Below, one piece after another: positions 1 to 64,000 of a stretch of DNA of 64,000 bases. Within the stretch, counting starts at the first letter, position 1, and each line of letters opens with the position of its first letter. The notes beneath the pieces are model-generated. The model made no database searches. It was not told the DNA's origin and was given only the letters and a program-made list of their open reading frames with translations. The translations under genes and the position numbers were made by a program. This DNA is from Verrucomicrobiaceae bacterium (GTDB lineage Bacteria > Verrucomicrobiota > Verrucomicrobiia > Verrucomicrobiales > Verrucomicrobiaceae), in contig CANGYJ010000003.1 in the NCBI GenBank assembly GCA_947458455.1, positions 186,001 to 250,000 of the forward strand, in the 5' to 3' direction.

Positions 1-347
1 AACGGGTGGAGGTGAGCCTGAAAAACCAGCGCCTCAAAGGCTGGCAGGGAGAGCGCCTCGTGCTCGAAACGAAAATCAGCTCCGGACGCAACGGTGCCAC
101 CCCCGCCGGGAAATTCCACGCCGGCCCCTACCGCTCCAAGCTGCATTTTTCCAGCCTCTACAACAACGCCCCCATGCCCTGGAGCGTGCAGCTCCACCGC
201 CACATCTTCATCCACGGCTTCAGCAGCGTGCCGGACTATCCCGCCTCCCACGGCTGCATCCGCATGCCCCTCACCAGCGGCAATCCAGCCCGCTTCTTCT
301 ATGAATGGGTGCTCTCCGGCACGCCCGTGAGTGTGACGAAGGATTGA
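1..347 (+). CDS. L,D-transpeptidase (YkuD domain), 5' end outside window
   Basis: C-terminal part of a YkuD-type L,D-transpeptidase, an envelope enzyme that makes 3-3 peptidoglycan crosslinks or attaches proteins to peptidoglycan through a Cys thioester. The reading frame is open from the first base. Numbering from the GTG at 6, the catalytic region is visible as His70 followed by SHGCIRM at 81-87, so the nucleophile is Cys84 and the HG...SHGC spacing is that of the family. The ending GTPVSV is the usual last strand. The signal peptide and any anchoring domain lie upstream of the window. Internal GTG codons at 6 and 12 are probably not the true start because the YkuD domain begins right there. 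Confidence 0.85.
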   Translation, partial: RVEVSLKNQRLKGWQGERLVLETKISSGRNGATPAGKFHAGPYRSKLHFSSLYNNAPMPWSVQLHRHIFIHGFSSVPDYPASHGCIRMPLTSGNPARFFYEWVLSGTPVSVTKD

Positions 348-574
348 TGCCAAGCCACCCTCTGAGCTGCTTTTGTTGCCTCATTCTCAACACACCGACC
401 ACCGTGTGTGCAGTCTGAACCACGAAGATAATGGCCCGTGGGTTGGAGTGTTCGAAAAGTTAGGAAGAGCTGATCCGCCGGGTTTGCAGACCGTGAAGTA
501 ACGGGCTACGAAGCCCGCATCATGCCATGGAAAACATCGAATCCTCCCGGCGGTGAAAGGGACCTTTACGCGTG
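348..574. other. No gene seen; contains small palindrome
   Basis: No credible coding sequence. Around 494-508 there is a short hairpin of the form CGGGCT-acga-AGCCCG, close in core to the palindromic element found twice inside ileS at 31807 and 33547. The rest is unremarkable intergenic sequence. Confidence 0.4.
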
Positions 575-648
575 CTCCCTCTACCCGGCGAGGCGTGGTC
601 GAAGGGTTTTCGAGCTGTTCCGGGGAGAGGGCTGGGGTGAGGGGCTAC
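575..648. repeat. Dispersed intergenic repeat (CTCACCCC/GAGAGGG type)
   Basis: The stretch runs from a CCCTCTACCCGGCGAGG motif to GGGGAGAGGGCTGGGGTGAG. Similar purine/pyrimidine-biased repeats are common as interspersed intergenic elements in many bacterial genomes. It is followed at 655-669 by TTTGCAAACACGGCC, nearly identical to 4439-4453, which suggests that the two spacers share a repeat family. Family membership is my pattern recognition and was not searched. Confidence 0.4.
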
Positions 649-775
649 GCCGAGTTTGCAAACACGGCCAAGGCAGCGGCGAACCTCGAATGCCATGCGC
701 CTCGCCCGTTCTGTCTCATGGCATCTACCCGCCGCCCGATCGTAACGTCTTTCGATCACCAAACCAGGCATTGCA

Positions 776-3700
776 TCATTTGATCTGATACATCGTCGGA
801 CGCCCCGGGAACGTTGAGCTGCTTTTGGTGAGTGTCCGCACGAGACGGGACACCTGACGCCCGGCGAGGTCATACGCCTGAATTTCACAGATAAAGCTGC
901 TGAGCAGGCCATGCCGCACGCCGGCGGCGGTGCTGGTTTCGTTGGACCACGCTCCATCTTGCCGAACGATGGCGGTTCCGAGCACCTCACGTCTAGGCGT
1001 CATGATTTTAACCTGGAAGCCCGGCTGACCTGTGCCCAGAAACTGGGGGAACAATCCTTGGGAATGGACCCACGCGTTGGTCAGCTTCAAAGCGGCGGGG
1101 GTAGGGCGGGCGTCGATCTGGTAGTACACGGCATCCGAAGAGTTGCCCAGGGTGTCTGTGGCGGTGATTTTCCACAGCTCGGGGTTGTAAAAATTCCAGG
1201 CAAAGGGCGCGGTGATAAACTGCCAGCTTCCACTATTCGAAGCCTGTACCGATCCTTTAAAATTGCCAGCGTCATCCGTCAGGGTCACGATGGCACGCGG
1301 CTCCGTGCTTCCGCGCAGAAGTTTTCCTCCGCCGGCCTCCCAGTCTTGCGAGATTCCCCCGACGACTGGAGGCGTCCGTTCGACGCGGAGAGTGACGCTG
1401 GTGCTGGCCACGCCGTAACAGTTGTCCGTGACGAAATAGCCCTCCACCCTGTTTTCATTCCCGCCGTAGGGTGGTTTTTCTCCCAACGGGATGACACGGC
1501 AATAGATTCGGTTGGGATACTCCCCATCCGCGCCCGCGCCAACCCAGTCCCCGGGCAGATTGAGGGTAAGCTCCCCGAGGTTACTTTGTTCTTTGGACAC
1601 GACGATCTTCAGCGTGGGGGCGATCCACGATGGATAATAAATACCCGGCAGGGTTCTGGCTCCCGTGGGGAAAAGGTAAATCTCCTCCCCTTCATCGAAG
1701 GGCTTGCCACGGCTGGACAGCGATAGTCTGACCTGCCCATTTTTGACGAGAACAGCGGCTCCATCAGGCCGCTGAGACGATAAGATGTAGTTTCCAATCG
1801 CGACCAAGCCCAGCTTTTGCATGGCGCAAACCGGTGATTTCTGAAGAAGGTCGGCAAATCTTCGAGCGTCGTTGTAGGCCGCTTCATCTTGGATGATGCC
1901 AATGAAAAGCGAGACCGCCGATACAAAGGTTCCGATGACGGAGAAGGCCATGGCACCGATCGAAAACACTGCCGAGATGCCCAGGGCGATGCCAACGGTC
2001 TCTTGCACACTCGACAATGTGGCCGCCATGACGGCGACTCCGTCCACCACCGAGCAAACCGACTCCAAAATAGCAAGTGCCCCGCTCACGATGTTGAGAG
2101 AGCCTGCCAGCGGATTTTGCCCCAAGGCTTCAGCTCCGCCGATCACCGTGATGATGCCAACAACCGCTCCGGCGACTCCGCCAACACCTTTGGCCATCCC
2201 TCCCGCTCGATTCAGCCTGAGCTTGTACCCTTCGAAATTTTTCGTGGTTATCGTTTCAAGATGATTCTTGAGATATTTGGTGGAGGCCTCTGCCAGGGTG
2301 CTGGTGACCTTGAATGCCGAAGCAACGGTGGAAGCCATCTGATGGCCAGAGGCTAAGGAGTCCGGATCTCCCACCGTCTTGCCGATCAAGCCAATCGTTC
2401 CGAAGACCCCAGACACCAAGTGAAACACGCCGGTGTTGGCCATCTTAGACGCGTTCGGGAGCAAGGTGCCGGCGTTTGCGTAAATCTTAGCTCTTTGCAA
2501 GGCGGAAAGCACCGAGGTCGGGTTTTTGGCGGCGTTATCCCACACAAACTTGAACACCTGGATCATATCATGAATCACCACAGGCTTGCCCTCTCCGTCC
2601 GAGCTTACACTGGGATCAAGATCAGTCATCATCTGCAGCAGTTCCGCCACTTTGACGGGATCCATATTGTTGCTGGCATCAAGCAAGGTGGATTGCAGAA
2701 CCGCTGGCTTGAGTTGTGAAACGGACTCCTCCAGCAGAGCCGTGGAAACCGCGTCTAGAGAGCCCTTGGTAACCGCCGCGTAATCTGCTGCGGTGAGGCA
2801 GGCGGTAAATCCCGACATCTCTTCGGTGAACCTTGCCATGGCTCTTTCCACACTGGGTTCCTGCCGCAGCAAGGAGCGGAGCGTCTCCCCCGAACAGGCT
2901 GTCTTGGCGTCGTTCAGAATCTGCTGGTAATAGGACGGCACGGTTTGTTTGAAGTCGTCGCCCAAGTTCTCGGCTTGAACCAAGGGGGGACGGATGGCGG
3001 GCCCCAGAATCTCACGCTGGAGTTTGTACTGGAATGAAAAGCGAAGCAGCTGGACGCCCGTGAACCGGACTGAACCGCCCGCGTTCAACGCACGGCGAAG
3101 TACGGACGTTTTGGCGGTGGACGAAGGGGTGAAAAATGCGGCGACACTGAAGCTGGATCGAAAATGGTTGGCGATGGCTTGATAGAGGCGGTTGTCGCGG
3201 GTGCGCGTATCGGTTCCATTCGCCAGATAGGAAGCGTTGGCGGCAGAGGCCGGGGCACCAACCATCGCGCTCAGGAGCTGCGCCCGCTGCACTCGATAAC
3301 AATCCTTAACCTCCGGATCTTGAAGCAGGCTGTTGATGCGAACGTTGAGACTTGCGCGCAGACCGCTCACAGACCTGGGAACCTTCGTTGATTGGAGTCT
3401 CCTCCAATAACCGGCCGCCACACCTGCTTCCAGCCGCCTCATGTCGTCACACAGCAGCTGCATGACCGCCACCTTATGCGCGACGTTGTATTTGGCCCTG
3501 CCATCCGGCAGCTTGGGGAAGCTGAAGAAATCAGGGCCGACTTCTCCCAACAGGTGACTGTAGCTAGCGCCCACTCCGATCACCGCCCCTTCACTCAGAA
3601 ATTGATCAAAGTCGTCCTGATTGTCCGGAGCGTCTTTCGAGTTCAGCCAGCGTGAAAGGTCATCCGCCGTGAGGATGCCGTCGTATTCGCGACGAGCCAA

Positions 3701-4036
3701 TGCTCTGGGATCATGAGCTGATTGGAAGGACTCCAGTTCACGGAACATTCCTGGACTGGACCAGAACCGCGCCGCATCCCTCATGTCAGGGGCTGCCCAG
3801 ATTCTTGCAAGCTGATCCAACCTGTCCCGGCTCATGCCTTGGGGATAATATTGCTGGAAGTGGGCCATTAACTTGGTCGTGATCTCCCGCAGCACCGTCC
3901 ACGGTTTGTCTTGTTCCCAGTTTTTCAATGCCGGAGGGAGGGAAGGAGAGGGGAGGGCATTCTGGGCCAGCAGTGGGTTGGCGAAGAGGGCGAGATTGAG
4001 GACAATACCAGTCCATAATTTGAGTCGATGGGTCAT
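776..4036 (-). CDS. Large secreted protein with hydrophobic core and C-terminal Ig-like repeats
   Basis: A 1086-residue protein with a clear signal peptide (residues 1-24, ending PLLAQ). Residues about 30-600 are mostly helical and match no family I recognise. Residues about 610-720 are Gly/Ala/Val-rich and strongly hydrophobic, with several GxxxG-like stretches, compatible with membrane insertion. Residues about 880-1080 look like two bacterial Ig-like modules (VERTPPVVGG... then a similar repeat), typical of surface or adhesive proteins. The gene stands alone and the next upstream sequence is repeat-rich. A pore-forming or toxin-like role is a possible reading of the signal-helix-hydrophobic-Ig architecture but is only inference. 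The start ATG is supported by the signal peptide. Confidence 0.75.
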   Translation of the reverse strand: MTHRLKLWTGIVLNLALFANPLLAQNALPSPSLPPALKNWEQDKPWTVLREITTKLMAHFQQYYPQGMSRDRLDQLARIWAAPDMRDAARFWSSPGMFRELESFQSAHDPRALARREYDGILTADDLSRWLNSKDAPDNQDDFDQFLSEGAVIGVGASYSHLLGEVGPDFFSFPKLPDGRAKYNVAHKVAVMQLLCDDMRRLEAGVAAGYWRRLQSTKVPRSVSGLRASLNVRINSLLQDPEVKDCYRVQRAQLLSAMVGAPASAANASYLANGTDTRTRDNRLYQAIANHFRSSFSVAAFFTPSSTAKTSVLRRALNAGGSVRFTGVQLLRFSFQYKLQREILGPAIRPPLVQAENLGDDFKQTVPSYYQQILNDAKTACSGETLRSLLRQEPSVERAMARFTEEMSGFTACLTAADYAAVTKGSLDAVSTALLEESVSQLKPAVLQSTLLDASNNMDPVKVAELLQMMTDLDPSVSSDGEGKPVVIHDMIQVFKFVWDNAAKNPTSVLSALQRAKIYANAGTLLPNASKMANTGVFHLVSGVFGTIGLIGKTVGDPDSLASGHQMASTVASAFKVTSTLAEASTKYLKNHLETITTKNFEGYKLRLNRAGGMAKGVGGVAGAVVGIITVIGGAEALGQNPLAGSLNIVSGALAILESVCSVVDGVAVMAATLSSVQETVGIALGISAVFSIGAMAFSVIGTFVSAVSLFIGIIQDEAAYNDARRFADLLQKSPVCAMQKLGLVAIGNYILSSQRPDGAAVLVKNGQVRLSLSSRGKPFDEGEEIYLFPTGARTLPGIYYPSWIAPTLKIVVSKEQSNLGELTLNLPGDWVGAGADGEYPNRIYCRVIPLGEKPPYGGNENRVEGYFVTDNCYGVASTSVTLRVERTPPVVGGISQDWEAGGGKLLRGSTEPRAIVTLTDDAGNFKGSVQASNSGSWQFITAPFAWNFYNPELWKITATDTLGNSSDAVYYQIDARPTPAALKLTNAWVHSQGLFPQFLGTGQPGFQVKIMTPRREVLGTAIVRQDGAWSNETSTAAGVRHGLLSSFICEIQAYDLAGRQVSRLVRTLTKSSSTFPGRPTMYQIK

Positions 4037-4183
4037 GAGATGAGCCGCGGTGGTTTCGGTTCTCGCGGGTTAACCCACCACACGCGCCAAGCTGCCGTCT
4101 TCAAAAAAAACAGGGTGGCAGTATGGTTTCAGAAATTAACGAGAAGTGGATAGCGGTGAAGGAAGAGGTGCTACGCCACCAGA

Positions 4184-4452
4184 GCCGTGTTTGAAAACCA
4201 TCAAGGGCACTCGAATGCTGCGGCAGCAGATTAGCCATCTCGCTCCGTCGAACCGACCGAAGGGAGATAGCCAGCCGTAGGCTGCCCGAAGCGTGACGCG
4301 AAGCGCCAGCAAATGAGCTGGGCGCTTCTCAAAGCCCCAAGTTGACGCGTGGTGGGGATTCAACAGGCTGGCGAAAGCCTAAGACTCATCTCGCGGAGCG
4401 AGATAGCCACTTTGCTTCGCCTGATCGTTGCTGGCAGGTTTTCAAACACGGC
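4184..4452. repeat. 269-bp segment bounded by a 16-bp perfect inverted repeat
   Basis: GCCGTGTTTGAAAACC at 4184-4199 is repeated exactly in inverted orientation at 4437-4452. Inside, related segments with GGAGCGAGAT occur in both orientations (reverse strand near 4238, plus strand near 4395), and ATCTCGC-gga-GCGAGAT near 4389 is a perfect hairpin. No transposase is present and no clean target duplication is seen, so it is at most a MITE-like or folded repeat element. A 15-bp near-copy of the terminus lies at 655-669. Confidence 0.45.
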
Positions 4453-4581
4453 CTAGATCCATGGTGCGGCCAGCTCGACGAGGAAGTCGTTCCTTCAGTC
4501 CGAGATCGCCGTTCTCAAGAGCCGCAACCCCTTAAGTGAACCGATGAACCCGGAGGCTCTTGATCTTCATACCCGCCGGCC

Positions 4582-4842
4582 TGGGATGACTCTGAAGGAG
4601 AAACGTCCGATTGGTCGATCTCGGAGTGGCCGGGCATCCTTTCGTTCCTCGGTTACTACCCTTTCGGCCAAGAAACCACTGCGGATCTTGTGATGAAGGC
4701 ACGGCGGTGCCAAAGTATGGATCAGAAGGAATTGGCGCAAGTAGTCGGCGTGATTGATCAACAACTCCGCCGATGGGAACATGGGGACGAAATCCCCATA
4801 TTCGACAAGTTGGAAGTTCTTCACTCACTCGGATCCTACTAA
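4582..4842 (+). pseudogene. Remnant of an XRE-type helix-turn-helix protein
   Basis: Frame 4582-4842 encodes a run containing FLGYYPFGQET, then KARRCQSMDQKELAQVVGV and QQLRRWEHGDEIP before a stop at 4840-4842. This is the second half of a double XRE protein family in which a FLGY-P segment links two helix-turn-helix repeats (RxxLGLSQxxLAxxLGV..TxxxWE). The first repeat and start codon are missing or scrambled upstream, so this is read as a decayed gene. It lies in the repeat-rich spacer between the large secreted protein and a broken hydrolase. Confidence 0.55.
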
Positions 4843-4928
4843 ATCGTGGCGGGTAGGATCGCGGAATCTGTCAGCATTGAGGCTGAAATGACCATTTTGC
4901 TTCGCCGGATCGCGGCTGGTGTTTTTTT

Positions 4929-5567
4929 TCAATGAGTCTGCGCGGAGGCCTGATGCCTCGCGATGAGCAGCGGTTGGATTTCTGCCCGATGACTCAAATC
5001 ATGAGGTGGTCGCCACCCTTGATGATGTGGTCGATCTTTTGGAGCGCGATTGGGAAAAGGGGGGCTCTGTCTCCGTGGATTTGGATCGTGTCGTGATGAA
5101 CTGCAGGACTCTTCCAGGCGGCTGCATTCAGACAGAATCAGCGGATAAACTTGGCATCGGCCATTCGGAAAATCGCGAGTGCCATTCGTCGATGGCTGCT
5201 GAAGACAAAAGCTGGAAAGAGCACTTTCTGCATGAGCCGCCAGGGCACGACGCGGCTGAGTTGTCGAATTTTTGCGAATGAACGGCACTAGGTGCAGGGA
5301 ATCGGTGCAAGAGGACACCAGCGTCAATTTGGAGATGAACATCTGCGCTGCGATCTCGCACGAAATCAGGCCACCCAGAGAAACTCCGATGAGGCTGTCC
5401 CCAGGCTGGATGCCATTGTCAGCAATTAGTTGACGTGCATATTCGGATAAGCCAACGGCAGGTGTGCTGAGTGCCGGGTAGTCCACCGTACGGTTCAGGA
5501 ACGGGAATTGATCGTCCGCAAAAAGGTCTGAGGTAGCGCCAAGGCCGGGGATTAAAAATACGCTCAC
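4929..5567 (-). pseudogene. Alpha/beta hydrolase, disrupted by frameshifts
   Basis: The N-terminal 90 residues are a normal alpha/beta hydrolase: MSVFLIPGLGA opening strand, then the nucleophile elbow GVSLGG with Ser63. After about residue 95 the frame loses similarity. The lost C-terminus is found in another minus-strand frame, about 5125 to the stop at 4994: it reads HGDRAPLFP (acid residue) and IIKGGDHLMI (family His segment), the expected end of such a hydrolase. At least one frameshift, and probably more damage around 5130-5300, separates the halves. Substrate cannot be predicted. Confidence 0.7.
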
Positions 5568-5795
5568 AATGTCAGTTACGAGTGGGTGAGCCTTAGCTGA
5601 GATGCATTTTCAAGTCTGCCCGTCACACTTAAAGAATAATGCCACCCGATATCCCAGAGAGAACCCGCAAGAAAGTCTCTTCCGGCATGAGGTTTATCGC
5701 TGCCGGAGGCGTGGTTCACGGAGGAGGATGCCTACTGCGCCAGCTCTTACGTCTGCTCACTGACCAAGTTCAGCAACGTCTGCAAGGAGGCTCAG

Positions 5796-6680
5796 CTACG
5801 GCCCTGAGGATGCGGGTTCCTTGCGCAGACACACGAAGATGGCAAGCATTCCACACGCCGCAGTGGCTGCTAACAGTAGGGTGCCGCCCGGGTTTGGGTG
5901 AAATCTGGCGTAGCCGTTCAACGTCTGCCATAGAGCGTAGCACGCCAGCAAGCAGAAGCCTAGGACGGCATACCGCAGGCTGGTGAGTCTCCCCATCATG
6001 TCCACACCCATCAGCCGAATCACCCAGACCCAGGCTGGCAGGACCTGCAATGCATGAACCACGATGCCATGCACAAACTTTGGTACGCCCGCATGGCCGA
6101 TGATGTCAGGAGCATGGCCCGCCCCCAGCCTTGCCGTGCCATAGGCCACCAGGGCAAATCCGAAACCGCAGCTGAGCACCAGGAAGGCCATCCCCCAGCG
6201 GATGGCTTGGGTGTAGTCAGGATCTGCCATTGTTCCTTTGAATGTGCGTCGCCATACCACGAAGATGGCAGCGGAGAGGATGAGCAGCAGCAAGTCCACT
6301 GCGGAGCCAAGGGCTTGGTCGAGGGCCGCACCTTGATTAAAATGAGCCGGAACGGAGCGCCAAGTCTGCACGGTGATGATAAGCACCTCAATCACAGAAG
6401 CTCCAGCCAGGGCCCATGGCAGCCAAGGTCCACGTGGCGGAGACTTGCTGATGACCCAGGCCAAACTAAGAAGCGTGCTACCAGTAGAAATGCCGAACAA
6501 GATCGGCTTCCGCCAGCCAATGGGGCTGCCCCAGTCCCTGGGGTAGGCTACCTGCATGACCAAGTGGGCCGCCCCGAGCAGCATTAAAAATCCCCCAGCC
6601 AAAAGTAAGGAGGGTGGCCATCCCTTGGGAAATGCCGCATGGCCTTGCTGTTGAGTTGTGACTCCGTTCATCGGAGACAT
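5796..6680 (-). CDS. Multi-pass membrane protein of unknown function
   Basis: A 294-residue protein with about eight hydrophobic segments (first near residues 24-46, last near 264-284) and a hydrophilic N-terminus of about 20 residues. It has no motif I can assign. Polar residues inside the membrane region include the WRKP loop near residue 57 and the GHAGVPKFVHGIVVHALQ segment near residue 203, whose several histidines could bind metal or haem; this is only a suggestion. It has no close co-directional neighbour. Confidence 0.7.
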   Translation of the reverse strand: MSPMNGVTTQQQGHAAFPKGWPPSLLLAGGFLMLLGAAHLVMQVAYPRDWGSPIGWRKPILFGISTGSTLLSLAWVISKSPPRGPWLPWALAGASVIEVLIITVQTWRSVPAHFNQGAALDQALGSAVDLLLLILSAAIFVVWRRTFKGTMADPDYTQAIRWGMAFLVLSCGFGFALVAYGTARLGAGHAPDIIGHAGVPKFVHGIVVHALQVLPAWVWVIRLMGVDMMGRLTSLRYAVLGFCLLACYALWQTLNGYARFHPNPGGTLLLAATAACGMLAIFVCLRKEPASSGP

Positions 6681-7156
6681 TATGAGGCTGAAACAGGCGG
6701 AGGGAAATGGGTGTTTAATGGGCGTGAAATAGTTTCATCCACGCTCGCTTGTCAGGCGCTGTACAAGTGGAGGAGATCGGAAGGGAAGTTGTCACCTCTG
6801 GCACGCGGACTCAGGTTCATCGATCTGGAGGTGTGGACCGTGGGGTTTGGCCGCGTGACACTGTGCCGGTCAGCGCAACACCTCGTAGAATTTGACAGAG
6901 ATGCGTTTAACCACACTTCCATCCTTGGATGGAGTGGATAGATTTGCTAGAAACCGCTCCAGGAGGTGACAGATCATTTTGGCCCGGGTAATGCCATGCC
7001 TGTAACGGACCAAAACTGCTGCCCCCTGCTTGCATTGTCTCATTGTCTGATCATTACCGCCAGCGCTGCAACGAACCGAGCCCCATCCCATTCTTGCCTG
7101 CACCACACTGCAATTGCGCTGAATCCGCTTCGGCTCAACAGACGTTTTTTTCACCC
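6681..7156. other. Intergenic region, no gene seen
   Basis: About 480 bp between divergently oriented genes. I see no conserved coding sequence, RNA gene or repeat. It should hold the promoters for both flanking genes, but no clear promoter boxes can be assigned. Confidence 0.4.
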
Positions 7157-7774
7157 GTGGTCACCGTATCTCTTCCTCAAACCCTTGTTGCAGCCTACGG
7201 TCTTGTGTTGTGTTTTTCTAGCGGTGCCAAGGGGGCGGATGGACCTACCACGGCTCTGGCACGGTCGGTCACGGAGTTTGACGGCAAAGATGGCATGAAC
7301 TGGCAGGTTGTGAACGATGGAGTGATGGGTGGGCTGTCAGAGGGCAAACTAACGCCGAGCCAAGCCGGGACGATGCTTTTCAGTGGCATGCTATCGCTGG
7401 AGAATAACGGTGGCTTTTCGACCTTCCGCAGCAGCGATTTGAAGCTGGACCTCAGCAACCATCTCGGCCTGCTACTGCGTGTGAAGGGCGATGGTCGCAC
7501 ATATCAGGTTCGACTCGCTACTGATGCCCTTTTTCGCGGCATGGAGGTGTCCTTCGCGGCTGAGTTCGCCACCGAAAAGGGCCAGTGGATCGAAGTGAAG
7601 GCTCCCTTTGCCGACTTTAAAGGCAGCTTCCGAGGCCTCGACCTGCCTGAGGTGCGGCTGGATACCTCCAAGGTTCGTCGCGTCAGTATTTTGCTCGGCG
7701 ATAAAAAGCAGGCTCCTTTCCAGGTCGAGCTCGACTTCATCCGGACATATGGCGCAACTTCAACAAAGCGTTGA
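7157..7774 (+). CDS. CIA30 family protein, exported
   Basis: The body matches the CIA30 (complex I intermediate-associated protein 30) galactose-binding-like fold: FDGKDGMNWQVVNDGVMGG near the start is the hallmark (W.vvnDgVMGG.S.g), followed by ENNGGFSTFRS, LRVKGDGRTYQVRL and a final strand ending VELDFIRTY. Bacterial members bind unknown ligands. I chose GTG at 7157 because it gives a signal peptide-like start (hydrophobic LVAAYGLVLCFSSGAKG). A TTG at 7043 would add 38 atypical residues. The gene is followed by a lipoprotein hydrolase 112 bp downstream on the same strand. Confidence 0.8.
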   Translation: MVTVSLPQTLVAAYGLVLCFSSGAKGADGPTTALARSVTEFDGKDGMNWQVVNDGVMGGLSEGKLTPSQAGTMLFSGMLSLENNGGFSTFRSSDLKLDLSNHLGLLLRVKGDGRTYQVRLATDALFRGMEVSFAAEFATEKGQWIEVKAPFADFKGSFRGLDLPEVRLDTSKVRRVSILLGDKKQAPFQVELDFIRTYGATSTKR

Positions 7775-7886
7775 GGCTGAAAAAGAGGATCTTATGTTGC
7801 GCATCGGAGCCAGCCTTTGCTAGGCACAAACCATCCCCCCACCGAAACCACAATCAGGCCACCAAAGGCACAACCGCTCTCAGTTC

Positions 7887-8642
7887 ATGATGCGCTCCCA
7901 ATTGCTCTGCTTGTTGACGGCATTGGCAGCTCTGCCGATGTCGGCCTGTCAACTGCTTCTCCCCCGACCGACACGACCTCTACGGAAGCTCCAATTTGAC
8001 TCCCAAGGCAACGAGGCCCGGGAACTGGTGCTACTCTTGCCGGGGCGCTTAAGTCCGCCTGAGGAGTTTGTTCAATTTGGCATCGTGGACCTTGTCCGGA
8101 AGCAGCGCCCCCTGGCGCGAATCGTGGCTCCTGATCTGCATCTGGGCTATTACATGCGGGGGCTGGCAGATGTCTATCTGCATGAGGAAATCATTAGCCC
8201 GGCAAAAAAACAGGGGTTGCGTGTGACGATCATCGGCGTCTCGATGGGTGGACTTGGGGCACTCACTTACTCCCTTCGTTTCCCTGGGGAGGTGGATGAA
8301 ATGCTCCTCCTCTCGCCGTTTGTCGGAGAGAAGGAGCTTTTGGCTGAGATTGAGCGAGCTGGCGGGCTGGAAAAATGGGAGAGCCCAGTGGAAACTCCGC
8401 GCAGCAAGGCCGAGGCGCTTCAGAAAATGTGGATCGAAATAAAGCGCCAGTGGCTTTCTCGTTCAGGCCCGCCTTTTCCCATCGCACTCGCGGTGGGAAA
8501 AAGCGACAGACTACTGGCCAGCAATCGATTCTTTGCGCGCTACATCTTGAAGCCCGATCAACTAATTGAGATCGAGGGTGGGCACGATTGGGATTGCTGG
8601 AAACAAGGGACGGTGATCATGCTCTCGAACCCGAAGGGCTGA
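7887..8642 (+). CDS. Lipoprotein alpha/beta hydrolase
   Basis: A 251-residue protein with a lipoprotein signal (hydrophobic core then LPMSAC, Cys21 as the lipid-modified residue). The mature part is an alpha/beta hydrolase: the nucleophile elbow GVSMGG is at about residues 115-120, and the GGHDWDCW segment near the C-terminus supplies the catalytic His. An acidic residue near KSDRL is a candidate for the third member. It probably acts at the outer membrane on an ester substrate that cannot be named. Confidence 0.8.
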   Translation: MMRSQLLCLLTALAALPMSACQLLLPRPTRPLRKLQFDSQGNEARELVLLLPGRLSPPEEFVQFGIVDLVRKQRPLARIVAPDLHLGYYMRGLADVYLHEEIISPAKKQGLRVTIIGVSMGGLGALTYSLRFPGEVDEMLLLSPFVGEKELLAEIERAGGLEKWESPVETPRSKAEALQKMWIEIKRQWLSRSGPPFPIALAVGKSDRLLASNRFFARYILKPDQLIEIEGGHDWDCWKQGTVIMLSNPKG

Positions 8643-8784
8643 ATGCACTTCTGCTAAGTAATTACTTTTGAGCCTTTCCTGGACAAATCCGCAGGCATGC
8701 ATCCCTGCGCACATTCCCCGCACTCTGGTGTGCCGAAAAAGTTCGGAATGAGTTCATAATGCCATCCATTATTGTGCTATTTTC

Positions 8785-9135
8785 TTAGAAAAATGTATCC
8801 GCATGACTGTAAGGTGGCGCACAGCAGCAGAGGAAGCGGAGGGTTTGAGTGGCGGTGATCTGGTGCCACGCGCCGGGAGGAATGAGGATGGCGTCGCCAG
8901 GGGTGACGGGGCGGGATTCGCCGTCGATCTCGATGTTGCCGTGGCCTTCGAGAATAAAGTAGAATTCTTCGCTGAGCCGGTGGTAGTGGCGCTCGGTGGG
9001 TTGGCCAACGGGGACGGTGGCTTCGGCGAGGCTTTGGTTCTGCACCGGGGCGTTCGTGCGGTCGAGGATGCTGCGGATGGTGCTGCCGTCTTTGGTGGTG
9101 AAGGGGGCTTGCGCGGAAAGCGGATTGATGGTCAT
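8785..9135 (-). CDS. Small cupin-domain protein
   Basis: A 116-residue single-domain cupin. Motif 1 is visible as RHYHRLSEEFYFILEGHG (two His and a Glu as metal ligands) and motif 2 as PGDAILIPPGAWHQI (third His). Proteins of this size are metal-dependent small-molecule binders, isomerases or dioxygenases. It is divergent from the ROK regulator at 9251 with a 115-bp shared spacer, so co-regulation by that repressor is plausible. Confidence 0.85.
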   Translation of the reverse strand: MTINPLSAQAPFTTKDGSTIRSILDRTNAPVQNQSLAEATVPVGQPTERHYHRLSEEFYFILEGHGNIEIDGESRPVTPGDAILIPPGAWHQITATQTLRFLCCCAPPYSHADTFF

Positions 9136-9250
9136 GGCGAGAGGCTGTTTTTCATGTCTGGCGGCTCAAAAGGCAAGCTGGCAGGCCGGAAAGATGCGGT
9201 GTGGGCAACATGGACTGGACGCTACGTCCACGACTGTGCATGTGTCGCCA

Positions 9251-10381
9251 ATGAGAACGCTCAAGGTTTCCCAGGATGATCTTCATGCCCGCATCATTGA
9301 GAGTGTGCGGAGCGGACGTGCGACTTCGCGCGGTCGGCTGGCGAAGCTGCACGCGGTGGCTCCTTCAACGATGGGGCTCTATGTGGAGCAGCTCTTGGCC
9401 ACCGGTATCTTGAGGGAATCCGGCTTGGTGAAAGGGCTGGCGGGGCGCCCGAAGGTGAATCTGGAGGTGATGAATGGCATCGGCTGGTTTGCGGGGGTGG
9501 AATTCACGGGGGCACGCATCCAGGTGGTGGCGGTGGATTTTGCCGGTAGGCCGATGCATGGGGAGACGCATCCGTTGGCTCCTGGTATCGGGGTGAAAAC
9601 GGTGATTCAGGAGCTGAAAAGCGTTCTCCATGACCTAGCAGCGAAGGTGCCGGGAAAGCTGCTGGGGGTGGGCGCCGGTGCTCCGGGGCTGGTGAATCCC
9701 GAGGCGGGTATCGCCAGCTACAGTGTGTCGTTTACGGAATGGCGGGATGTGCCGCTGCGTAGGCTGCTGAATGAGGCCATGAAGGTGCCGACCTCGCTCG
9801 AAAACAATCTGCGCACGGTGGCGCTGGCGGAGCGCTGGTTCGGCGGTGGGCGTGAGACGCCGGATTATGTGATCCTCGGGCCTCGTAGCGGCTTTGCCCT
9901 GGCGATCGTGAAGGATGGCGCTCTGATGCGTGGGACGCATCAGGCGGCGGGTGAGATCGGCCTGTGGCCCTGGCCTGCGGGAGATTCCGCCACGCAGATG
10001 CATGAATTGCTTTCTGCGCCTGCGATCTGGCGTCGCCTCACGGGCAGCCCACCGGGCACGTCTGCACCTGCGAATCTGCACTTGGCGCTCGAAGGCCTCG
10101 CTGGCACGCGGAGCGAGGCGTGGGAGGCGGTGACGGAGGATTTCGCCCGAGTCATCGGGATGACGCAGTTGCTCATCGATGCCCACCTTTACTTCCTGCA
10201 CGGGCCGCTGACGGCTCTGGGCTGCCGTTTTTGCGATGAAATCACGCGGAAACTGAAAACGCTCTTCCCAGCGCTGAAGAACATGCCGCTGGAGATTCGC
10301 CCGTCCCAATTGGGGGATGAGGCCGGTGCCCTGGGGGCTGCCTGCATGGCCATGGAGGCCTGGGATCCCGGGCTGATCTGA
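9251..10381 (+). CDS. ROK family transcriptional regulator
   Basis: The N-terminal 65 residues form a winged helix-turn-helix (ARIIESVRSGRATSRGRLAK..., then AGRPKVNL), followed by a ROK sugar kinase-like domain with GVGAGAPGLV and a DYVILG phosphate-loop-like segment. The usual zinc motif CxCGxxGC of ROK proteins is missing: the corresponding GEIGLWPWP region has no cysteines. The ATG at 9251 was chosen because upstream in-frame codons overlap the divergent cupin. It likely represses sugar-related genes, possibly including the neighbouring cupin. Confidence 0.85.
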   Translation: MRTLKVSQDDLHARIIESVRSGRATSRGRLAKLHAVAPSTMGLYVEQLLATGILRESGLVKGLAGRPKVNLEVMNGIGWFAGVEFTGARIQVVAVDFAGRPMHGETHPLAPGIGVKTVIQELKSVLHDLAAKVPGKLLGVGAGAPGLVNPEAGIASYSVSFTEWRDVPLRRLLNEAMKVPTSLENNLRTVALAERWFGGGRETPDYVILGPRSGFALAIVKDGALMRGTHQAAGEIGLWPWPAGDSATQMHELLSAPAIWRRLTGSPPGTSAPANLHLALEGLAGTRSEAWEAVTEDFARVIGMTQLLIDAHLYFLHGPLTALGCRFCDEITRKLKTLFPALKNMPLEIRPSQLGDEAGALGAACMAMEAWDPGLI

Positions 10382-10407
10382 TCAATGGATTCCGCGGAGC
10401 GGAGTGG

Positions 10408-10478
10408 TTGCCTCACAAGGATTCGAACCTTGAATAACAGATTCAGAATCTGCTGTGTTACCATTACACCATGAGGCA
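10408..10478 (-). tRNA. tRNA-Gln (anticodon CTG)
   Basis: On the minus strand the sequence folds as a complete cloverleaf: acceptor TGCCTCA pairs with TGAGGCA (discriminator A), D-arm with TGGTGTAATGGTAAC, anticodon stem GCAGA/TCTGT around the loop TTCTGAA (anticodon CTG), and a T-arm with GGTTCGAATCC. CCA is not encoded. It lies just downstream of livF on the same strand. Confidence 0.95.
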
Positions 10479-10552
10479 GCGGGTCGTGGGGGCCAGGACA
10501 CTAGAGGCTGCGGGCGGGCTTTCAAGTCTGGCGAAGGGCTTTTTTCGCGTGA

Positions 10553-11260
10553 TCAGTCTCCCAGGTAGGCTTCCCGCACCTGCGGGTTGGCACGCAAAGC
10601 CTCAGATTTATCCTGGAGCAGCACCTGACCGGTTTCCAGCACATAGCCGTAATCGGAAATCTTGAGCGCCAAATTCGCATTCTGCTCCACCAGCAGGATG
10701 GTCAGGCTGCGCTCCTTGTTGATGACGACGATCTGCTCGAAAATCGAGCGCACCAGCATCGGCGCGATGCCGAGTGAGGGCTCATCGAGCATCAGGCACT
10801 TCGGTTTGCTCATCAGAGCACGGGCGATGGCGAGCATCTGCTGCTCTCCGCCGGAAAGCGTGCCCGATAGCTGGCTGATGCGCTCTTTGAGCCGTGGAAA
10901 CATCGTGAAGGCGTATTCGATGTCCTCAGCGATCCCTGCCTTGTCGTGCCGCAGGTAAGCGCCCATGTGAAGATTCTCCTCCACCGTGAGGTTCGCAAAG
11001 ACCATGCGACCTTCCGGCACATGGCAAAGACCACGTGCGACAATCGCATGGGCAGGCTGATTGGTGATGTCCTCGCCGTCATAGCGCACGGTGCCGCCAC
11101 AGGACTTCACGAGGCCTGAAATCGCCCGCAGCGTGGTGGACTTGCCCGCGCCGTTCGCGCCGATCAATGTCACAATGCTTTTTTCCGGCACCTTCAACGA
11201 AATGCCGTGCAGCGCTTTGATGGAGCCGTAGGAGACTTCCAAGTTTTCGATTTCAAGCAT
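10553..11260 (-). CDS. livF: Branched-chain amino acid ABC transporter ATP-binding protein LivF
   Basis: Second ATPase of a LivFGHMK-type importer. Visible motifs are Walker A GANGAGKST, signature LSGGEQQ and Walker B CLMLDEPSLG, with the LivF-type ending (VLETGQVLL.DKSEALRANPQVREAYLGD). The start is taken at the ATG giving MLEIENLEVSYG; an upstream start would add residues translated from a heptamer repeat. It is the last liv gene of the operon, separated from livG by a four-helix-bundle gene. Confidence 0.93.
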   Translation of the reverse strand: MLEIENLEVSYGSIKALHGISLKVPEKSIVTLIGANGAGKSTTLRAISGLVKSCGGTVRYDGEDITNQPAHAIVARGLCHVPEGRMVFANLTVEENLHMGAYLRHDKAGIAEDIEYAFTMFPRLKERISQLSGTLSGGEQQMLAIARALMSKPKCLMLDEPSLGIAPMLVRSIFEQIVVINKERSLTILLVEQNANLALKISDYGYVLETGQVLLQDKSEALRANPQVREAYLGD

Positions 11261-11270
11261 GGCGGAGGGT

Positions 11271-11300
11271 GTTGATGGTTGAAAGTGGATGGTTGATGGC
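11271..11300. repeat. Degenerate heptanucleotide repeat (GTTGATG)
   Basis: Exact period-7 series GTTGATG, GTTGAAA, GTGGATG, GTTGATG directly upstream of the livF start. It is one of several arrays of the same unit in liv operon spacers. Confidence 0.7.
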
Positions 11301-11316
11301 CAGAGAGGGTCGTCGA

Positions 11317-11676
11317 TCACGCATCTTCCAGAAGCGAGCGACGCAGGCCGCTGAGCATCTTGCCTTGCTGCTCGGCTGCGGTGTAAAGTTGTTGGAACAG
11401 ATCTTCCGTGAGAAAGCCTTGATGACGTCCGATGAAGGACTGCGAAACGACCTCAAACACCGAACCGGTGGCGATTTCAATGAAGCGTGCAAAGTCTTTG
11501 CGTGAGATGCGCGAAGAACCTTCCGCAATGTTGGAAGAAACCGAAACCGCCGCCCGCCGCATCTGATTGGTCAGGCCAAAGCGCTCATCCGCAGGGAAAC
11601 CGCGTGTGCTCGAATACACTAGGTCGGCAAACTCAATTGCCTTCTGCCAGACCTCCAGTTTTTCAAAGCCGAACAT
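11317..11676 (-). CDS. Four-helix-bundle protein (23S rRNA intervening-sequence protein family)
   Basis: A 119-residue protein of the S23/IVP four-helix-bundle family: it opens FEKLEVWQKAIEFADLVY and contains FGLTNQMRRAAVSVSSNIAEGSSR, the family signature. The family was first noticed in open reading frames within 23S rRNA intervening sequences and is related in fold to the Avd protein of diversity-generating retroelements; its function in free-standing form is not established. Here it interrupts the liv operon between livG and livF and is flanked on both sides by heptamer repeats. No reverse transcriptase is seen nearby. Confidence 0.85.
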   Translation of the reverse strand: MFGFEKLEVWQKAIEFADLVYSSTRGFPADERFGLTNQMRRAAVSVSSNIAEGSSRISRKDFARFIEIATGSVFEVVSQSFIGRHQGFLTEDLFQQLYTAAEQQGKMLSGLRRSLLEDA

Positions 11677-11756
11677 GGTGGATGGTTTTTAGTTGATGGT
11701 TGATGGCCGGAAAGCCGAACATGGTGGATGGTTTTTAGTTGATGGTTGATGGCCGG
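11665..11756. repeat. 46-bp perfect tandem duplication across a gene start
   Basis: Positions 11665-11710 and 11711-11756 are identical 46-bp units. Each holds the start codon and first codons of the four-helix-bundle gene plus GTTGATG heptamers. The second unit therefore carries an extra copy of the start region upstream of the gene. The perfect identity points to a recent event. Confidence 0.85.
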
Positions 11757-11790
11757 TTGCCTTGGACGATCAACGATCAACCTCAGACCA

Positions 11791-12573
11791 TCAACCAACC
11801 TCCTCCTCTTCCTCGGTTCCCAAATAGGCCGCGATGACCTTCGGGTTCTTTTGAATCTCTCCAGGCGTGCCTTCGGCGATCTTTTTGCCGTATTCGAGCA
11901 CGGCGATCTTTTCGCAGATGCCCATGACCACCTTCATGTCGTGCTCCACGAGCATGATGGCGATCTGAAACTTGTCTTTGATGAACTGGATGAGCTTCAT
12001 CAGTCCCTCTTTCTCCGTCGGGTTCATGCCCGCGGCAGGTTCGTCGAGAAGAAGGAGCTTCGGCTTGGTGGCGAGGGCGCGGACGATCTCCAGGCGACGC
12101 TGATCGCCGTAGGGCAGGCTTTTGGCTTCTTCATCGCGCAGCTTCGCGAGATCGAAGATGTCGAGCAGTTCGATCACCTGCATCTCGACCTCGCGTTCGC
12201 TATGATGGAAGCCAGCACCGCGCCACAACGCATTGCGGATGCCATGGGGGCGATGCAACTGCGTGGCGGCACGCACGTTGTCAAAAACCGAGAGCGAGCC
12301 GAACAGGCGGATATTTTGAAAGGTGCGAGCGATGCCGAGTTTCGTCAGCACATGAGGTTTCATGCCGAAAATAGGCTGGCCGCCAAAGTGAATGGAGCCT
12401 GCCGTGGTCTGATAAACTCCGGTGATAAGATTGAAGGCCGTCGTTTTGCCCGCGCCATTGGGGCCGATGAGACCGACCAACTCATTGGCATGCACTTCCA
12501 GGCTGAAATCGCCAACCGCCGTGAGGCCGCCGAAGCGGATGCTGGCTTTGTCCAGTTTGAGCAAAGGAGTCAT
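11791..12573 (-). CDS. livG: Branched-chain amino acid ABC transporter ATP-binding protein LivG
   Basis: First ATPase of the importer, 260 residues. Walker A GPNGAGKTTAFN, signature LPYGDQRRLEIVRAL and Walker B LLLLDEPAAGMNP are all present, the last two in the LivG-specific form. The family insert after Walker A (VTGVYQTTAGSIHFGG) and the tail GTPGEIQKNPKVIAAYLG are also as expected. The protein ends with a run of glutamates (EEEEEVG). It works in the cytoplasm with LivF to power LivHM. Confidence 0.93.
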   Translation of the reverse strand: MTPLLKLDKASIRFGGLTAVGDFSLEVHANELVGLIGPNGAGKTTAFNLITGVYQTTAGSIHFGGQPIFGMKPHVLTKLGIARTFQNIRLFGSLSVFDNVRAATQLHRPHGIRNALWRGAGFHHSEREVEMQVIELLDIFDLAKLRDEEAKSLPYGDQRRLEIVRALATKPKLLLLDEPAAGMNPTEKEGLMKLIQFIKDKFQIAIMLVEHDMKVVMGICEKIAVLEYGKKIAEGTPGEIQKNPKVIAAYLGTEEEEEVG

Positions 12574-12577
12574 GGGA

Positions 12578-12719
12578 GTTGATGGAGAATGGTGGATGGT
12601 TGATGGCCGGAACCAAGCCGCAGCAGGGCTATCCCAAGCGCCAAAGACTGCTTTCTCCCCAAAAGGCCGAAGAACCTGAAATCATTCAGGCCATCAACCA
12701 TCAACTCAAAACCATCAAC
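12578..12719. repeat. Two opposed heptamer arrays between livM and livG
   Basis: GTTGATG, GAGAATG, GTGGATG, GTTGATG (12578-12605) and, inverted, CATCAAC, CATCAAC, TCAAAAC, CATCAAC (12692-12719). The two arrays can pair across the 86-bp middle, so the spacer could form a long imperfect hairpin in the mRNA. Confidence 0.65.
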
Positions 12720-12721
12720 CC

Positions 12722-13690
12722 TCATACCGCCGCGGCTCCTTTCTTTTTCTGCCCCATCGTGAACAAGCCCTGCGGACGCAGCATCATGAGGCCGATGATG
12801 AGCAGCGCGTAGATGATCATGCGATAGTCTGCGAACTGGCGCAGCACCTCTGGCAGCAAGGTGAGGAGAATCGCCGCGATGATGACTCCCACCGTGCGCC
12901 CCATGCCGCCGAGGATGACCATGACGACGATGTCGATGGATTTGAGGAAATCGAAGCCCGTGGGGGAGAGGAACTGCTTGTGGTGGGCATACAAGCCACC
13001 GGCGACGCCGGCGAAGAACGCGCCGATGACGAACGCGGTGACCTTGTAGCGCACAGGATTGATGCCCATCGAGCTTGCGGCCACCTCGTCGTCATTCACC
13101 GCGATGAAGCCGCGCCCGTAGGTCGAGTTCACCAGCGAGGCGATCACATAAATCGTGACGGCAGCCAGGGCGAAGGTCCAGCCGAGCGTGGTGTATTTGG
13201 GAATGCCTTTCAGTCCGCTCGCGGCACCCACGCTTTCCATGTTTTGCACCACCACGCGGATGATCTCGCCAAAACCAAGCGTGACGATGGCGAGGTAGTC
13301 TCCTTTGAGCCGAAGCGAAGGCACTCCGACACCGAGGCCGATCACGGCGGCCACACAGCCGCCCAGCACGAGTGCCACCAAAAAGAGCAGCGGCTTGAGG
13401 CTGTCCGGCACCATCGGTGAGCAGACCAGTGTCAGCTTGGCCGCCGAATAACCGCCCACGGCCATGAAACCTGCGTGACCGAGGCTGAACTGGCCGGTGT
13501 GGCCGTTGATGAGGTTCAAGCTCACCGCCAGGATGATGCTGATGCCGCAGTCGATGGCGATGCCGAGGTAGTAGCGGTTAAACTGCGCCGAAAAGAGCGA
13601 AACCACCACCGCGAGCACGATGCCCGCCAGCAGCCAGCGCTTCGCCCCGGCTAGCGCAGTTGATGGTTGAAGGTTGATGGTTGATGGCAT
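12722..13690 (-). CDS. livM: Branched-chain amino acid ABC transporter permease LivM
   Basis: A 322-residue inner-membrane permease with about nine hydrophobic segments. The LivM signature LNLINGHTGQFSLGHAGFMAVGGY is near residue 60, and the cytoplasmic coupling region near DEVAASSMGINPVRYKVTAFVIGAFFAGVAGGLYAH is clear. Pairs with LivH. Oddity: residues 1-13 (MPSTINLQPSTAL) are translated from the GTTGATG heptamer array, so either the repeat entered the coding sequence or the true start is a non-ATG codon just before the first membrane helix at about residue 18. Confidence 0.92.
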   Translation of the reverse strand: MPSTINLQPSTALAGAKRWLLAGIVLAVVVSLFSAQFNRYYLGIAIDCGISIILAVSLNLINGHTGQFSLGHAGFMAVGGYSAAKLTLVCSPMVPDSLKPLLFLVALVLGGCVAAVIGLGVGVPSLRLKGDYLAIVTLGFGEIIRVVVQNMESVGAASGLKGIPKYTTLGWTFALAAVTIYVIASLVNSTYGRGFIAVNDDEVAASSMGINPVRYKVTAFVIGAFFAGVAGGLYAHHKQFLSPTGFDFLKSIDIVVMVILGGMGRTVGVIIAAILLTLLPEVLRQFADYRMIIYALLIIGLMMLRPQGLFTMGQKKKGAAAV

Positions 13691-13835
13691 AGTTAGAAGA
13701 CTCGCGCTTTGGATTTTTTCTGGCTATCAAGCAGCGCAGTTGATGGTCGAGAGTTGATGGTTAACGGCATGATCGGAAGGCTCGCTTTGGATTTTTTCTG
13801 GCTATCAACCATCGACATTCGACTATCAACTCGAC
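13659..13835. repeat. Heptamer arrays and an imperfect 80-bp tandem duplication upstream of livM
   Basis: Three period-7 arrays: 13659-13686 (GTTGATG, GTTGAAG, GTTGATG, GTTGATG), 13739-13766 (GTTGATG, GTCGAGA, GTTGATG, GTTAACG) and, inverted, about 13803-13830 (TATCAAC, CATCGAC, ATTCGAC, TATCAAC). The first two lie in about 80-bp tandem units that also share TTTGGATTTTTTCTGGCTAT (13708 and 13786). Confidence 0.75.
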
Positions 13836-14747
13836 TCACACCTTCTCGACGGTGGCCTTGCCGAGTAGTCCGGCGGGTTTGAAAAGCAGGATGAGAATGA
13901 GGATGGCAAAGGCGATGCCATCACGATAACTCGACAAGCCGGAGATGCCGCCCGCGAAGGTTTCCAGCAGCCCTAGCAACAAGCCGCCGAGCGTCGCGCC
14001 CGGCAGATTGCCAATGCCACCGAGCACCGCCGCGATGAAGGCGCGGATGCCCGGCTGCACGCCCATGAGCGGCTCGATGCCGGGTGCCTTCAACGCGTAA
14101 AGAATGCCCGCGACCGCCGCCAGCGCCGAGCCAAGTCCGAAGGTGAAAGCGATGATGCGATTGATGTTCACGCCCATGAGCGCCGCCGCCTGCTGGTTGA
14201 AGGACACCGCCCGCATGGCCATGCCGTTCTTGGTTTTATGAACGATGAACCACAAGCCGGCCAGCAGCAGCGCGGTGACGAGCACCACCACCAGATCATT
14301 GCTACTCACCACCAGCCCGGCGAGATGAAAGTCCGTGGCGGGCAGCAGTTGCGGAAACGGTTTTGTATCCGCACCAAACACCGCCTTGTGCTGGCAGGTA
14401 AACTCAATGAACAACGACACGCCGATGGCCGTGATCAGAACGGTGAGCTTTGGCCTGGAACGCAGGGGCCGGTAGGCCAGAAACTCGATCAGGATGCCGA
14501 TGCCAGCACAGATCAGCGCGGAGAGCAGCGTGACGAGCAAGGCACCCGTGAGCGATGGCAGTGGGATGATCTTCTCGATGGCCGGAGCGATGAAAAACGC
14601 CGCATACGCCCCAAGCATGAGCACATCACTGTGCGCGAAGTTGATGAACCGCAGCACGCCATAGACCATCGAGTAGCCAAGCGCGATGAGGGCGTAGATG
14701 GAACCCAGCGCGAGGCCGTTGATGAGTTGTTGGGAAAACCATTCCAT
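13836..14747 (-). CDS. livH: Branched-chain amino acid ABC transporter permease LivH
   Basis: A 303-residue permease with about eight hydrophobic segments and the LivH signature GLALGSIYALIALGYSMVYGVLRFINFAHSD at residues about 10-40 (quoted here in part: GSIYALIALGYSMVYG). The coupling segment RAVSFNQQAAALMGVNINR is present before the last helices. It is the first membrane component after the TA pair that follows livK. Confidence 0.93.
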   Translation of the reverse strand: MEWFSQQLINGLALGSIYALIALGYSMVYGVLRFINFAHSDVLMLGAYAAFFIAPAIEKIIPLPSLTGALLVTLLSALICAGIGILIEFLAYRPLRSRPKLTVLITAIGVSLFIEFTCQHKAVFGADTKPFPQLLPATDFHLAGLVVSSNDLVVVLVTALLLAGLWFIVHKTKNGMAMRAVSFNQQAAALMGVNINRIIAFTFGLGSALAAVAGILYALKAPGIEPLMGVQPGIRAFIAAVLGGIGNLPGATLGGLLLGLLETFAGGISGLSSYRDGIAFAILILILLFKPAGLLGKATVEKV

Positions 14748-14756
14748 GGGGCGGGA

Positions 14757-15260
14757 TCAGAGAGCAGGAAGCTGGGCGATGATTTTGTCCAGGACGGACC
14801 TTCGAATGTGCAGACTGGAGCGCGACGGTAATTCCGCAAGCAAGCGATGGATTTCGACGAGACTCCTTAAACCATGCGTGAAGCCACGAATCAGCACGCC
14901 GAGGGTGCCATGCACCGCGCAGCCAAGAGCGTTACCTGCGATGCGGGCCGCCGCATCATCGGTTAAAAAAATGCCCGCGCCCATCTGTTCCAGCAATGCC
15001 AGGGCCACAGCTTCGCCTTCATCAAGATCATGCAACGCGATCAATGCGACCAGTCGGCTTGAACCCGTGTCCGGATTGGGTTGAACGCTTAACGTCGGGA
15101 TGTCACCAGCCTGAAGCAGTGGGCGGTGGCGGATGGCCTCATCCCAGACAATTTGAGGTGCGTAGATGCGAGGAAAGGTGGCCAGCAGATCGAGACAGCC
15201 AAGCTGATCCAAATGAATCAGCGGACCAGCATCCAGAATGACCACAGCACCTTCATTCAT
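14757..15260 (-). CDS. PIN-domain toxin (DUF3368-like)
   Basis: A 167-residue PIN-domain protein, probable ribonuclease toxin. The first acidic residue is in VILDAGPLIHL (Asp9), a second acidic cluster is DEGEAVALAL near residue 95, and LTDDAAARIAG near residue 114 supplies the third, which is the PIN metal-site pattern; the C-terminal HGTLGVL segment is the DUF3368-type form. It overlaps the upstream antitoxin by 8 bp and ends 10 bp before livH, so it is co-transcribed with the liv genes. Confidence 0.8.
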   Translation of the reverse strand: MNEGAVVILDAGPLIHLDQLGCLDLLATFPRIYAPQIVWDEAIRHRPLLQAGDIPTLSVQPNPDTGSSRLVALIALHDLDEGEAVALALLEQMGAGIFLTDDAAARIAGNALGCAVHGTLGVLIRGFTHGLRSLVEIHRLLAELPSRSSLHIRRSVLDKIIAQLPAL

Positions 15261-15450
15261 CGTCTTTTTGCAAACCCCATCTCACATCGTTCAAGAGTTG
15301 TGCTTCCTGAAGTTCAGGACGGTGCGAATAGAGATAGCGCCGCAACCCTGTGACCACGACCTCATCGGAGTTCCGCGCCCAGCCCTCGCGCACATACTCT
15401 GCGAGCTCCTCAGCGAGGTCGTCCGGGCATTCGATGGAAATAGTCTTCAT
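15253..15450 (-). CDS. Ribbon-helix-helix antitoxin partner of the PIN toxin
   Basis: A 65-residue protein starting MKTISIECPDDLAEELAEYV, like the strand-helix start of CopG/ParD-type ribbon-helix-helix proteins, with SDEVVVTGLRRYL as the second helix. Its stop overlaps the toxin start by 8 bp, the usual antitoxin-first TA layout. It starts 20 bp after livK ends. Such antitoxins usually repress their own promoter; whether this one reaches the liv promoter is unknown. Confidence 0.75.
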   Translation of the reverse strand: MKTISIECPDDLAEELAEYVREGWARNSDEVVVTGLRRYLYSHRPELQEAQLLNDVRWGLQKDDE

Positions 15451-15469
15451 GGCTGGCGGGAAAATAAGC

Positions 15470-16693
15470 TCACGGAGCTACGGTTTCCACAAACTTAAAC
15501 GCCCCGCCCTTCACCTGCAAAATCACCGCAGATTTCACCGCGTCACGCTGGCCGTTGATGGCGATCTTGCCAGTTACGGCATCGAATTCCTTCGTCGCGG
15601 CCAGTGCATCACGCATTTTGGCACCTTCGGTGCTGCCTGCGCGCTTGATGGCATCAGCGAGGAACATGGCTGAGTCGTAACCGAGAGCCGCCATCGCATC
15701 GGGAAGCTTGCCGTTGTAGCGCTTCTTATAGGCAGCGACAAAAGCGGTTACCTTTGGCGATCCGGCATCGGAGGAGTAATGCGTGGAGAAGTAGTGGCCC
15801 TCGACGGCGCCACCTCCGATTTTCACTAGTGTGTCACTTTCCCAGCCATCACCGCCGATGAGCGGCACATCGAGGCCGAGCTGCTTCGCCTGGATGCAAA
15901 TCAGCGCGACATCTGTGTAGTAGCCAGGAACGAAAACAGCATCCGGCGCGGCGCTTTTGATGGCGGTGAGCTGGGCTTTGAAATCCTTGTCACCACCGTT
16001 GAAATCCAGCTCACTCACGATCTGACCACCCGTTTTGGTGAATCCCTCCTTGAAGAATTTTGCCAAGCCCTTGCTGTAATCGCTCTTCACATCGGTGAAC
16101 ACGGCCACCTTCTTCGCTTTCAAGGTGTTGGTGGCAAAGTTCGCCATCACCGTGCCTTGGAAGGGATCGATGAAACACACCCGGAAGATGAAATCGCCTG
16201 TCTCCGTGACCTTCGGATTGGTGGACGCAGGTGATATCATCGGGATGCCATTCTGCTGACAGATCGGCGCGGCTTCCAGTGAGCGGCTCGATGCCACTTC
16301 GCCAAGAATCGCTACCACACCGTCTTTCGAGATCAGTTTGTTCACGACATTGGCCGGTTCGCCCGCTTTCGACTGATCGTCCTCCGTTTTGAGTTCGAGC
16401 TTCTTCCCAAGCACACCGCCAGCCGCATTGAGTTCCTCGATCGCCAGCAGCGTTCCTTCATGTGAGGAGATGCCAAAGGTGGCCTCCTTACCTGTGAGCG
16501 AGGCGAATTCACCCACCAAAATGGTATCACCACCGCCGCCAGGGCCACATCCGCTTAAACCCAAGATGCCGCCACCAATCACCAATGAGAGGAGCAGGCC
16601 GCGCTTGATTGCCTGATCCAGTGCGCAGATGCCATCTTTCGATTCAGCAACACGCTGAACATCCGCTTGAGAACTTAAGAGGTTATTTTTCAT
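15470..16693 (-). CDS. livK: Branched-chain amino acid ABC transporter substrate-binding protein LivK
   Basis: A 407-residue type 1 periplasmic-binding protein of the Leu/Ile/Val class. After about 30 N-terminal residues there is a hydrophobic lipoprotein-like signal (LLLSLVIGGGILGLSGCG, Cys near 49). The mature domain shows ILVGEFASLTGKEATFG, AILGEVASSRSLEAAPICQ and PMISPASTNPKVT, which are standard for the family. The N-terminus before the signal is unusually long, so an internal start cannot be excluded. It is the first gene of the liv operon and is divergent from the oxidoreductase gene at 16941. Confidence 0.92.
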   Translation of the reverse strand: MKNNLLSSQADVQRVAESKDGICALDQAIKRGLLLSLVIGGGILGLSGCGPGGGGDTILVGEFASLTGKEATFGISSHEGTLLAIEELNAAGGVLGKKLELKTEDDQSKAGEPANVVNKLISKDGVVAILGEVASSRSLEAAPICQQNGIPMISPASTNPKVTETGDFIFRVCFIDPFQGTVMANFATNTLKAKKVAVFTDVKSDYSKGLAKFFKEGFTKTGGQIVSELDFNGGDKDFKAQLTAIKSAAPDAVFVPGYYTDVALICIQAKQLGLDVPLIGGDGWESDTLVKIGGGAVEGHYFSTHYSSDAGSPKVTAFVAAYKKRYNGKLPDAMAALGYDSAMFLADAIKRAGSTEGAKMRDALAATKEFDAVTGKIAINGQRDAVKSAVILQVKGGAFKFVETVAP

Positions 16694-16940
16694 AGAATTG
16701 TGCGCAGCTTCTAGCAGGCGACTTGGGAGATGACGAACTGTTTTTTAGCCAGTATCGCAATCAGGCAAATATCGCCTTTCATCGGGTGGTCTTGATCGAC
16801 TTTTCCCAGCCCGAAAAAGTGAAGCTGATTTAGTGCCATTAAATCAGCGTTCGCCAGTCCTGCCGCATTCCAACGTACGATCCGCCTTTCCCATTGCGTT
16901 CACTGCGCCCTCACCGCTATCCTCGCGACCCATTCCATCC

Positions 16941-18374
16941 ATGAAGACCTCTCTCTTCCCCAACCGTCGTGCGTTCCTCCGCAACACCGCGCTCTCCGCC
17001 GGTGGCCTTTTCGTCCCCAATCTCCTCCTTGGCCAGGACGCCGCCAAGAAGCTCAACGTCGCCGGTATCGGCGGTGCGGGCGGCAAGGGCGCCTCTGACA
17101 TCGCCATCGCCGGTGAAGGTGCCAACGTCGTCGCCATCTGCGACATCGACGGCAACCGTCTCAAGGACGCCCAGAAGAAGTATCCGGGTGCCAAGATGTT
17201 CACCTCCTTCCAGGAGATGTTCAACGACATGGCTGACAAGATCGACATGGTCACCGTCTCCACGCCCGACCACGCCCACTACCCGGCCGCCATGGAGGCC
17301 ATCAAGCGCGGTAAGCACGTCTGCGTGCAGAAGCCCCTCGTGAACCGCATTTGGGAGGCCAATGAACTCCACGCCGCCGCCAAAAAGAAGGGCGTGAAGA
17401 CCAACATGGGGAATCAGGGCCACACCGGCGAGCAGATCCGCCAGCTCAAGGAATGGATGAACGCCGGCGTCGTCGGCAACGTGAAGGAAATTCACGTTTG
17501 GACCAACCGCCCCATCTGGCCTCAAGGCACCGCGGCGAAGGACATTTATACCGGCAAAGCCGCTCCGAAGCCCCGCAAGAAGGACGAGGCCAATGGAGTC
17601 GCCGAAGCAGTCGGTCAGGCTCCTGCGCATGTGAACTGGCAACAGTGGCTCGCCCAAGTGCCGGAACATCCTTACATGCCTGGTTTGCACCCCTTCGCCT
17701 GGCGCGGCAGCGTCGATTTCGGGGCCGGAGCCATGGGTGACATGGGCTGCCACATCATGGACGGTCCCTTCTGGGCCTGCGAACTCGGCGAACCCTACAA
17801 GATCGAAGCCGAAGTGGGCGACCTTACCGACATGAGCTGGCCCGCCTGGTCCCACGTCATCTGCCACTTCAAGCACGTCAAATACGGCGAGATCAAGCTG
17901 CACTGGTATGAAGGCAAAAACGGCGATGTGCCGATGAAGCCCGCTCGTCCCGCCAAGCTCGAAGACGGTCGCGACTTCAACAAGATGATCGGCGGCTTCA
18001 TGATTGTGGGTGACGAGGACACCATCCTCAACCCCGGCGACTACTGCGAAGCCCTCGAAATCGTCGGCAACCGTCCCAAACTGGCCAAGTTCTTCAAAGA
18101 GACGCCCAAGACCCTCGAACGCTCCCTCGCCCCCGGCAAGCCGCAGCTCGAGCTCGTCCGCGCCATCGAGCAGGACAAGATCGCCGGCAGTAACTTCGAC
18201 TACTCCGTGCCGCTCACCAAGCTCTGCCTCCTCGGCAACCTCGCCATCGGCAATCCCGGCAAGGTCATCGGCTGGGACAGCGCCAAGCAGGAGTCCGACA
18301 ACGCCGATGCGAACAAGATGATCAAACGCGCCGCCGTCCGTTCTGGATGGGAATACAGCGCTGCTGGCATCTGA
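16941..18374 (+). CDS. TAT-exported Gfo/Idh/MocA family oxidoreductase
   Basis: A 477-residue NAD(P)-dependent oxidoreductase-like protein. A twin-arginine signal (RRAFLRNTALSAGG, residues 9-22) precedes a Rossmann fold with VAGIGGAGGKG as dinucleotide loop and ICDIDGNRL after strand 2; HVCVQKPLVN near residue 133 corresponds to the EKP motif, with Gln in place of Glu. Exported members are abundant in Verrucomicrobia and Planctomycetes and are thought to act on sugars. The ATG at 16941 was chosen because it puts the RR motif near the start. A terminator follows. Confidence 0.9.
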   Translation: MKTSLFPNRRAFLRNTALSAGGLFVPNLLLGQDAAKKLNVAGIGGAGGKGASDIAIAGEGANVVAICDIDGNRLKDAQKKYPGAKMFTSFQEMFNDMADKIDMVTVSTPDHAHYPAAMEAIKRGKHVCVQKPLVNRIWEANELHAAAKKKGVKTNMGNQGHTGEQIRQLKEWMNAGVVGNVKEIHVWTNRPIWPQGTAAKDIYTGKAAPKPRKKDEANGVAEAVGQAPAHVNWQQWLAQVPEHPYMPGLHPFAWRGSVDFGAGAMGDMGCHIMDGPFWACELGEPYKIEAEVGDLTDMSWPAWSHVICHFKHVKYGEIKLHWYEGKNGDVPMKPARPAKLEDGRDFNKMIGGFMIVGDEDTILNPGDYCEALEIVGNRPKLAKFFKETPKTLERSLAPGKPQLELVRAIEQDKIAGSNFDYSVPLTKLCLLGNLAIGNPGKVIGWDSAKQESDNADANKMIKRAAVRSGWEYSAAGI

Positions 18375-18395
18375 TCTTCGCCTCGTAAAACTCAC

Positions 18396-18426
18396 GCCCG
18401 GTGGTCGAAAGGCCGCCGGGCTTTTT
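18396..18426 (+). terminator. Rho-independent terminator
   Basis: GCCCGGTGGTC-gaaa-GGCCGCCGGGC forms an 11-bp stem (two G-U pairs) with a tetraloop, followed by CTTTTT. It lies 22 bp after the oxidoreductase stop. Confidence 0.85.
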
Positions 18427-18509
18427 CTGGCCTTTTCGGGTGGCTCCCTGCTAGCCTGCATGCGCTGGAGGCACGTCACTCGAAACCTCGTGCCTCCTGC
18501 TCACTCTTT

Positions 18510-19337
18510 ATGTTCATCCGCCTGCTTCACCTGCTGGCCTTGTTTGCCGTGATGGCATTGAGTGCCTGTACCTCACCATCTTTCCGACGTCTGCCACCAC
18601 CTCTCGCGTTCACCAACAGTCTCGGCATGCTTTTTGCCGAAGTGCCGGTGGGCCATGGCGAAGTGCTTTTTGCCTGCGAGGAGACGCAGCGCGGCCATCT
18701 CGCGCTTTTCCAAAACCTTCCTTCGCTGGCTGCGAAGGAGGCTGCAAAGCCTGCCTCACAGGTGAGTTGGAAGGATGCGGTGGCTTTTTGTGATTGGCTC
18801 ACGCGGTTGGAACGTGAAAAAGGTCTCATCAGCATCCGTCAGCGTTACCGTCTGCCCACCGATCACGAGTGGAGCTGTGCCGCAGGTATTGGGCAGCTCG
18901 AATCTGCCCAAGAATCACCCATGGCTAAATCGAATCGCTTGGAAGGCCTATATCCTTGGGGCACCGCTTGGCCGCCACCGCGTGGTGCGGGGAATCTTTG
19001 TGGGCGGGAGTCACGGGCGGATTTCCCCGAAAATTTCATCGAGAACTATCAGGATGGGCTTTCTGGCGGCGATCTGAAGGCACGGGCCTCAGTGGCGAAT
19101 GATTTTGGCATCCACGATTTGAGCGGAAACCTATGGGAGTGGTGCGAGGACCTCTTTCGTCCGGGCACGAACTGGCGGGTGCTACGCGGTGGCTCGTGGA
19201 AGAGTGCCCGCCCGCAGACGTTGCTGGCCTCCCACCGCACGCATGATCCAGACAGCTACTGCAGCGATAGCGTGGGCTTCCGCTGCGTGCTGGTGAATGA
19301 AGGACGAGGCCGCATGCCTTGGGAAATTCGGAGGTGA
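18510..19337 (+). CDS. FGE-sulfatase domain lipoprotein (formylglycine-generating enzyme-like)
   Basis: A 275-residue lipoprotein (lipobox LSAC, Cys20) whose body is a formylglycine-generating enzyme / SUMF1 fold: VSWKDAVAFCDWLTRLE, YRLPTDHEWSCAAG, then DLSGNLWEWCEDLF and LRGGSWKSARPQ, ending VGFRCVL. The two active-site cysteines of true FGE are not both obvious, and many such bacterial lipoproteins do not modify sulfatases. No sulfatase is adjacent. A structural or unknown catalytic role is equally possible. Confidence 0.8.
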   Translation: MFIRLLHLLALFAVMALSACTSPSFRRLPPPLAFTNSLGMLFAEVPVGHGEVLFACEETQRGHLALFQNLPSLAAKEAAKPASQVSWKDAVAFCDWLTRLEREKGLISIRQRYRLPTDHEWSCAAGIGQLESAQESPMAKSNRLEGLYPWGTAWPPPRGAGNLCGRESRADFPENFIENYQDGLSGGDLKARASVANDFGIHDLSGNLWEWCEDLFRPGTNWRVLRGGSWKSARPQTLLASHRTHDPDSYCSDSVGFRCVLVNEGRGRMPWEIRR

Positions 19338-19370
19338 CGCCGGCGCTTCGGCGGCCATGATCAGCGGTGA

Positions 19371-20495
19371 ATGATGAACGAGTATCTCACGGCGGTATTT
19401 TGGCATGGGGAGCAGACGCATGTGGCGTGCTCTCCCGGTGAATCTGCCGAGGGGTTGGCCACGCGGATGGAGCGGGCGCATGGGTCGCAGGGCTGGTGCT
19501 TGTTTCAAACCAGTGGCACGGAGGGCCAGCGGAAGTGGGTGGGGCTAACGAAGGCTGCGATGCTGGTCTCCGCGAGGGCGGTGAATGCTCATTTCGCGGT
19601 GACGACGGCGGATCGCTGGCTGCTGGCGCTGCCGCTGTGGCATGTGGGCGGCTTTGGCATTCTGGCGCGGGCTTTTACGGCGGATGTGCCGGTGGAAACG
19701 CTGAGCGGAAAATGGGATGTGAAGGCTTTTGCCTCCAAAGCACAGGAAACGGGTGTGACGCTGACTTCGCTGGTGCCGACGCAGGTGTTTGATCTCGTTT
19801 CAGCGGGCATCGTAGCTCCGAAAAGGCTTCGTGGGGTGCTCGTGGGCGGCGGTGCCTTGAGCCAGGAGGTGCGGCAGGCGGCACTGAAGCTCGGTTGGCC
19901 GGTGCGGACGACTTACGGCATGACGGAGACTGCCTCGCAAGTGGCTTCCGAGGTGGCTGAAGGTGGCCGGATGGAAGTTTTGCCGATTTGGGAGCCTGAA
20001 ACGGATGCGGAAGGCGTTTTGACGATTCGAGGCCCGGCGCTGGCGAAGGGCTACGCCAGCCGTGAAGGCTCCGAATGGCGCTGGGAGCCGATTGAGGCTG
20101 AAAGAGGCCTTCGCACGCGGGACCGCGTTCAGCTGGCTCGCGAAGGCGGGCGATGCTTTTTGCGGTTCACGGGCCGTGAATCCGGTATCGTGAAGATTTT
20201 GGGTGAGCTGGTGGCCTTGGGGCCGATTCAGGAGCGCATCGAGGCGCTGCGGCTGGACCTCCAAATCATCGCCGGTGATGCGGTCGTGTGCGATCTACCG
20301 GATGCACGAGCAGGCTCACGTCTGGTGTTCGTCGTGAGCGGGATGCCAGCGGCGGATGCAGGACGCTTGCGGGAGGCTTTGAACCTCCACTTGCGAGCTT
20401 TTGAGCAGATTCAGTCCGTCGTGGCGCTAGCCCAGATTCCTCGTGGCGACCTCGGCAAGGTACGGCTGGAGGAGCTGAGAAGCCTGCTGGCCTGA
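19371..20495 (+). CDS. menE: AMP-binding ligase, MenE-like (o-succinylbenzoate--CoA ligase)
   Basis: A 374-residue acyl-CoA synthetase, shorter than most (about 450). Motifs are the phosphate loop FQTSGTEGQRKWVGLT near residue 44, ALPLWHVGGFG, and the adenylation motif TYGMTETASQ near residue 180; the DRVQLA aspartate and the late lysine segment GDLGKVRLEEL are also present. The compact size and PLWHVGG..FG motif resemble MenE, the fifth step of menaquinone synthesis. No other men gene is adjacent, so the symbol is a best guess. Confidence 0.75.
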   Translation: MMNEYLTAVFWHGEQTHVACSPGESAEGLATRMERAHGSQGWCLFQTSGTEGQRKWVGLTKAAMLVSARAVNAHFAVTTADRWLLALPLWHVGGFGILARAFTADVPVETLSGKWDVKAFASKAQETGVTLTSLVPTQVFDLVSAGIVAPKRLRGVLVGGGALSQEVRQAALKLGWPVRTTYGMTETASQVASEVAEGGRMEVLPIWEPETDAEGVLTIRGPALAKGYASREGSEWRWEPIEAERGLRTRDRVQLAREGGRCFLRFTGRESGIVKILGELVALGPIQERIEALRLDLQIIAGDAVVCDLPDARAGSRLVFVVSGMPAADAGRLREALNLHLRAFEQIQSVVALAQIPRGDLGKVRLEELRSLLA

Positions 20496-20497
20496 TC

Positions 20498-21106
20498 TTA
20501 CTTCGCGTCGCCCTTTTTGGCGCCTTCGGAGCCGGGCAGCGGCGTGATGACGGGGCGGTCCTTCATCTCGGGGGAAATGAGCCAGCCTTTCGGGTTCTTT
20601 GGATTCGGGATGAAGGAAATAAGGAAAAGCTCCTCGATCTTATCCGTGAGCGTTTCCTGCGAGGTGCGGACCACGACATGGACGTAACCTTTCTCTTTCT
20701 CGGCAGCGGCGGAGAGAACTTCGATCTTGAGTGTCTCTTTTTTGCGCAGCGTGGTCTCGGAGGCGATTTTGAGCTTCTGGTGCCAGGCGTTGCGGTCAGC
20801 CACATAGAATTCCTGCGGGCTCATCTTCTCGAGCTCTTTGTAATCCTTGGCATTGTAGCCCTGGAGCATGGAGGCCTCATCCGTCATCGTGGGAGCGGAT
20901 TTGATGATGCTCACAGTTTCACGCTGGCGGCGCTCAAGAGAATCGGTGACGATCATGTCCGCAGCGGTCTTCCAGTCCTGCTCGACGACGGCGGTGAGAT
21001 ATTTTTTCACCAGTCCAGCGCACTCATGATCGAGGGGGAGGACTTCCGCACGGAGGATGGAGACGGTGGCGAGAAGGCAGGCAAAGAGAGCAAAGGACGG
21101 GCGCAT
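20498..21106 (-). CDS. Secreted protein of unknown function
   Basis: A 202-residue protein with a signal peptide (MRPSFALFACLLATVSILRAEV). The mature part alternates helices and strands (VKKYLTAVVEQDWKTAADMI..., then EKGYVHVVVRT and LFLISFIPNPK), like the small alpha+beta fold of NTF2/DUF4878-type proteins, but I cannot name the family. The ATG at 21106 was preferred over an upstream start because it gives the signal peptide. It converges with the MenE-like gene, 2 bp apart. Confidence 0.65.
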   Translation of the reverse strand: MRPSFALFACLLATVSILRAEVLPLDHECAGLVKKYLTAVVEQDWKTAADMIVTDSLERRQRETVSIIKSAPTMTDEASMLQGYNAKDYKELEKMSPQEFYVADRNAWHQKLKIASETTLRKKETLKIEVLSAAAEKEKGYVHVVVRTSQETLTDKIEELFLISFIPNPKNPKGWLISPEMKDRPVITPLPGSEGAKKGDAK

Positions 21107-21309
21107 GAGGGGAGGGGCGAACGCCGCGTTTCTAATGCGGCGGGGGGAGGGCGTCAAATGACGATTCAAAGCGTGGGAGACGCGGGTGAATCGAGAAATG
21201 GATTTTGGTGCTAGCATTTTTCCTCCTCTTGAATGAACAGGGCTGCTACCGCCTCCGACAAAGACGGGGCTGAAAAACCTCAGCCCTCCTCACTTACACT
21301 CCACCCACC

Positions 21310-21669
21310 ATGAAAAGGAAACTCCTCCTCGTCCTCACCGCAGCATCTCTCGCCTCCTGTGCCGCTAGTCCCGGCACCCAGCAGGGAGCCGTCGTCGGAG
21401 GCCTTCTCGGTGCTGCCGCAGGCGGCATCATCGGCAATCAAAGTGGTCGCGGCCTGGAAGGCGCGGCCATCGGAGCCGCCGCAGGCGCGGCGGGCGGCGC
21501 GATGATCGGAAATTCGCGTGATCAGCGCAATGCTCAGCAGGGCGGTTATTACGATCAGCGTTCGCAGCAATCCGGCTACTACGATCGCAATGGTCGCTGG
21601 GTGCCCGCTCGCTCTCAGCCGCAGCAGCAGGGCTACTACGACCGCTACGGCAACTACCACGCCTATTAA
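21310..21669 (+). CDS. Glycine-zipper lipoprotein
   Basis: A 119-residue envelope protein with a lipobox (LASC, Cys17), then a glycine-zipper two-helix segment (GAVVGGLLGAAAGGIIGNQ and GAAIGAAAGAAGGAMIG), as in SlyB/OsmB-type outer-membrane lipoproteins. The C-terminal half is Gln/Tyr-rich with repeats of the form (Q)(G/S)GYYDR. A 7-bp hairpin (GGGCTGA/TCAGCCC, 21267-21286) precedes the gene by 24 bp. Confidence 0.8.
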   Translation: MKRKLLLVLTAASLASCAASPGTQQGAVVGGLLGAAAGGIIGNQSGRGLEGAAIGAAAGAAGGAMIGNSRDQRNAQQGGYYDQRSQQSGYYDRNGRWVPARSQPQQQGYYDRYGNYHAY

Positions 21670-21752
21670 GAAGCCGCGTGTCGGCTTCCGCTTCGGCCTG
21701 TCCCGCGAAGTCTTCGTTGGACAGGCTTTTCGTTTTGCGGGTAGATTTACGG

Positions 21753-22256
21753 ATGCTGCAAACCATCGCCGATGCTCGGCGCTTCTTTTCTCAAAACGAC
21801 TGGCGTGCGATCCTGGCACGCATCCATGCCCGGGACACGCATCCGATGATCCAGTTCATCAAATACGGCATCTGCGGCGTCGGGGCACTCGTGGTGCATC
21901 AAACGATCTGGATGCTGGGCTCGATGTGGCTGTATCCCGCCATCGACAACGACATCCCGAGGGCGGTCCGGGCGCTTCACTCCACCTACAACAACTGCAT
22001 CGCGGTGGTCTTCAGCAGCCTTTTCGCCTACTACACGAACGTGCTGTGGGTCTTTAAGCAGGGGCGGCACCATTGGGTGAAGGAGTTCTTCTACTTCATG
22101 CTGGTGAGCGTCATCGGCTTCATCGCAGGGCTGGCGGCTGGACCTTTCTTGATTCACAAATACGGCATCCACTCCGTCGTGGCTCAGGGCATTCTCGTGG
22201 TCGTCTCCGTGCTGGTGAATTTCTTCTGTCGGAAGTTCTTCGTCTTCAAAGGCTGA
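21753..22256 (+). CDS. GtrA family membrane protein
   Basis: A 167-residue GtrA-like protein with four membrane segments: FIKYGICGVGALVVHQTIW opens the first, NNCIAVVFSSLFAYYTNVLWVF is the conserved second/third-helix loop and VNFFCRKFFVF is the typical end. GtrA proteins are thought to move lipid-linked sugars across the membrane for polysaccharide synthesis. The ATG at 21753 was chosen; an upstream GTG at 21678 would add 25 residues without family similarity. It lies 6 bp before trmL. Confidence 0.85.
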   Translation: MLQTIADARRFFSQNDWRAILARIHARDTHPMIQFIKYGICGVGALVVHQTIWMLGSMWLYPAIDNDIPRAVRALHSTYNNCIAVVFSSLFAYYTNVLWVFKQGRHHWVKEFFYFMLVSVIGFIAGLAAGPFLIHKYGIHSVVAQGILVVVSVLVNFFCRKFFVFKG

Positions 22257-22262
22257 GCTGCC

Positions 22263-22730
22263 ATGCTGCATGTCGTACTTTTCCAGCCGGAGATCCCGCA
22301 CAACACCGGGGCCATCGGTCGCCTGTGCCTCGCCACCGGGGCGCGGCTGCATTTGATCCACCCGCTGGGCTTCAGCCTGGAGGATAAATACCTCAAACGC
22401 ACCGGGCTCGATTACTGGCAGCACGTCGATGTGCGGCAATACGACGACTGGGAGGCCTTTCGAGCCGCGATGCCCTCACCGAGCGCCATCTTCTTCGTCG
22501 AATGCGGCGGCGAGACGGATTACTGGGCTACCGAGTTCACCGAAGAGGAGGTTTTTCTCGTCTTCGGGCCGGAGACTCGCAGCATCCCGCCTTCACTGCT
22601 CGAAAACGAGTGCTGGCTGCGCATTCCCATGCGGGAGGGGGGCACCCGCAGCCTGAATCTCGCCACCGCGGCCGCCATCGTGATGTATGAGGCTATGCGG
22701 CAGCGGACCCTGGCGGGCATCGCGTCTTGA
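22263..22730 (+). CDS. trmL: tRNA (cytidine/uridine-2'-O-)-methyltransferase TrmL
   Basis: A 155-residue SPOUT methyltransferase that modifies the wobble ribose (position 34) of tRNA-Leu. Motif 1 NTGAIGRLCLATGARLHLI, motif 2 LVFGPETRSIPP and motif 3 RIPMREGGTRSLNLATAAAIV form the SAM-binding knot, and the length matches TrmL. Start ATG is directly after the GtrA gene; its end overlaps nothing in the downstream ABC gene when that gene is started at 22772. Confidence 0.93.
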   Translation: MLHVVLFQPEIPHNTGAIGRLCLATGARLHLIHPLGFSLEDKYLKRTGLDYWQHVDVRQYDDWEAFRAAMPSPSAIFFVECGGETDYWATEFTEEEVFLVFGPETRSIPPSLLENECWLRIPMREGGTRSLNLATAAAIVMYEAMRQRTLAGIAS

Positions 22731-22771
22731 CGCACGCGGCCACCTGCCGACTCTCGCCCATCTTTTTCCCT

Positions 22772-23449
22772 ATGAGCCAAAACGCCGCGCCCCTCATCGC
22801 CACCGACGTGCATCGCACCTACCACCTGGCGGGGCATGATCTGCCCGTGCTTCGCGGCGTGAATCTGGAGGTCAAAGCAGGTGAAAAAGTCTTCCTCTGC
22901 GGCCAGTCCGGCGCGGGCAAAACCACGCTGCTTTACGTTCTCGGCGGTCTGGAGCAGCCCACTTCGGGTGATGTGCTCGTGCATGGTCGCTCACTCTACA
23001 AATCGCCTGCTGCGGAACGGGCGCGGATGCGCAATCAGGTGATGAGCTTCGTCTTCCAGCACTACTTCCTGCTGCCCGAGCTCACCGCGCTCGAAAACGT
23101 CGCCCTGCCCGCCATGATCGGCGGCCGCAAGGCCGATGACCGCGCCCGCGAGCTGCTTTCCAAGGTCGGTCTCGCCGAGCGGCTCCATCATTTGCCCACC
23201 GAACTCTCCGGCGGCGAGCAGCAGCGCGTGGCCATCGCCCGTGCCCTCATCAACGATCCCGGCATCATCTACGCCGACGAACCCACCGGCAATCTCGACG
23301 CCACCACCGGCACCGGCGTCATCGACATGCTCATGCAGGTCGTCGATGAAGCGCAAAAGACCCTCATCGTCGTCACCCACGACCGCGAACTCGCCAAACG
23401 CGGAGATCGTCGCCTGCTGCTGAAAGAGGGCAGGCTGGAGGAAGGGTGA
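22772..23449 (+). CDS. ABC transporter ATP-binding protein (LolD/MacB class)
   Basis: A 225-residue ATPase: Walker A GQSGAGKTTLLYVLGGLE, Q-loop FVFQHYFLLPELTALENVALP, signature ELSGGEQQRVAIARALI and Walker B IIYADEPTGNLD. The sequence pattern is that of LolD, the ATPase of lipoprotein release from the inner membrane, or of FtsE/MacB relatives. No permease (LolC/E-like) is adjacent, so the partner must be elsewhere. ATG at 22772 gives the expected short N-terminus. Confidence 0.88.
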   Translation: MSQNAAPLIATDVHRTYHLAGHDLPVLRGVNLEVKAGEKVFLCGQSGAGKTTLLYVLGGLEQPTSGDVLVHGRSLYKSPAAERARMRNQVMSFVFQHYFLLPELTALENVALPAMIGGRKADDRARELLSKVGLAERLHHLPTELSGGEQQRVAIARALINDPGIIYADEPTGNLDATTGTGVIDMLMQVVDEAQKTLIVVTHDRELAKRGDRRLLLKEGRLEEG

Positions 23450-23453
23450 GCAC

Positions 23454-23495
23454 TTCGATGTTGAACGTTCCACGTTGAACGTTGAACGTTGGCCG
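23454..23495. repeat. Heptanucleotide repeat TTGAACG
   Basis: Six consecutive 7-mers: TTCGATG, TTGAACG, TTCCACG, TTGAACG, TTGAACG, TTGGCCG. This has the same period as the liv arrays but a different unit. Confidence 0.7.
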
Positions 23496-23496
23496 C

Positions 23497-25080
23497 ATGC
23501 CCCCGGAAAACTCCCCCACGCCCTCCGAGCCCGCTTTTCAACCGGCTGCAAGACCTCGCGGCGGCTGCATCGGCTCCGTCACGAAATTTCTCTTCTTTTC
23601 CGTGCTGCTCGTGGCGCTGCTGCTGCCCTTCACGCCCTTCGCCGGAAAGATCAAACGTGGCATCCAGCAGATCATTGAATCCGCCCGTAGCACGAAGGAG
23701 CGCATCATCACTCGCGAGGTGCCCAAAGAGATCGTCAAAGAGGTCCCGGTGACGAAGGAGGTCATCAAAGAGGTCGAAGTCGTCAAAGAGGTGCTGCCGC
23801 CGCTGCCGGACAAATACATCCCGCGCAAGGACGTGGATGTCGCCACGCTCTTCAACGGCATCACCGTCAAAACGAACCTCATCACCGAGGAAGGCAGTTT
23901 TGCCAGCCTTGAGCGCCTCGATCCCGAGGCCTACAAAGCCGAGTTTCAGCTCTCCATCCGCGTGCCGAAGGCCAATCAAACCCTCCCCGAGCTGGCCCGC
24001 ATCAATCCAAACCTGCCCAAAATCCTCCCCGGCCTCGAAACCATGCTCACCACCGCCAAAGTGAGCGGCTTTTACCACAAGCTCTATCAGAGCAAGACCA
24101 GCCGTGTGCAGAACGATCTCACTCGCCTCAACAAGATCCTCGACCGGCACAACTTCTACGACTGTGAGACCATCCTCGAGCTCACCCACCCCACCACCCA
24201 GCGCCGCGCCCTGCTCGTGCAGAGCGAAATGGATGTCGTGGCCGATGGCTCCGATGGAGACCGCCTGCCCACGCTCGACGAGTACATCTACATGTCCGAT
24301 TACTACCAGCCTAGCACCAGCTACGCCTGGCCCAAGGTCACCGCCACGCCGAACCCGCTCGTCGCCCGCTGGGATGAGCGGCTGAAAAAAGCCAAGGACG
24401 AATTCGCCGTCAAAGGCCTCTCCGCCGCCCGCAACCGTGAGCTGAACGCTCTCATCCAAGAACTCACCGTGCAGATCAGCGAGATGAAGGCCCGCAGCTT
24501 CCTCATCGCCGAAAAAGATCCCTTCGTCGTCATCTCCCTGCTCTTCCGCGGTTACGCCGACCAAAACAAACACACCCCGCAGATTGGCGATTACGCCTGC
24601 GTCATTCACGAAGGCAAAATCTACCCTGCCATCTGCGGTGATTATGGCCCCAGCTTCAAAATGGGCGAGGCCTCCCTGCTCATGTCGAAGACCATCAATC
24701 CCAAATCCACGCCCTACCGTCGCGGTGAAGACGATTTGAAGGTCAGCTACCTCTTTTTCCCCGGCACCGCCGAAAAGCCCAACACCGCCCCGAACCTCGT
24801 CAAATGGCGTGAACGCTGCCTTCAACTCGTCGGCGACCTCGGTGGCATCGGCCCCGGCTTTGAACTCCACACTTGGGAAGATCCCTTCAAGAAGCCCGAA
24901 GAGCCACCACCCGTCACCGCTGCCGCTCCCGGCACGACTCCAGCAGCCGCTCCCACCGGCTCCATCCCCCCTCCGCCTACTCCCACGCCCTCATCCGATG
25001 CTCCCAAAGCCGAGAGCAAAAATGTCGAGCCACCCAAAAGCGACGTGAAGAAGGCCTCGGCAGGGACGAAGTCGAAGTAA
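23497..25080 (+). CDS. Membrane-anchored GH75 chitosanase-like protein
   Basis: A 527-residue protein with an N-terminal membrane segment (residues about 30-50), then a charged stalk with repeated KEV(P/I/V) units (KEIVKEVPVTKEVIKEVEVV), and a C-terminal domain resembling family 75 chitosanases: SEMDVVADGSDGDRLP near residue 245, and IGDYACVIHEGKIYPAICGD followed by GPSFKMGEASL near residue 365. In GH75 the acidic residues of these motifs are catalytic. It ends in a Pro/Ala-rich tail. Substrate assignment is tentative. The ATG at 23497 follows the heptamer array. Confidence 0.6.
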   Translation: MPPENSPTPSEPAFQPAARPRGGCIGSVTKFLFFSVLLVALLLPFTPFAGKIKRGIQQIIESARSTKERIITREVPKEIVKEVPVTKEVIKEVEVVKEVLPPLPDKYIPRKDVDVATLFNGITVKTNLITEEGSFASLERLDPEAYKAEFQLSIRVPKANQTLPELARINPNLPKILPGLETMLTTAKVSGFYHKLYQSKTSRVQNDLTRLNKILDRHNFYDCETILELTHPTTQRRALLVQSEMDVVADGSDGDRLPTLDEYIYMSDYYQPSTSYAWPKVTATPNPLVARWDERLKKAKDEFAVKGLSAARNRELNALIQELTVQISEMKARSFLIAEKDPFVVISLLFRGYADQNKHTPQIGDYACVIHEGKIYPAICGDYGPSFKMGEASLLMSKTINPKSTPYRRGEDDLKVSYLFFPGTAEKPNTAPNLVKWRERCLQLVGDLGGIGPGFELHTWEDPFKKPEEPPPVTAAAPGTTPAAAPTGSIPPPPTPTPSSDAPKAESKNVEPPKSDVKKASAGTKSK

Positions 25081-25177
25081 ACCCCGACATGCCGAGTTTC
25101 ACCTCACCGCAGCCATCTCCCGTATCGGAAGCGATGGATGTTTCCTTCGTGGACAGTCTCGTCTTTTCACGAAGAAG

Positions 25178-25215
25178 TTCGAACCGCTGATAAGACGCTC
25201 ATCGGACGCTGATGG
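25178..25215. repeat. Dispersed repeat, copy 1 (CCGCTGATAAGACGCTCATC)
   Basis: Sequence beginning TTCGAACCGCTGATAAGACG recurs in inverted orientation at 28044-28070 with two mismatches over 27 bp. It lies in the 180-bp spacer after the GH75-like gene. Confidence 0.6.
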
Positions 25216-25260
25216 CTGCCATGCCTGTGGTCTGGAATGAGTTTCGACATCAGACCCGGG

Positions 25261-25692
25261 TCATTTCCCAGTCCACTCTTTGACCAGTTTGTTGCCCGCG
25301 GAGCCACCCATGGCGGTCACGCCTTTCTGGACCACGGTGCCATCGGTGTTGAAGAGCACATACACTGGCCGGTCAGTGGGTTCCTTGCCCACAATGTCGC
25401 GCACGCCTTTGTTTTTGAAGTCGGTGACGACAATCAAGAAGTTCTCCTGCACCAGCTTCTTCGTCTCATCGAATTCCAGCATGCCTTTGATGTGTGAGGC
25501 GTTGCTGGTCTTCTTCTCGTCGAGCACGAAGACCAGCACGCGTTTGTTGTCCGCCTTCCCGCGTTTGATCGCCGCGTCCACACTCACGCCAGCGGTCATT
25601 CCCAGCACAGCGCGGGAATCAAAGGTGTCCGCACGCACCGGGGTAAGAGCGAGCGTGAGGAGGAGAAGCGGGAGCAAGAACGTGGATTTCAT
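25261..25692 (-). CDS. Secreted thioredoxin-like protein lacking CxxC
   Basis: A 143-residue protein with a signal peptide ending VRAD. The mature part follows the thioredoxin-like order: KADNKRVLVFVLDEK strand, NFLIVVTDFKNKG, and then DRPVYVLFNTDGTVVQKGV with the cis-Pro-like turn. There is no CxxC motif; a Lys/Thr loop takes its place, so redox activity is unlikely. Function unknown. Confidence 0.65.
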   Translation of the reverse strand: MKSTFLLPLLLLTLALTPVRADTFDSRAVLGMTAGVSVDAAIKRGKADNKRVLVFVLDEKKTSNASHIKGMLEFDETKKLVQENFLIVVTDFKNKGVRDIVGKEPTDRPVYVLFNTDGTVVQKGVTAMGGSAGNKLVKEWTGK

Positions 25693-25992
25693 CGTAGGTG
25701 GGTTCGTGAGGTTAAAAGGACCGGTCGTGGATTTGGGACAACGACATCACACGGACTTTCTTGTGGTCTTTTCGAGTCTCGGGCTTCGAGGGAGTTTGGG
25801 AAGAGATTGGGAGGCGGAAGGGGGGCAGCCAGTTGCCGTCTGACGTCATTTCCTGTCTGCGTCCAGCTTGATCACAAATGGGGTGAAGGCTTCGCGTTGA
25901 GGTCCATAGTCGGTCTCTTGCACCCTGACACTGATTCTTCCCTTCCGTTTCCTCTGGCACCATCTCCTCAGGCCGTTTCCCCGGCTGATGGC

Positions 25993-27072
25993 ATGGTTGT
26001 AACGCCTGCTCATCTCCCGCCACAGCCTTGGCTGGTGCGCATCCCGGAGATCTTTGAAGGCATCGCCGAGGACATTTTGAGGCGCTTCGGTGCGCAGGGC
26101 TGCACGCGGTTGGGACAGGACTTCTATTCGATCAAAACGACCACGCCGGGGCTCATCCGGGATTCGGAGGTGGCGAAGTTTGCGCGTTGGAATCTGCCGC
26201 TGGAGCATTCCTGGCCCTGCAACCCGCAGAAGATGGACGGCTTCATCGAAAAGGCCGCGCAGACGCTGCTGAAGAAATTTGGTGCTCGTCAGCCGCAGGG
26301 CCTTTTCATCGGCCTGCTGCATCCCACGTCGCCCGATAAGTATTACAAGGGGCTCGCGTCGAACCTGCGCGGACGCGTGCTGCAGGTCTTTCCAAAATTG
26401 GCCGCCGGCAGCGTCGAGGAGCAGCAGCCGGAGCGCGAGACGCTGTTTTGCCTCGTCGGCAAAGAAGGCTTGTTTTGCGGCCTGCAATCTCCGCGAGCCT
26501 GCAACGGCCTGTATCCCGGCGGCAGCAAGTACATCGATCAGGACGCGCCGGATGTGATCAGCCGCGCCGGAGCCAAGATCGCCGAGGCGCTGCACTACCT
26601 GCTGCTGCATCGCCCACCGCTCCCCACCGGCAGTCATTGGATCGAGCTCGGTGCCTGTCCGGGTGGCATGACCTCCGAATTGCTCGCGCGTGACCAGCGC
26701 GTGACCGCCATCGACCGTGCGCCGCTGGACCGGCGTCTCGACGGCCGTCCCGGTCTGAAATTCTTCCTCGCGGACGTGGGGACCTTCGAGCCGAGGCCAG
26801 GCACGTCGTATGAGGCGATGCTCAACGACATGAACGGGCCGCCGGAGGAGTCCATGGCGCATGTGATCCGTCTTTCGCGCTTCTTGAAGCCGGGCGGGCT
26901 GGTGGTCTTCACGCTGAAAGTGCCGCGCATCGAGGAGGTCTCAGGCCCCTGCGCCTTGTTTCGCGAAATCGTCGCCATGGCCCGTTCCGCGGGCCTGCGG
27001 TTGTTTGCGCAGACTCACCTCACCTACAACCGGCACGAGTTCACCCTGTTCCTGGAGAAGGCGGCTGCCTGA
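25993..27072 (+). CDS. RlmM-like 23S rRNA methyltransferase (FtsJ fold)
   Basis: A 359-residue protein. The N-terminal part has a THUMP-like layout, and the C-terminal part is an FtsJ/RrmJ-type methyltransferase: SHWIELGACPGGMTSELLARD is the SAM-binding loop, VTAIDRAPL follows strand 2, MLNDMNGPP is the catalytic region and GGLVVFTLKVPR the later strand with its Lys. The arrangement matches RlmM, which methylates C2498 of 23S rRNA, but overall similarity was not measured. ATG at 25993 chosen; upstream in-frame codons do not look coding. Confidence 0.75.
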   Translation: MVVTPAHLPPQPWLVRIPEIFEGIAEDILRRFGAQGCTRLGQDFYSIKTTTPGLIRDSEVAKFARWNLPLEHSWPCNPQKMDGFIEKAAQTLLKKFGARQPQGLFIGLLHPTSPDKYYKGLASNLRGRVLQVFPKLAAGSVEEQQPERETLFCLVGKEGLFCGLQSPRACNGLYPGGSKYIDQDAPDVISRAGAKIAEALHYLLLHRPPLPTGSHWIELGACPGGMTSELLARDQRVTAIDRAPLDRRLDGRPGLKFFLADVGTFEPRPGTSYEAMLNDMNGPPEESMAHVIRLSRFLKPGGLVVFTLKVPRIEEVSGPCALFREIVAMARSAGLRLFAQTHLTYNRHEFTLFLEKAAA

Positions 27073-27169
27073 GCCAAGGGAACCGCCTGCCTCTGCGGGG
27101 CGCAGGCTCTCAAGGAGGGCTGCCAACTCGTGTGTTGCCAGAAATCAGGTGGTAAGGTAAATAGCACGC

Positions 27170-27424
27170 ATGTCCGTAATCGCCCTGCGTTTGGATCAGA
27201 AGCTGAAGTCGCTGCCTCCGGCCAAAGCGGCTTCGGTGGAGCGGCTTGTCTGGGATGTGCTGCAAGTGGTCGATTTCGAGCCCGCAGCGCCTGCAAGCCG
27301 TCTGGCAGACGTTCAGGCGCATGAAGCGCATGTCGCCCGCTGCCTCGAAATGGCTTCGGAACTGGACTGGTCTGATTTGGAACGTCCTGAGCAGGGTGTT
27401 TCGGAAAAACGCGAGGACTGGTAA
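27170..27424 (+). CDS. Probable antitoxin upstream of a broken VapC
   Basis: An 84-residue protein (MSVIALRLDQKLKSLPPAKA...). I recognise no DNA-binding fold with certainty, but it sits 2 bp before a PIN-domain gene, and the ending LDWSDLERPEQGVSEKREDW resembles the flexible C-terminal toxin-binding tails of antitoxins. Called from context. Confidence 0.6.
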   Translation: MSVIALRLDQKLKSLPPAKAASVERLVWDVLQVVDFEPAAPASRLADVQAHEAHVARCLEMASELDWSDLERPEQGVSEKREDW

Positions 27425-27426
27425 TC

Positions 27427-27831
27427 ATGGTGATGCCTGACACCAATGTCTGGATTCAGCTCATCAAGGGCCGCAACCCGACTTTGACTACCCGCTGGCG
27501 TTGCCAGTCTGCTGCCGCCATCGCCACCTGCTCCATCGTCAAAGCCGAGCTCTGACACGGAGCGCACAAATACGAAAATGCAGCCCGACGCCGCGAGGTC
27601 ATCGAGTTCTGGCTCAGCCCGTATGAGTCACTGCCCTTCGATGATGCGGCGGCGCATCACTACGCGGACATCCGCCATCATCTGGAGGCCCGAGGCGAGA
27701 TCATCGGTCCCAACGATCTCAAAATCGCCGCCATCTGCCGGGCCTACGACCTCACCTTGGTCACGGGCAATCGGGATGAGTTTCGCCGTGTGCCCGGACT
27801 GAAGCTGGGGGACTGGACCGGTGTTTCCTGA
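27427..27831 (+). pseudogene. VapC-type PIN toxin interrupted by a stop codon
   Basis: Reading through a single TGA at 27553-27555, the frame encodes a complete PIN protein: MPDTNVWIQLIKG (first Asp), SIVKAEL-stop-HGAHKYENA (the position is normally Trp or Tyr in EL(W/Y)xGAxKS), GEIIGPNDLKIAAICRA (central Asp), and LTLVTGNRDEFRRVPGL (last acidic residues). All metal-binding acids are kept, so only the nonsense codon inactivates it. TGG to TGA is one base change. It lies 2 bp after the antitoxin-like gene. Confidence 0.85.
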
Positions 27832-27860
27832 CTTCGCTAGATTTGACGACGCCAGAAACG

Positions 27861-27890
27861 TCTCACGCCAAGGCGCAAAGGCGCGAAGAC
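27861..27890. repeat. Interspersed repeat (CGCCAAGGCGCAAAG type)
   Basis: TCTCACGCCAAGGCGCAAAG also occurs at 29079-29098, and a related inverted form is at 29125-29153. It lies 30 bp after the broken vapC. This repeat type is widespread in intergenic DNA of several phyla. Confidence 0.65.
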
Positions 27891-28043
27891 GGGGAGGGTT
27901 GAGCACGAATTGACCCTAGCATAGCCTTTCCCTTCGTGACCGCGTAACCAGGCTGTGCTGGACGGGGAGCATAGAGCACAGGCTGGAAAGCCTATGCTAC
28001 GGGACGCTAACGAGACGCTGATGAATCCAGAGACAGAGGATTG

Positions 28044-28070
28044 GGATAAGCGTCTAATCAGCGGTTCGAA
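28044..28070. repeat. Dispersed repeat, copy 2 (inverted relative to 25178)
   Basis: Reverse complement reads TTCGAACCGCTGATTAGACG, matching 25178 onward with two differences. The surrounding 27832-28258 spacer is a patchwork of such short repeats and holds no convincing gene. Confidence 0.6.
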
Positions 28071-28258
28071 TCCGTCCGTTCATGCAGCACTTCGGCTGAA
28101 AGGAACCCGCCGGGAGATCGGTGGACCGTGTCGCCTGCCTTCGTGGGTCACGGGCTTCGGAGGCGCTTGGGATGCGATTGGCTTCGCCCATGAAAAGAGT
28201 GCTTGGCGAGAGCAGGGGCGGAGAGGTAACATCACGTCGTTCACCTCTTGAATGCCTC

Positions 28259-28462
28259 ATGACTCCGAAGACCTTTGCCGAACAGATGCTTCAGGCTCGC
28301 TCGAAGTCGCCCTTGCTCAAACGCGAGCAGGCGCTGAAGCAATTCGCCGAGGTGGAGGCCTTTTTGGCGAGGCCAAGTAAGGCAACTTTAAAGCCCAAGG
28401 ATTGCTTGCCGCCGGCTCTTGAAGGCCTAGTTTTCTCGCATGAGCACCTTGGCACAGATTGA
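28259..28462 (+). CDS. Doubtful small ORF before a VapBC-like pair
   Basis: A possible 67-residue product (MTPKTFAEQMLQARSKSPLL...) whose end overlaps the next antitoxin by 23 bp. The first 45 residues look helical and protein-like; the last 20 do not. It could be a frameshifted leftover of an earlier antitoxin copy. No family recognised. Confidence 0.25.
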   Translation: MTPKTFAEQMLQARSKSPLLKREQALKQFAEVEAFLARPSKATLKPKDCLPPALEGLVFSHEHLGTD

Positions 28463-28655
28463 AATGGCCGTCCCGCACTTGGATGCAGGCGAGTTGTCGC
28501 ATCTCGAGCGGCTCGTTCACTCGCTGCGGATTCGGAAGGCCAAAAAGCAACGCAGCGCTCTGGATCTGCCGCCTTTGAAACTGGGCAAGGTCTTGAAACC
28601 TTTGAGCGCCGAGGACGATCTTCTGGAGGAGATGCTCAATGATTCACGGGATTGA
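28440..28655 (+). CDS. Probable VapB-like antitoxin
   Basis: A 71-residue protein (MSTLAQIEMAVPHLDAGELSH...). One helix-rich N-terminal unit is followed by an acidic tail (LSAEDDLLEEMLNDSRD), the usual toxin-neutralising layout. It overlaps the following PIN toxin by 17 bp, which supports the assignment. Confidence 0.7.
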   Translation: MSTLAQIEMAVPHLDAGELSHLERLVHSLRIRKAKKQRSALDLPPLKLGKVLKPLSAEDDLLEEMLNDSRD

Positions 28656-29070
28656 TACAGGCTTTCTGGTGGCCGCCGAGGTGACGGAACACGCAGATCA
28701 TGCGGCGGCGCGGTTAAAGTTTCAGCAGTTTCGGTCTGCTGGAGACCGCTTTGCGCTCGCCCCGCAGGTCTTGGCAGAGTTCGTGCATGTGGTGACGGAC
28801 CCGAAGCGCTTCTCCCAGCCTTTGACGATGGAGGCGGCACTGGAGCGGGCGGAAATCTGGTGGGAATCGCCGGAGGTGGATCAAATCGGTGCCGATACTC
28901 TCTCCATGAGCACCTTCTTTGCCTGGATGCGGCAGCATCACCTCGGGCGAAAGCGCATTCTCGATACCTTACTGGCCTCCACCTTCCGCGAGGCAGGCGT
29001 GTCGTCGATCCTCACCACCAACTCCGGAGATTTCACCGTTTTGGGTGGATTCGTCTGCGTGACGCCTTGA
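28639..29070 (+). CDS. PIN-domain toxin (VapC-like)
   Basis: A 143-residue PIN-domain protein: IHGIDTGFLVAAEV (first Asp), ALAPQVLAEFVHVVTDP (conserved Glu), GRKRILDTLLASTFREAG (central Asp) and ILTTNSGDFTVLGGF (final Asp). All predicted catalytic acids are intact, so this is likely an active ribonuclease toxin paired with the overlapping antitoxin. It is the second PIN module within 2 kb. Confidence 0.82.
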   Translation: MIHGIDTGFLVAAEVTEHADHAAARLKFQQFRSAGDRFALAPQVLAEFVHVVTDPKRFSQPLTMEAALERAEIWWESPEVDQIGADTLSMSTFFAWMRQHHLGRKRILDTLLASTFREAGVSSILTTNSGDFTVLGGFVCVTP

Positions 29071-29078
29071 GGCCCAAA

Positions 29079-29153
29079 TCTCACGCCAAGGCGCAAAGCC
29101 GCCAAGATTCAGAGACTCCGCTGACCTTTGCGCCTTCGCGCCTTCGCGTGAGA
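29079..29153. repeat. Inverted pair of CCAAGGCGCAAAG repeats (hairpin)
   Basis: TCTCACGCCAAGGCGCAAAG at 29079 faces CTTTGCGCC...GCGTGAGA at 29126-29153, separated by about 20 bp. The pair begins 9 bp after the toxin stop and could fold into a long imperfect stem, acting as transcript end or RNA stabiliser. Confidence 0.6.
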
Positions 29154-29343
29154 CTTCAGGCTTCCGTTTGTTCCGCGTGTTCCGTAGGCGGTCATCTGCG
29201 GACGTCGGGCCTCTGGCAAGGCCGGGCGGGAAGAGGAGGCGCGAGCGAAGGTGACTGGAGAGACGGGGAAGAAGGCTCCTGAGTGCCCATGGCAAGGTGG
29301 GTGAGTGGTCAGCCTGTTGCAGCCTGACGTCATTTCCCTGACG

Positions 29344-30033
29344 TCATTTCCCTTCTCGTTTTCTATTGTCAGTTTGATCGTAGAATCTCGTGACAAAAGT
29401 TTTGTTTCCGTCTTTGACAGGCCAACTCAAAGGCTGGTAGTCATTCTGTGGTTGCACCAAATCACCGTTAGCGCAGCCAGCTTCGGGCGGAAACATGGGA
29501 TGCGCCGCACTTCTCAAAAACTGATTGCCTGAAAAACGCACTCGCATGAATCCGGCGGTTCTATGCAAGTTTAAATCATCATACATTCTTCTCCAGAACC
29601 CAGGTTTTTGATCGACCGCAAGCGGCTTTCTAAAAACGACTAGTTCGGCAAGATCAAAATTACAGGTTGTTCCTGACTCAGGATTTGCTCCAACAATGCA
29701 GGGCCAACAATCTGCAGGTATCCAATCAGTGATCTCATAACGCTCAGACGCTTCGTAGGTGCCGTTTACTTGAATGGAGAAAAGCGTGCGATCACAGCAT
29801 GGAATAAATTCAACCATCACCCCAATGACTTTGTGTTCACGACCAGACACAGAGGGGATAACCGCTAATTGTCTTGAAGTTCCATCGAGCATTTCAATAC
29901 CCACCACGATTCTCGATCGTTCGTCGAGCCAAATTTCCACAGACTTCAGATGCCCATTAGGCCCCAGTGTAACCATCAAGTTTTTCCGAATTTCGGACCT
30001 CAATGGAGGCAGAAAGCTAAAGTAGAGAACCAA
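29344..30033 (-). CDS. Protein of unknown function paired with a Shedu-like nuclease
   Basis: A 229-residue soluble protein with no signal peptide. It is strand-rich (VEIWLDERSRIVVGIEMLDG, LFSIQVNGTYEASERYEI), with a Cys pair in EFIPCCDRT, and it contains NFDLAELVVFRKPL, reminiscent of the last strands of concanavalin/LamG-like domains. Codon use and base composition are clearly lower in GC than neighbouring genes. It follows the nuclease gene with 12 bp between them, so the two are probably one transcript. Function unknown. Confidence 0.65.
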   Translation of the reverse strand: MVLYFSFLPPLRSEIRKNLMVTLGPNGHLKSVEIWLDERSRIVVGIEMLDGTSRQLAVIPSVSGREHKVIGVMVEFIPCCDRTLFSIQVNGTYEASERYEITDWIPADCWPCIVGANPESGTTCNFDLAELVVFRKPLAVDQKPGFWRRMYDDLNLHRTAGFMRVRFSGNQFLRSAAHPMFPPEAGCANGDLVQPQNDYQPLSWPVKDGNKTFVTRFYDQTDNRKREGK

Positions 30034-30045
30034 CCCTTCTTGCCC

Positions 30046-30612
30046 TTAGTCCTGTCCGATCAGGTTTGCCCGGTTAGCGTGTAGTTCGTTGAGAATGTCG
30101 GCATAGGACAATACTTCAATTGGATGAGACATTCGTTGAATCTCTTTCTCAATTCGAACTCGCTCAAAATGTTTGCCGCCACCTGCAATTAGACGAACCC
30201 GAGGAAAAGGCGGCATCGAAATGTCGTGAGCATTTTCGAAGTGATCCCGCACCTTTGAGTCAGCAAAGCGTTCGGCGTAGCCAACCACTTGCGCCAAGAA
30301 GTCATGTGTTTCAGCACGCAGGTTTGAACGTCGTTTTCCTGGGGCCTTAGTTACAGGTAAATCAGGCGTTTTGATTTCAATAACCTCCCATCTCCCCAAA
30401 CGATGATTCGCAACAAAATCAGGATAATCGAAACCGCCCTCTTCGTTCGGAAGGCTCGGGTGCGAGACAGCCCGATCAAACCCCAAAACATTCCAAACCA
30501 CGCTGTGATGCTCAAAAAACTCTTGGCACTGAGCTTCAGTTACATCCTCGTTTCGCAGCAATTCAGTCAGAGAACAAATCGCGTCTTCAATTTGCTGCCG
30601 CTGCTGTTTCAT
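30046..30612 (-). CDS. Shedu-like (DUF4263) PD-(D/E)XK nuclease
   Basis: A 188-residue protein. An N-terminal helical segment with TEAQCQEFFEHHSVVW matches the (E..iQ.fLe.hp.ll) region of DUF4263. The nuclease core is visible as FDYPDFVANHRLGRWEVIEIKTP (Asp, then Glu-x-Lys; quoted in part as PDFVANHR and EVIEIKTP), followed by HDFLAQVVGYAERF, the family's Q..eY helix. DUF4263 is the domain of the Shedu anti-phage system. The protein is short compared with most Shedu proteins. Low GC suggests transfer. Confidence 0.7.
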   Translation of the reverse strand: MKQQRQQIEDAICSLTELLRNEDVTEAQCQEFFEHHSVVWNVLGFDRAVSHPSLPNEEGGFDYPDFVANHRLGRWEVIEIKTPDLPVTKAPGKRRSNLRAETHDFLAQVVGYAERFADSKVRDHFENAHDISMPPFPRVRLIAGGGKHFERVRIEKEIQRMSHPIEVLSYADILNELHANRANLIGQD

Positions 30613-30673
30613 ATATTCAGGTTGATGAACCTCTTGAGATCAATTCAACATCTTTCATCTGGGTGTATTCAGG

Positions 30674-30811
30674 TCACCCCACCGCCTCGACGCACCGTCC
30701 GCACAGCGTCGGTTGCTCCGGGTGGGTGCCGACGTCGGGGAGGAGGCGCCAGCAGCGTTCGCATTTGGGGTTGGTGCAGACTTCGACGGTGGCGGCGAGG
30801 GCGTTGAGCAT
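30674..30811 (-). pseudogene. Duplicated 3' end of ileS (zinc-finger tail)
   Basis: A 45-codon frame (ATG at 30811) reads ALAATVEVCTNPKCERCWRL...CGRCVEAVG, the same four-Cys tail as the end of ileS at 31453. Within it 30722-30803 is identical to 31501-31582 over 82 bp; the rest has diverged modestly. It is best read as the displaced old 3' end of ileS. The intact start codon and four cysteines mean that a tiny zinc-binding peptide is formally possible. Confidence 0.8.
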
Positions 30812-30834
30812 GCCAGTTGAAGCGGGCAGAAGGT

Positions 30835-31032
30835 TTATGCGGCCATCAGGACATCGGCCCGCTGGATCATGGATTCGAAGAGGGCCTTGAGCTGTTGTTT
30901 CTGAGCCAGGAGGGGACGCTGGGGATTGAGTGTGCGTTCCAGCGCGAGGCCCGTTTCCGGCTCGGTGAGGCGAAGGAGGCGAGAGCCGTCCTTGAGCTTG
31001 AGCAGGGTGATCTGGATGTTTTCAGCGTGCAT
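30835..31032 (-). CDS. Small protein of unknown function, second of a pair
   Basis: A 65-residue protein (MHAENIQITLLKLKDGSRLL...) that looks like a two-strand hairpin (LLKLKDGSRLLRLTEPETGLALER) followed by a helix (AQKQQLKALFESMI). ATG at 31032 lies 4 bp after the upstream gene's stop; a TTG at 31050 would overlap it instead. With 31037-31402 it fills the segment between the two ileS 3' ends. Confidence 0.6.
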   Translation of the reverse strand: MHAENIQITLLKLKDGSRLLRLTEPETGLALERTLNPQRPLLAQKQQLKALFESMIQRADVLMAA

Positions 31033-31036
31033 AGGA

Positions 31037-31402
31037 TCAAGGTTCGTCAAAACCGTGGGAACGCAACATGAGGTTCAGCGTGGCCGGACTGGCAGGACCA
31101 AACTGGTCATGCGCGGCGTAGGCAGCGGCATCGAAGTCACTTTCATTGAACTCGATGAGGGCTTCGGGAGGATCGTCTGAAGCCACGGCGGCGGCTTCGA
31201 GAACTTCGTGATAGAGCGTGACGGAAAGCTCCTTCGCCGACATGCCAGAGGCCAGGATGATTTCAAATTCACGCCCGATGATGGACGTGCGTGCGAGAGC
31301 TTCCCTGCCGATGGCGTCGATCATCGGTTCATCGCTGACTTCGACACTCAGGATGATGAAGCCACCGAGAAGTTCGAGTTGAGCGAACGGGGTGAGGTCC
31401 AT
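31037..31402 (-). CDS. Small protein of unknown function, first of a pair
   Basis: A 121-residue protein. The middle contains LSVTLYHEVLEAAAVASDD; the HEVLEA segment resembles a short zincin-like helix (HE plus a following acidic residue) but lacks the second His of HExxH. The segment IIGREFEIILASGMSAKEL before it would be the preceding strand. It could be a minimal metalloprotease-like or inactive relative; function unknown. The layout of two tiny co-directional genes suggests a TA-like pair, but neither protein matches a known toxin. Confidence 0.65.
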   Translation of the reverse strand: MDLTPFAQLELLGGFIILSVEVSDEPMIDAIGREALARTSIIGREFEIILASGMSAKELSVTLYHEVLEAAAVASDDPPEALIEFNESDFDAAAYAAHDQFGPASPATLNLMLRSHGFDEP

Positions 31403-31452
31403 CGTGCTGAGTGATTTGGTTCAGAAGAAGAGGATTCGAGTGCCACTCGAAT

Positions 31453-34230
<2,778 letters not shown>

Positions 34231-34314
34231 GAGGGAAGGGACAGAAGGGACGAAAAGGACAAAAGGGGCGGAAAAGGGAGGGCGAGGGTAGGGGGATGGC
34301 CTGAAGTTCCAAGC

Positions 34315-35241
34315 TCAAAGTTTCAGGACCAACCGAGCCGCCCCGACATCCCTCGCGATCTGCGCTTTGAGGGCCTCCAGGCCATCGAACTTCATCTCGC
34401 CGCGGAGGAGCTGGATGAAACGCACCTCCATGTCCTGACCGTAGCAATCGCCCGACCCGTCGAGGAGGTGGACTTCGAGATTTGGCTCGGCGTTTTCGGC
34501 CACGGTGGGGCGTCGGCCGAGATTGGCGACTGCGGGCAGCCAGGCCCCATCCAGGCGGGCCTGCACGGCATACACGCCGAGGGGCGGGAGCTGCTCGTTT
34601 TCGACCTCCACATTCGCCGTGGGGAAACCGAGCTGGCGGCCGAGTTTTTGACCCTCGATCACGCGGCCCATCACGGCATACGCACGACCGAGAAAACGGG
34701 CGGCCTTGGCGAAATCCCCCCGCGTCACGGCCTCGCGGATGGCGGTGCTGCTGACGACCTCGCTCTCGACGCGGAAAGCGGGCACCCCATACACCGCGAA
34801 GCCGTTTTCGGAGCCGAGATCCGTGAGGAGATGGATGTTTCCTTCGCGACCTTTGCCAAAGCTCCAGCCATGACCTACGGAGATGCAGCCGAGCGGTCGC
34901 GCCGCCGCGACGAGGCGCATCACAAAGTCCCGCGCCACCGTTTGCGCCGTCTCCGGCGTGAAGGGGCAGCGAAGCAAGGTGCCCACGCCGAGATCCCGGA
35001 GGATGTGCTGCTGGTGGCGCTCGCCGCAGAGCATGCGGGGAGCGGCACCGGGGCGCAGCACATGCAGCGGATGCGGGTGAAAGGTCATCACCACCGCCGT
35101 GCCATCGTGGGCCCGCGCATGATCGCAGGCCGCCCGGATCACCTCCTGGTGACCGAGATGCACGCCATCGAAGACCCCGATGGCGAGCGCCACGGGTCCA
35201 CGAAGGCTGGAAAGCGCCTCAATGCTGTGCAAGACCTGCAT
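34315..35241 (-). CDS. ribF: Bifunctional riboflavin kinase / FAD synthetase
   Basis: A 308-residue protein that makes FMN and then FAD. The N-terminal adenylyltransferase domain shows GVFDGVHLGHQEV near residue 22 and ISVGHGWSFGKGREG; the C-terminal flavokinase domain shows GRQLGFPTANVEV near residue 202 and HLLDGSGDCYGQDMEVRF. Length is normal. It is 84 bp upstream of ileS on the same strand. Confidence 0.95.
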   Translation of the reverse strand: MQVLHSIEALSSLRGPVALAIGVFDGVHLGHQEVIRAACDHARAHDGTAVVMTFHPHPLHVLRPGAAPRMLCGERHQQHILRDLGVGTLLRCPFTPETAQTVARDFVMRLVAAARPLGCISVGHGWSFGKGREGNIHLLTDLGSENGFAVYGVPAFRVESEVVSSTAIREAVTRGDFAKAARFLGRAYAVMGRVIEGQKLGRQLGFPTANVEVENEQLPPLGVYAVQARLDGAWLPAVANLGRRPTVAENAEPNLEVHLLDGSGDCYGQDMEVRFIQLLRGEMKFDGLEALKAQIARDVGAARLVLKL

Positions 35242-35343
35242 CCCCGGCCTTTAGCCCGCCCCTTTTCATCACGCAAACCTCTCCCCACGAAGTTTTCCGC
35301 GAATCCGGCCTGCCGCCCGCGTTTTCAATCCCTCCGCCTCCTC

Positions 35344-36480
35344 ATGTCCGAAGCCCGTCCGTCTGCTCTCCTTCGCTTTTTTGTCTTCCTCGTCATCACC
35401 GCCGCGGTGGGAGGTGGAGGCTGGGTGTATTGGCAACGGCAGCAGCAGGCCGCAGCGGAGCCAAAGATGGCCGCGAAGGCCAAAGGCGCGGCGCTGGTGA
35501 CGACGGCCAAGGTGACGAAGGACAACTTCGCCCTCGATCTGGATGCCATCGGCACCGTGCAGTCTTTTGAATCGGCGGACATCTCTTCCAACGTCACCGA
35601 GCATGTCACCGAGCTGTCCTTCCAGGATGGCGACTTCGTCAAAAAGGGCACCGTGCTCGCCAAGCTGAGCGATACGGAAGAGCAGGCCATGCTGGCCTCC
35701 GCGAAGGCCACGCTGGCGGAGGAGGAGCGGGAGATCGCCCGCCTGCGAAACCTCGTCAAAGACGGCGCAGCCCCGGAAGCCAGGCTGCAAGAGCGTCTCA
35801 CACTTTCCGACATCGCGAAGCAGAAGATCAACGAGGCGGAGGCCCGCCTCGCGGATCGCGTGATCACCGCGCCGTTTGATGGCTGGCTGGGCCTGCGCCG
35901 CATCAGCGTGGGTGCGCTCGTTTCTCCCGGCACCATCATTGCCTCGCTGGATAAGATCGACGTGGTGAAGATCGACTTTTTCGTGCCGGAGACCTACCTC
36001 GGCAGCGTGAAGCCCGGCACGGCCATCGTCGCCCGAGCTGAAACGGTCAAAGGTCGCCGCTTTGAGGGCAAGCTGGCGCACCTCGATTCGCGACTCGATC
36101 CGCTCACGCGGTCCGTGGCCGCCCGTGCGGAGGTGGCGAACCCTGATCTCACGCTGAAGCCCGGCATGCTCGTCCTCGTGGCGTTGCGTGTGGAGCCGCG
36201 CTTCTCGCTGGCCGTGCCGGAGCGCTCGCTGGTGCCCATCGGAGCGAAGGCGTATGTGTTCACCATCGCCGATGGCAAAGCCAAGCGCGTCGAAGTGAAA
36301 ACCGGCCTGCGCAAACCGGGCGTCGTCGAAATCGTCTCCGGCCTCCCAGAAGGTGAAACCATCATCGCCGATGGCCTCGTGGGCCTCCAGGACAACGCCG
36401 CCGTGAAAGTGACCGGCGAATACACCGGCCCCGTGAAGGCATTCAATCCCGAGCAACCCGGCGGCGCGGCGCAGGAGTAG
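35344..36480 (+). CDS. RND-type efflux periplasmic adaptor (membrane fusion protein)
   Basis: A 378-residue HlyD-family adaptor: N-terminal membrane anchor (residues about 9-29), lipoyl-like half VTELSFQDGDFVKKGTVLAKL, a short coiled hairpin with EEEREIARLRNLV, the returning half TAPFDGWLGLRRISVGALVSPG, then the beta-barrel and IVSGLPEGETIIADGL. Such proteins bridge an RND pump to the outer-membrane channel. No pump gene is next to it, because the following genes are on the other strand. Antisense ORFs upstream extend its frame but are not coding. Confidence 0.9.
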   Translation: MSEARPSALLRFFVFLVITAAVGGGGWVYWQRQQQAAAEPKMAAKAKGAALVTTAKVTKDNFALDLDAIGTVQSFESADISSNVTEHVTELSFQDGDFVKKGTVLAKLSDTEEQAMLASAKATLAEEEREIARLRNLVKDGAAPEARLQERLTLSDIAKQKINEAEARLADRVITAPFDGWLGLRRISVGALVSPGTIIASLDKIDVVKIDFFVPETYLGSVKPGTAIVARAETVKGRRFEGKLAHLDSRLDPLTRSVAARAEVANPDLTLKPGMLVLVALRVEPRFSLAVPERSLVPIGAKAYVFTIADGKAKRVEVKTGLRKPGVVEIVSGLPEGETIIADGLVGLQDNAAVKVTGEYTGPVKAFNPEQPGGAAQE

Positions 36481-36494
36481 GAGCGAGGGGGGGC

Positions 36495-37943
36495 TTACGC
36501 ACTCAGAGCCATCGCCGCCGCCAGCTTCGGGCGGTGATCGGCGATCTTTTCTTCTTTCAAGAGACGCCCGATGCCGAGGTGCTCGCGCATCTCGGGGAGG
36601 GTGTGGAAGTGGAGGGCGTTGGGGGTGATCTCGGTGGCTTCGTGGAAGCGGCGGGTGACGGCGAGTTCGAGGTCGGTGGGGGTGATGCCGGGCTCGGCGG
36701 CGAGGTGTAGATGGACTTCGTCGGTCTCCAGCGGGTCGTCGTGACGTTTGCGCAGCTCCAACTGCCAGGCGGCGATGCCGCGCTGATCATCGAGGAGGTG
36801 CTCCAGCACGTTGAAGTTCACCAGCGTGCCTTTGAGCTTGTCGATGTGCAGCTCTTTGACCTCGCTGACGCGGGAGATGGGGCCAAGAAGGCGCGGGCAG
36901 GTGCGGCCGCAGTTGGGGCATTTTTCCCAATGCAGGCCGCCCTCGGCGATGTCGCCGGTGCGATAGCGCAACACGACCGTGCCGCGTGAATCAAGTGGGG
37001 TGAAGACGATCTCGCCCGGATGGCCGTCGGGCACGAGGTGGCCGGTTTTCGGGTCGATGAGTTCGACGAGGCCCAGATCGGGGCTGAGGTGGTAGCCGAA
37101 GGATTCGTGCGATTCGCCGACGCATTCGGGGAAGGCCATTTTGGCCTCGGTGAAGCCGTAGGTGGCCATGACATGCACATCGGGGCTGCCGAGAGCGGCG
37201 GCGAGTTCACGCAGCCGTGCTCGCAGACCTTCGGCAGCCTTTTCGCCGCCGAGGACGAGGCGTTTGAGGTTGGTCCAGCGTTTGCCGGTTTCGAGGGCTT
37301 CACGCAAGACATGGTAGAGGAAGGTGGGCATGCCGATGAGGACATCGGGCTGGATTTTGTCGATGAGCTTGATGTTGCCCTCGGTGCCGAGCGTTTTGCC
37401 GCCGCCGGTGCTGAGCATGAAGGTGCCAAAGCCGAGGCCGGCGTGATGCGCCTGCCAGAAGCCGAGATGTGGCGCATACGGGAAGAGATTGATGTGCCGC
37501 CAATCCCGCTGTGAGGCACCGGCGAGCATCAAACGCGTGCCGGTGAGGTCGAGATGGGCGAGATCATGCTTCGTGAAAAGAAACGGCACCGGATCGGCGG
37601 AGCGACCGGTGGTGCTGGTGAGCAGGATGGGGCGGAATTCGTGCTCGGCGTGCTCTTGCGCGGCTTTTTTGCCATGGAGCAGCGCATCGAAGATCATGCC
37701 AGGCTCGCGGCGCAGCTTCGCGGCCTCGGGGACGAGCACAAAATCTCGCGGCGTGGCGAGATCACGCTTCGAGGTGAAGGGCACGCGATGCCAGTCGGCC
37801 CACGAACGGATGTCGCGGGCATCGAGGAGGCCGTGGTAATGCTTGCTGAAGGGCAGGACGCGGCGGGCGAGGTAGTCGCGGAGTTTGGCAAGCTGCCAGC
37901 GTTGCCAAACTTCACGAGGTGAGGAGTTCCAGTCGGGTTTCAT
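36495..37943 (-). CDS. Phenylacetate-CoA ligase-like AMP-binding protein
   Basis: A 482-residue adenylate-forming enzyme of the PaaK type. It shows LTSTTGRSADPVPFLFT (phosphate loop), HVMATYGFTEAKMAFPEC (adenylation motif), TVVLRYRTGDIAEGG and a CPNCGRTCPRLLG zinc-like Cys cluster, which is common in PaaK-like proteins. The acyl substrate is unknown. The ATG at 37943 was chosen to match the W-Q-L-KLRDYL start of the family; it overlaps the patatin gene upstream by 32 bp, implying translational coupling. Confidence 0.82.
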   Translation of the reverse strand: MKPDWNSSPREVWQRWQLAKLRDYLARRVLPFSKHYHGLLDARDIRSWADWHRVPFTSKRDLATPRDFVLVPEAAKLRREPGMIFDALLHGKKAAQEHAEHEFRPILLTSTTGRSADPVPFLFTKHDLAHLDLTGTRLMLAGASQRDWRHINLFPYAPHLGFWQAHHAGLGFGTFMLSTGGGKTLGTEGNIKLIDKIQPDVLIGMPTFLYHVLREALETGKRWTNLKRLVLGGEKAAEGLRARLRELAAALGSPDVHVMATYGFTEAKMAFPECVGESHESFGYHLSPDLGLVELIDPKTGHLVPDGHPGEIVFTPLDSRGTVVLRYRTGDIAEGGLHWEKCPNCGRTCPRLLGPISRVSEVKELHIDKLKGTLVNFNVLEHLLDDQRGIAAWQLELRKRHDDPLETDEVHLHLAAEPGITPTDLELAVTRRFHEATEITPNALHFHTLPEMREHLGIGRLLKEEKIADHRPKLAAAMALSA

Positions 37944-38895
37944 GGCGTGCGAGGGGTGTGGGGGTGGGTTGAGAAAGAAGTTCGCGGATGGCGGGAAGCG
38001 CCGCCGTGGCGGCCTCACGCCCGGCCTGGAGGTAGTGGCCGAAGTTTTCGAAGTCGTGCCAGTTCGAGGCGGTGAACCGCGGATGAATGACCACATCGGC
38101 TGCGGCCTCTTCTTTGACGATGAGGCGGAGCTGCGCGGCCATCAAAGCGCGGCGGAAGGTGTCGAGCACATTGCCCTCGGCGAGGAGGTTCACCTTGCGG
38201 AAGAGGCGGGCGAAGGGATTCCGCGTGGCCTTGTCCGGCGTGGCGGCGACCTCATCGGGCGTGGGCATCACATTCACGGCGATGACGTGATCGACGCGGC
38301 CGTGCTGGCGCAGCAGTCGCACCGGCAGCGGCTCACTCGCCCCCCCATCGGTGAAGCGGCGGCCATTGAGATGCACAGGAGCGCAGATCGCTGGGATGGC
38401 GGCGCTGGCATGCACGGCCGTGGATACGTGACCCCGATCAAAGACATGCGGCGTGAGCCGATCGAGATCGGTGGCGACGATGATCAGCTCACGCTCGAGC
38501 TCCTCGAAGGTTTTTGTGCCAAGATCTCGCTCTAGATGCTGGCGGATCTTTTCGCCCCGAATGAGGCCTTCGGAAGGTGGGACGATGAAATCGAGCAGCT
38601 TCTTGAAGGTGGCGCGGTCTTTGATCTCACGAGCCCGTTCTTCGAGGGCCTTGCCGTCGAGTCCGGCGGCCCACAAAGCGCCCACATAAGCACCCATGCT
38701 GCATCCGGCCACCGCGGCGATGGGGATGTCGTTTTCCTCCAGCACCTGGATCACGCCTGCATGGGCAATCCCGCGTGAGCCGCCACTGCTGAGCACGAGG
38801 CCGAGGCGCGGCGTGTTTTCTCCCCCTGAGCCGTGCTTCTGGCTTTCTTCAGCACGGCTCCATCCCCGAAACGGTGGACGAAGGTTGGCGTTCAT
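37912..38895 (-). CDS. Patatin-like phospholipase
   Basis: A 327-residue patatin with the full catalytic set: oxyanion GGSRGIAHAGV, nucleophile GCSMGAYVGAL (Ser), and the dyad aspartate in FTDGGASEPLP. Such proteins hydrolyse membrane or storage lipids. Pairing by overlap with a CoA ligase suggests that released fatty or aryl acids could be activated by the next gene; this is inference. The ATG at 38895 is preferred over a GTG 33 bp upstream. Confidence 0.88.
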   Translation of the reverse strand: MNANLRPPFRGWSRAEESQKHGSGGENTPRLGLVLSSGGSRGIAHAGVIQVLEENDIPIAAVAGCSMGAYVGALWAAGLDGKALEERAREIKDRATFKKLLDFIVPPSEGLIRGEKIRQHLERDLGTKTFEELERELIIVATDLDRLTPHVFDRGHVSTAVHASAAIPAICAPVHLNGRRFTDGGASEPLPVRLLRQHGRVDHVIAVNVMPTPDEVAATPDKATRNPFARLFRKVNLLAEGNVLDTFRRALMAAQLRLIVKEEAAADVVIHPRFTASNWHDFENFGHYLQAGREAATAALPAIRELLSQPTPTPLARHETRLELLTS

Positions 38896-39133
38896 GGCCT
38901 GCGTGGGTTGTTGGAGGCTTAGAACCACCCACGCGGCAAAGATTCAAAAATCGCCGCTCATTTGCCCGCAATTCGCAGGCGATGCGTGATGCAGGACGAG
39001 CATGAGATCATCGTTTTGGTTGGTAGAAAAATCGGTCCTCTATTCATGGGCCAAGGTGACAGACCGGAAATTGGCGAAGATCAGGTTCGTGCTTTGACAT
39101 CGTGCCCGCTTTTGCGATAGCCTGCGCCTTCCC

Positions 39134-40297
39134 ATGAGCACTCCCGAGGCCGGTAAACCGGTGTACAATGTCAAAAATCCCTGCATCGCGAAAGTGAAGC
39201 GCCTGTTCGACCTCAGCGGCCCGGGTGCTCCGAAGCACACGGCACATTACGAGATCGACCTCGCGGGCAGCGGGCTCGAATACACGCCGGGTGATTCACT
39301 CGCGGTGCAGCCGACGAATGATCCGCAACTCGTTGCCGACACACTCGCGGCGCTCGGTTTCTCCGGCAGCGAGATCGTGAAGCATCCAAAGAACGGCAGC
39401 GAGGTCCCGATCCGCCAGGCTCTGATCGCGGCCACGCTCATCACGGAGATCGACAACAAGCTCATTAAGGCCATCGTCGAGAAAACCGGCGGCAACACAC
39501 CGCTGGCGGAGCTTTCCCAGCCGGAGAAGAAGGAGGAACTCAAAAACTACCTGTGGGGACGCTTTGTGATCGACCTGCTTCTCGAAAATCCCACGGCGAA
39601 GTTCACGCCGGAGGAGTTCATGGCCACGCAGAAGAAGCTGAATATCCGCCTCTACTCGATCAGCAGCAGCCAAAAGGCGCACCCGGATGAAGTCCACCTC
39701 ACTGTGGCCACCGTCCGCTACACCAGCCATGGCCGCGCACGCGGCGGAGTGGCCTCCACCTTCCTCGCGGAGCGGGTGACGGTGGGCGAGACGCTGATTC
39801 CGTGTTTCGTGAATCACGGCAAAGGTTTCCGCCTGCCGGAGCCGCACGAAGAGACGCCCATCATCATGTGCGGCCCAGGAACGGGCATCGCTCCGTTCCG
39901 CGCCTTTTTGGAGGAGCGGCAGGCCACGCAGGCGAAAGGCAAGGCCTGGCTGTTCTTTGGCGAGGTGAGCGAGAAGAGCTGCTTCTTCTACAAGGACGAA
40001 TTTGAAGCCTGGCTGGCCGATGGCACGCTGACGAAGCTCAGCACGGCCTGGAGCCGCGATCAGGCGGAGAAGATCTACGTCCAGCATCGCATGCTCGAAA
40101 ACGCCGCCGAACTCTGGCAATGGCTGGAGCAGGGAGCGGTCTTTTACGTCTGCGGCGATGCCTCCCGCATGGCGCTGGATGTGGACAAAGCGCTCCACAC
40201 GATCATCGAGCAGCAGGGGGGCAAATCGCCCGAAGAGGCGGTGGCCTACATGCAGGCTCTCAAAGACGCCAAGCGTTACCGCCGGGACGTTTATTGA
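39134..40297 (+). CDS. CysJ-like FAD/NADPH oxidoreductase without flavodoxin domain
   Basis: A 387-residue protein equal to the two C-terminal domains of sulfite reductase flavoprotein CysJ or cytochrome P450 reductase: an FAD domain with RLYSISSSQKAHPDEVHLTV and GGVASTFLAER, then a ferredoxin-NADP reductase-like domain with CGPGTGIAPFRAFLEER, VFYVCGDASRMA and the typical end RYRRDVY. The FMN flavodoxin domain is absent, so it needs a separate electron acceptor. No sulfite reductase gene is adjacent. Confidence 0.85.
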   Translation: MSTPEAGKPVYNVKNPCIAKVKRLFDLSGPGAPKHTAHYEIDLAGSGLEYTPGDSLAVQPTNDPQLVADTLAALGFSGSEIVKHPKNGSEVPIRQALIAATLITEIDNKLIKAIVEKTGGNTPLAELSQPEKKEELKNYLWGRFVIDLLLENPTAKFTPEEFMATQKKLNIRLYSISSSQKAHPDEVHLTVATVRYTSHGRARGGVASTFLAERVTVGETLIPCFVNHGKGFRLPEPHEETPIIMCGPGTGIAPFRAFLEERQATQAKGKAWLFFGEVSEKSCFFYKDEFEAWLADGTLTKLSTAWSRDQAEKIYVQHRMLENAAELWQWLEQGAVFYVCGDASRMALDVDKALHTIIEQQGGKSPEEAVAYMQALKDAKRYRRDVY

Positions 40298-40329
40298 GTG
40301 GTTCAGGGGTAGGAAGAAGGGCCTACGAA

Positions 40330-40735
40330 ATGCCTCGAAAGGGCAGGGGAGAGGTGTGCCATGGTCGCGTGGTGGTGAATGGCAGACGCAATGCCACCGT
40401 GCTCAGCCGCATCTTTGACTGGCGCACAAACACCTGGAGCGCCCTGCCCAACATGCAGGATGCGCGTTGGTGCAGCACCAGCTTGGCCCTGCCGAACGGC
40501 CAGGTCTTCACCGCCGTGGGCACCGGTGGCAGCAACACCTCCGAGCGCTGATCGAAGGCACCGGCTGGCAGCGCTGCACGAACATGAACTGGACCGTGGC
40601 GTATGGTGACAACACCTTTGAATCCATCTGGCATCCTTTGCTGCACCCCGCGCCGAGCGGAAAATCTTCCACAGCGGTCCCACCAACAACAAGAACTGGG
40701 TGGATCAGACCAGCCTCAGCGGCCTCACCCACGCA
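40330..40735 (+). pseudogene. Galactose oxidase/Kelch-like gene remnant
   Basis: The stretch encodes IFDWRTNTWSALPNMQDARW, then, after a one-base frameshift near 40550 (expected SERWIEG), GWQRCTNMNWTVAYGDNTFES, and after another near 40661 KIFHSGPTNNKNWVD. Together this is the propeller core of a galactose oxidase or glyoxal oxidase-like protein. Start and end are missing. It overlaps the 3' end of the FolK-PanB gene on the other strand. Confidence 0.7.
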
Positions 40736-41975
40736 CCTCGCTCACATACTCTCCCACCGCCCGCAGCGTCTCAGCCGCGACATCCGCTCTCGCTTTGGCA
40801 AAGGGCGGACGGAACCAAGGAAAGGAGCCGAGGAGATCCGGGGTGACGAGCACCTGACCATCGGTGCCACTTCCGGCGCCGATGCCGATGGTGCTGGCTT
40901 TCACGGCGGCGGTGATTTGGGTGGCGACCTCCGGCACGATGCTTTCGAGGACCATGGCGCAGGCTCCGGCCTCATCGAGAGCTTTGGCATCGGCGAGTAG
41001 CCCGGCGATTTGATCGGCTGTTTTGCCCTTCTTTTTGTAGCCGCCCTCTTCTTTGACGCTTTGCGGCAGCATGCCGATGTGGCCGACGAAGGGGATGCCA
41101 GCGTCGATGATGGCTTTGACCTCCGGCAGATGAGCCACACCACCTTCGAGCTTCACGGCGGCGGCTCCGCAGGCCATTAGGCGTCGCGCATTGGCGAGCG
41201 CCTCCGCCGGCGTGCGGTAGCTGGCAAAGGGTAAATCGGCGATCACGGGCGTGCGTTGGACGCCTCGGCACACGGCGGCGGTGTGCAGCACCATCATGTC
41301 CATCGTGACGCCGGTGGTATCCGGCAGCCCATGCACGACCATACCGAGGGAATCGCCCACGAGGATCAAATCAAGCCCCGCCTCGTCGAGCAGGCGGGCG
41401 GTGGGATAATCGTAGGCAGTGAGGACGGCGATCTTTTGACCGAGCTGCTTCCGCTCGCGGAGTTCGGCGAGGTTTGAGAGAGGTGGGAGGAAGGTTTTCA
41501 CGGCAGTGGGATCGTCGTCGAGATCAGCGAGCAGCTCGGCGATGGTCTTGGATGGATTGGGAAGGCGCAGGCCGGGGTTCAAATCGGCTAGCGGTTGGAG
41601 CACAAAGCGGCGCTGGGGCAGTCGCGGATGCGGGATGGTGAGCGCTTCATCGTCGATGACGAGGGGCCCGGCGTGCAGGATGTCGAGGTCCAGCGTGCGC
41701 GGGGAATTCCGCTCATGCACGGGTGGACGGCCGAGGGTGGTCTCGATGGCCTTGAGCTTCGCGTGGAGATCGTGCGGCAGGAGGTCCGTCTCCAACTCGA
41801 TGGCGGTGTTTAAAAAAGCCTGCGTGCCGGGGGCGCAATCGACGGGCGCGGTTTCATAGATCGGCGCGGTGCGGATCGTGGCACCGGACACACTTTCGCG
41901 GATCAGCGTGAGGCCGCGGCGGAGGTTCTCCGCACGGTCACCGAGGTTCGAGCCGAGGGCGATGCCATAGATCAT
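40725..41975 (-). CDS. FolK-PanB fusion (HPPK and ketopantoate hydroxymethyltransferase)
   Basis: A 416-residue two-domain protein. Residues 1-155 are 6-hydroxymethyl-7,8-dihydropterin pyrophosphokinase: ALGSNLGDRAENL, RTAPIYETAPVDCAPGTQAFLN and RNSPRTLDLDILH. Residues about 165-416 are ketopantoate hydroxymethyltransferase: IAVLTAYDYPTARLLDEAG, LVGDSLGMVVHG, AVKLEGGVAH and VGHIGMLPQSV. Both active sites appear complete, with a short linker near DDDPTAVKTFLPPLS. FolK makes folate precursor, and PanB uses methylene-tetrahydrofolate, so the fusion joins connected pathways. Confidence 0.9.
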   Translation of the reverse strand: MIYGIALGSNLGDRAENLRRGLTLIRESVSGATIRTAPIYETAPVDCAPGTQAFLNTAIELETDLLPHDLHAKLKAIETTLGRPPVHERNSPRTLDLDILHAGPLVIDDEALTIPHPRLPQRRFVLQPLADLNPGLRLPNPSKTIAELLADLDDDPTAVKTFLPPLSNLAELRERKQLGQKIAVLTAYDYPTARLLDEAGLDLILVGDSLGMVVHGLPDTTGVTMDMMVLHTAAVCRGVQRTPVIADLPFASYRTPAEALANARRLMACGAAAVKLEGGVAHLPEVKAIIDAGIPFVGHIGMLPQSVKEEGGYKKKGKTADQIAGLLADAKALDEAGACAMVLESIVPEVATQITAAVKASTIGIGAGSGTDGQVLVTPDLLGSFPWFRPPFAKARADVAAETLRAVGEYVSEVRG

Positions 41976-42002
41976 GCGAGGGAAGGGGAGTGCGGGGGGG
42001 CT

Positions 42003-42806
42003 TCACAGAAAGGGAAGCGCCCAGCCCAGCATATCTGAAGCCACTCCCCACCAGCAGTGCGCCACCTCGCCGAGCCCGAGAGCGGGCGAGGGCGACGCGG
42101 CAAGCAGCATGAACATGAGGACGCCCGTGTTGAAAAGGAAAATGAGCATCATCGAGAAGAACTCGCCGTTCTTCGTCAGATCGCCCTGCTCCAGACGGAT
42201 CGTTTTGGCGGTGTAGGTGGCGTGAAAGCACCACGTAAGCCCCACGAGGTAATAAAACACCAGCGCCGGGACGATGCTCAGTCGCCACACCTTGATCGGC
42301 TCATGCATTTCGAGGAAGAGCCCAGCCACGCCGAAGAGCACCAGCAAGATCGTGGTATAAAAGGGCAGCAGGTAAGGGGCGAGCGTGATCCAGGTGTTCG
42401 ACTTGTTCGTCTCCACATAGCCGCCCGAGGCACTGGCCTTCCAATCGAAGATCTCCCCGCCGAACAGCCGGGCCGTGACGAGGTGACTCATCTCATGCCC
42501 AAACACATACGCCGTCACGGGTCGCACGTTCAGGTGCCACATGGCCCCCCAGCTCGCCCCGCCGACAGCGAACCAGATGAACTCCCGGCTGCGCCAGAAT
42601 TCCATGTCCTTGCAGGCCCGCCAAAGCATGACCATCAGCGTCGCTGCTGTCACTAGGGCCAGCGGGAAGAGCAGGAAGGCTCCGATGACCTGTTTGGAGA
42701 CATAACGCCACCATTTCGCCTGGGCATCGGCACGGTTGTTGATGCCGATGGGCCGGGTGGTGGCCTCGTGCTGAAAGCGGCGGGTATTCTTTTTCGACAT
42801 CGCCAT
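42003..42806 (-). CDS. Membrane protein with HExxH motif, M50-like
   Basis: A 267-residue protein with about six membrane segments. The metal-binding motif FGHEMSHLVTARLFGGEIF lies in a helix near residue 110, followed by SASGGYVETN, which resembles the H-E-x-x-H and later GG elements of site-2 (M50) proteases. The second motif (NxxPxxxxDG) is not seen, so it is an atypical or inactive relative. It is divergent from the hydrolase at 42878 across a palindrome-rich spacer. Confidence 0.7.
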   Translation of the reverse strand: MAMSKKNTRRFQHEATTRPIGINNRADAQAKWWRYVSKQVIGAFLLFPLALVTAATLMVMLWRACKDMEFWRSREFIWFAVGGASWGAMWHLNVRPVTAYVFGHEMSHLVTARLFGGEIFDWKASASGGYVETNKSNTWITLAPYLLPFYTTILLVLFGVAGLFLEMHEPIKVWRLSIVPALVFYYLVGLTWCFHATYTAKTIRLEQGDLTKNGEFFSMMLIFLFNTGVLMFMLLAASPSPALGLGEVAHCWWGVASDMLGWALPFL

Positions 42807-42809
42807 ATA

Positions 42810-42868
42810 TTTAACAAATGTTAAACATGTTCACAATTTTTTTGTGAATATGTGAACAAGGTTGTTCA
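42810..42868. promoter_or_regulatory. Three equally spaced palindromes between divergent genes
   Basis: TTTAACA-aa-TGTTAAA (42810-42825), TTCACAA-ttttt-TTGTGAA (42830-42848) and TGAACAA-gg-TTGTTCA (42853-42868) are perfect inverted repeats whose centres are about 21.5 bp apart, two helical turns. The half-sites share a TGTTxAA-like form. This is the geometry of cooperative operators for a dimeric regulator. The region is AT-rich and separates the M50-like gene from the hydrolase gene. Confidence 0.65.
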
Positions 42869-42877
42869 TGATGTCCC

Positions 42878-43654
42878 ATGCGCCGCTGGCTCCTCCGAAT
42901 CCTCCTTTCCCTGCTTTTGCTGGTTGTTTTGGTCCATTGCGCCAGTCGCACCGAGTCCCCGCCGCTGCCGCCCGGCGTGAAAAAAGAGCACACGAAGGTC
43001 GACCTCGCCGACCGCCGCGTCTCCGTGACCCTCTACAAGCCTGCGAAGGACGACAACGCGCCGCTCATCGTCGTGGTACACGGATTCTTACGATCGAAAC
43101 GTTACATGGCGGGTTGGGGCGGTCATTTGGCCGCAGAGGGCTTTCTCGTCGCCGTGCCCACGCAGCCCGCTTTCGCCGAGCATGCGCTGAATGGCCACGT
43201 TTTGGCCGCTTTGGTCGAAAAGTATCGCGACAAGCGCCGCGTGGCCCTCATGGGCTTTTCGATGGGCGGTTTGACCACCCTGCTCGCCACCACCCACACG
43301 CCCGTGGATGCCTGGGTCGGCCTCGATCCCGTCGATATGAACGGCCAAGGCAAAGTAGCCGCCGCCAAGCTGAAAGCCCCTGCCGCCCTCCTTCTCGCCG
43401 AACCCGGCCCCTGGAACAGGCACGGCAACGCCCAAGCCATCGCCGAGGCCATTCCTGGCGAAAAACACCTCCACCGCATCCCCGGTGCCACCCACCTCGA
43501 CGCCGAATGGCCTACCGACCTCCTCGGCCAACTCGCCTGCGGTTTCGTCGATGAAAAGCGCCAGCAGCAGTTCCGAGAAAAGGCCACGCAGTTTCTGAAA
43601 GCCACGCTCATGAATGATCTAGAGGCCGCCAGTGATGGCGCATTCGCGAAGTAG
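42878..43654 (+). CDS. Exported alpha/beta hydrolase
   Basis: A 258-residue protein with an N-terminal signal/anchor (residues about 5-21, ending LVHCA, a possible lipobox) and a dienelactone hydrolase-like domain: VVVHGFLRSKRYMAGW oxyanion region, MGFSMGGLTTLL nucleophile elbow, LDPVDMNG, and IPGATHLDAEW with the catalytic His. It probably acts on small ester or polymer fragments in the envelope. It starts 9 bp after the last palindrome. Confidence 0.8.
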   Translation: MRRWLLRILLSLLLLVVLVHCASRTESPPLPPGVKKEHTKVDLADRRVSVTLYKPAKDDNAPLIVVVHGFLRSKRYMAGWGGHLAAEGFLVAVPTQPAFAEHALNGHVLAALVEKYRDKRRVALMGFSMGGLTTLLATTHTPVDAWVGLDPVDMNGQGKVAAAKLKAPAALLLAEPGPWNRHGNAQAIAEAIPGEKHLHRIPGATHLDAEWPTDLLGQLACGFVDEKRQQQFREKATQFLKATLMNDLEAASDGAFAK

Positions 43655-43755
43655 CTTTCATTGGCAAAGACTAAGGTGCCGCATCAGCGCTGGTCGGAAC
43701 TGGCGCATCGGCTTGATCCATACTTTGCAGACCAAGGAATCAAGCCCATCATCCT

Positions 43756-44700
43756 ATGGCGATGACTACCCGCGATTCCCGATCTTTTTTGGCAGCTCTC
43801 CTCGGTGATGGGAGATCGCTCATTTTGCTGACAGCGTTGGCTTTGGCCTTTGCGGGTGGCGGCGCGATTTTCTTGTCGGTCACGGGGCATTTTTTGCCGC
43901 ATGACGTGGAGTTCCTCGGCATTCAGCCCGCGACTCTTTGTGGACTGAACCAATGCCGCATCGTGCATTTCATGATTCATGACCGTGCGTCCTTCGGTGG
44001 TGTGCTGCTGGCTATTGCAGTGCTCTACACCTGGCTGGCGATGTTTCCGCTGCGCGAAGGCGAGAGCTGGGCGTGGTGGACCCTGGTGCTGACGAATGCG
44101 ACGGGTTTCGGCTCTTTCCTCACCTACCTCGGCTATGGCTACCTCGATAGTTGGCACGCGTGGTCCACGCTGCTGCTGCTGCCTGTGACCGCTATGGGCC
44201 TGTGCCTCACCCGAAGGTTGTGTTTGAAGCCGTTTTCTTGGTCGCCAAGCTGGTGGCCGTCCGTGTGGCTCTCGCGGGCGGCCATGGGTTGGTTGCTCTG
44301 GCTGGCCTGGGGTGGCGGCATGGTGGCTGCGGGTGCCACGATCATGTTCGTGGGCATGATCGAGGTGTTTGTGCCGAGTGATCTCGAGTTCATCGGCTAC
44401 ACACTGGATCAGCTCAATGCCATCAATCCGCGTCTAGTGCCACTGATCGCCCATGATCGAGCAGGTTTCGGCGGTGGGGTGTTCACCACCGGATTACTCG
44501 TCCTCTGCGTGGTTTGGAAAGGGCCGCCCTCGAGGCATGTCTGGCAGGCGCTCGTCGTCGCTGGCAGTCTTGGTTTTGCGCTCGCTCTCGGCGTGCATTA
44601 TCCCATCGGCTACCTCGACGCGGAACACCTGGTGCCCGCTTGGGTCGGCACCATTGCATTTGGGTTGGGCGCATGGCTTTTATGGCCGCGCATGAAGTGA
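43756..44700 (+). CDS. Membrane protein with internal duplication
   Basis: A 314-residue protein with about eight hydrophobic segments. The two halves are related: FLPHDVEFLGI...HFMIHDRASFGGVLLA near residues 50-95 is matched by FVPSDLEFIGY...PLIAHDRAGFGGGVF near 210-255. Each repeat holds a conserved His-Asp-Arg loop between helices. Function is unknown; the repeated HDR loops suggest a paired binding site. It lies 101 bp after the hydrolase gene on the same strand. Confidence 0.75.
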   Translation: MAMTTRDSRSFLAALLGDGRSLILLTALALAFAGGGAIFLSVTGHFLPHDVEFLGIQPATLCGLNQCRIVHFMIHDRASFGGVLLAIAVLYTWLAMFPLREGESWAWWTLVLTNATGFGSFLTYLGYGYLDSWHAWSTLLLLPVTAMGLCLTRRLCLKPFSWSPSWWPSVWLSRAAMGWLLWLAWGGGMVAAGATIMFVGMIEVFVPSDLEFIGYTLDQLNAINPRLVPLIAHDRAGFGGGVFTTGLLVLCVVWKGPPSRHVWQALVVAGSLGFALALGVHYPIGYLDAEHLVPAWVGTIAFGLGAWLLWPRMK

Positions 44701-44778
44701 GGTTTCTTCTTCCAATTCGGAAGCTTTTCGATATAACGGCCATCCGGAGTGTCACAGCAGGGCTCCAGGTCCAACCGC

Positions 44779-45750
44779 ATGTTCCGCTTTGCTTTCCTTT
44801 TTCTCTTCGCCGTCGCTGTTTCTGCCTTTTCCCAAGGCACGGGACTCACGGGGCAATACTACGACACCGCGACTTTCCGCACGCTGAAGACGACGCGGAC
44901 GGATGCGGCGGTGAATTTCAGCTTTGGCACGGCGATTCCATCAGGCACGACGATCACGAATGCGGACACGTCTTCCAGCGCGTGGTCGGGGCAGGTGGAG
45001 CCGGAGTTTTCGGGGCTTTATACGTTTTTTATGTGACGGCGGATGATGGGGGGGGCGGCTGTGGGTGAATCATCAGATGATCGCCAGCCGGACGTTTGCG
45101 GCGGCGTGGCCGGAAATGCGCGGGCAGGTGAATCTGGAGGCTGGCAAGCGGGTGAATATTCGGCTGGAATACATCGAACAAACGGGCTCGGCCCCAATTT
45201 GGCCCCCGGCAGCACCTTCACCCTCCTGAACAAAACCAGCACCGGACTCATCACCGGCACCTTCACCGGAAAAGCCAACAACAGCACCTTCACCGATGAC
45301 GGTTGCACCTTCCGCATCAACTACACGCTCGGCGACGGCAACGACAACGTCCTCACGCTCCTCACCACGCCCATCGAGCAATGGCGCTTCACCCACTACG
45401 GCAGCGTCCTCAACACCGGCACCGCCCTCGACACCGCCGACACCGACGGCGATGCCGTCTCCAATCTCCTCGAATACGCGACCAAGATGAACCCCGCCGC
45501 CAACGACGTGGTCCCGCAATCCGCCACGAAAAACGGCTCCAACCTCGAATACCTCTACACCAAGAACAAAGCCGCCACCGATGTGACCCTCACCGTCGAA
45601 TGGAGCGATGATTTCACTACCTGGAGTGCCACTGGCGTCATCCAAGCCCTCATTCCCGGCTCCGACAACGGCGTGACTCAGCAATGGAAAGCTACGATGC
45701 CCGCTGGCGTGAATGGCAGGCGCTTTGTGAGGCTGCGGGTGACGCGTTGA
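44779..45750 (+). pseudogene. Disrupted secreted PA14-domain protein with beta-rich tail
   Basis: A signal peptide (MFRFAFLFLFAVAVSAFSQG) and a PA14-like start (GLTGQYYDTATF) run into a stop at 45034. The next PA14 part (YVTADDGG, LWVNHQMIASRTF, VNIRLEYIEQTG) is in a shifted frame, with the shifts at a T-run (45024-45030) and a G-run (45048-45055). From about 45190 a third frame gives FTLLNKTSTGLITGTFTGK and a Gly/Asp-rich repeat-like tail to 45750, typical of autotransporter-like passengers. A chimera of two genes is possible. Confidence 0.6.
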
Positions 45751-45797
45751 AAATCAGTGTCCGGTTTGCTGGCTTCGTGCGAGATAGTCACGCACGC

Positions 45798-46331
45798 ATG
45801 AACATCGCCGAAACCCACGCTGCGCAGGTTTTCCTCGCCCATCACGACTTTGTGAAGGGCGTGGCGCTCAAATACGCTCCCTGGCCGGGGTTGATGGAGG
45901 ACATCACGCAGCAGGTCTTCCTCGAATTCATGGCGAAGGAGTCGAAATGGGACCTCAGCAGCGATGCGCGGCCGCTTTTGGCCACGATGACGCGCCACAT
46001 CGCCATGCGGCTGTGGCGGGAGCGCACGCGGCAGCAGCCGGAGGTGGTGCAAAAGCTCGCCGATCACATCCGCCTGCTCGCCGAGGAGCGTGAGACGCCG
46101 CCGCGCTACGAGGACGAGGTCCGCGTGCTGCGCAGCTGCCTGCAAAAACTGCCGCAGAAGAGCCGCGAACTCGTGGAGCTCTATTATTACGACGATGTCG
46201 GCACGCCGCAGATCGCCGAGCAGATCCAGATGAAGGCCGACACCGTCTGCCGCGCCCTTTCCCGCGTGCGGGAAAAGCTACGCGAGTGCATCCAGCAATC
46301 CATGAACCAGGGAGGTCACGCTCATGCTTGA
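45798..46331 (+). CDS. ECF-type RNA polymerase sigma factor
   Basis: A 177-residue sigma-70 family protein of the short type common in Verrucomicrobia and Planctomycetes. Region 2 is AWPGL-like (KYAPWPGLMEDITQQVFLEF) with RHIAMRLWRERTR, and region 4 is LQKLPQKSRELVELYYYDD followed by the DNA-binding helix-turn-helix (QIAEQIQMKADTVCRALSR). The ATG at 45798 gives the normal start. Its 3' end overlaps the FecR-LamG gene by 8 bp, so that protein is likely its regulator. Confidence 0.9.
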   Translation: MNIAETHAAQVFLAHHDFVKGVALKYAPWPGLMEDITQQVFLEFMAKESKWDLSSDARPLLATMTRHIAMRLWRERTRQQPEVVQKLADHIRLLAEERETPPRYEDEVRVLRSCLQKLPQKSRELVELYYYDDVGTPQIAEQIQMKADTVCRALSRVREKLRECIQQSMNQGGHAHA

Positions 46332-47838
46332 AGCCGACTCGCTCATCCAGCACTACCTCGAAGGCACGCTCACCGATGCCGAGGCGGAGGAACTGCACAC
46401 GCGGCTTCAAAACGACGCTCAACTCGGCTCCAAACTGCTCCAGCACTTCGAGATGGACGCCATGCTCCGCGCCACGAAACCGCTCGCGGTGCCTGGAAAG
46501 GTCATCCAGCCCGCGTTGATGCCGAAGCGCCGTTTTACCTTCGCCACCGTCACCACCGTGGCGGCCATGGCGGCCATGGCGGCCTGCATCGCGCTCATGG
46601 GCGCGTGGATGGCCATGTCGTGGCTGAAATCGGATGTGGAGGCGACCACGGCCTCCGTCGCGGTGCTCACGCGTGGCGTGAATCTCGAATGGGACTCCGC
46701 CGCCATCACGCCCGGCACGCCGCTTTCGCCGGGGTTGCTCAAACTGAAGTCCGGCATCGCCCAGATCGAGTTTTATCAAGGTGCGCGTGTCGTCATCGAA
46801 GGCCCCGCCGAGCTGCGACTCATCTCCAGCGGCGAGGCCACCTGCACGCATGGCAAGCTCAGCGCCAACGTGCCGCCGCAGGCCAAAGGTTTCCGCATCA
46901 ACACCCCGAAAGGCACCATCGTCGATCTCGGCACCGAATTCGGCCTCGATGTGAATGACGCCAGCGCTGAGGTCCATGTTTTCAAAGGCGAGGTCGAGCT
47001 GCACAAGGCCGCCGAGTCGATGAAATCGCTCAAAGAAGGCCAGGCGATGGCCTTCGCAGCCGAATCGCAGCTTCGCGCGGCAAATGCCTCCAGCTTTGCC
47101 TCGCTGAACGAAATCCATGCCCGCACCGCTTTGTCGGATCATTCGCAGTTTGAGCGCTGGCAGGCGCAAAGTGCCCAACGGAATGCCGATCCGAGTTTGA
47201 AGGCTCATTTCGACTTCCAGGACGATGAATCCGCCCGCTCGTTGCGCAATCACGCTCACGCAGGCGAGGACGGCAGCATCGTCGGCGCCTCGTGGACCAC
47301 GGGTCGCTGGCCGGAAAAGCGGGCGCTGGAGTTTCGCAACGTCAGCGACCGCGTGCGACTCAGCGTCGCCGGTGAAACGAAGGCCCTCACGATGGCCGTC
47401 TGGATGCGTGTGAACGGCCTCGACCGCTCGCTGAACTCCATTTTCATGTCTGAAGGCTGGGGCGACCGCAAAGTCCACTGGCAGATCACCCGCGAAGGCC
47501 ACATCCGCCTCGGCGTGGCCGGTTCAGCGGGCAAAGGCCACGCTGACTACGACTCGCCGGTTTTCTTCACGCCCGAGCGATTCGGCCGCTGGATGCACCT
47601 CGCTGTCGTTTTTGATCCCACCGCCAAAGAAGTCCGCCATTACGCCAACGGCGCTCTTTTGGCCCGTCTGCCCCTCAAAGACGCCTCGCCGCTCAAACTC
47701 GGCATCGCCGAACTCGGCAACTGGAACGACCGCCGCACCCGCAGCGTCGCCATCCGCCACTTGAGTGGTGCGATGGATGAGTTTGCGTTGTGGGACCGCG
47801 TGCTGGGTGAGGCGGAGATCAAGGCGATGACGAAGTGA
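46324..47838 (+). CDS. FecR-like membrane protein with C-terminal LamG domain
   Basis: A 504-residue partner of the sigma factor. The N-terminal about 70 residues are cytoplasmic (anti-sigma-like zone), one membrane helix follows (residues about 78-100, AAMAAMAACIALMGAW), then a FecR domain (GRIEFYQG-like AQIEFYQGARVVIEGPAEL, GKLSANVPPQ, FRINTPKGTIVDLGTEFG), and a LamG/concanavalin domain from about 295 (SLKAHFDFQDDESARSL...). These proteins are thought to sense an extracellular glycan or polymer. Confidence 0.88.
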   Translation: MLEADSLIQHYLEGTLTDAEAEELHTRLQNDAQLGSKLLQHFEMDAMLRATKPLAVPGKVIQPALMPKRRFTFATVTTVAAMAAMAACIALMGAWMAMSWLKSDVEATTASVAVLTRGVNLEWDSAAITPGTPLSPGLLKLKSGIAQIEFYQGARVVIEGPAELRLISSGEATCTHGKLSANVPPQAKGFRINTPKGTIVDLGTEFGLDVNDASAEVHVFKGEVELHKAAESMKSLKEGQAMAFAAESQLRAANASSFASLNEIHARTALSDHSQFERWQAQSAQRNADPSLKAHFDFQDDESARSLRNHAHAGEDGSIVGASWTTGRWPEKRALEFRNVSDRVRLSVAGETKALTMAVWMRVNGLDRSLNSIFMSEGWGDRKVHWQITREGHIRLGVAGSAGKGHADYDSPVFFTPERFGRWMHLAVVFDPTAKEVRHYANGALLARLPLKDASPLKLGIAELGNWNDRRTRSVAIRHLSGAMDEFALWDRVLGEAEIKAMTK

Positions 47839-47876
47839 TGACCGCATTGACTTTGATGACGTCATTGACGTCAAAT
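47836..47876. repeat. Degenerate heptamer repeat downstream of the FecR gene
   Basis: Reads TGATGAC, CGCATTG, ACTTTGA, TGACGTC, ATTGACG, a TGAC/GTCA-rich series of period about 7 between two convergent genes. A related series is at 48638-48712. Confidence 0.5.
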
Positions 47877-48629
47877 CGGCCGCAACCCCTTGCACTCCGG
47901 ATACGCCGAACAACCCCAGAAATCCCCTTTCGCGGACTTCCGGCGGCGCATGGGCTTTTCGCATTGAGGGCACGCGGGGGACGGCTCGGCATTGCGTTGT
48001 TCCTCGCGGGCTTCGAGCCTTCTGGTCGTCAGGCGTTCGCTGAAGCCGCCGCTTTGCTCGAAAGCCTCGCCTTGCGCGGTGATCTGGCTTTTGAGCATGT
48101 TCAGCGCTCGTCCGAGGATGATCAGCATCGCGTTTGCCACCACCACGGGGTCGGCGGTATCCAGCCAGCGGGCGTATTTGCGTCGCTGCTCCAGCGCATG
48201 CTTGGCGGACTCATGCACCATGTCATCGGAGAAGGCAGCCGCGTCCAAAGAGATGGCATTCACGGCCTTCGCCTCCGCTGAATGAACCGACCAAGGGAGC
48301 TCTCCGCGATCCAGAATGAACATCTCGTAGTCCCCGCGCAGCTCGCTGAGGCTGGCGCGGGCCAGATCGGTGAGTTTCATCTCCGTGTCCTTCGAGGTCG
48401 AGGAGCGCTCCGAGCCTTCAATGATGTTCTGGCGGCCGCTTCGGGCCGCTTGGGTCATTTGGTCGTATTGGCGGCCTTTGGGGTCATAGAACTTGTCGTC
48501 GGCCTCGCGATGGTCGTGCGTCAGAAAGCGGCGGCAGAAACGCAGGGTCTCGAGCTGCACGATAGTAGCCAAAGTAAACGAATGCAGCCTCCGAAAGCCA
48601 CCGTGTTTGTCGAAGAGTTGTTGAGGCAT
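47871..48629 (-). CDS. Four-helix-bundle suffix protein with topoisomerase-type zinc finger
   Basis: A 252-residue protein. The N-terminal part contains a long four-helix-bundle section of the S23-like suffix type (LATIVQLETLRFCRRFL, GRQYDQMTQAARSGRQNIIEGSERSS), and the C-terminus holds a Cys4 zinc ribbon CPQCEKPMRRRKSAKGDFWGCSAYPECKG like those after topoisomerase I (quoted CPQCEKPM and GCSAYPECKG). The role is unknown. It is bounded on both sides by degenerate heptamer repeats, as is the other four-helix-bundle gene at 11317. ATG at 48629 chosen. Confidence 0.82.
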   Translation of the reverse strand: MPQQLFDKHGGFRRLHSFTLATIVQLETLRFCRRFLTHDHREADDKFYDPKGRQYDQMTQAARSGRQNIIEGSERSSTSKDTEMKLTDLARASLSELRGDYEMFILDRGELPWSVHSAEAKAVNAISLDAAAFSDDMVHESAKHALEQRRKYARWLDTADPVVVANAMLIILGRALNMLKSQITAQGEAFEQSGGFSERLTTRRLEAREEQRNAEPSPACPQCEKPMRRRKSAKGDFWGCSAYPECKGLRPI

Positions 48630-48637
48630 AGGCAAGT

Positions 48638-48712
48638 GTGACGGGATTGACCTTGGTGACCTCATCGACCGTCAATCCGGTCAACAAAGTCATCAAGGTC
48701 AATCTCCGAATC
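48638..48712. repeat. Degenerate TGAC/GTCA heptamer repeat
   Basis: Series of imperfect 7-mers (ATTGACC, TTGGTGA, CCTCATC, GACCGTC, AATCCGG, TCAACAA, AGTCATC, AAGGTCA) upstream of the suffix gene and before the ThuA-like locus. Confidence 0.5.
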
Positions 48713-48764
48713 ATGCCTTTCCTCGTAAAAACACGGGATAATCACACGGCTTACTCGCCCCCGC

Positions 48765-50020
48765 ATGAAATCCCTTCTCGCTCTCGCCTTTCTCACTGCA
48801 GCCGCATTCGCCCAGCCGCGCGATATTTTCGACTACACCGGCCAAAACAACGCAGCGGCCGGCACGAAGAGGCTCGTGTTCATCGCGGCGAAGGGCACGC
48901 ATGGGGGCGGGGGGCAGCATGAGTTCTTCGCGGGGGCTTCGTATCTGGCGCGGCGCATCAATGAAACCTATCCGCAGGCTTTTTCGGTGGTGTATCCGGA
49001 GAACAACTGGCCGAAGGACCTCACCAAGGCGGATGCGATCATCTTGCTGCTAAATCATGGCGGCAAGGCGGCGGACGATGTGAACATCAAGGCGGCTTGT
49101 GATCGTGGCGCGGGCTTTGCGGCGATCCATTATGGTGTGGAGGCCTTTTCCGCGAAGGATGAATGGTATGACCACATGCGCTTGGTGTGGAGATGAAGGG
49201 CGTGACGCCAGTGCTCAGTGCCATCGCGCCGCTGAACATGGTGAAGTTCAAAGAGGGCGACAAGCCGAGTGCGCACGGTGGAAACCCGGACGCATTCGCC
49301 GATGTGAAGGCGGGCAAGACGCAGCATTTCGCGTGGGCTTTTGATTGGACGAAAGGTGGTTGCGGCTTTGGCTTCACGGGGTTTCATTTCTTTGCGAACA
49401 TGACGAACGATAGCTTCCGCACGACGATGCTAAACGGCGTGGCGTGGGTGAGCGGTTTGGAGATTCCGGCGGGCGGGATTGCGTCGAAAACACCGGCGCA
49501 GGCGGAGCTGGATGCGATGATGACCGTGGCTCGCGGTGCGGGTGCGATGCCGGTGGGCCATGCGAAGCCGGTCCTTGAGACGCCGCTCATGATGGCGAAG
49601 AATCCGAAGCCGCGCCTCATCGACATCGACGTGGCGATCAAGAACGCGAAGGAGCTGTATCTCGTCGCTTCGGATCAAGGCCGTATCTCGTGCGATTGGG
49701 CCTCGTGGATCGAGCCGCGTCTCATCCTGGCGGATGGCAAGGGCATTGACGTTACCACCTTAAAATGGAAGGGCGAGGAGCGTGGTTATGGCCGCACGCA
49801 GATCGGCAAAAACAATGCGGGTGGCCCGATCCAAGTTGAGGATCAGGTGTATGCGAATGGCATCGGCACACATGCGTCATCGACCATCGCGTATGATTTT
49901 CCGGCTGGGGTGGAGCGCTTCACCGCGAAGGGGGCGATCGATGACGGCGGCATGGTCCGCGCTGGCAAGCTGAGCGATGCGGCGATGCGCTTTCACATCT
50001 CCACCGCGCTGCTGCGGTAG
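48765..50020 (+). pseudogene. ThuA-like/NPCBM secreted protein, frameshifted
   Basis: Two overlapping frames. The first (48765-49196) gives a signal peptide (MKSLLALAFLTAAAFAQ) and a ThuA start (FIAAKGTHGGGGQHEFFAGASYLARRI, AIILLLNHGGKAADDVN). The second (49187-50020) continues MKGVTPVLSAIAPLN, GFGFTGFHFFANM..FRTTMLNGVAWV, and ends with an NPCBM-like carbohydrate module (GIGTHASSTIAYDFP). About 50 residues usually found between IHYGVE and DEWYDHMR are missing, and the frames differ by one base near 49187. The neighbouring ThuA protein at 52888 is intact. Confidence 0.75.
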
Positions 50021-50070
50021 CTTGGCCTGTTCCGCAGGAGCAGGACCACTATGGAGACCCGGCGGGCGGA

Positions 50071-51285
50071 TCAAGGGGCGGGCAGGCGCCGGATGAAACG
50101 GCCGGTGAGCACCGGGCCGATCACACAGGTTACGACGACCATGAAGAGGCTGGCATTGATGAAGCGTTCGTCGAGAAGCCTCTCCCCGGCGGCGTTGCGG
50201 GCCTGATAGCCGACGACGGCGCTGGCGAGAGTGGCGGCCATCTGAGGGATGGAAAGGCTCCAAACCACGGAGATGGATGCGGGATCGAGGCCGGTGAAGC
50301 GGCCGGTGAGGCGTGCTGCCACCCACTTGCCCAGAATGAGCACGCCGGTGAGGCCAAACACGAGGGGCCACTGGGAGGTGACGGTGTCACGCAGCACACC
50401 GAAATCCACGAGGAGGCCAGTGGCGACAAAGAAGACCGGGATGAAGAGAGTGCGTGAGACAAGCTCAAGCGACTTGATGTCGAAGCCAGCAGGGATGACG
50501 CGCTTCAAGGCAAGTCCAGCGAGGAAGGCACCGACGATGCCCTCCAGGTGGATGAGATGGGCACCCTCGGAACAGACGATGATGAAAGCGAGCAGGATCC
50601 CGATGCGGGCCTCCTGGGTGCTGCCGATGCGACGGAGGAGGAAGGCTGCGAAGCGGCTGAGGCCAAAGAGAACGAGCGGCACAAACACGAGCAACTCCGC
50701 GCCCTCGGCGGCGAGAAACCCCCAAGAGAAGCCGGTCTGGTGAATGGAGACGGTGATGGCAAGGATGATCATGGCGGCGACATCCGTGAAAAGAGTGCCT
50801 CCCACGGTGATGACGGCGGCCCGTGAATGCGTGAGGCCTGCCTTGGCGAGTAGGGGATAGGCCAGCAGGGTATGGCTGGCGATGATGGAGCCGATGAGCA
50901 AGGAGGCATTCCATTCATAGCCGCCCGCCCGGCCGAGCATGAGGCCACCAAGCAGGGGCACGAGGAAAGTGAGACTGCCGAAGACCATCGAATCGCGCCT
51001 GCATTTGTGGAACTCTTCGAGGTTCACCTCGTAACCGACGAAGAACATGAAGAGCAGCTTGCCGAGGTCGGAGAAGAAGCGGGTGCTGGAATCCTCAGCA
51101 AGCATGACGCCGAGCAGCCCGGGCCCCAGCAGCATGCCGGCGAGGAGGTAGCCGATGACAGGGGGAAGCTTGAGCCGCGCCATGATCTGGGGCAGCAGGA
51201 CGAGAAAAAGACAGATAACGGCGACGCGGCTCATCGGGGCCAGGGCCAGGAAGTGCAGGTGCGCGAGGAGGGTGTGGCAGTTCAT
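50071..51285 (-). CDS. Cation:proton antiporter (CPA2/KefB-like)
   Basis: A 404-residue inner-membrane antiporter with about twelve helices. Visible family elements are LKLPPVIGYLLAGMLLGPGLLG near residue 38, LGKLLFMFFVGYEVNLEE, and TVGGTLFTDVAAMIILAI, where the conserved TD pair lies; GIVGAFLAGLALKRVIP and LFIPVFFVATGLLVDF also match. It lacks the C-terminal TrkA-N regulatory domain, so it is a transport-only form. Exchange of Na+ or K+ for H+ is likely. Confidence 0.88.
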   Translation of the reverse strand: MNCHTLLAHLHFLALAPMSRVAVICLFLVLLPQIMARLKLPPVIGYLLAGMLLGPGLLGVMLAEDSSTRFFSDLGKLLFMFFVGYEVNLEEFHKCRRDSMVFGSLTFLVPLLGGLMLGRAGGYEWNASLLIGSIIASHTLLAYPLLAKAGLTHSRAAVITVGGTLFTDVAAMIILAITVSIHQTGFSWGFLAAEGAELLVFVPLVLFGLSRFAAFLLRRIGSTQEARIGILLAFIIVCSEGAHLIHLEGIVGAFLAGLALKRVIPAGFDIKSLELVSRTLFIPVFFVATGLLVDFGVLRDTVTSQWPLVFGLTGVLILGKWVAARLTGRFTGLDPASISVVWSLSIPQMAATLASAVVGYQARNAAGERLLDERFINASLFMVVVTCVIGPVLTGRFIRRLPAP

Positions 51286-51312
51286 GAGTTTCTTTTCAAG
51301 CTGCAGGGGTGG

Positions 51313-52439
51313 TCAGGGCCGGGCGGCAGGTGTGAGGTCTTTCACATCTTCTTCACGATGGTCACTCTCATCAATGACGGTGATGCCCGGCTTGGTGAAA
51401 TCGACGCGTTTGAGGTCGATCGTGCGCACACGGCGGTTGGACATGGTGTGGAAATAGAGGACACGCTCCTGCAAATCCGCAGCCGTGGTGATCTGGGTTG
51501 CCCCTGCGATGTCCATGGCGATTTTTTCCTGCGGGGCGGTGGTGCCGGCGGGAATGTTAAAGCTGTCGAGGATTCGAAATGCTTCGAAAACGGCCTCGTG
51601 GGATGTTTTCAGCGGCCTGGCGGAGGCGGTGAAGGCCGCGGCGCGGATGAACCGGGACGGCGGGGTGAAATCACCAGGCAGCCCGGCGAACCCTGATCCG
51701 CCGCCGAGGGGGGAGAGCTTCAATCCATCGAGGGTGATGGCGGCACGCGGAGCGGGGGAGAGGCCGATGTGGTTGCGCAGGTTGGTGAGGTGCCAGGAGT
51801 AGTCCGGGGAGTTTGTGATGACGCCGAGGAAGGCATCATGCATCTGAACGCGGCCCTTTTGCGAGATTTCCAGGATCATGCAGGCGCCTGAGGCATCGGC
51901 GATCTTCCAATGGAACGGGAGTGGTGCGCCGCCGAAGCGCGGGTCCTCTACATTGACGACGGTGACCTCGTCCAGATGCTCGCGCACCTCGGCCACGGTG
52001 CGGAAGGAGGACAGCATCCACTGCATGAAGTCTCCGACGCTGAGCGAACGGCCAGCCTGCGAGGGATCATACGGTGCGAACTCCGCGATGCCGGGAAAGT
52101 AATACATGCCGATGTAGAGACCGGCTTTATTCAGACCGTCCGGGCCGTAGTCCTGATCGTAGGCGGTGATGGTGACAAAGCCATGCCGGGAGGTCCAGCG
52201 CCTGCCTTTAGGTCCATCTGGAGTGAGCGCGGTGAAGTCCCTGCCGCGTGGGAAGATGACCAGCCGGTCATGCTTGGCATCCCCCAAGGCCATTCCACGG
52301 TGCGGGCCACGACCACCCCGCCATCTGCCGCCCGCAGGGAGATGCCAGTGCAGGCGGAGGCATTTTCAAGGGGCCCAAATGCCATGGCACTGATGGCGGC
52401 CAGACAAAGGCAGGTGGAGGAGTGAAGACGCGCTTTCAT
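51313..52439 (-). pseudogene. Choloylglycine hydrolase-like (Ntn) gene with one-base frameshift
   Basis: The N-terminus, in one frame from ATG 52439, is a signal peptide followed by [24 protein letters not shown]; the cleaved Cys would be the N-terminal nucleophile of a linear amide C-N hydrolase. The remaining 326 residues ([15 protein letters not shown] onward) are in the next frame; inserting one G in the TGG-CC junction near 52294 restores VEWALGDAKH. The rest is complete, with [16 protein letters not shown] and [10 protein letters not shown]. Either a recent pseudogene or a sequencing error. Confidence 0.8.
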
Positions 52440-52887
52440 CAGGTTCATGGTATCGGTGTGAGCAATCGAAGCGGACAGCCAAAAGCTTGGGCCAGCCTTC
52501 TGGAAGACAAGCATGAAGCCGGTAAGGGAAGGGTGCGGACCATGGGGAGATCAGGTGCCATGTCATCTTTTTTGAACCCTGATTTTCCTGAGGCAAGACG
52601 CTGGTTCCGGCTTTTGCTCAGCTCCATAAAGCTCCTCTGCTCGCTTCTTTAGCCTTCTGGGTGGCAGCAAGCAGTCGCAGCAGCGGAGGATGAATGGGCT
52701 CCATGAGCTTGATTGGATCGCATCGACGCTGCAGCGCTGCTCGCAAGGCGGCGAGACGGTGTTCGATTCTTCGCATCGACGGAACATTGTCCGGTTTTCA
52801 TCTCTCATGCGGGATGCAGTTTCCGAATCGTCTCTTTTGTCGCAAAAACACCCCGCAAAGCGACGACTTAGAAGTCCTCCTAACCGC
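52440..52887. other. Spacer, no gene seen
   Basis: About 450 bp with no convincing gene, RNA or repeat. In-frame codons upstream of 52888 exist, but the translated sequence does not resemble any protein. The promoter for the 1487-residue protein should lie here. Confidence 0.4.
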
Positions 52888-55800
52888 ATGAAACACATCC
52901 TCCTCACTCTGCTCTCGGTCGCCACCTTCGCGACGGCTGCGCCCCTAGTCTATGAAGGCACCGAAGGGCCTGGCAAAGGCAAGCACATCGTCTTCATGGC
53001 GGATGACCATGAGTATCGTTCCGAGGAGTCGCTGCCGCAGTTGGCTCGCATCTTGGCCAAACATCATGGTTTCAAGTGCACCGTCCTGTTTGGCATTGAT
53101 CCTGAGTCGGGCGAGATCGTCGGGGGGGATAAATCAAACATGCCGGGCATCGAGGCGCTGCACACCGCCGACCTCGCGGTGGTGTTTCTGCGCTTCCAGA
53201 ACTTCCCCGCGGAGCAGATGAAGCACTTCGATGATTATCTGAACCGCGGTGGTCCCGTGATCGGCATGCGCACGGCGACGCATGGCTTTAAAATGCCAAA
53301 GGATGCTCCCTTCGCGAAATACTCGTATGATTACAAAGGGACCGATTATGAACTCGGGTTCGGCCATCAGGTGCTCGGTCAGACATGGGTTGGCCACTAC
53401 GGTAAGAATCATGTGCAGAGCACTCGAATCGCCCTCGTGCCGGACAAGGCAGCGCATCCGATCCTGCGCGGTGTGAAGGACATTTGGGTGCAGGCAGGCG
53501 GTTACGTCGGCAAACCAACCGATGGCGAGATTTTGACGATGGCGCAGCCACTGGATGGCATGACACAGGACTCCCCTGCATCCAAGACACAGCCTCCGCA
53601 GCCGAGCGAGTGGACACGCTCCTATAAAAGCGCTTCGGGCAAAGTAGGCCGCGTTTTCACCTCCCTTTACGGAACATCAGAGGACATCTCGAACGAAGGC
53701 TATCGCCGCATGATGGTGAACGCCATGTTCTGGGCTGTGGGTCTGGAAGACGCGATCAAAGCGGATCTAAACGTCGCCTTTGTCGGTGCTGCGAAGCCGA
53801 ACACCTTCGGCGGCGGCGCGTATGCTCGCGGCATCAAGCCGGAGATGTATGCCGGCTTTGAAAGCCCAATTCCAGCGAACAACAACACGAAGAAGCCTGA
53901 GAAGCCAAAGAAGGAAGAGAAGCAGGCTGCGAAAGCCGAGGTTTCGGCCAAGCCCACCATCGCGACCGGCAAACCCGCTCGTTTTGTCCGTATCGAAATC
54001 CCCGGTGACAAAAAGTGCCTTCAGATCGCCGAGATCGAGATCCTGAGCGGTGGCAAAAACATCGCCAAAGGCGGCAAGGCCACGCAATCGACCACGGGAC
54101 ACGGCGGCGACGCGAGTCGTGCGATGGATGGCGACAAGAGCCCGAACTACGGCAAGGGCATGACGCACACCATCGAAAACAAGCCGAATCCCTGGTGGGA
54201 GATCGATCTCGGCGCCGCACAGCCAGTGGATGCGATCAGCCTGTGGAGCCGTCGGGGCTTCCCGGATCGTCTGGGTGATTTCACGCTGCAATTGCTCGAT
54301 GAAGGGCGCAAAGCGGTGTTTGAGCTGAAGAATGTCGCCGCGGGCGATTCGCTCACGATGGATGTCAAAGGCGGCGGCAAGATCGCTTACTTGGACTTTG
54401 ATGGGAAACCGGGCAAACCGGCGGCGAAGGGTGGTGGCGGTCGTTCCGCGCCAGCAGCGGCGAAGGAGCCTGCGCTCGTCGAGGTGCCTGCGGACTACAA
54501 AGACACGCTGCCCTTCGCTTTCAGCAAGGGCGACACCGTGGCGATCCTCGGCAATGGCCTGCCGGACCGCATGCAGCATGATGGCTGGATGGAGACGGTG
54601 CTGCAAAACGCCCTGCCAGAGCAAAACGTGCGCTTCCGCAACATGAGCGCCAGCGGCGACCGCCCGAACTCCTTCCCGCGCAGCGGCGGGCACATGCACA
54701 TGACGGATTACCTGCGCCATGTGAAGCCGGATGTCGTGTTCGCCTTCTTCGGCTACAACGAGTCCTTCGAGAACAAGCCGGACGACTTTAAAAAGCAGCT
54801 CGTCGATTTCGTGAAGTATGTGCGCGGCACGAAGCCCAATGGCAAAACCTTCCCGCGCATCGTGCTCTTCAGCCCCATCGCGCATGAGGACACGAAGAAC
54901 CCGAACGTGCCGAGCGGTGCGGAGCACAATCCGCAGCTCGAAGCCTACACCAAGGCCACCGAAGCCGCCGCGAAGGAAGCGGGCGTGGGTTTTGTCGATC
55001 TCTTCCATCCTTCGCTCGATCTTTTCAAAGCCGCGAAGGAGCCGCTCACGATCAACGGCGTGCATCTCAGCGCTGAAGGCAATCGCCAGCTCGCCGAAGT
55101 CATCGCGAAGGCCTTGCTCGCCAAGGAAGTCGTCGCCTCCGCCTCACTCGAAGAACTGCGTGAGGCCGTGATGGAGAAGGACGTGCATTGGAACGCCCGC
55201 TACCGTGCCCGCGATGGCAATGACGTGTGGGGCGGCCGCTCGACGCTCGCTTTCACCGATGGTCAAACCAACGCCGTCGTGCTCCAGCATGAGCTGACGA
55301 TGCTCGATGTCATGACCGGCAATCGCGATGCCAAAGTGTGGGCGCGATCCAAAGGCGGCGACCTCAAAGTCGATGACAGCAACGTGCCGCCACCCGTGCC
55401 GGTGATTTCCAATGTCGGTGGCAAATCCAAATCATCGAGCGCCATGAAGGAAGGCCGCACCGAATACATCAGCGGCCAGGAAGCGATCAAGCACATGGCC
55501 TTTGATCCACGCTTTGAAGTGAGCCTGTTTGCCGATGAAGCGCAGTTCCCGCAGCTCGTGAATCCCGTGCAGATGCAGGTGGATACCAAAGGTCGCCTCT
55601 GGGCCGCCGTGTGGCACACCTACCCGATGTGGGAGCCGCTCAAAGAGATGAAGGACGCTCTCGTCATCTGCCACGATGACAACAAGGACGGCAAAGCGGA
55701 TCGCCTGACCGAGTTCGCCCGCGTGCAGAATCCGCTTGGCTTTGAGTTCTGGAATGGCGGCGTCATCGTCACCTGCGCCCCGGACATCATTTTCCTCAAA

Positions 55801-57351
55801 GACACCGATGGCGACGACGTGGCCGACGTGCGCACCATCATGCTGCAAGGCGTGGACTTCGCCGACACGCATCACGGCGCGAACAACCTCGTCATGGGCC
55901 CCGATGGAGGCATCTACTGGCAGAGCGGTGTCTTCATGGTGCACAATCACGAGCATCCGTGGGGCCCCTCGTTGCAAACCGGCAGTAGCGCCATGTATCG
56001 CTTCGATCCGCGCCGCTTCACCATCGCGAAGCACGCCGACAACTCGCCGAACCCGCACGGCATCGCCTTTGACACTTGGGGCTATCATTACGCCACCGAC
56101 GGCACCGGCGGTCGTGCGTATCAAGTGCGCCCCGAGGGCAACGGCTTCAAAATGTATGAGCTGCTCAAGAAGGAAGTGCGCCCCGTCACCGCGAGCGAAG
56201 TCGTCAGCAGCACCCACTTCCCCGAAGACATGCAGGGCGACTTCCTCATCTGCAACGTCATCGGCTTCCTCGGCATCAAGCACTACGATCTCGCTCGCGA
56301 TGGCGACAAAGCCAGCGTCTGGGGCGAGCCTGCCGGTGCCGAACTCACCGTCAAAGTCACGCAGGCCGATGGCAGCGTCACCGAGGACAAATCCCGTGGC
56401 CTACTCATGAGCGGCGACAAAAACTTCCGCCCCAGCGATGCCGTCTTTGGTGAAGATGGTGCGCTTTACATCGCCGACTGGCACAACGTCATCATCGGCC
56501 ACATGCAGCACAACGTCCGCGACCCCAACCGCGACAACAAACACGGTCGCATCTACCGCATGACCGCCAAAGGCCGCGAGTTGCAAAAAACCGTCGCCAT
56601 CGACGGCCAGCCCATCCCCGCGCTGCTCGAAAACTTGCGGCATCCCGCCGATGGCGTGCGCCACCGCACCCGCGTCGAGCTCAGCGAACGCCCCACCGCC
56701 GAAGTCATCGTCGCCACGAAGGAATGGATGAAGCAGTTCGACGTCACGAAGAAAGAAGACGCGCACCACCTTCTCGAAGCCCTCTGGCTCCACCAGCAGC
56801 ACAACGTCCGCGACACCGCGCTGCTCGCCAAACTGCAAACCAGCCCCGAACTCCACGCCCGCAACGCCGCGAATGTCGTGCAGCAACTTTGGTTCAACGT
56901 CGAAGCCAGCACCAAAGGCGGCGTCATTGCCGGAGAAGCCGAGGAAAAGGCCCAGAAGTCCGGCATCCTCAGCGACACGCCTGATCTGACCACCATCCGT
57001 ATCGCCACCATCCGCGAACGCCTCATGTATGACGTCAAAGAGCTCAACGTGAAGGTCGGCAAGAAGATCAAGCTTACCTTCGCCAATACCGACGTGATGC
57101 CCCACAACCTCCTCGTCACCAAGCCCGGCAAAGCCGACGCCGTCATGAACGCTGCCATCGTCATGGGCGCCGCCGGCTTCGAAAAAGGCTTCATCCCCGC
57201 CGGTGACGACGTCCTCCACCACACCAAGCTGCTGGACATGAGCAAAGAGGAAACCCTCGAGTTTACCCTCCCCACCGCCGGTGACTACCCCTTCGTCTGC
57301 TCCTTCCCCGGCCACGGCATCATCATGCGCGGGGTGTTGCACGCGAAGTAG
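52888..57351 (+). CDS. Five-domain secreted protein: ThuA, discoidin-like, SGNH hydrolase, PVC-type dehydrogenase-like, cupredoxin
   Basis: A 1487-residue exported protein (signal [19 protein letters not shown]). About 25-300: ThuA-like ([17 protein letters not shown]). About 360-490: F5/8 type C-like ([40 protein letters not shown]). About 540-750: SGNH hydrolase ([35 protein letters not shown]). About 860-1250: propeller of the large verrucomicrobial/planctomycete membrane-bound dehydrogenase group. About 1365-1487: cupredoxin with VMPHNLL and [10 protein letters not shown], keeping C-x4-H-x3-M of azurin/auracyanin. No CxxCH haem motif is seen. It likely uses copper to pass electrons in the periplasm. 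Confidence 0.88.
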
Positions 57352-57427
57352 GGCAGGGAACCGGCCCCTCACGAAAGTGGGGGGGCTGGAATGCTGAAAG
57401 TGGCTGCTGAATCGCGTTCATACTCAC

Positions 57428-60400
57428 ATGACGCCCCGCCACTTCGTCGCTTCTGCCCTTTTCGTCCTTTCTGTCCCTGCTGTCCGTGCCCAAAACGACA
57501 GCGGGGGCAATGATGCCTCTGACAAACCTGCTTCCGCGCCGGTGATGCAGTGGCGTTTTGATGATGGCAAGGAAGCTGGGCCGCGGGCGCCGACGTATCC
57601 GGGTTTCTCGGAGACGAACAAGGCGCGGAAGTTTGATGTGAAATCACCGATTAAGGTCGCTGACAGCCCGGAGCTGCGCTTTGGCCTGAATGAAACGATC
57701 ACGCTGGAGGCCTGGGTGAAGGTGGCGGATGCCTCGGGCACGCCGTACATCATCGGGAAGGGCCGACTCGGCACGAAGGAGTTCGGCGCGAACAATCAAA
57801 ACTACGCCTTCCGCCTTCAGCATGGAAAGGCGGGCTCGCAGATCGGCTTTCTCTTCCGCAGTGCGGATGTGCCGGACAAAAAGGGCGACTGGCATCGCTG
57901 GTGGTCGAAGGACACCGTGCCCACCACAGGCTGGCATCATGTGGCGGTGACTTACACCTACGGGAAGCCGAAGAGCATCAAAGGCTACATCGACGGCCAG
58001 GAAACCGACGGCACCTGGGACATGGGCGGCGCGACGGATCGCGGCCCGGTGACCGATGGCGATGCGGTGGTGATCGGCAATGGCTCCACCCTGGCCTCAT
58101 CGCACGCGTTTGAAGGCTGGCTCGATGATGTGGCGATCTATCGCGGCCCGATCGATCTCGATGCGCTGAAGGCGAAGTATCAATTCATCCCGCCACCGCC
58201 GCCCGTGGTGCAAAAAGACGTGCCCGCAGGCCGCGTGCTTGTGCAACTCGCCGAAGAAGGCATGCCTGATACCAACGCCTGGCCCAGCGAGCCGCCAAAG
58301 GTCGCCGAAAGCTACACCGAGGACGTTTTCGGCTTCTTTGACGTGCCGCAAAAATACGTCGAGACCGGTGTGCGCGGGGAACGCCACGTGCCCTTTCTTT
58401 TGCGTGCTGCCGCCAGTGTGACCTTCCCCAAGGGCAAGCATCGCCTGCTGCTGCGTGCTCGTGGAGCCACGAATCTCTATGTGGATGGCAAATCGCTCCT
58501 CACCACGCCTTTCCCGCCGAAGGACAGCGACGGTCACCACCTCGTGGCCGAACAAAAAGGCTACCTCGGCCTCGGTCCCGACTTCCGCTTTGTGCCGCCG
58601 GGCAATCGCGAATCGTGGTGCGAATTCGAAGGCACCGGCAAACCGCAGTTCATCGTGCTGGAGACGATGGTGGGCAGTTTCGCCGGCAAAGCCGTTCGCA
58701 GGCCTGAGCTAGGCGAAACCGTCGTCGCATGGTCCAAACAAGGCACCGAGAGCTGGAGCCTCCTCACACCCGGAAAACGCAGCGTGCCCTACAACGATGC
58801 CGGATGGGCCGCTTACGAAGCGGAACGCACCGCGCACTATGAAGTCGTGAATGACAAGAAGCGTGCTGAGCTGCGTGCGAAGTCCGATCCTTATTGGGCC
58901 AAGCGCCGCGAGGCCGCGAAGCAATGGCTGGCGAAAGCTGGTGACGTGAAAGTGCCCGCGCTGCCCGAAGGCCTGCCAAAGCTCAACGACATCGACCACT
59001 TCATCGGAGCTACCCTCGCGAAAGTGAAGTCGCAGACGGCTCACAAGGGCACGGTCGATTTCTTCAAGCAGGTGCAACCCATCCTCGAAACGAAGTGTCT
59101 CGAATGCCATCGCGGCGGCAAAGCGAAGGGCGACCTCCAGCTCGACTCGCTCATCTCCGCCATCAAAGGCGGCGAAAACGACGGCGCCGCCATCACCCCC
59201 GGCAAGCCGGACGCCAGCGCCATCTTGAAGCGTGTCGTTTCGCATGATGAAGACGAAGTCATGCCACCCAAAGGTGAAAAGCTCAGCGCCGCCGAGGTCG
59301 AAGCTCTCACCACCTGGATCAAAGAAGGCGCGACATGGCCCGAACTCCGCGCCGACCGCCTCGAAGTCACCGCTTTGACCGACGACCTCACGTTCCTGCG
59401 TCGTGCATATCTGGATACCGTGGGTGTCACGCCATCGCTGGCAGAGATCACCGCCTTTGAAAAGAACCCGGATCGCAAAGCCCTCATCGACAAACTCCTC
59501 GCCGACCCACGCTGGGCCGATCACTGGATGGGCTACTGGCAGGATGTGCTCGCGGAAAATCCGAACATCCTCAATCCCACGCTGAACAACACCGGCCCCT
59601 TCCGCTGGTGGCTCTACGAGTCGCTGCGGGACAACAAGCCGATGGACTTCTTCGTCACTGAACTGCTGCAAATGAAGGGCAGTGAGCGACTCGGCGGCCC
59701 TGCGGGCTTTGCCACCGCCTCGCAGAACGATGTGCCCATGGCGGCGAAGGGCACCATCATCGGCGCGGCCTTCCTCGGCGTGGAAATGAAATGTGCTCGC
59801 TGTCACGACGCCCCCGCCGCGAAGAGCACGCAGGAGGACCTCTTCAAGATCGCCGCCATGCTCAACACGAAGGAACTCGAAGTCCCGCTCACCAGCAGCG
59901 TCAGCTTGGATCGCTTCAAAATGACCGGCCGCAAGCCGCTCATCAACATCACGCTCAAAGTCGGTGCCAAAGTGCCGCCGAAGTGGTCGCTCACCGAGTT
60001 CTGCGACGAATCCGCCGCCAAGCTCGCCGAAGATCCCACCAGCACCCGCGAGCAACTCGCCGCGCTCATCACCGCGCCGCAAAACGAACGCTTCGCTCAA
60101 GTCATGGCCAATCGCGTGTGGGCACGCTTCATGGGCCGTGGCATCGTCGAGCCCGTGGCCGATTGGGAAAAGGGCAAGCCTTCGCATCCCGAGCTGCTGA
60201 AGTATCTCGGACGCGAATTCGTGCGCGGCGGTTACGACCTGAAGCACCTCGCCCGCCTCATCATGACCTCGCATGCCTACCAGCGTGCCACCGATGCCGA
60301 GCTGAAGGAAACCAGCCCCGTCTTTGCCGCCCCCGCGCCGCGTCGCCTCATGGCCGAGCAGATCGTGGACAGCCTCTTCGCCGCCACCGGCAAGCCTTTC

Positions 60401-61066
60401 AAAACCGAAGAGGTCTGCCTCGACATCGACAACACCCGCGACCTCAAAAACGCCATCCACCTCGGCAAACCCCGCCGTAGCTGGATGCTCACCAGCACCA
60501 GCAACGAGCGTGATCGCCCCAGCCTCGCTTTGCCACGCATCCAGGCCGTGGGCGACGTCTTGAGTGCCTTCGGCTGGCGTGGTGCCCGCCAGGACCCCAC
60601 CAGCATCCGCGACGCCGCCCCGAACGTCCTCCAGCCCGCCATTTTGAGCAACGGCACCGTCGGCGTCTGGCTCACCCGCCTCAGCGATGACCACGGCATC
60701 ACGCAGATGGCCTTGAAGAAGCAAAGCGTCGAACAGCTCATCGAAAACATCTACCTGCAACTCCTCACCCGCCGCCCCAGTGCCGAAGAAAAAGAGCTCT
60801 ATGTGAAGCACCTCACCCCCGGCTACGAAACGCGGCTCTCCAAGCCCCAAGCTCCAAGCCCCATGCCTTCCACCCGTCAGCGTGAGAAGTACGTTTCCTG
60901 GAGCAACCACCTCGATGGCGAAGCCACCACCGTCCGCATGGCCCAAGAAGCCGCCGCCCGCAAAGGCGACCCCGCCACCGACAAGCTCGATCCCGCTTGG
61001 CGCCAACGCCTCGAAGACATCCTCTGGGCCATCCTGAATGCACCGGAGTGGGCTTTCAGTCCTTGA
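57428..61066 (+). CDS. PSD1-type protein: LamG, planctomycete cytochrome c, DUF1549, DUF1553
   Basis: A 1212-residue exported protein (signal VASALFVLSVPAVRAQ). A LamG-like domain covers about 60-250. PSCyt1 is near 540-640 with the haem motif KCLECH. DUF1549 follows (LRRAYLDTVGVTPSLAEI..., LADPRWADHWMGYWQDVLAEN), then a second CARCH motif near 789 and DUF1553 (RVWARFMGRGIVEPV, HPELLKYLGREFV, HAYQRA) to the end. Members are thought to oxidise sugars or other compounds in the periplasm. It follows the cupredoxin protein by 76 bp. Confidence 0.92.
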   Translation: MTPRHFVASALFVLSVPAVRAQNDSGGNDASDKPASAPVMQWRFDDGKEAGPRAPTYPGFSETNKARKFDVKSPIKVADSPELRFGLNETITLEAWVKVADASGTPYIIGKGRLGTKEFGANNQNYAFRLQHGKAGSQIGFLFRSADVPDKKGDWHRWWSKDTVPTTGWHHVAVTYTYGKPKSIKGYIDGQETDGTWDMGGATDRGPVTDGDAVVIGNGSTLASSHAFEGWLDDVAIYRGPIDLDALKAKYQFIPPPPPVVQKDVPAGRVLVQLAEEGMPDTNAWPSEPPKVAESYTEDVFGFFDVPQKYVETGVRGERHVPFLLRAAASVTFPKGKHRLLLRARGATNLYVDGKSLLTTPFPPKDSDGHHLVAEQKGYLGLGPDFRFVPPGNRESWCEFEGTGKPQFIVLETMVGSFAGKAVRRPELGETVVAWSKQGTESWSLLTPGKRSVPYNDAGWAAYEAERTAHYEVVNDKKRAELRAKSDPYWAKRREAAKQWLAKAGDVKVPALPEGLPKLNDIDHFIGATLAKVKSQTAHKGTVDFFKQVQPILETKCLECHRGGKAKGDLQLDSLISAIKGGENDGAAITPGKPDASAILKRVVSHDEDEVMPPKGEKLSAAEVEALTTWIKEGATWPELRADRLEVTALTDDLTFLRRAYLDTVGVTPSLAEITAFEKNPDRKALIDKLLADPRWADHWMGYWQDVLAENPNILNPTLNNTGPFRWWLYESLRDNKPMDFFVTELLQMKGSERLGGPAGFATASQNDVPMAAKGTIIGAAFLGVEMKCARCHDAPAAKSTQEDLFKIAAMLNTKELEVPLTSSVSLDRFKMTGRKPLINITLKVGAKVPPKWSLTEFCDESAAKLAEDPTSTREQLAALITAPQNERFAQVMANRVWARFMGRGIVEPVADWEKGKPSHPELLKYLGREFVRGGYDLKHLARLIMTSHAYQRATDAELKETSPVFAAPAPRRLMAEQIVDSLFAATGKPFKTEEVCLDIDNTRDLKNAIHLGKPRRSWMLTSTSNERDRPSLALPRIQAVGDVLSAFGWRGARQDPTSIRDAAPNVLQPAILSNGTVGVWLTRLSDDHGITQMALKKQSVEQLIENIYLQLLTRRPSAEEKELYVKHLTPGYETRLSKPQAPSPMPSTRQREKYVSWSNHLDGEATTVRMAQEAAARKGDPATDKLDPAWRQRLEDILWAILNAPEWAFSP

Positions 61067-61096
61067 GTTGAACCACCCTTTGAATACGCTTTCATC

Positions 61097-61354
61097 ATGA
61101 GCACTGCTACCGCTGCCATCTTCCAACAAGCCGCCCAGCTTTCTGAAGCCGAGTGCGAGGATCTTTATGAACAACTCGGTAATCATCTGAGCCGCGCTCA
61201 TGCCTCCGAAGAACCACTCACGAGTGACATGCAGGCCACGCTGGATCGCCGCTGGGAGGAGATCACTTCTGGCAAGGTGCAGTGCGAGGATGCATTCGTT
61301 GTTTTAGATCGCATTCAAAATCGCCTTCATGAACGAGCTGCATCAGCATCCTGA
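61097..61354 (+). CDS. Addiction module antitoxin (TIGR02574-like)
   Basis: An 85-residue acidic protein: LSEAECEDLYEQLGNHL, then LDRRWEEITSGKVQCEDAF, the R-W-x-E-I-x-S-G-K pattern of small addiction-module antitoxins that pair with RelE/ParE toxins. It overlaps the toxin by 26 bp. Confidence 0.82.
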   Translation: MSTATAAIFQQAAQLSEAECEDLYEQLGNHLSRAHASEEPLTSDMQATLDRRWEEITSGKVQCEDAFVVLDRIQNRLHERAASAS

Positions 61355-61649
61355 AGTCGAGGCAGAGATCGATGAGTCAGTGCATTATTTGGAGGCCCGC
61401 AGTCTCTGGGCAGCTGACGACTTCGTTGAGGAACTGCGCGCAGCCATGCGAAAGATCAGATTAAACCCCAAGCACTGCCATTTCACCTATCATGAATACC
61501 GTCGCTGCAACATCCCACGCTTCCATCATGCGATCATTTACCGCCAACGCGGCGATGGTGTTGTGTATGTGATTGCTGTTTTGCACGACAAACGGCACCC
61601 CGATTACTGGAAAAAACGAATTATCGACGACTTAAACCCACCACCATGA
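61329..61649 (+). CDS. RelE/ParE-type toxin
   Basis: A 106-residue toxin of the RelE/ParE superfamily: [28 protein letters not shown] helix pair, then [33 protein letters not shown] strands and a final [17 protein letters not shown] with the arginine. The target (ribosome or gyrase) cannot be told. Its stop overlaps the DUF1501 start codon as ATGA, so the pair is translated within the PSD1-DUF1501 operon. Confidence 0.85.
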
Positions 61650-62911
61650 AACGCCGCTCCTTCCTCACCTCCGCCGCCGCGCTCGGCGCTTCGCCGTTGT
61701 TTGCGAACAACACGCCCGTCCACACGCCGAAGGGCAAGGCGGAGCACTGCATCTTCATCTGGCTCGGCGGTGGCATGGGGCAGATCGACACCTTTGACCC
61801 GAAGGACCTCGGCGATAACCTCAGCAAGCCTTCGAAGCCGGGTTCGCTCTACAAATCCGTCGAAACCAGCGTGCCAGGCGTGCGGGTGAGCGAGCACCTC
61901 AGCAAGACGGCGAAGGTCATGGAGCATGTCACCGCCATGCGCACGGTGAACCACCACGTCATCGACGAGCACGCCTTTGCCACGAACATCGTCCACACCG
62001 GCCGCATGATCTCCGGCAACGTCACTTACCCCAGTGTCGGCAGCATCATCGCGCATCAGCGTGGGGCGGCGGATAAAAATGTGCCGGCGTATATTTTGAT
62101 CGGTTATCCGAACGTCAGCCGTGGCCCCGGCTTCCTCGGTGCCAAAGCGGGCTACGTCTATCTCACTGATACCGAGACCGGTCCCGCAGGCTTCACGCGG
62201 CCTGATTTCGTCGATAACGACCGCGCCAAGGTGCGTCAGGAGCTGCTCAAGCCGCTCATGACTCGTGCCTTGAAAAACAGCGCTGCCGCCGACTACCAGA
62301 TGGCTCAGGAAGAGGCGCTTCGACTCGCTGGACCGGGCTTCATGAAGCATTTCAATCTCAAGGAAGAGCCTGCTGCGCTGCGCAACGACTACGGTGGTGA
62401 ATTCGGCCAGCGTTGCCTGCTTTCGCGTCGTCTGGTCCAGGCGGGCGTGCGCTTCATCGAGGTCTCTCACAACCTCAATTTCATGAACGGCACCGGTTGG
62501 GACATTCACAACGAAGGCTTCAAAAACCAGCACCTGCTCATCCAGGAACTCGATACCGCTTTGGCTGCTCTGATCCGCGATTTGAAGGACAAGAAGCTCC
62601 TCGACAAGACCCTCATCGTCGTCGGCACCGAGTTCGGTCGCCCGCCAGAGTTTGATGGTCGCGGTGGTCGCGGGCATCAAGGCACCGCTTTTTCCATGGT
62701 GCTGGCCGGTGGTGGTTTGAAGCATTGCGGAGCCTACGGCGTCACCGACGACCTCGCGAAGAAGCCCGTCGAGAACCCCGTGCCGCTCGTCGATTTCCAC
62801 GCCACCATCCACGCCGCCATGGGCATCGACCCCGCGCACGAACTCATGGATGGCTCCCGCCCGGTGCCCATCACCGATGGCGGAAAGCCTGTGGCAGCGC
62901 TGTTTGGGTGA
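61646..62911 (+). CDS. DUF1501 domain protein, TAT-exported
   Basis: A 421-residue protein with a TAT-like signal ([19 protein letters not shown]) and a sulfatase-like alkaline phosphatase fold. It shows [66 protein letters not shown] (quoted here in part: TEFGRPPEF and GRGHQGTAF) and [16 protein letters not shown]1501 partners the PSD1 cytochrome proteins in planctomycetes and verrucomicrobia; substrate unknown. Translation is coupled to the ParE toxin. Confidence 0.92.
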
Positions 62912-63013
62912 TTCGCATCCAACAAGGTCATTTCTAGGTCACAAACCTCGTCCGGTTTTGGCTCGCATGGTGGGATGAATCGGCTACAACATGGCCACTC
63001 ATCCCAACCCCTG

Positions 63014-64000
63014 CATGAAGCGCTACTCCCTCGGCATCGACTACGGCACCAACTCGTGCCGCTCTCTCCTCATCGACCTCGACAACGGCGCGGAGGTCGG
63101 CTCGACGGTCTTTAACTATCCCAGCGGCGAGATGGGCATCCTGCTCGATCCGCGTGATCCGCATGTGGCGCGACAGAATCCGCAGGATTACCTCGACGGC
63201 CTCGAAAGCGTCACGCGTGGCGCTTTGGAACAGGCGAAGGCGAAGGTGGCAGGCTTTGATCCCGCGCAGGTCGTCGGCATCGGCATCGACACCACGGGCT
63301 CGACGCCCATCCCGGTGAATCAGGACGGTACGCCGCTTGGTCTGCTGCCGGAGTTCACAAACAACCTCAACGCGATGGTCTGGTTGTGGAAGGATCACAC
63401 CGGCCATGCTGAGGCGGCGGAGATCACGAAGCTCGGCCATGAGATGCGGCCTAACATCATCGCCAAATGCGGCGGCATTTACTCCAGCGAATGGTTTTGG
63501 AGCAAAATCCTCCGTCTGCACCGCGTGGACGAAAAGGTCTTCGAAGCCGCTTTCAGCTTCGTGGAGCATTGCGATTGGATTCCGGCCGTTTTGACCGGCC
63601 ATACCGATCCGCTCACCTTGAAGCGCAGCGTGTGTGCCGCAGGTCACAAGGCCATGTTCAGCGCCGAATGGGGCGGCCTGCCAGATAAGGAATTCCTCGC
63701 CAAGCTCGATCCGAAGCTCGCCGATCTGCGTGATCGTCTCTATGCCGAAGCCCATACCGCCGATACGAAGGCCGGCGGCCTCTGCGCCGAATGGGCCAAG
63801 CGTCTCGGTCTCCAGGAAGGCACGGCCATCTGTGTCGGCGCTTTCGATGCGCATACCGGTGCTGTTGGCGCGGGTATCAAGGAAGGCACGTTGGTAAAGA
63901 TTCTCGGCACCAGCACCTGCGATCTGATGATTTCACCCACCAGCAAACCACTGGCGGACATCCCCGGCGTGTGCGGCATCGTGAATGGCAGCGTCTTGCC
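63014..64000 (+). CDS. araB: Ribulokinase, 3' end outside window
   Basis: The first 329 residues of a FGGY-family kinase: MKRYSLGIDYGTNSCRSLLI (phosphate 1), VVGIGIDTTGSTPIPVN, LWKDHTG, CGGIYSSEWFWSKILRL, and KILGTSTCDL near the end. The motif EVGSTVFNYPSGEMG after residue 28 and the GTSTCDLM loop fit ribulokinase (L-ribulose to ribulose 5-phosphate). The gene runs off the window edge. It is 102 bp after DUF1501 and may be transcribed separately. Confidence 0.9.

Follow-up and report, generated by a model that had tools for sequence, protein, structure and literature searches.

PanB, a folate-using enzyme of the pantothenate pathway, consumes methylene-THF, the distant precursor of which is made by FolK. 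Genes for the two enzymes cluster in many genomes (Thiaville et al. 2016, PMC4814558), and that study reports that overexpressing PanB in E. coli caused pterin to accumulate and raised folate by 46%. Its authors inferred that PanB damages methylene-THF by cleaving it and that the resulting pterin is recycled by FolK. The locus described here likewise links these two enzymes in the genome; the difference is that the genes are separate there and fused here, and the words "fusion" and "fused" do not occur in the main text of that paper. Other fusions of HPPK, the FolK domain, have been described. In the HPPK-DHPS enzymes (PDB 4pzv, 8sl9, 3mcm, 7mpy and 2bmb), an N-terminal HPPK also shares one chain with a second enzyme, but that partner is the next enzyme of folate synthesis rather than a folate user from the pantothenate pathway. 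A FolB-FolK fusion (PDB 2cg8) joins HPPK, there C-terminal, to the preceding folate enzyme, and such a fusion is mentioned for Bifidobacterium longum in PMC1971073. HPPK fusions to DHPS and FolB and folK-panB clustering were therefore known already, and a FolK-PanB fusion is apparently new within the scope searched: no bifunctional FolK-PanB model is among the Pfam or NCBIfam matches of the protein, and no paper on such a fusion is among the matches listed in the open-access literature.

The window, that is, the whole stretch of 64,000 nucleotides analysed here from a Verrucomicrobiaceae genome, contains one gene in which the two enzymes are joined, with the following parts.

40725 to 41975, minus strand: folK-panB fusion gene, one frame of 416 codons (416 amino acids) with an ATG start and a TGA stop
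41574 to 41963, minus strand: HPPK (FolK) domain, residues 5-134, from Pfam match and catalytic residue check
41472 to 41525, minus strand: variable linker, residues 151-168 (limits of our choosing), with low model confidence and Pro165
40731 to 41471, minus strand: PanB domain, residues 169-415, from Pfam match and catalytic residue check

A preliminary description had read this gene as a single frame encoding complete HPPK and PanB domains, and this is borne out, with HPPK complete (positions 2-116 of 116 in Pfam HPPK, PF01288; E 3.7e-33) and PanB near-complete (positions 4-252 of 259 in Pantoate_transf, PF02548; E 2.2e-93). Both matches lie above cut-off, as do those to the NCBIfam equivalogs TIGR01498 (folK) and TIGR00222 (panB), which supports the identity of the gene as a FolK-PanB fusion. 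Judged from its sequence, the gene probably encodes a bifunctional enzyme that arose when folK and panB, lying next to each other, were joined in frame.

Numbered after E. coli FolK and PanB from NC_000913, FolK positions R82, R92, D95, D97, H115, R121 and F123 and PanB positions D45, D84, E114 and E181 are conserved in all ten fused proteins found. We take R82, D95, D97, H115 and R121 to be catalytic residues of FolK, D45, D84 and E114 to be metal ligands of PanB, and E181 to be a catalytic residue of PanB. PMC4814558 names R92 and F123 of FolK as critical. Elsewhere the fused proteins depart from E. coli: all ten have Phe in place of FolK Y53 and do not conserve R84, and five of the ten have Ala or Gly in place of PanB Y25. 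A model of the fusion as a monomer, built from ten fused sequences, had a mean pLDDT of 81 and a pTM of 0.59, a value at which the mutual placement of the two domains is unreliable; two stretches, residues 159-162 of the linker and residues 381-397, had a confidence under 50. PanB assembles as a decamer. The model matched a solved HPPK chain (4m5j) with a TM by target of 0.92 and an rmsd of 1.6 and a solved PanB chain (3vav) with a TM by target of 0.86 and an rmsd of about 4. Fold and checked active-site residues are thus like those of stand-alone PanB (PDB 1m3u and 3vav), which differs in having no HPPK domain.

One way to obtain such a gene is by error, through a frameshift or an assembly join, which the preliminary description had considered at about codon 160. 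All nine other fused loci bear MAG titles in their records, a point in favour of an artefact, but three further genomes from the genus have the same fused frame at 83-92% identity, in separate assemblies that differ at synonymous sites while the protein is conserved. The dN/dS ratios of six pairs (0.07-0.14 for FolK and 0.045-0.078 for PanB, with synonymous sites near saturation for the more distant pairs) indicate that both domains are under purifying selection. Together with the conserved catalytic residues, this argues strongly against a frameshift or join, no sign of which was seen, and we regard an artefact as extremely improbable.

The preliminary description had also allowed for separate intact copies of both genes. 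In the window's own genome (G000), which is 96% complete, the one HPPK match lies inside the fusion, and no second HPPK domain, hence no separate folK, was found. There are two PanB-family matches, the second being a paralogue on another contig.

1429 to 2283 of locus L002 (G000 contig C4), minus strand: PanB-family paralogue of 284 amino acids, above the Pfam cut-off with 122.6 bits

With 91.7 bits, this paralogue falls short of the NCBIfam panB cut-off (207.55), and since a gap or a serine also takes the place of Asp45, Asp84 and Glu114, it is not an intact panB copy. Given a single HPPK match and a PanB paralogue that is not intact, the genome very probably has no FolK and no working PanB other than the fusion. 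The paralogue adjoins an open reading frame that looks sialidase-like by eye. Genes for PanC, FolP and FolB sit on other contigs, and two DHPS (folP) matches above cut-off occur in this one genome (G000:C5:365719-366489 and G000:C17:23106-23879).

All ten fused genomes have a single HPPK match, always within the fusion. A second PanB-family match occurs in nine of the ten (residues were examined in the G000 paralogue only), and G043, an assembly with 8% contamination, has a third piece covering PanB positions 2-63 on another contig, which could belong to another PanB. These additional matches, along with the several residues of the active-site region that are unlike E. coli, are what would be cited for the view that one half of the fusion is inactive or a mere scaffold, its activity having been taken over by another gene. 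We consider this very unlikely given that the checked catalytic residues are conserved in all ten proteins, that no fused genome has an HPPK match outside the fusion, and that the paralogue of G000, the one examined, lacks three metal-ligand positions.

How widely the fusion occurs in Verrucomicrobia, which the preliminary description stated to be unknown, can now be given for a sample of the order Verrucomicrobiales: in 10 of 386 genomes the match spans almost the whole length without a stop, at an E limit of 1e-90 that may hide divergent fusions, and in 37 of the 386 a match of such extent is interrupted by one in-frame stop. Within this sample, G481 shares contig and positions with the genome of L143. 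Two of 387 genomes in a sample of the phylum are fused, the window's own included (E limit 1e-60), and none of 19 further phylum loci chosen mostly for long open frames is; adjacent but separate folK-panB pairs are found in other families of the phylum. Among 48 genomes of the genus, in some of which short contigs could mask linkage, four are fused, one (G045) has adjacent genes with a stop, 40 have separate genes (39 on different contigs and one with the genes 31 kb apart), two have FolK only and one has neither. G045 appears fused from its open frame; a TGA between folK and panB rules this out. Physical association of folK and panB thus takes the form of fusion in the window and adjacency in many relatives and is absent from 40 of the 48 genus genomes, which implies that coupling is dispensable. 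Two loci titled Akkermansia muciniphila (L151 and L154) have a PanB identical to that of genomes of the window's genus, and their titles look wrong; the genus also includes Brevifollis gellanilyticus (L149).

A scan of genome_contigs with two peptide patterns, from which the best 80 of 108 loci were retained, gave 9 fused loci, 26 with both genes on the same strand and 45 with panB only in the fetched flanks; patterns and selection of this kind make the scan no test of other phyla. Eight of 25 close folK-panB pairs at these loci are in frame and 17 are out, close to the one third that chance predicts; a single change can therefore be enough to join the two genes. In-frame neighbours show no excess of a kind that might hint at stop readthrough between folK and panB. 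In a plasmid collection, 686 records match and 10 cover at least 80% of the query, four of these with separate panB and folK features and six lacking annotation.

The fusion arose more than once. In a tree of concatenated FolK and PanB from 65 genomes (four long-branch rows removed), the fused label requires four changes. Starred branches force every one of them, and 0 of 200 bootstrap trees make do with a single change. Each single-gene tree also gives four changes, with starred branches forcing three for PanB and two for FolK, and in both trees the four genus fusions form one clade beside G016, whose genes are apart. A single origin of all ten fused proteins is rejected with a p-AU of 1e-98, in a test that presumes a group named beforehand, whereas a single origin is not rejected for the genus group with G056 (p-AU 0.10) or for G086 with the G070 group (p-AU 0.15). 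These sequence comparisons show at least two origins, and four are most likely.

The neighbours of the fusion differ between the genus and its relatives. In all four fused genus genomes, the following gene or its relative lies upstream of the fusion.

42003 to 42806, minus strand: gene 27 bases before the fusion start, with no Pfam or NCBIfam match

Its GHEMSH motif is reminiscent of membrane metalloproteases. A dapB-type gene (identified in G063) is instead found upstream of folK in the three adjacent-pair relatives examined (G045, G057 and G063) and upstream of four unlinked folK loci, in G008, G016, G023 and G042, and in G056 a dapB-type gene is followed by the fusion itself. The gene order dapB-folK-panB thus probably dates far back in the family, and within the genus folK and panB seem to have relocated together, as the fused gene. 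The unlinked loci L207, L211, L213 and L216 retain the upstream dapB-type gene; downstream of unlinked folK, G008 and G023 have neighbours in common that are not those of G016 and G042, so folK and panB may have become separated repeatedly within the genus. In the window, positions 40298-40724, between the fusion and a gene for a sulfite-reductase-like flavoprotein, look by eye like what is left of a larger protein, now broken (NTWSALPNMQDARW...).

The junction bears on whether a free PanB could still be made. The preliminary description had claimed a frame with no internal start, and to the letter this fails, as an in-frame GTG stands at codon 159 inside a FolK-type DPTAVK segment. In the window's genome no Shine-Dalgarno-like string precedes that GTG, and the site of the ATG in separate PanBs of the same genus, counted back from a shared RK motif, is proline codon 165. 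Free PanB from an internal start is thus unsupported in G000. No ATG occurs in the junction region of the genus group or G056. Of the four members of the G070 group, G070 alone has one, as late as codon 182, and G086 retains one at codon 166, preceded by a Shine-Dalgarno-like string. Every fusion still has GTG or TTG codons at its junction, some of them with such strings (GTG159 in G014, GTG170 in G070 and GTG179 in G095), and internal starts are therefore possible in other fused genomes. Among the genus fusions, the 18-residue linker varies more than the two domains, giving no hint of a channel between FolK and PanB.

As a bifunctional enzyme, the protein would pyrophosphorylate 6-hydroxymethyl-dihydropterin in folate synthesis through its N-terminal HPPK domain and would transfer the one-carbon unit of methylene-THF to ketoisovalerate through its C-terminal PanB domain. 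The preliminary description had tied the halves together by the need of PanB for methylene-THF, a link that is sound but incomplete, the published one, as set out in PMC4814558, being damage by PanB and recycling by FolK. FolK placed beside PanB might then reclaim hydroxymethylpterin that PanB may release on cleaving methylene-THF. The same study expects the product of PanB damage to be a tetrahydro form, as opposed to the dihydro form that is the normal substrate of FolK, and calls an in vitro test of damage and recycling difficult. Absent a benefit from recycling, the sole gain would be fixed co-expression.

Why the fusion was kept can be answered in two ways. The stop of folK could have been lost by drift more than once and tolerated, leaving two independent enzymes with a 1:1 ratio as the only effect. 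Adjacent pairs are common, single changes suffice for the 8 of 25 that are in frame, most of the genus manages with the two genes apart and the linker is variable, all of which favour neutrality. It may have more difficulty with the repeated origin, at least twice and probably four times in a single order, and with the missing ATG where PanB would start in the genus group, in G056 and in three of the four members of the G070 group, although GTG and TTG persist there, some with Shine-Dalgarno-like strings. We put neutral fusion at slightly below an even chance. That the fusion was instead kept because FolK recycles the pterin released by PanB is possible but doubtful. Somewhat bolder is the proposal that the fusion forms a physical damage-and-repair unit in which pterin is recaptured on the same chain, which would explain both the repeated origin and the loss of the PanB ATG in most fused lineages; we think this rather unlikely.

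That two genes are fused is usually considered better evidence that they work together than that they are neighbours, and the link between FolK and PanB has so far been inferred from clustering and from PanB overexpression (PMC4814558). A natural FolK-PanB fusion fits a prediction of the damage and recycling idea, and its repeated occurrence strengthens that idea rather than proving it. Fusions of at least two origins, together with relatives in which the genes are adjacent or separate, supply fused and split forms alike, in which damage to folate by PanB and its repair by FolK may be tested.
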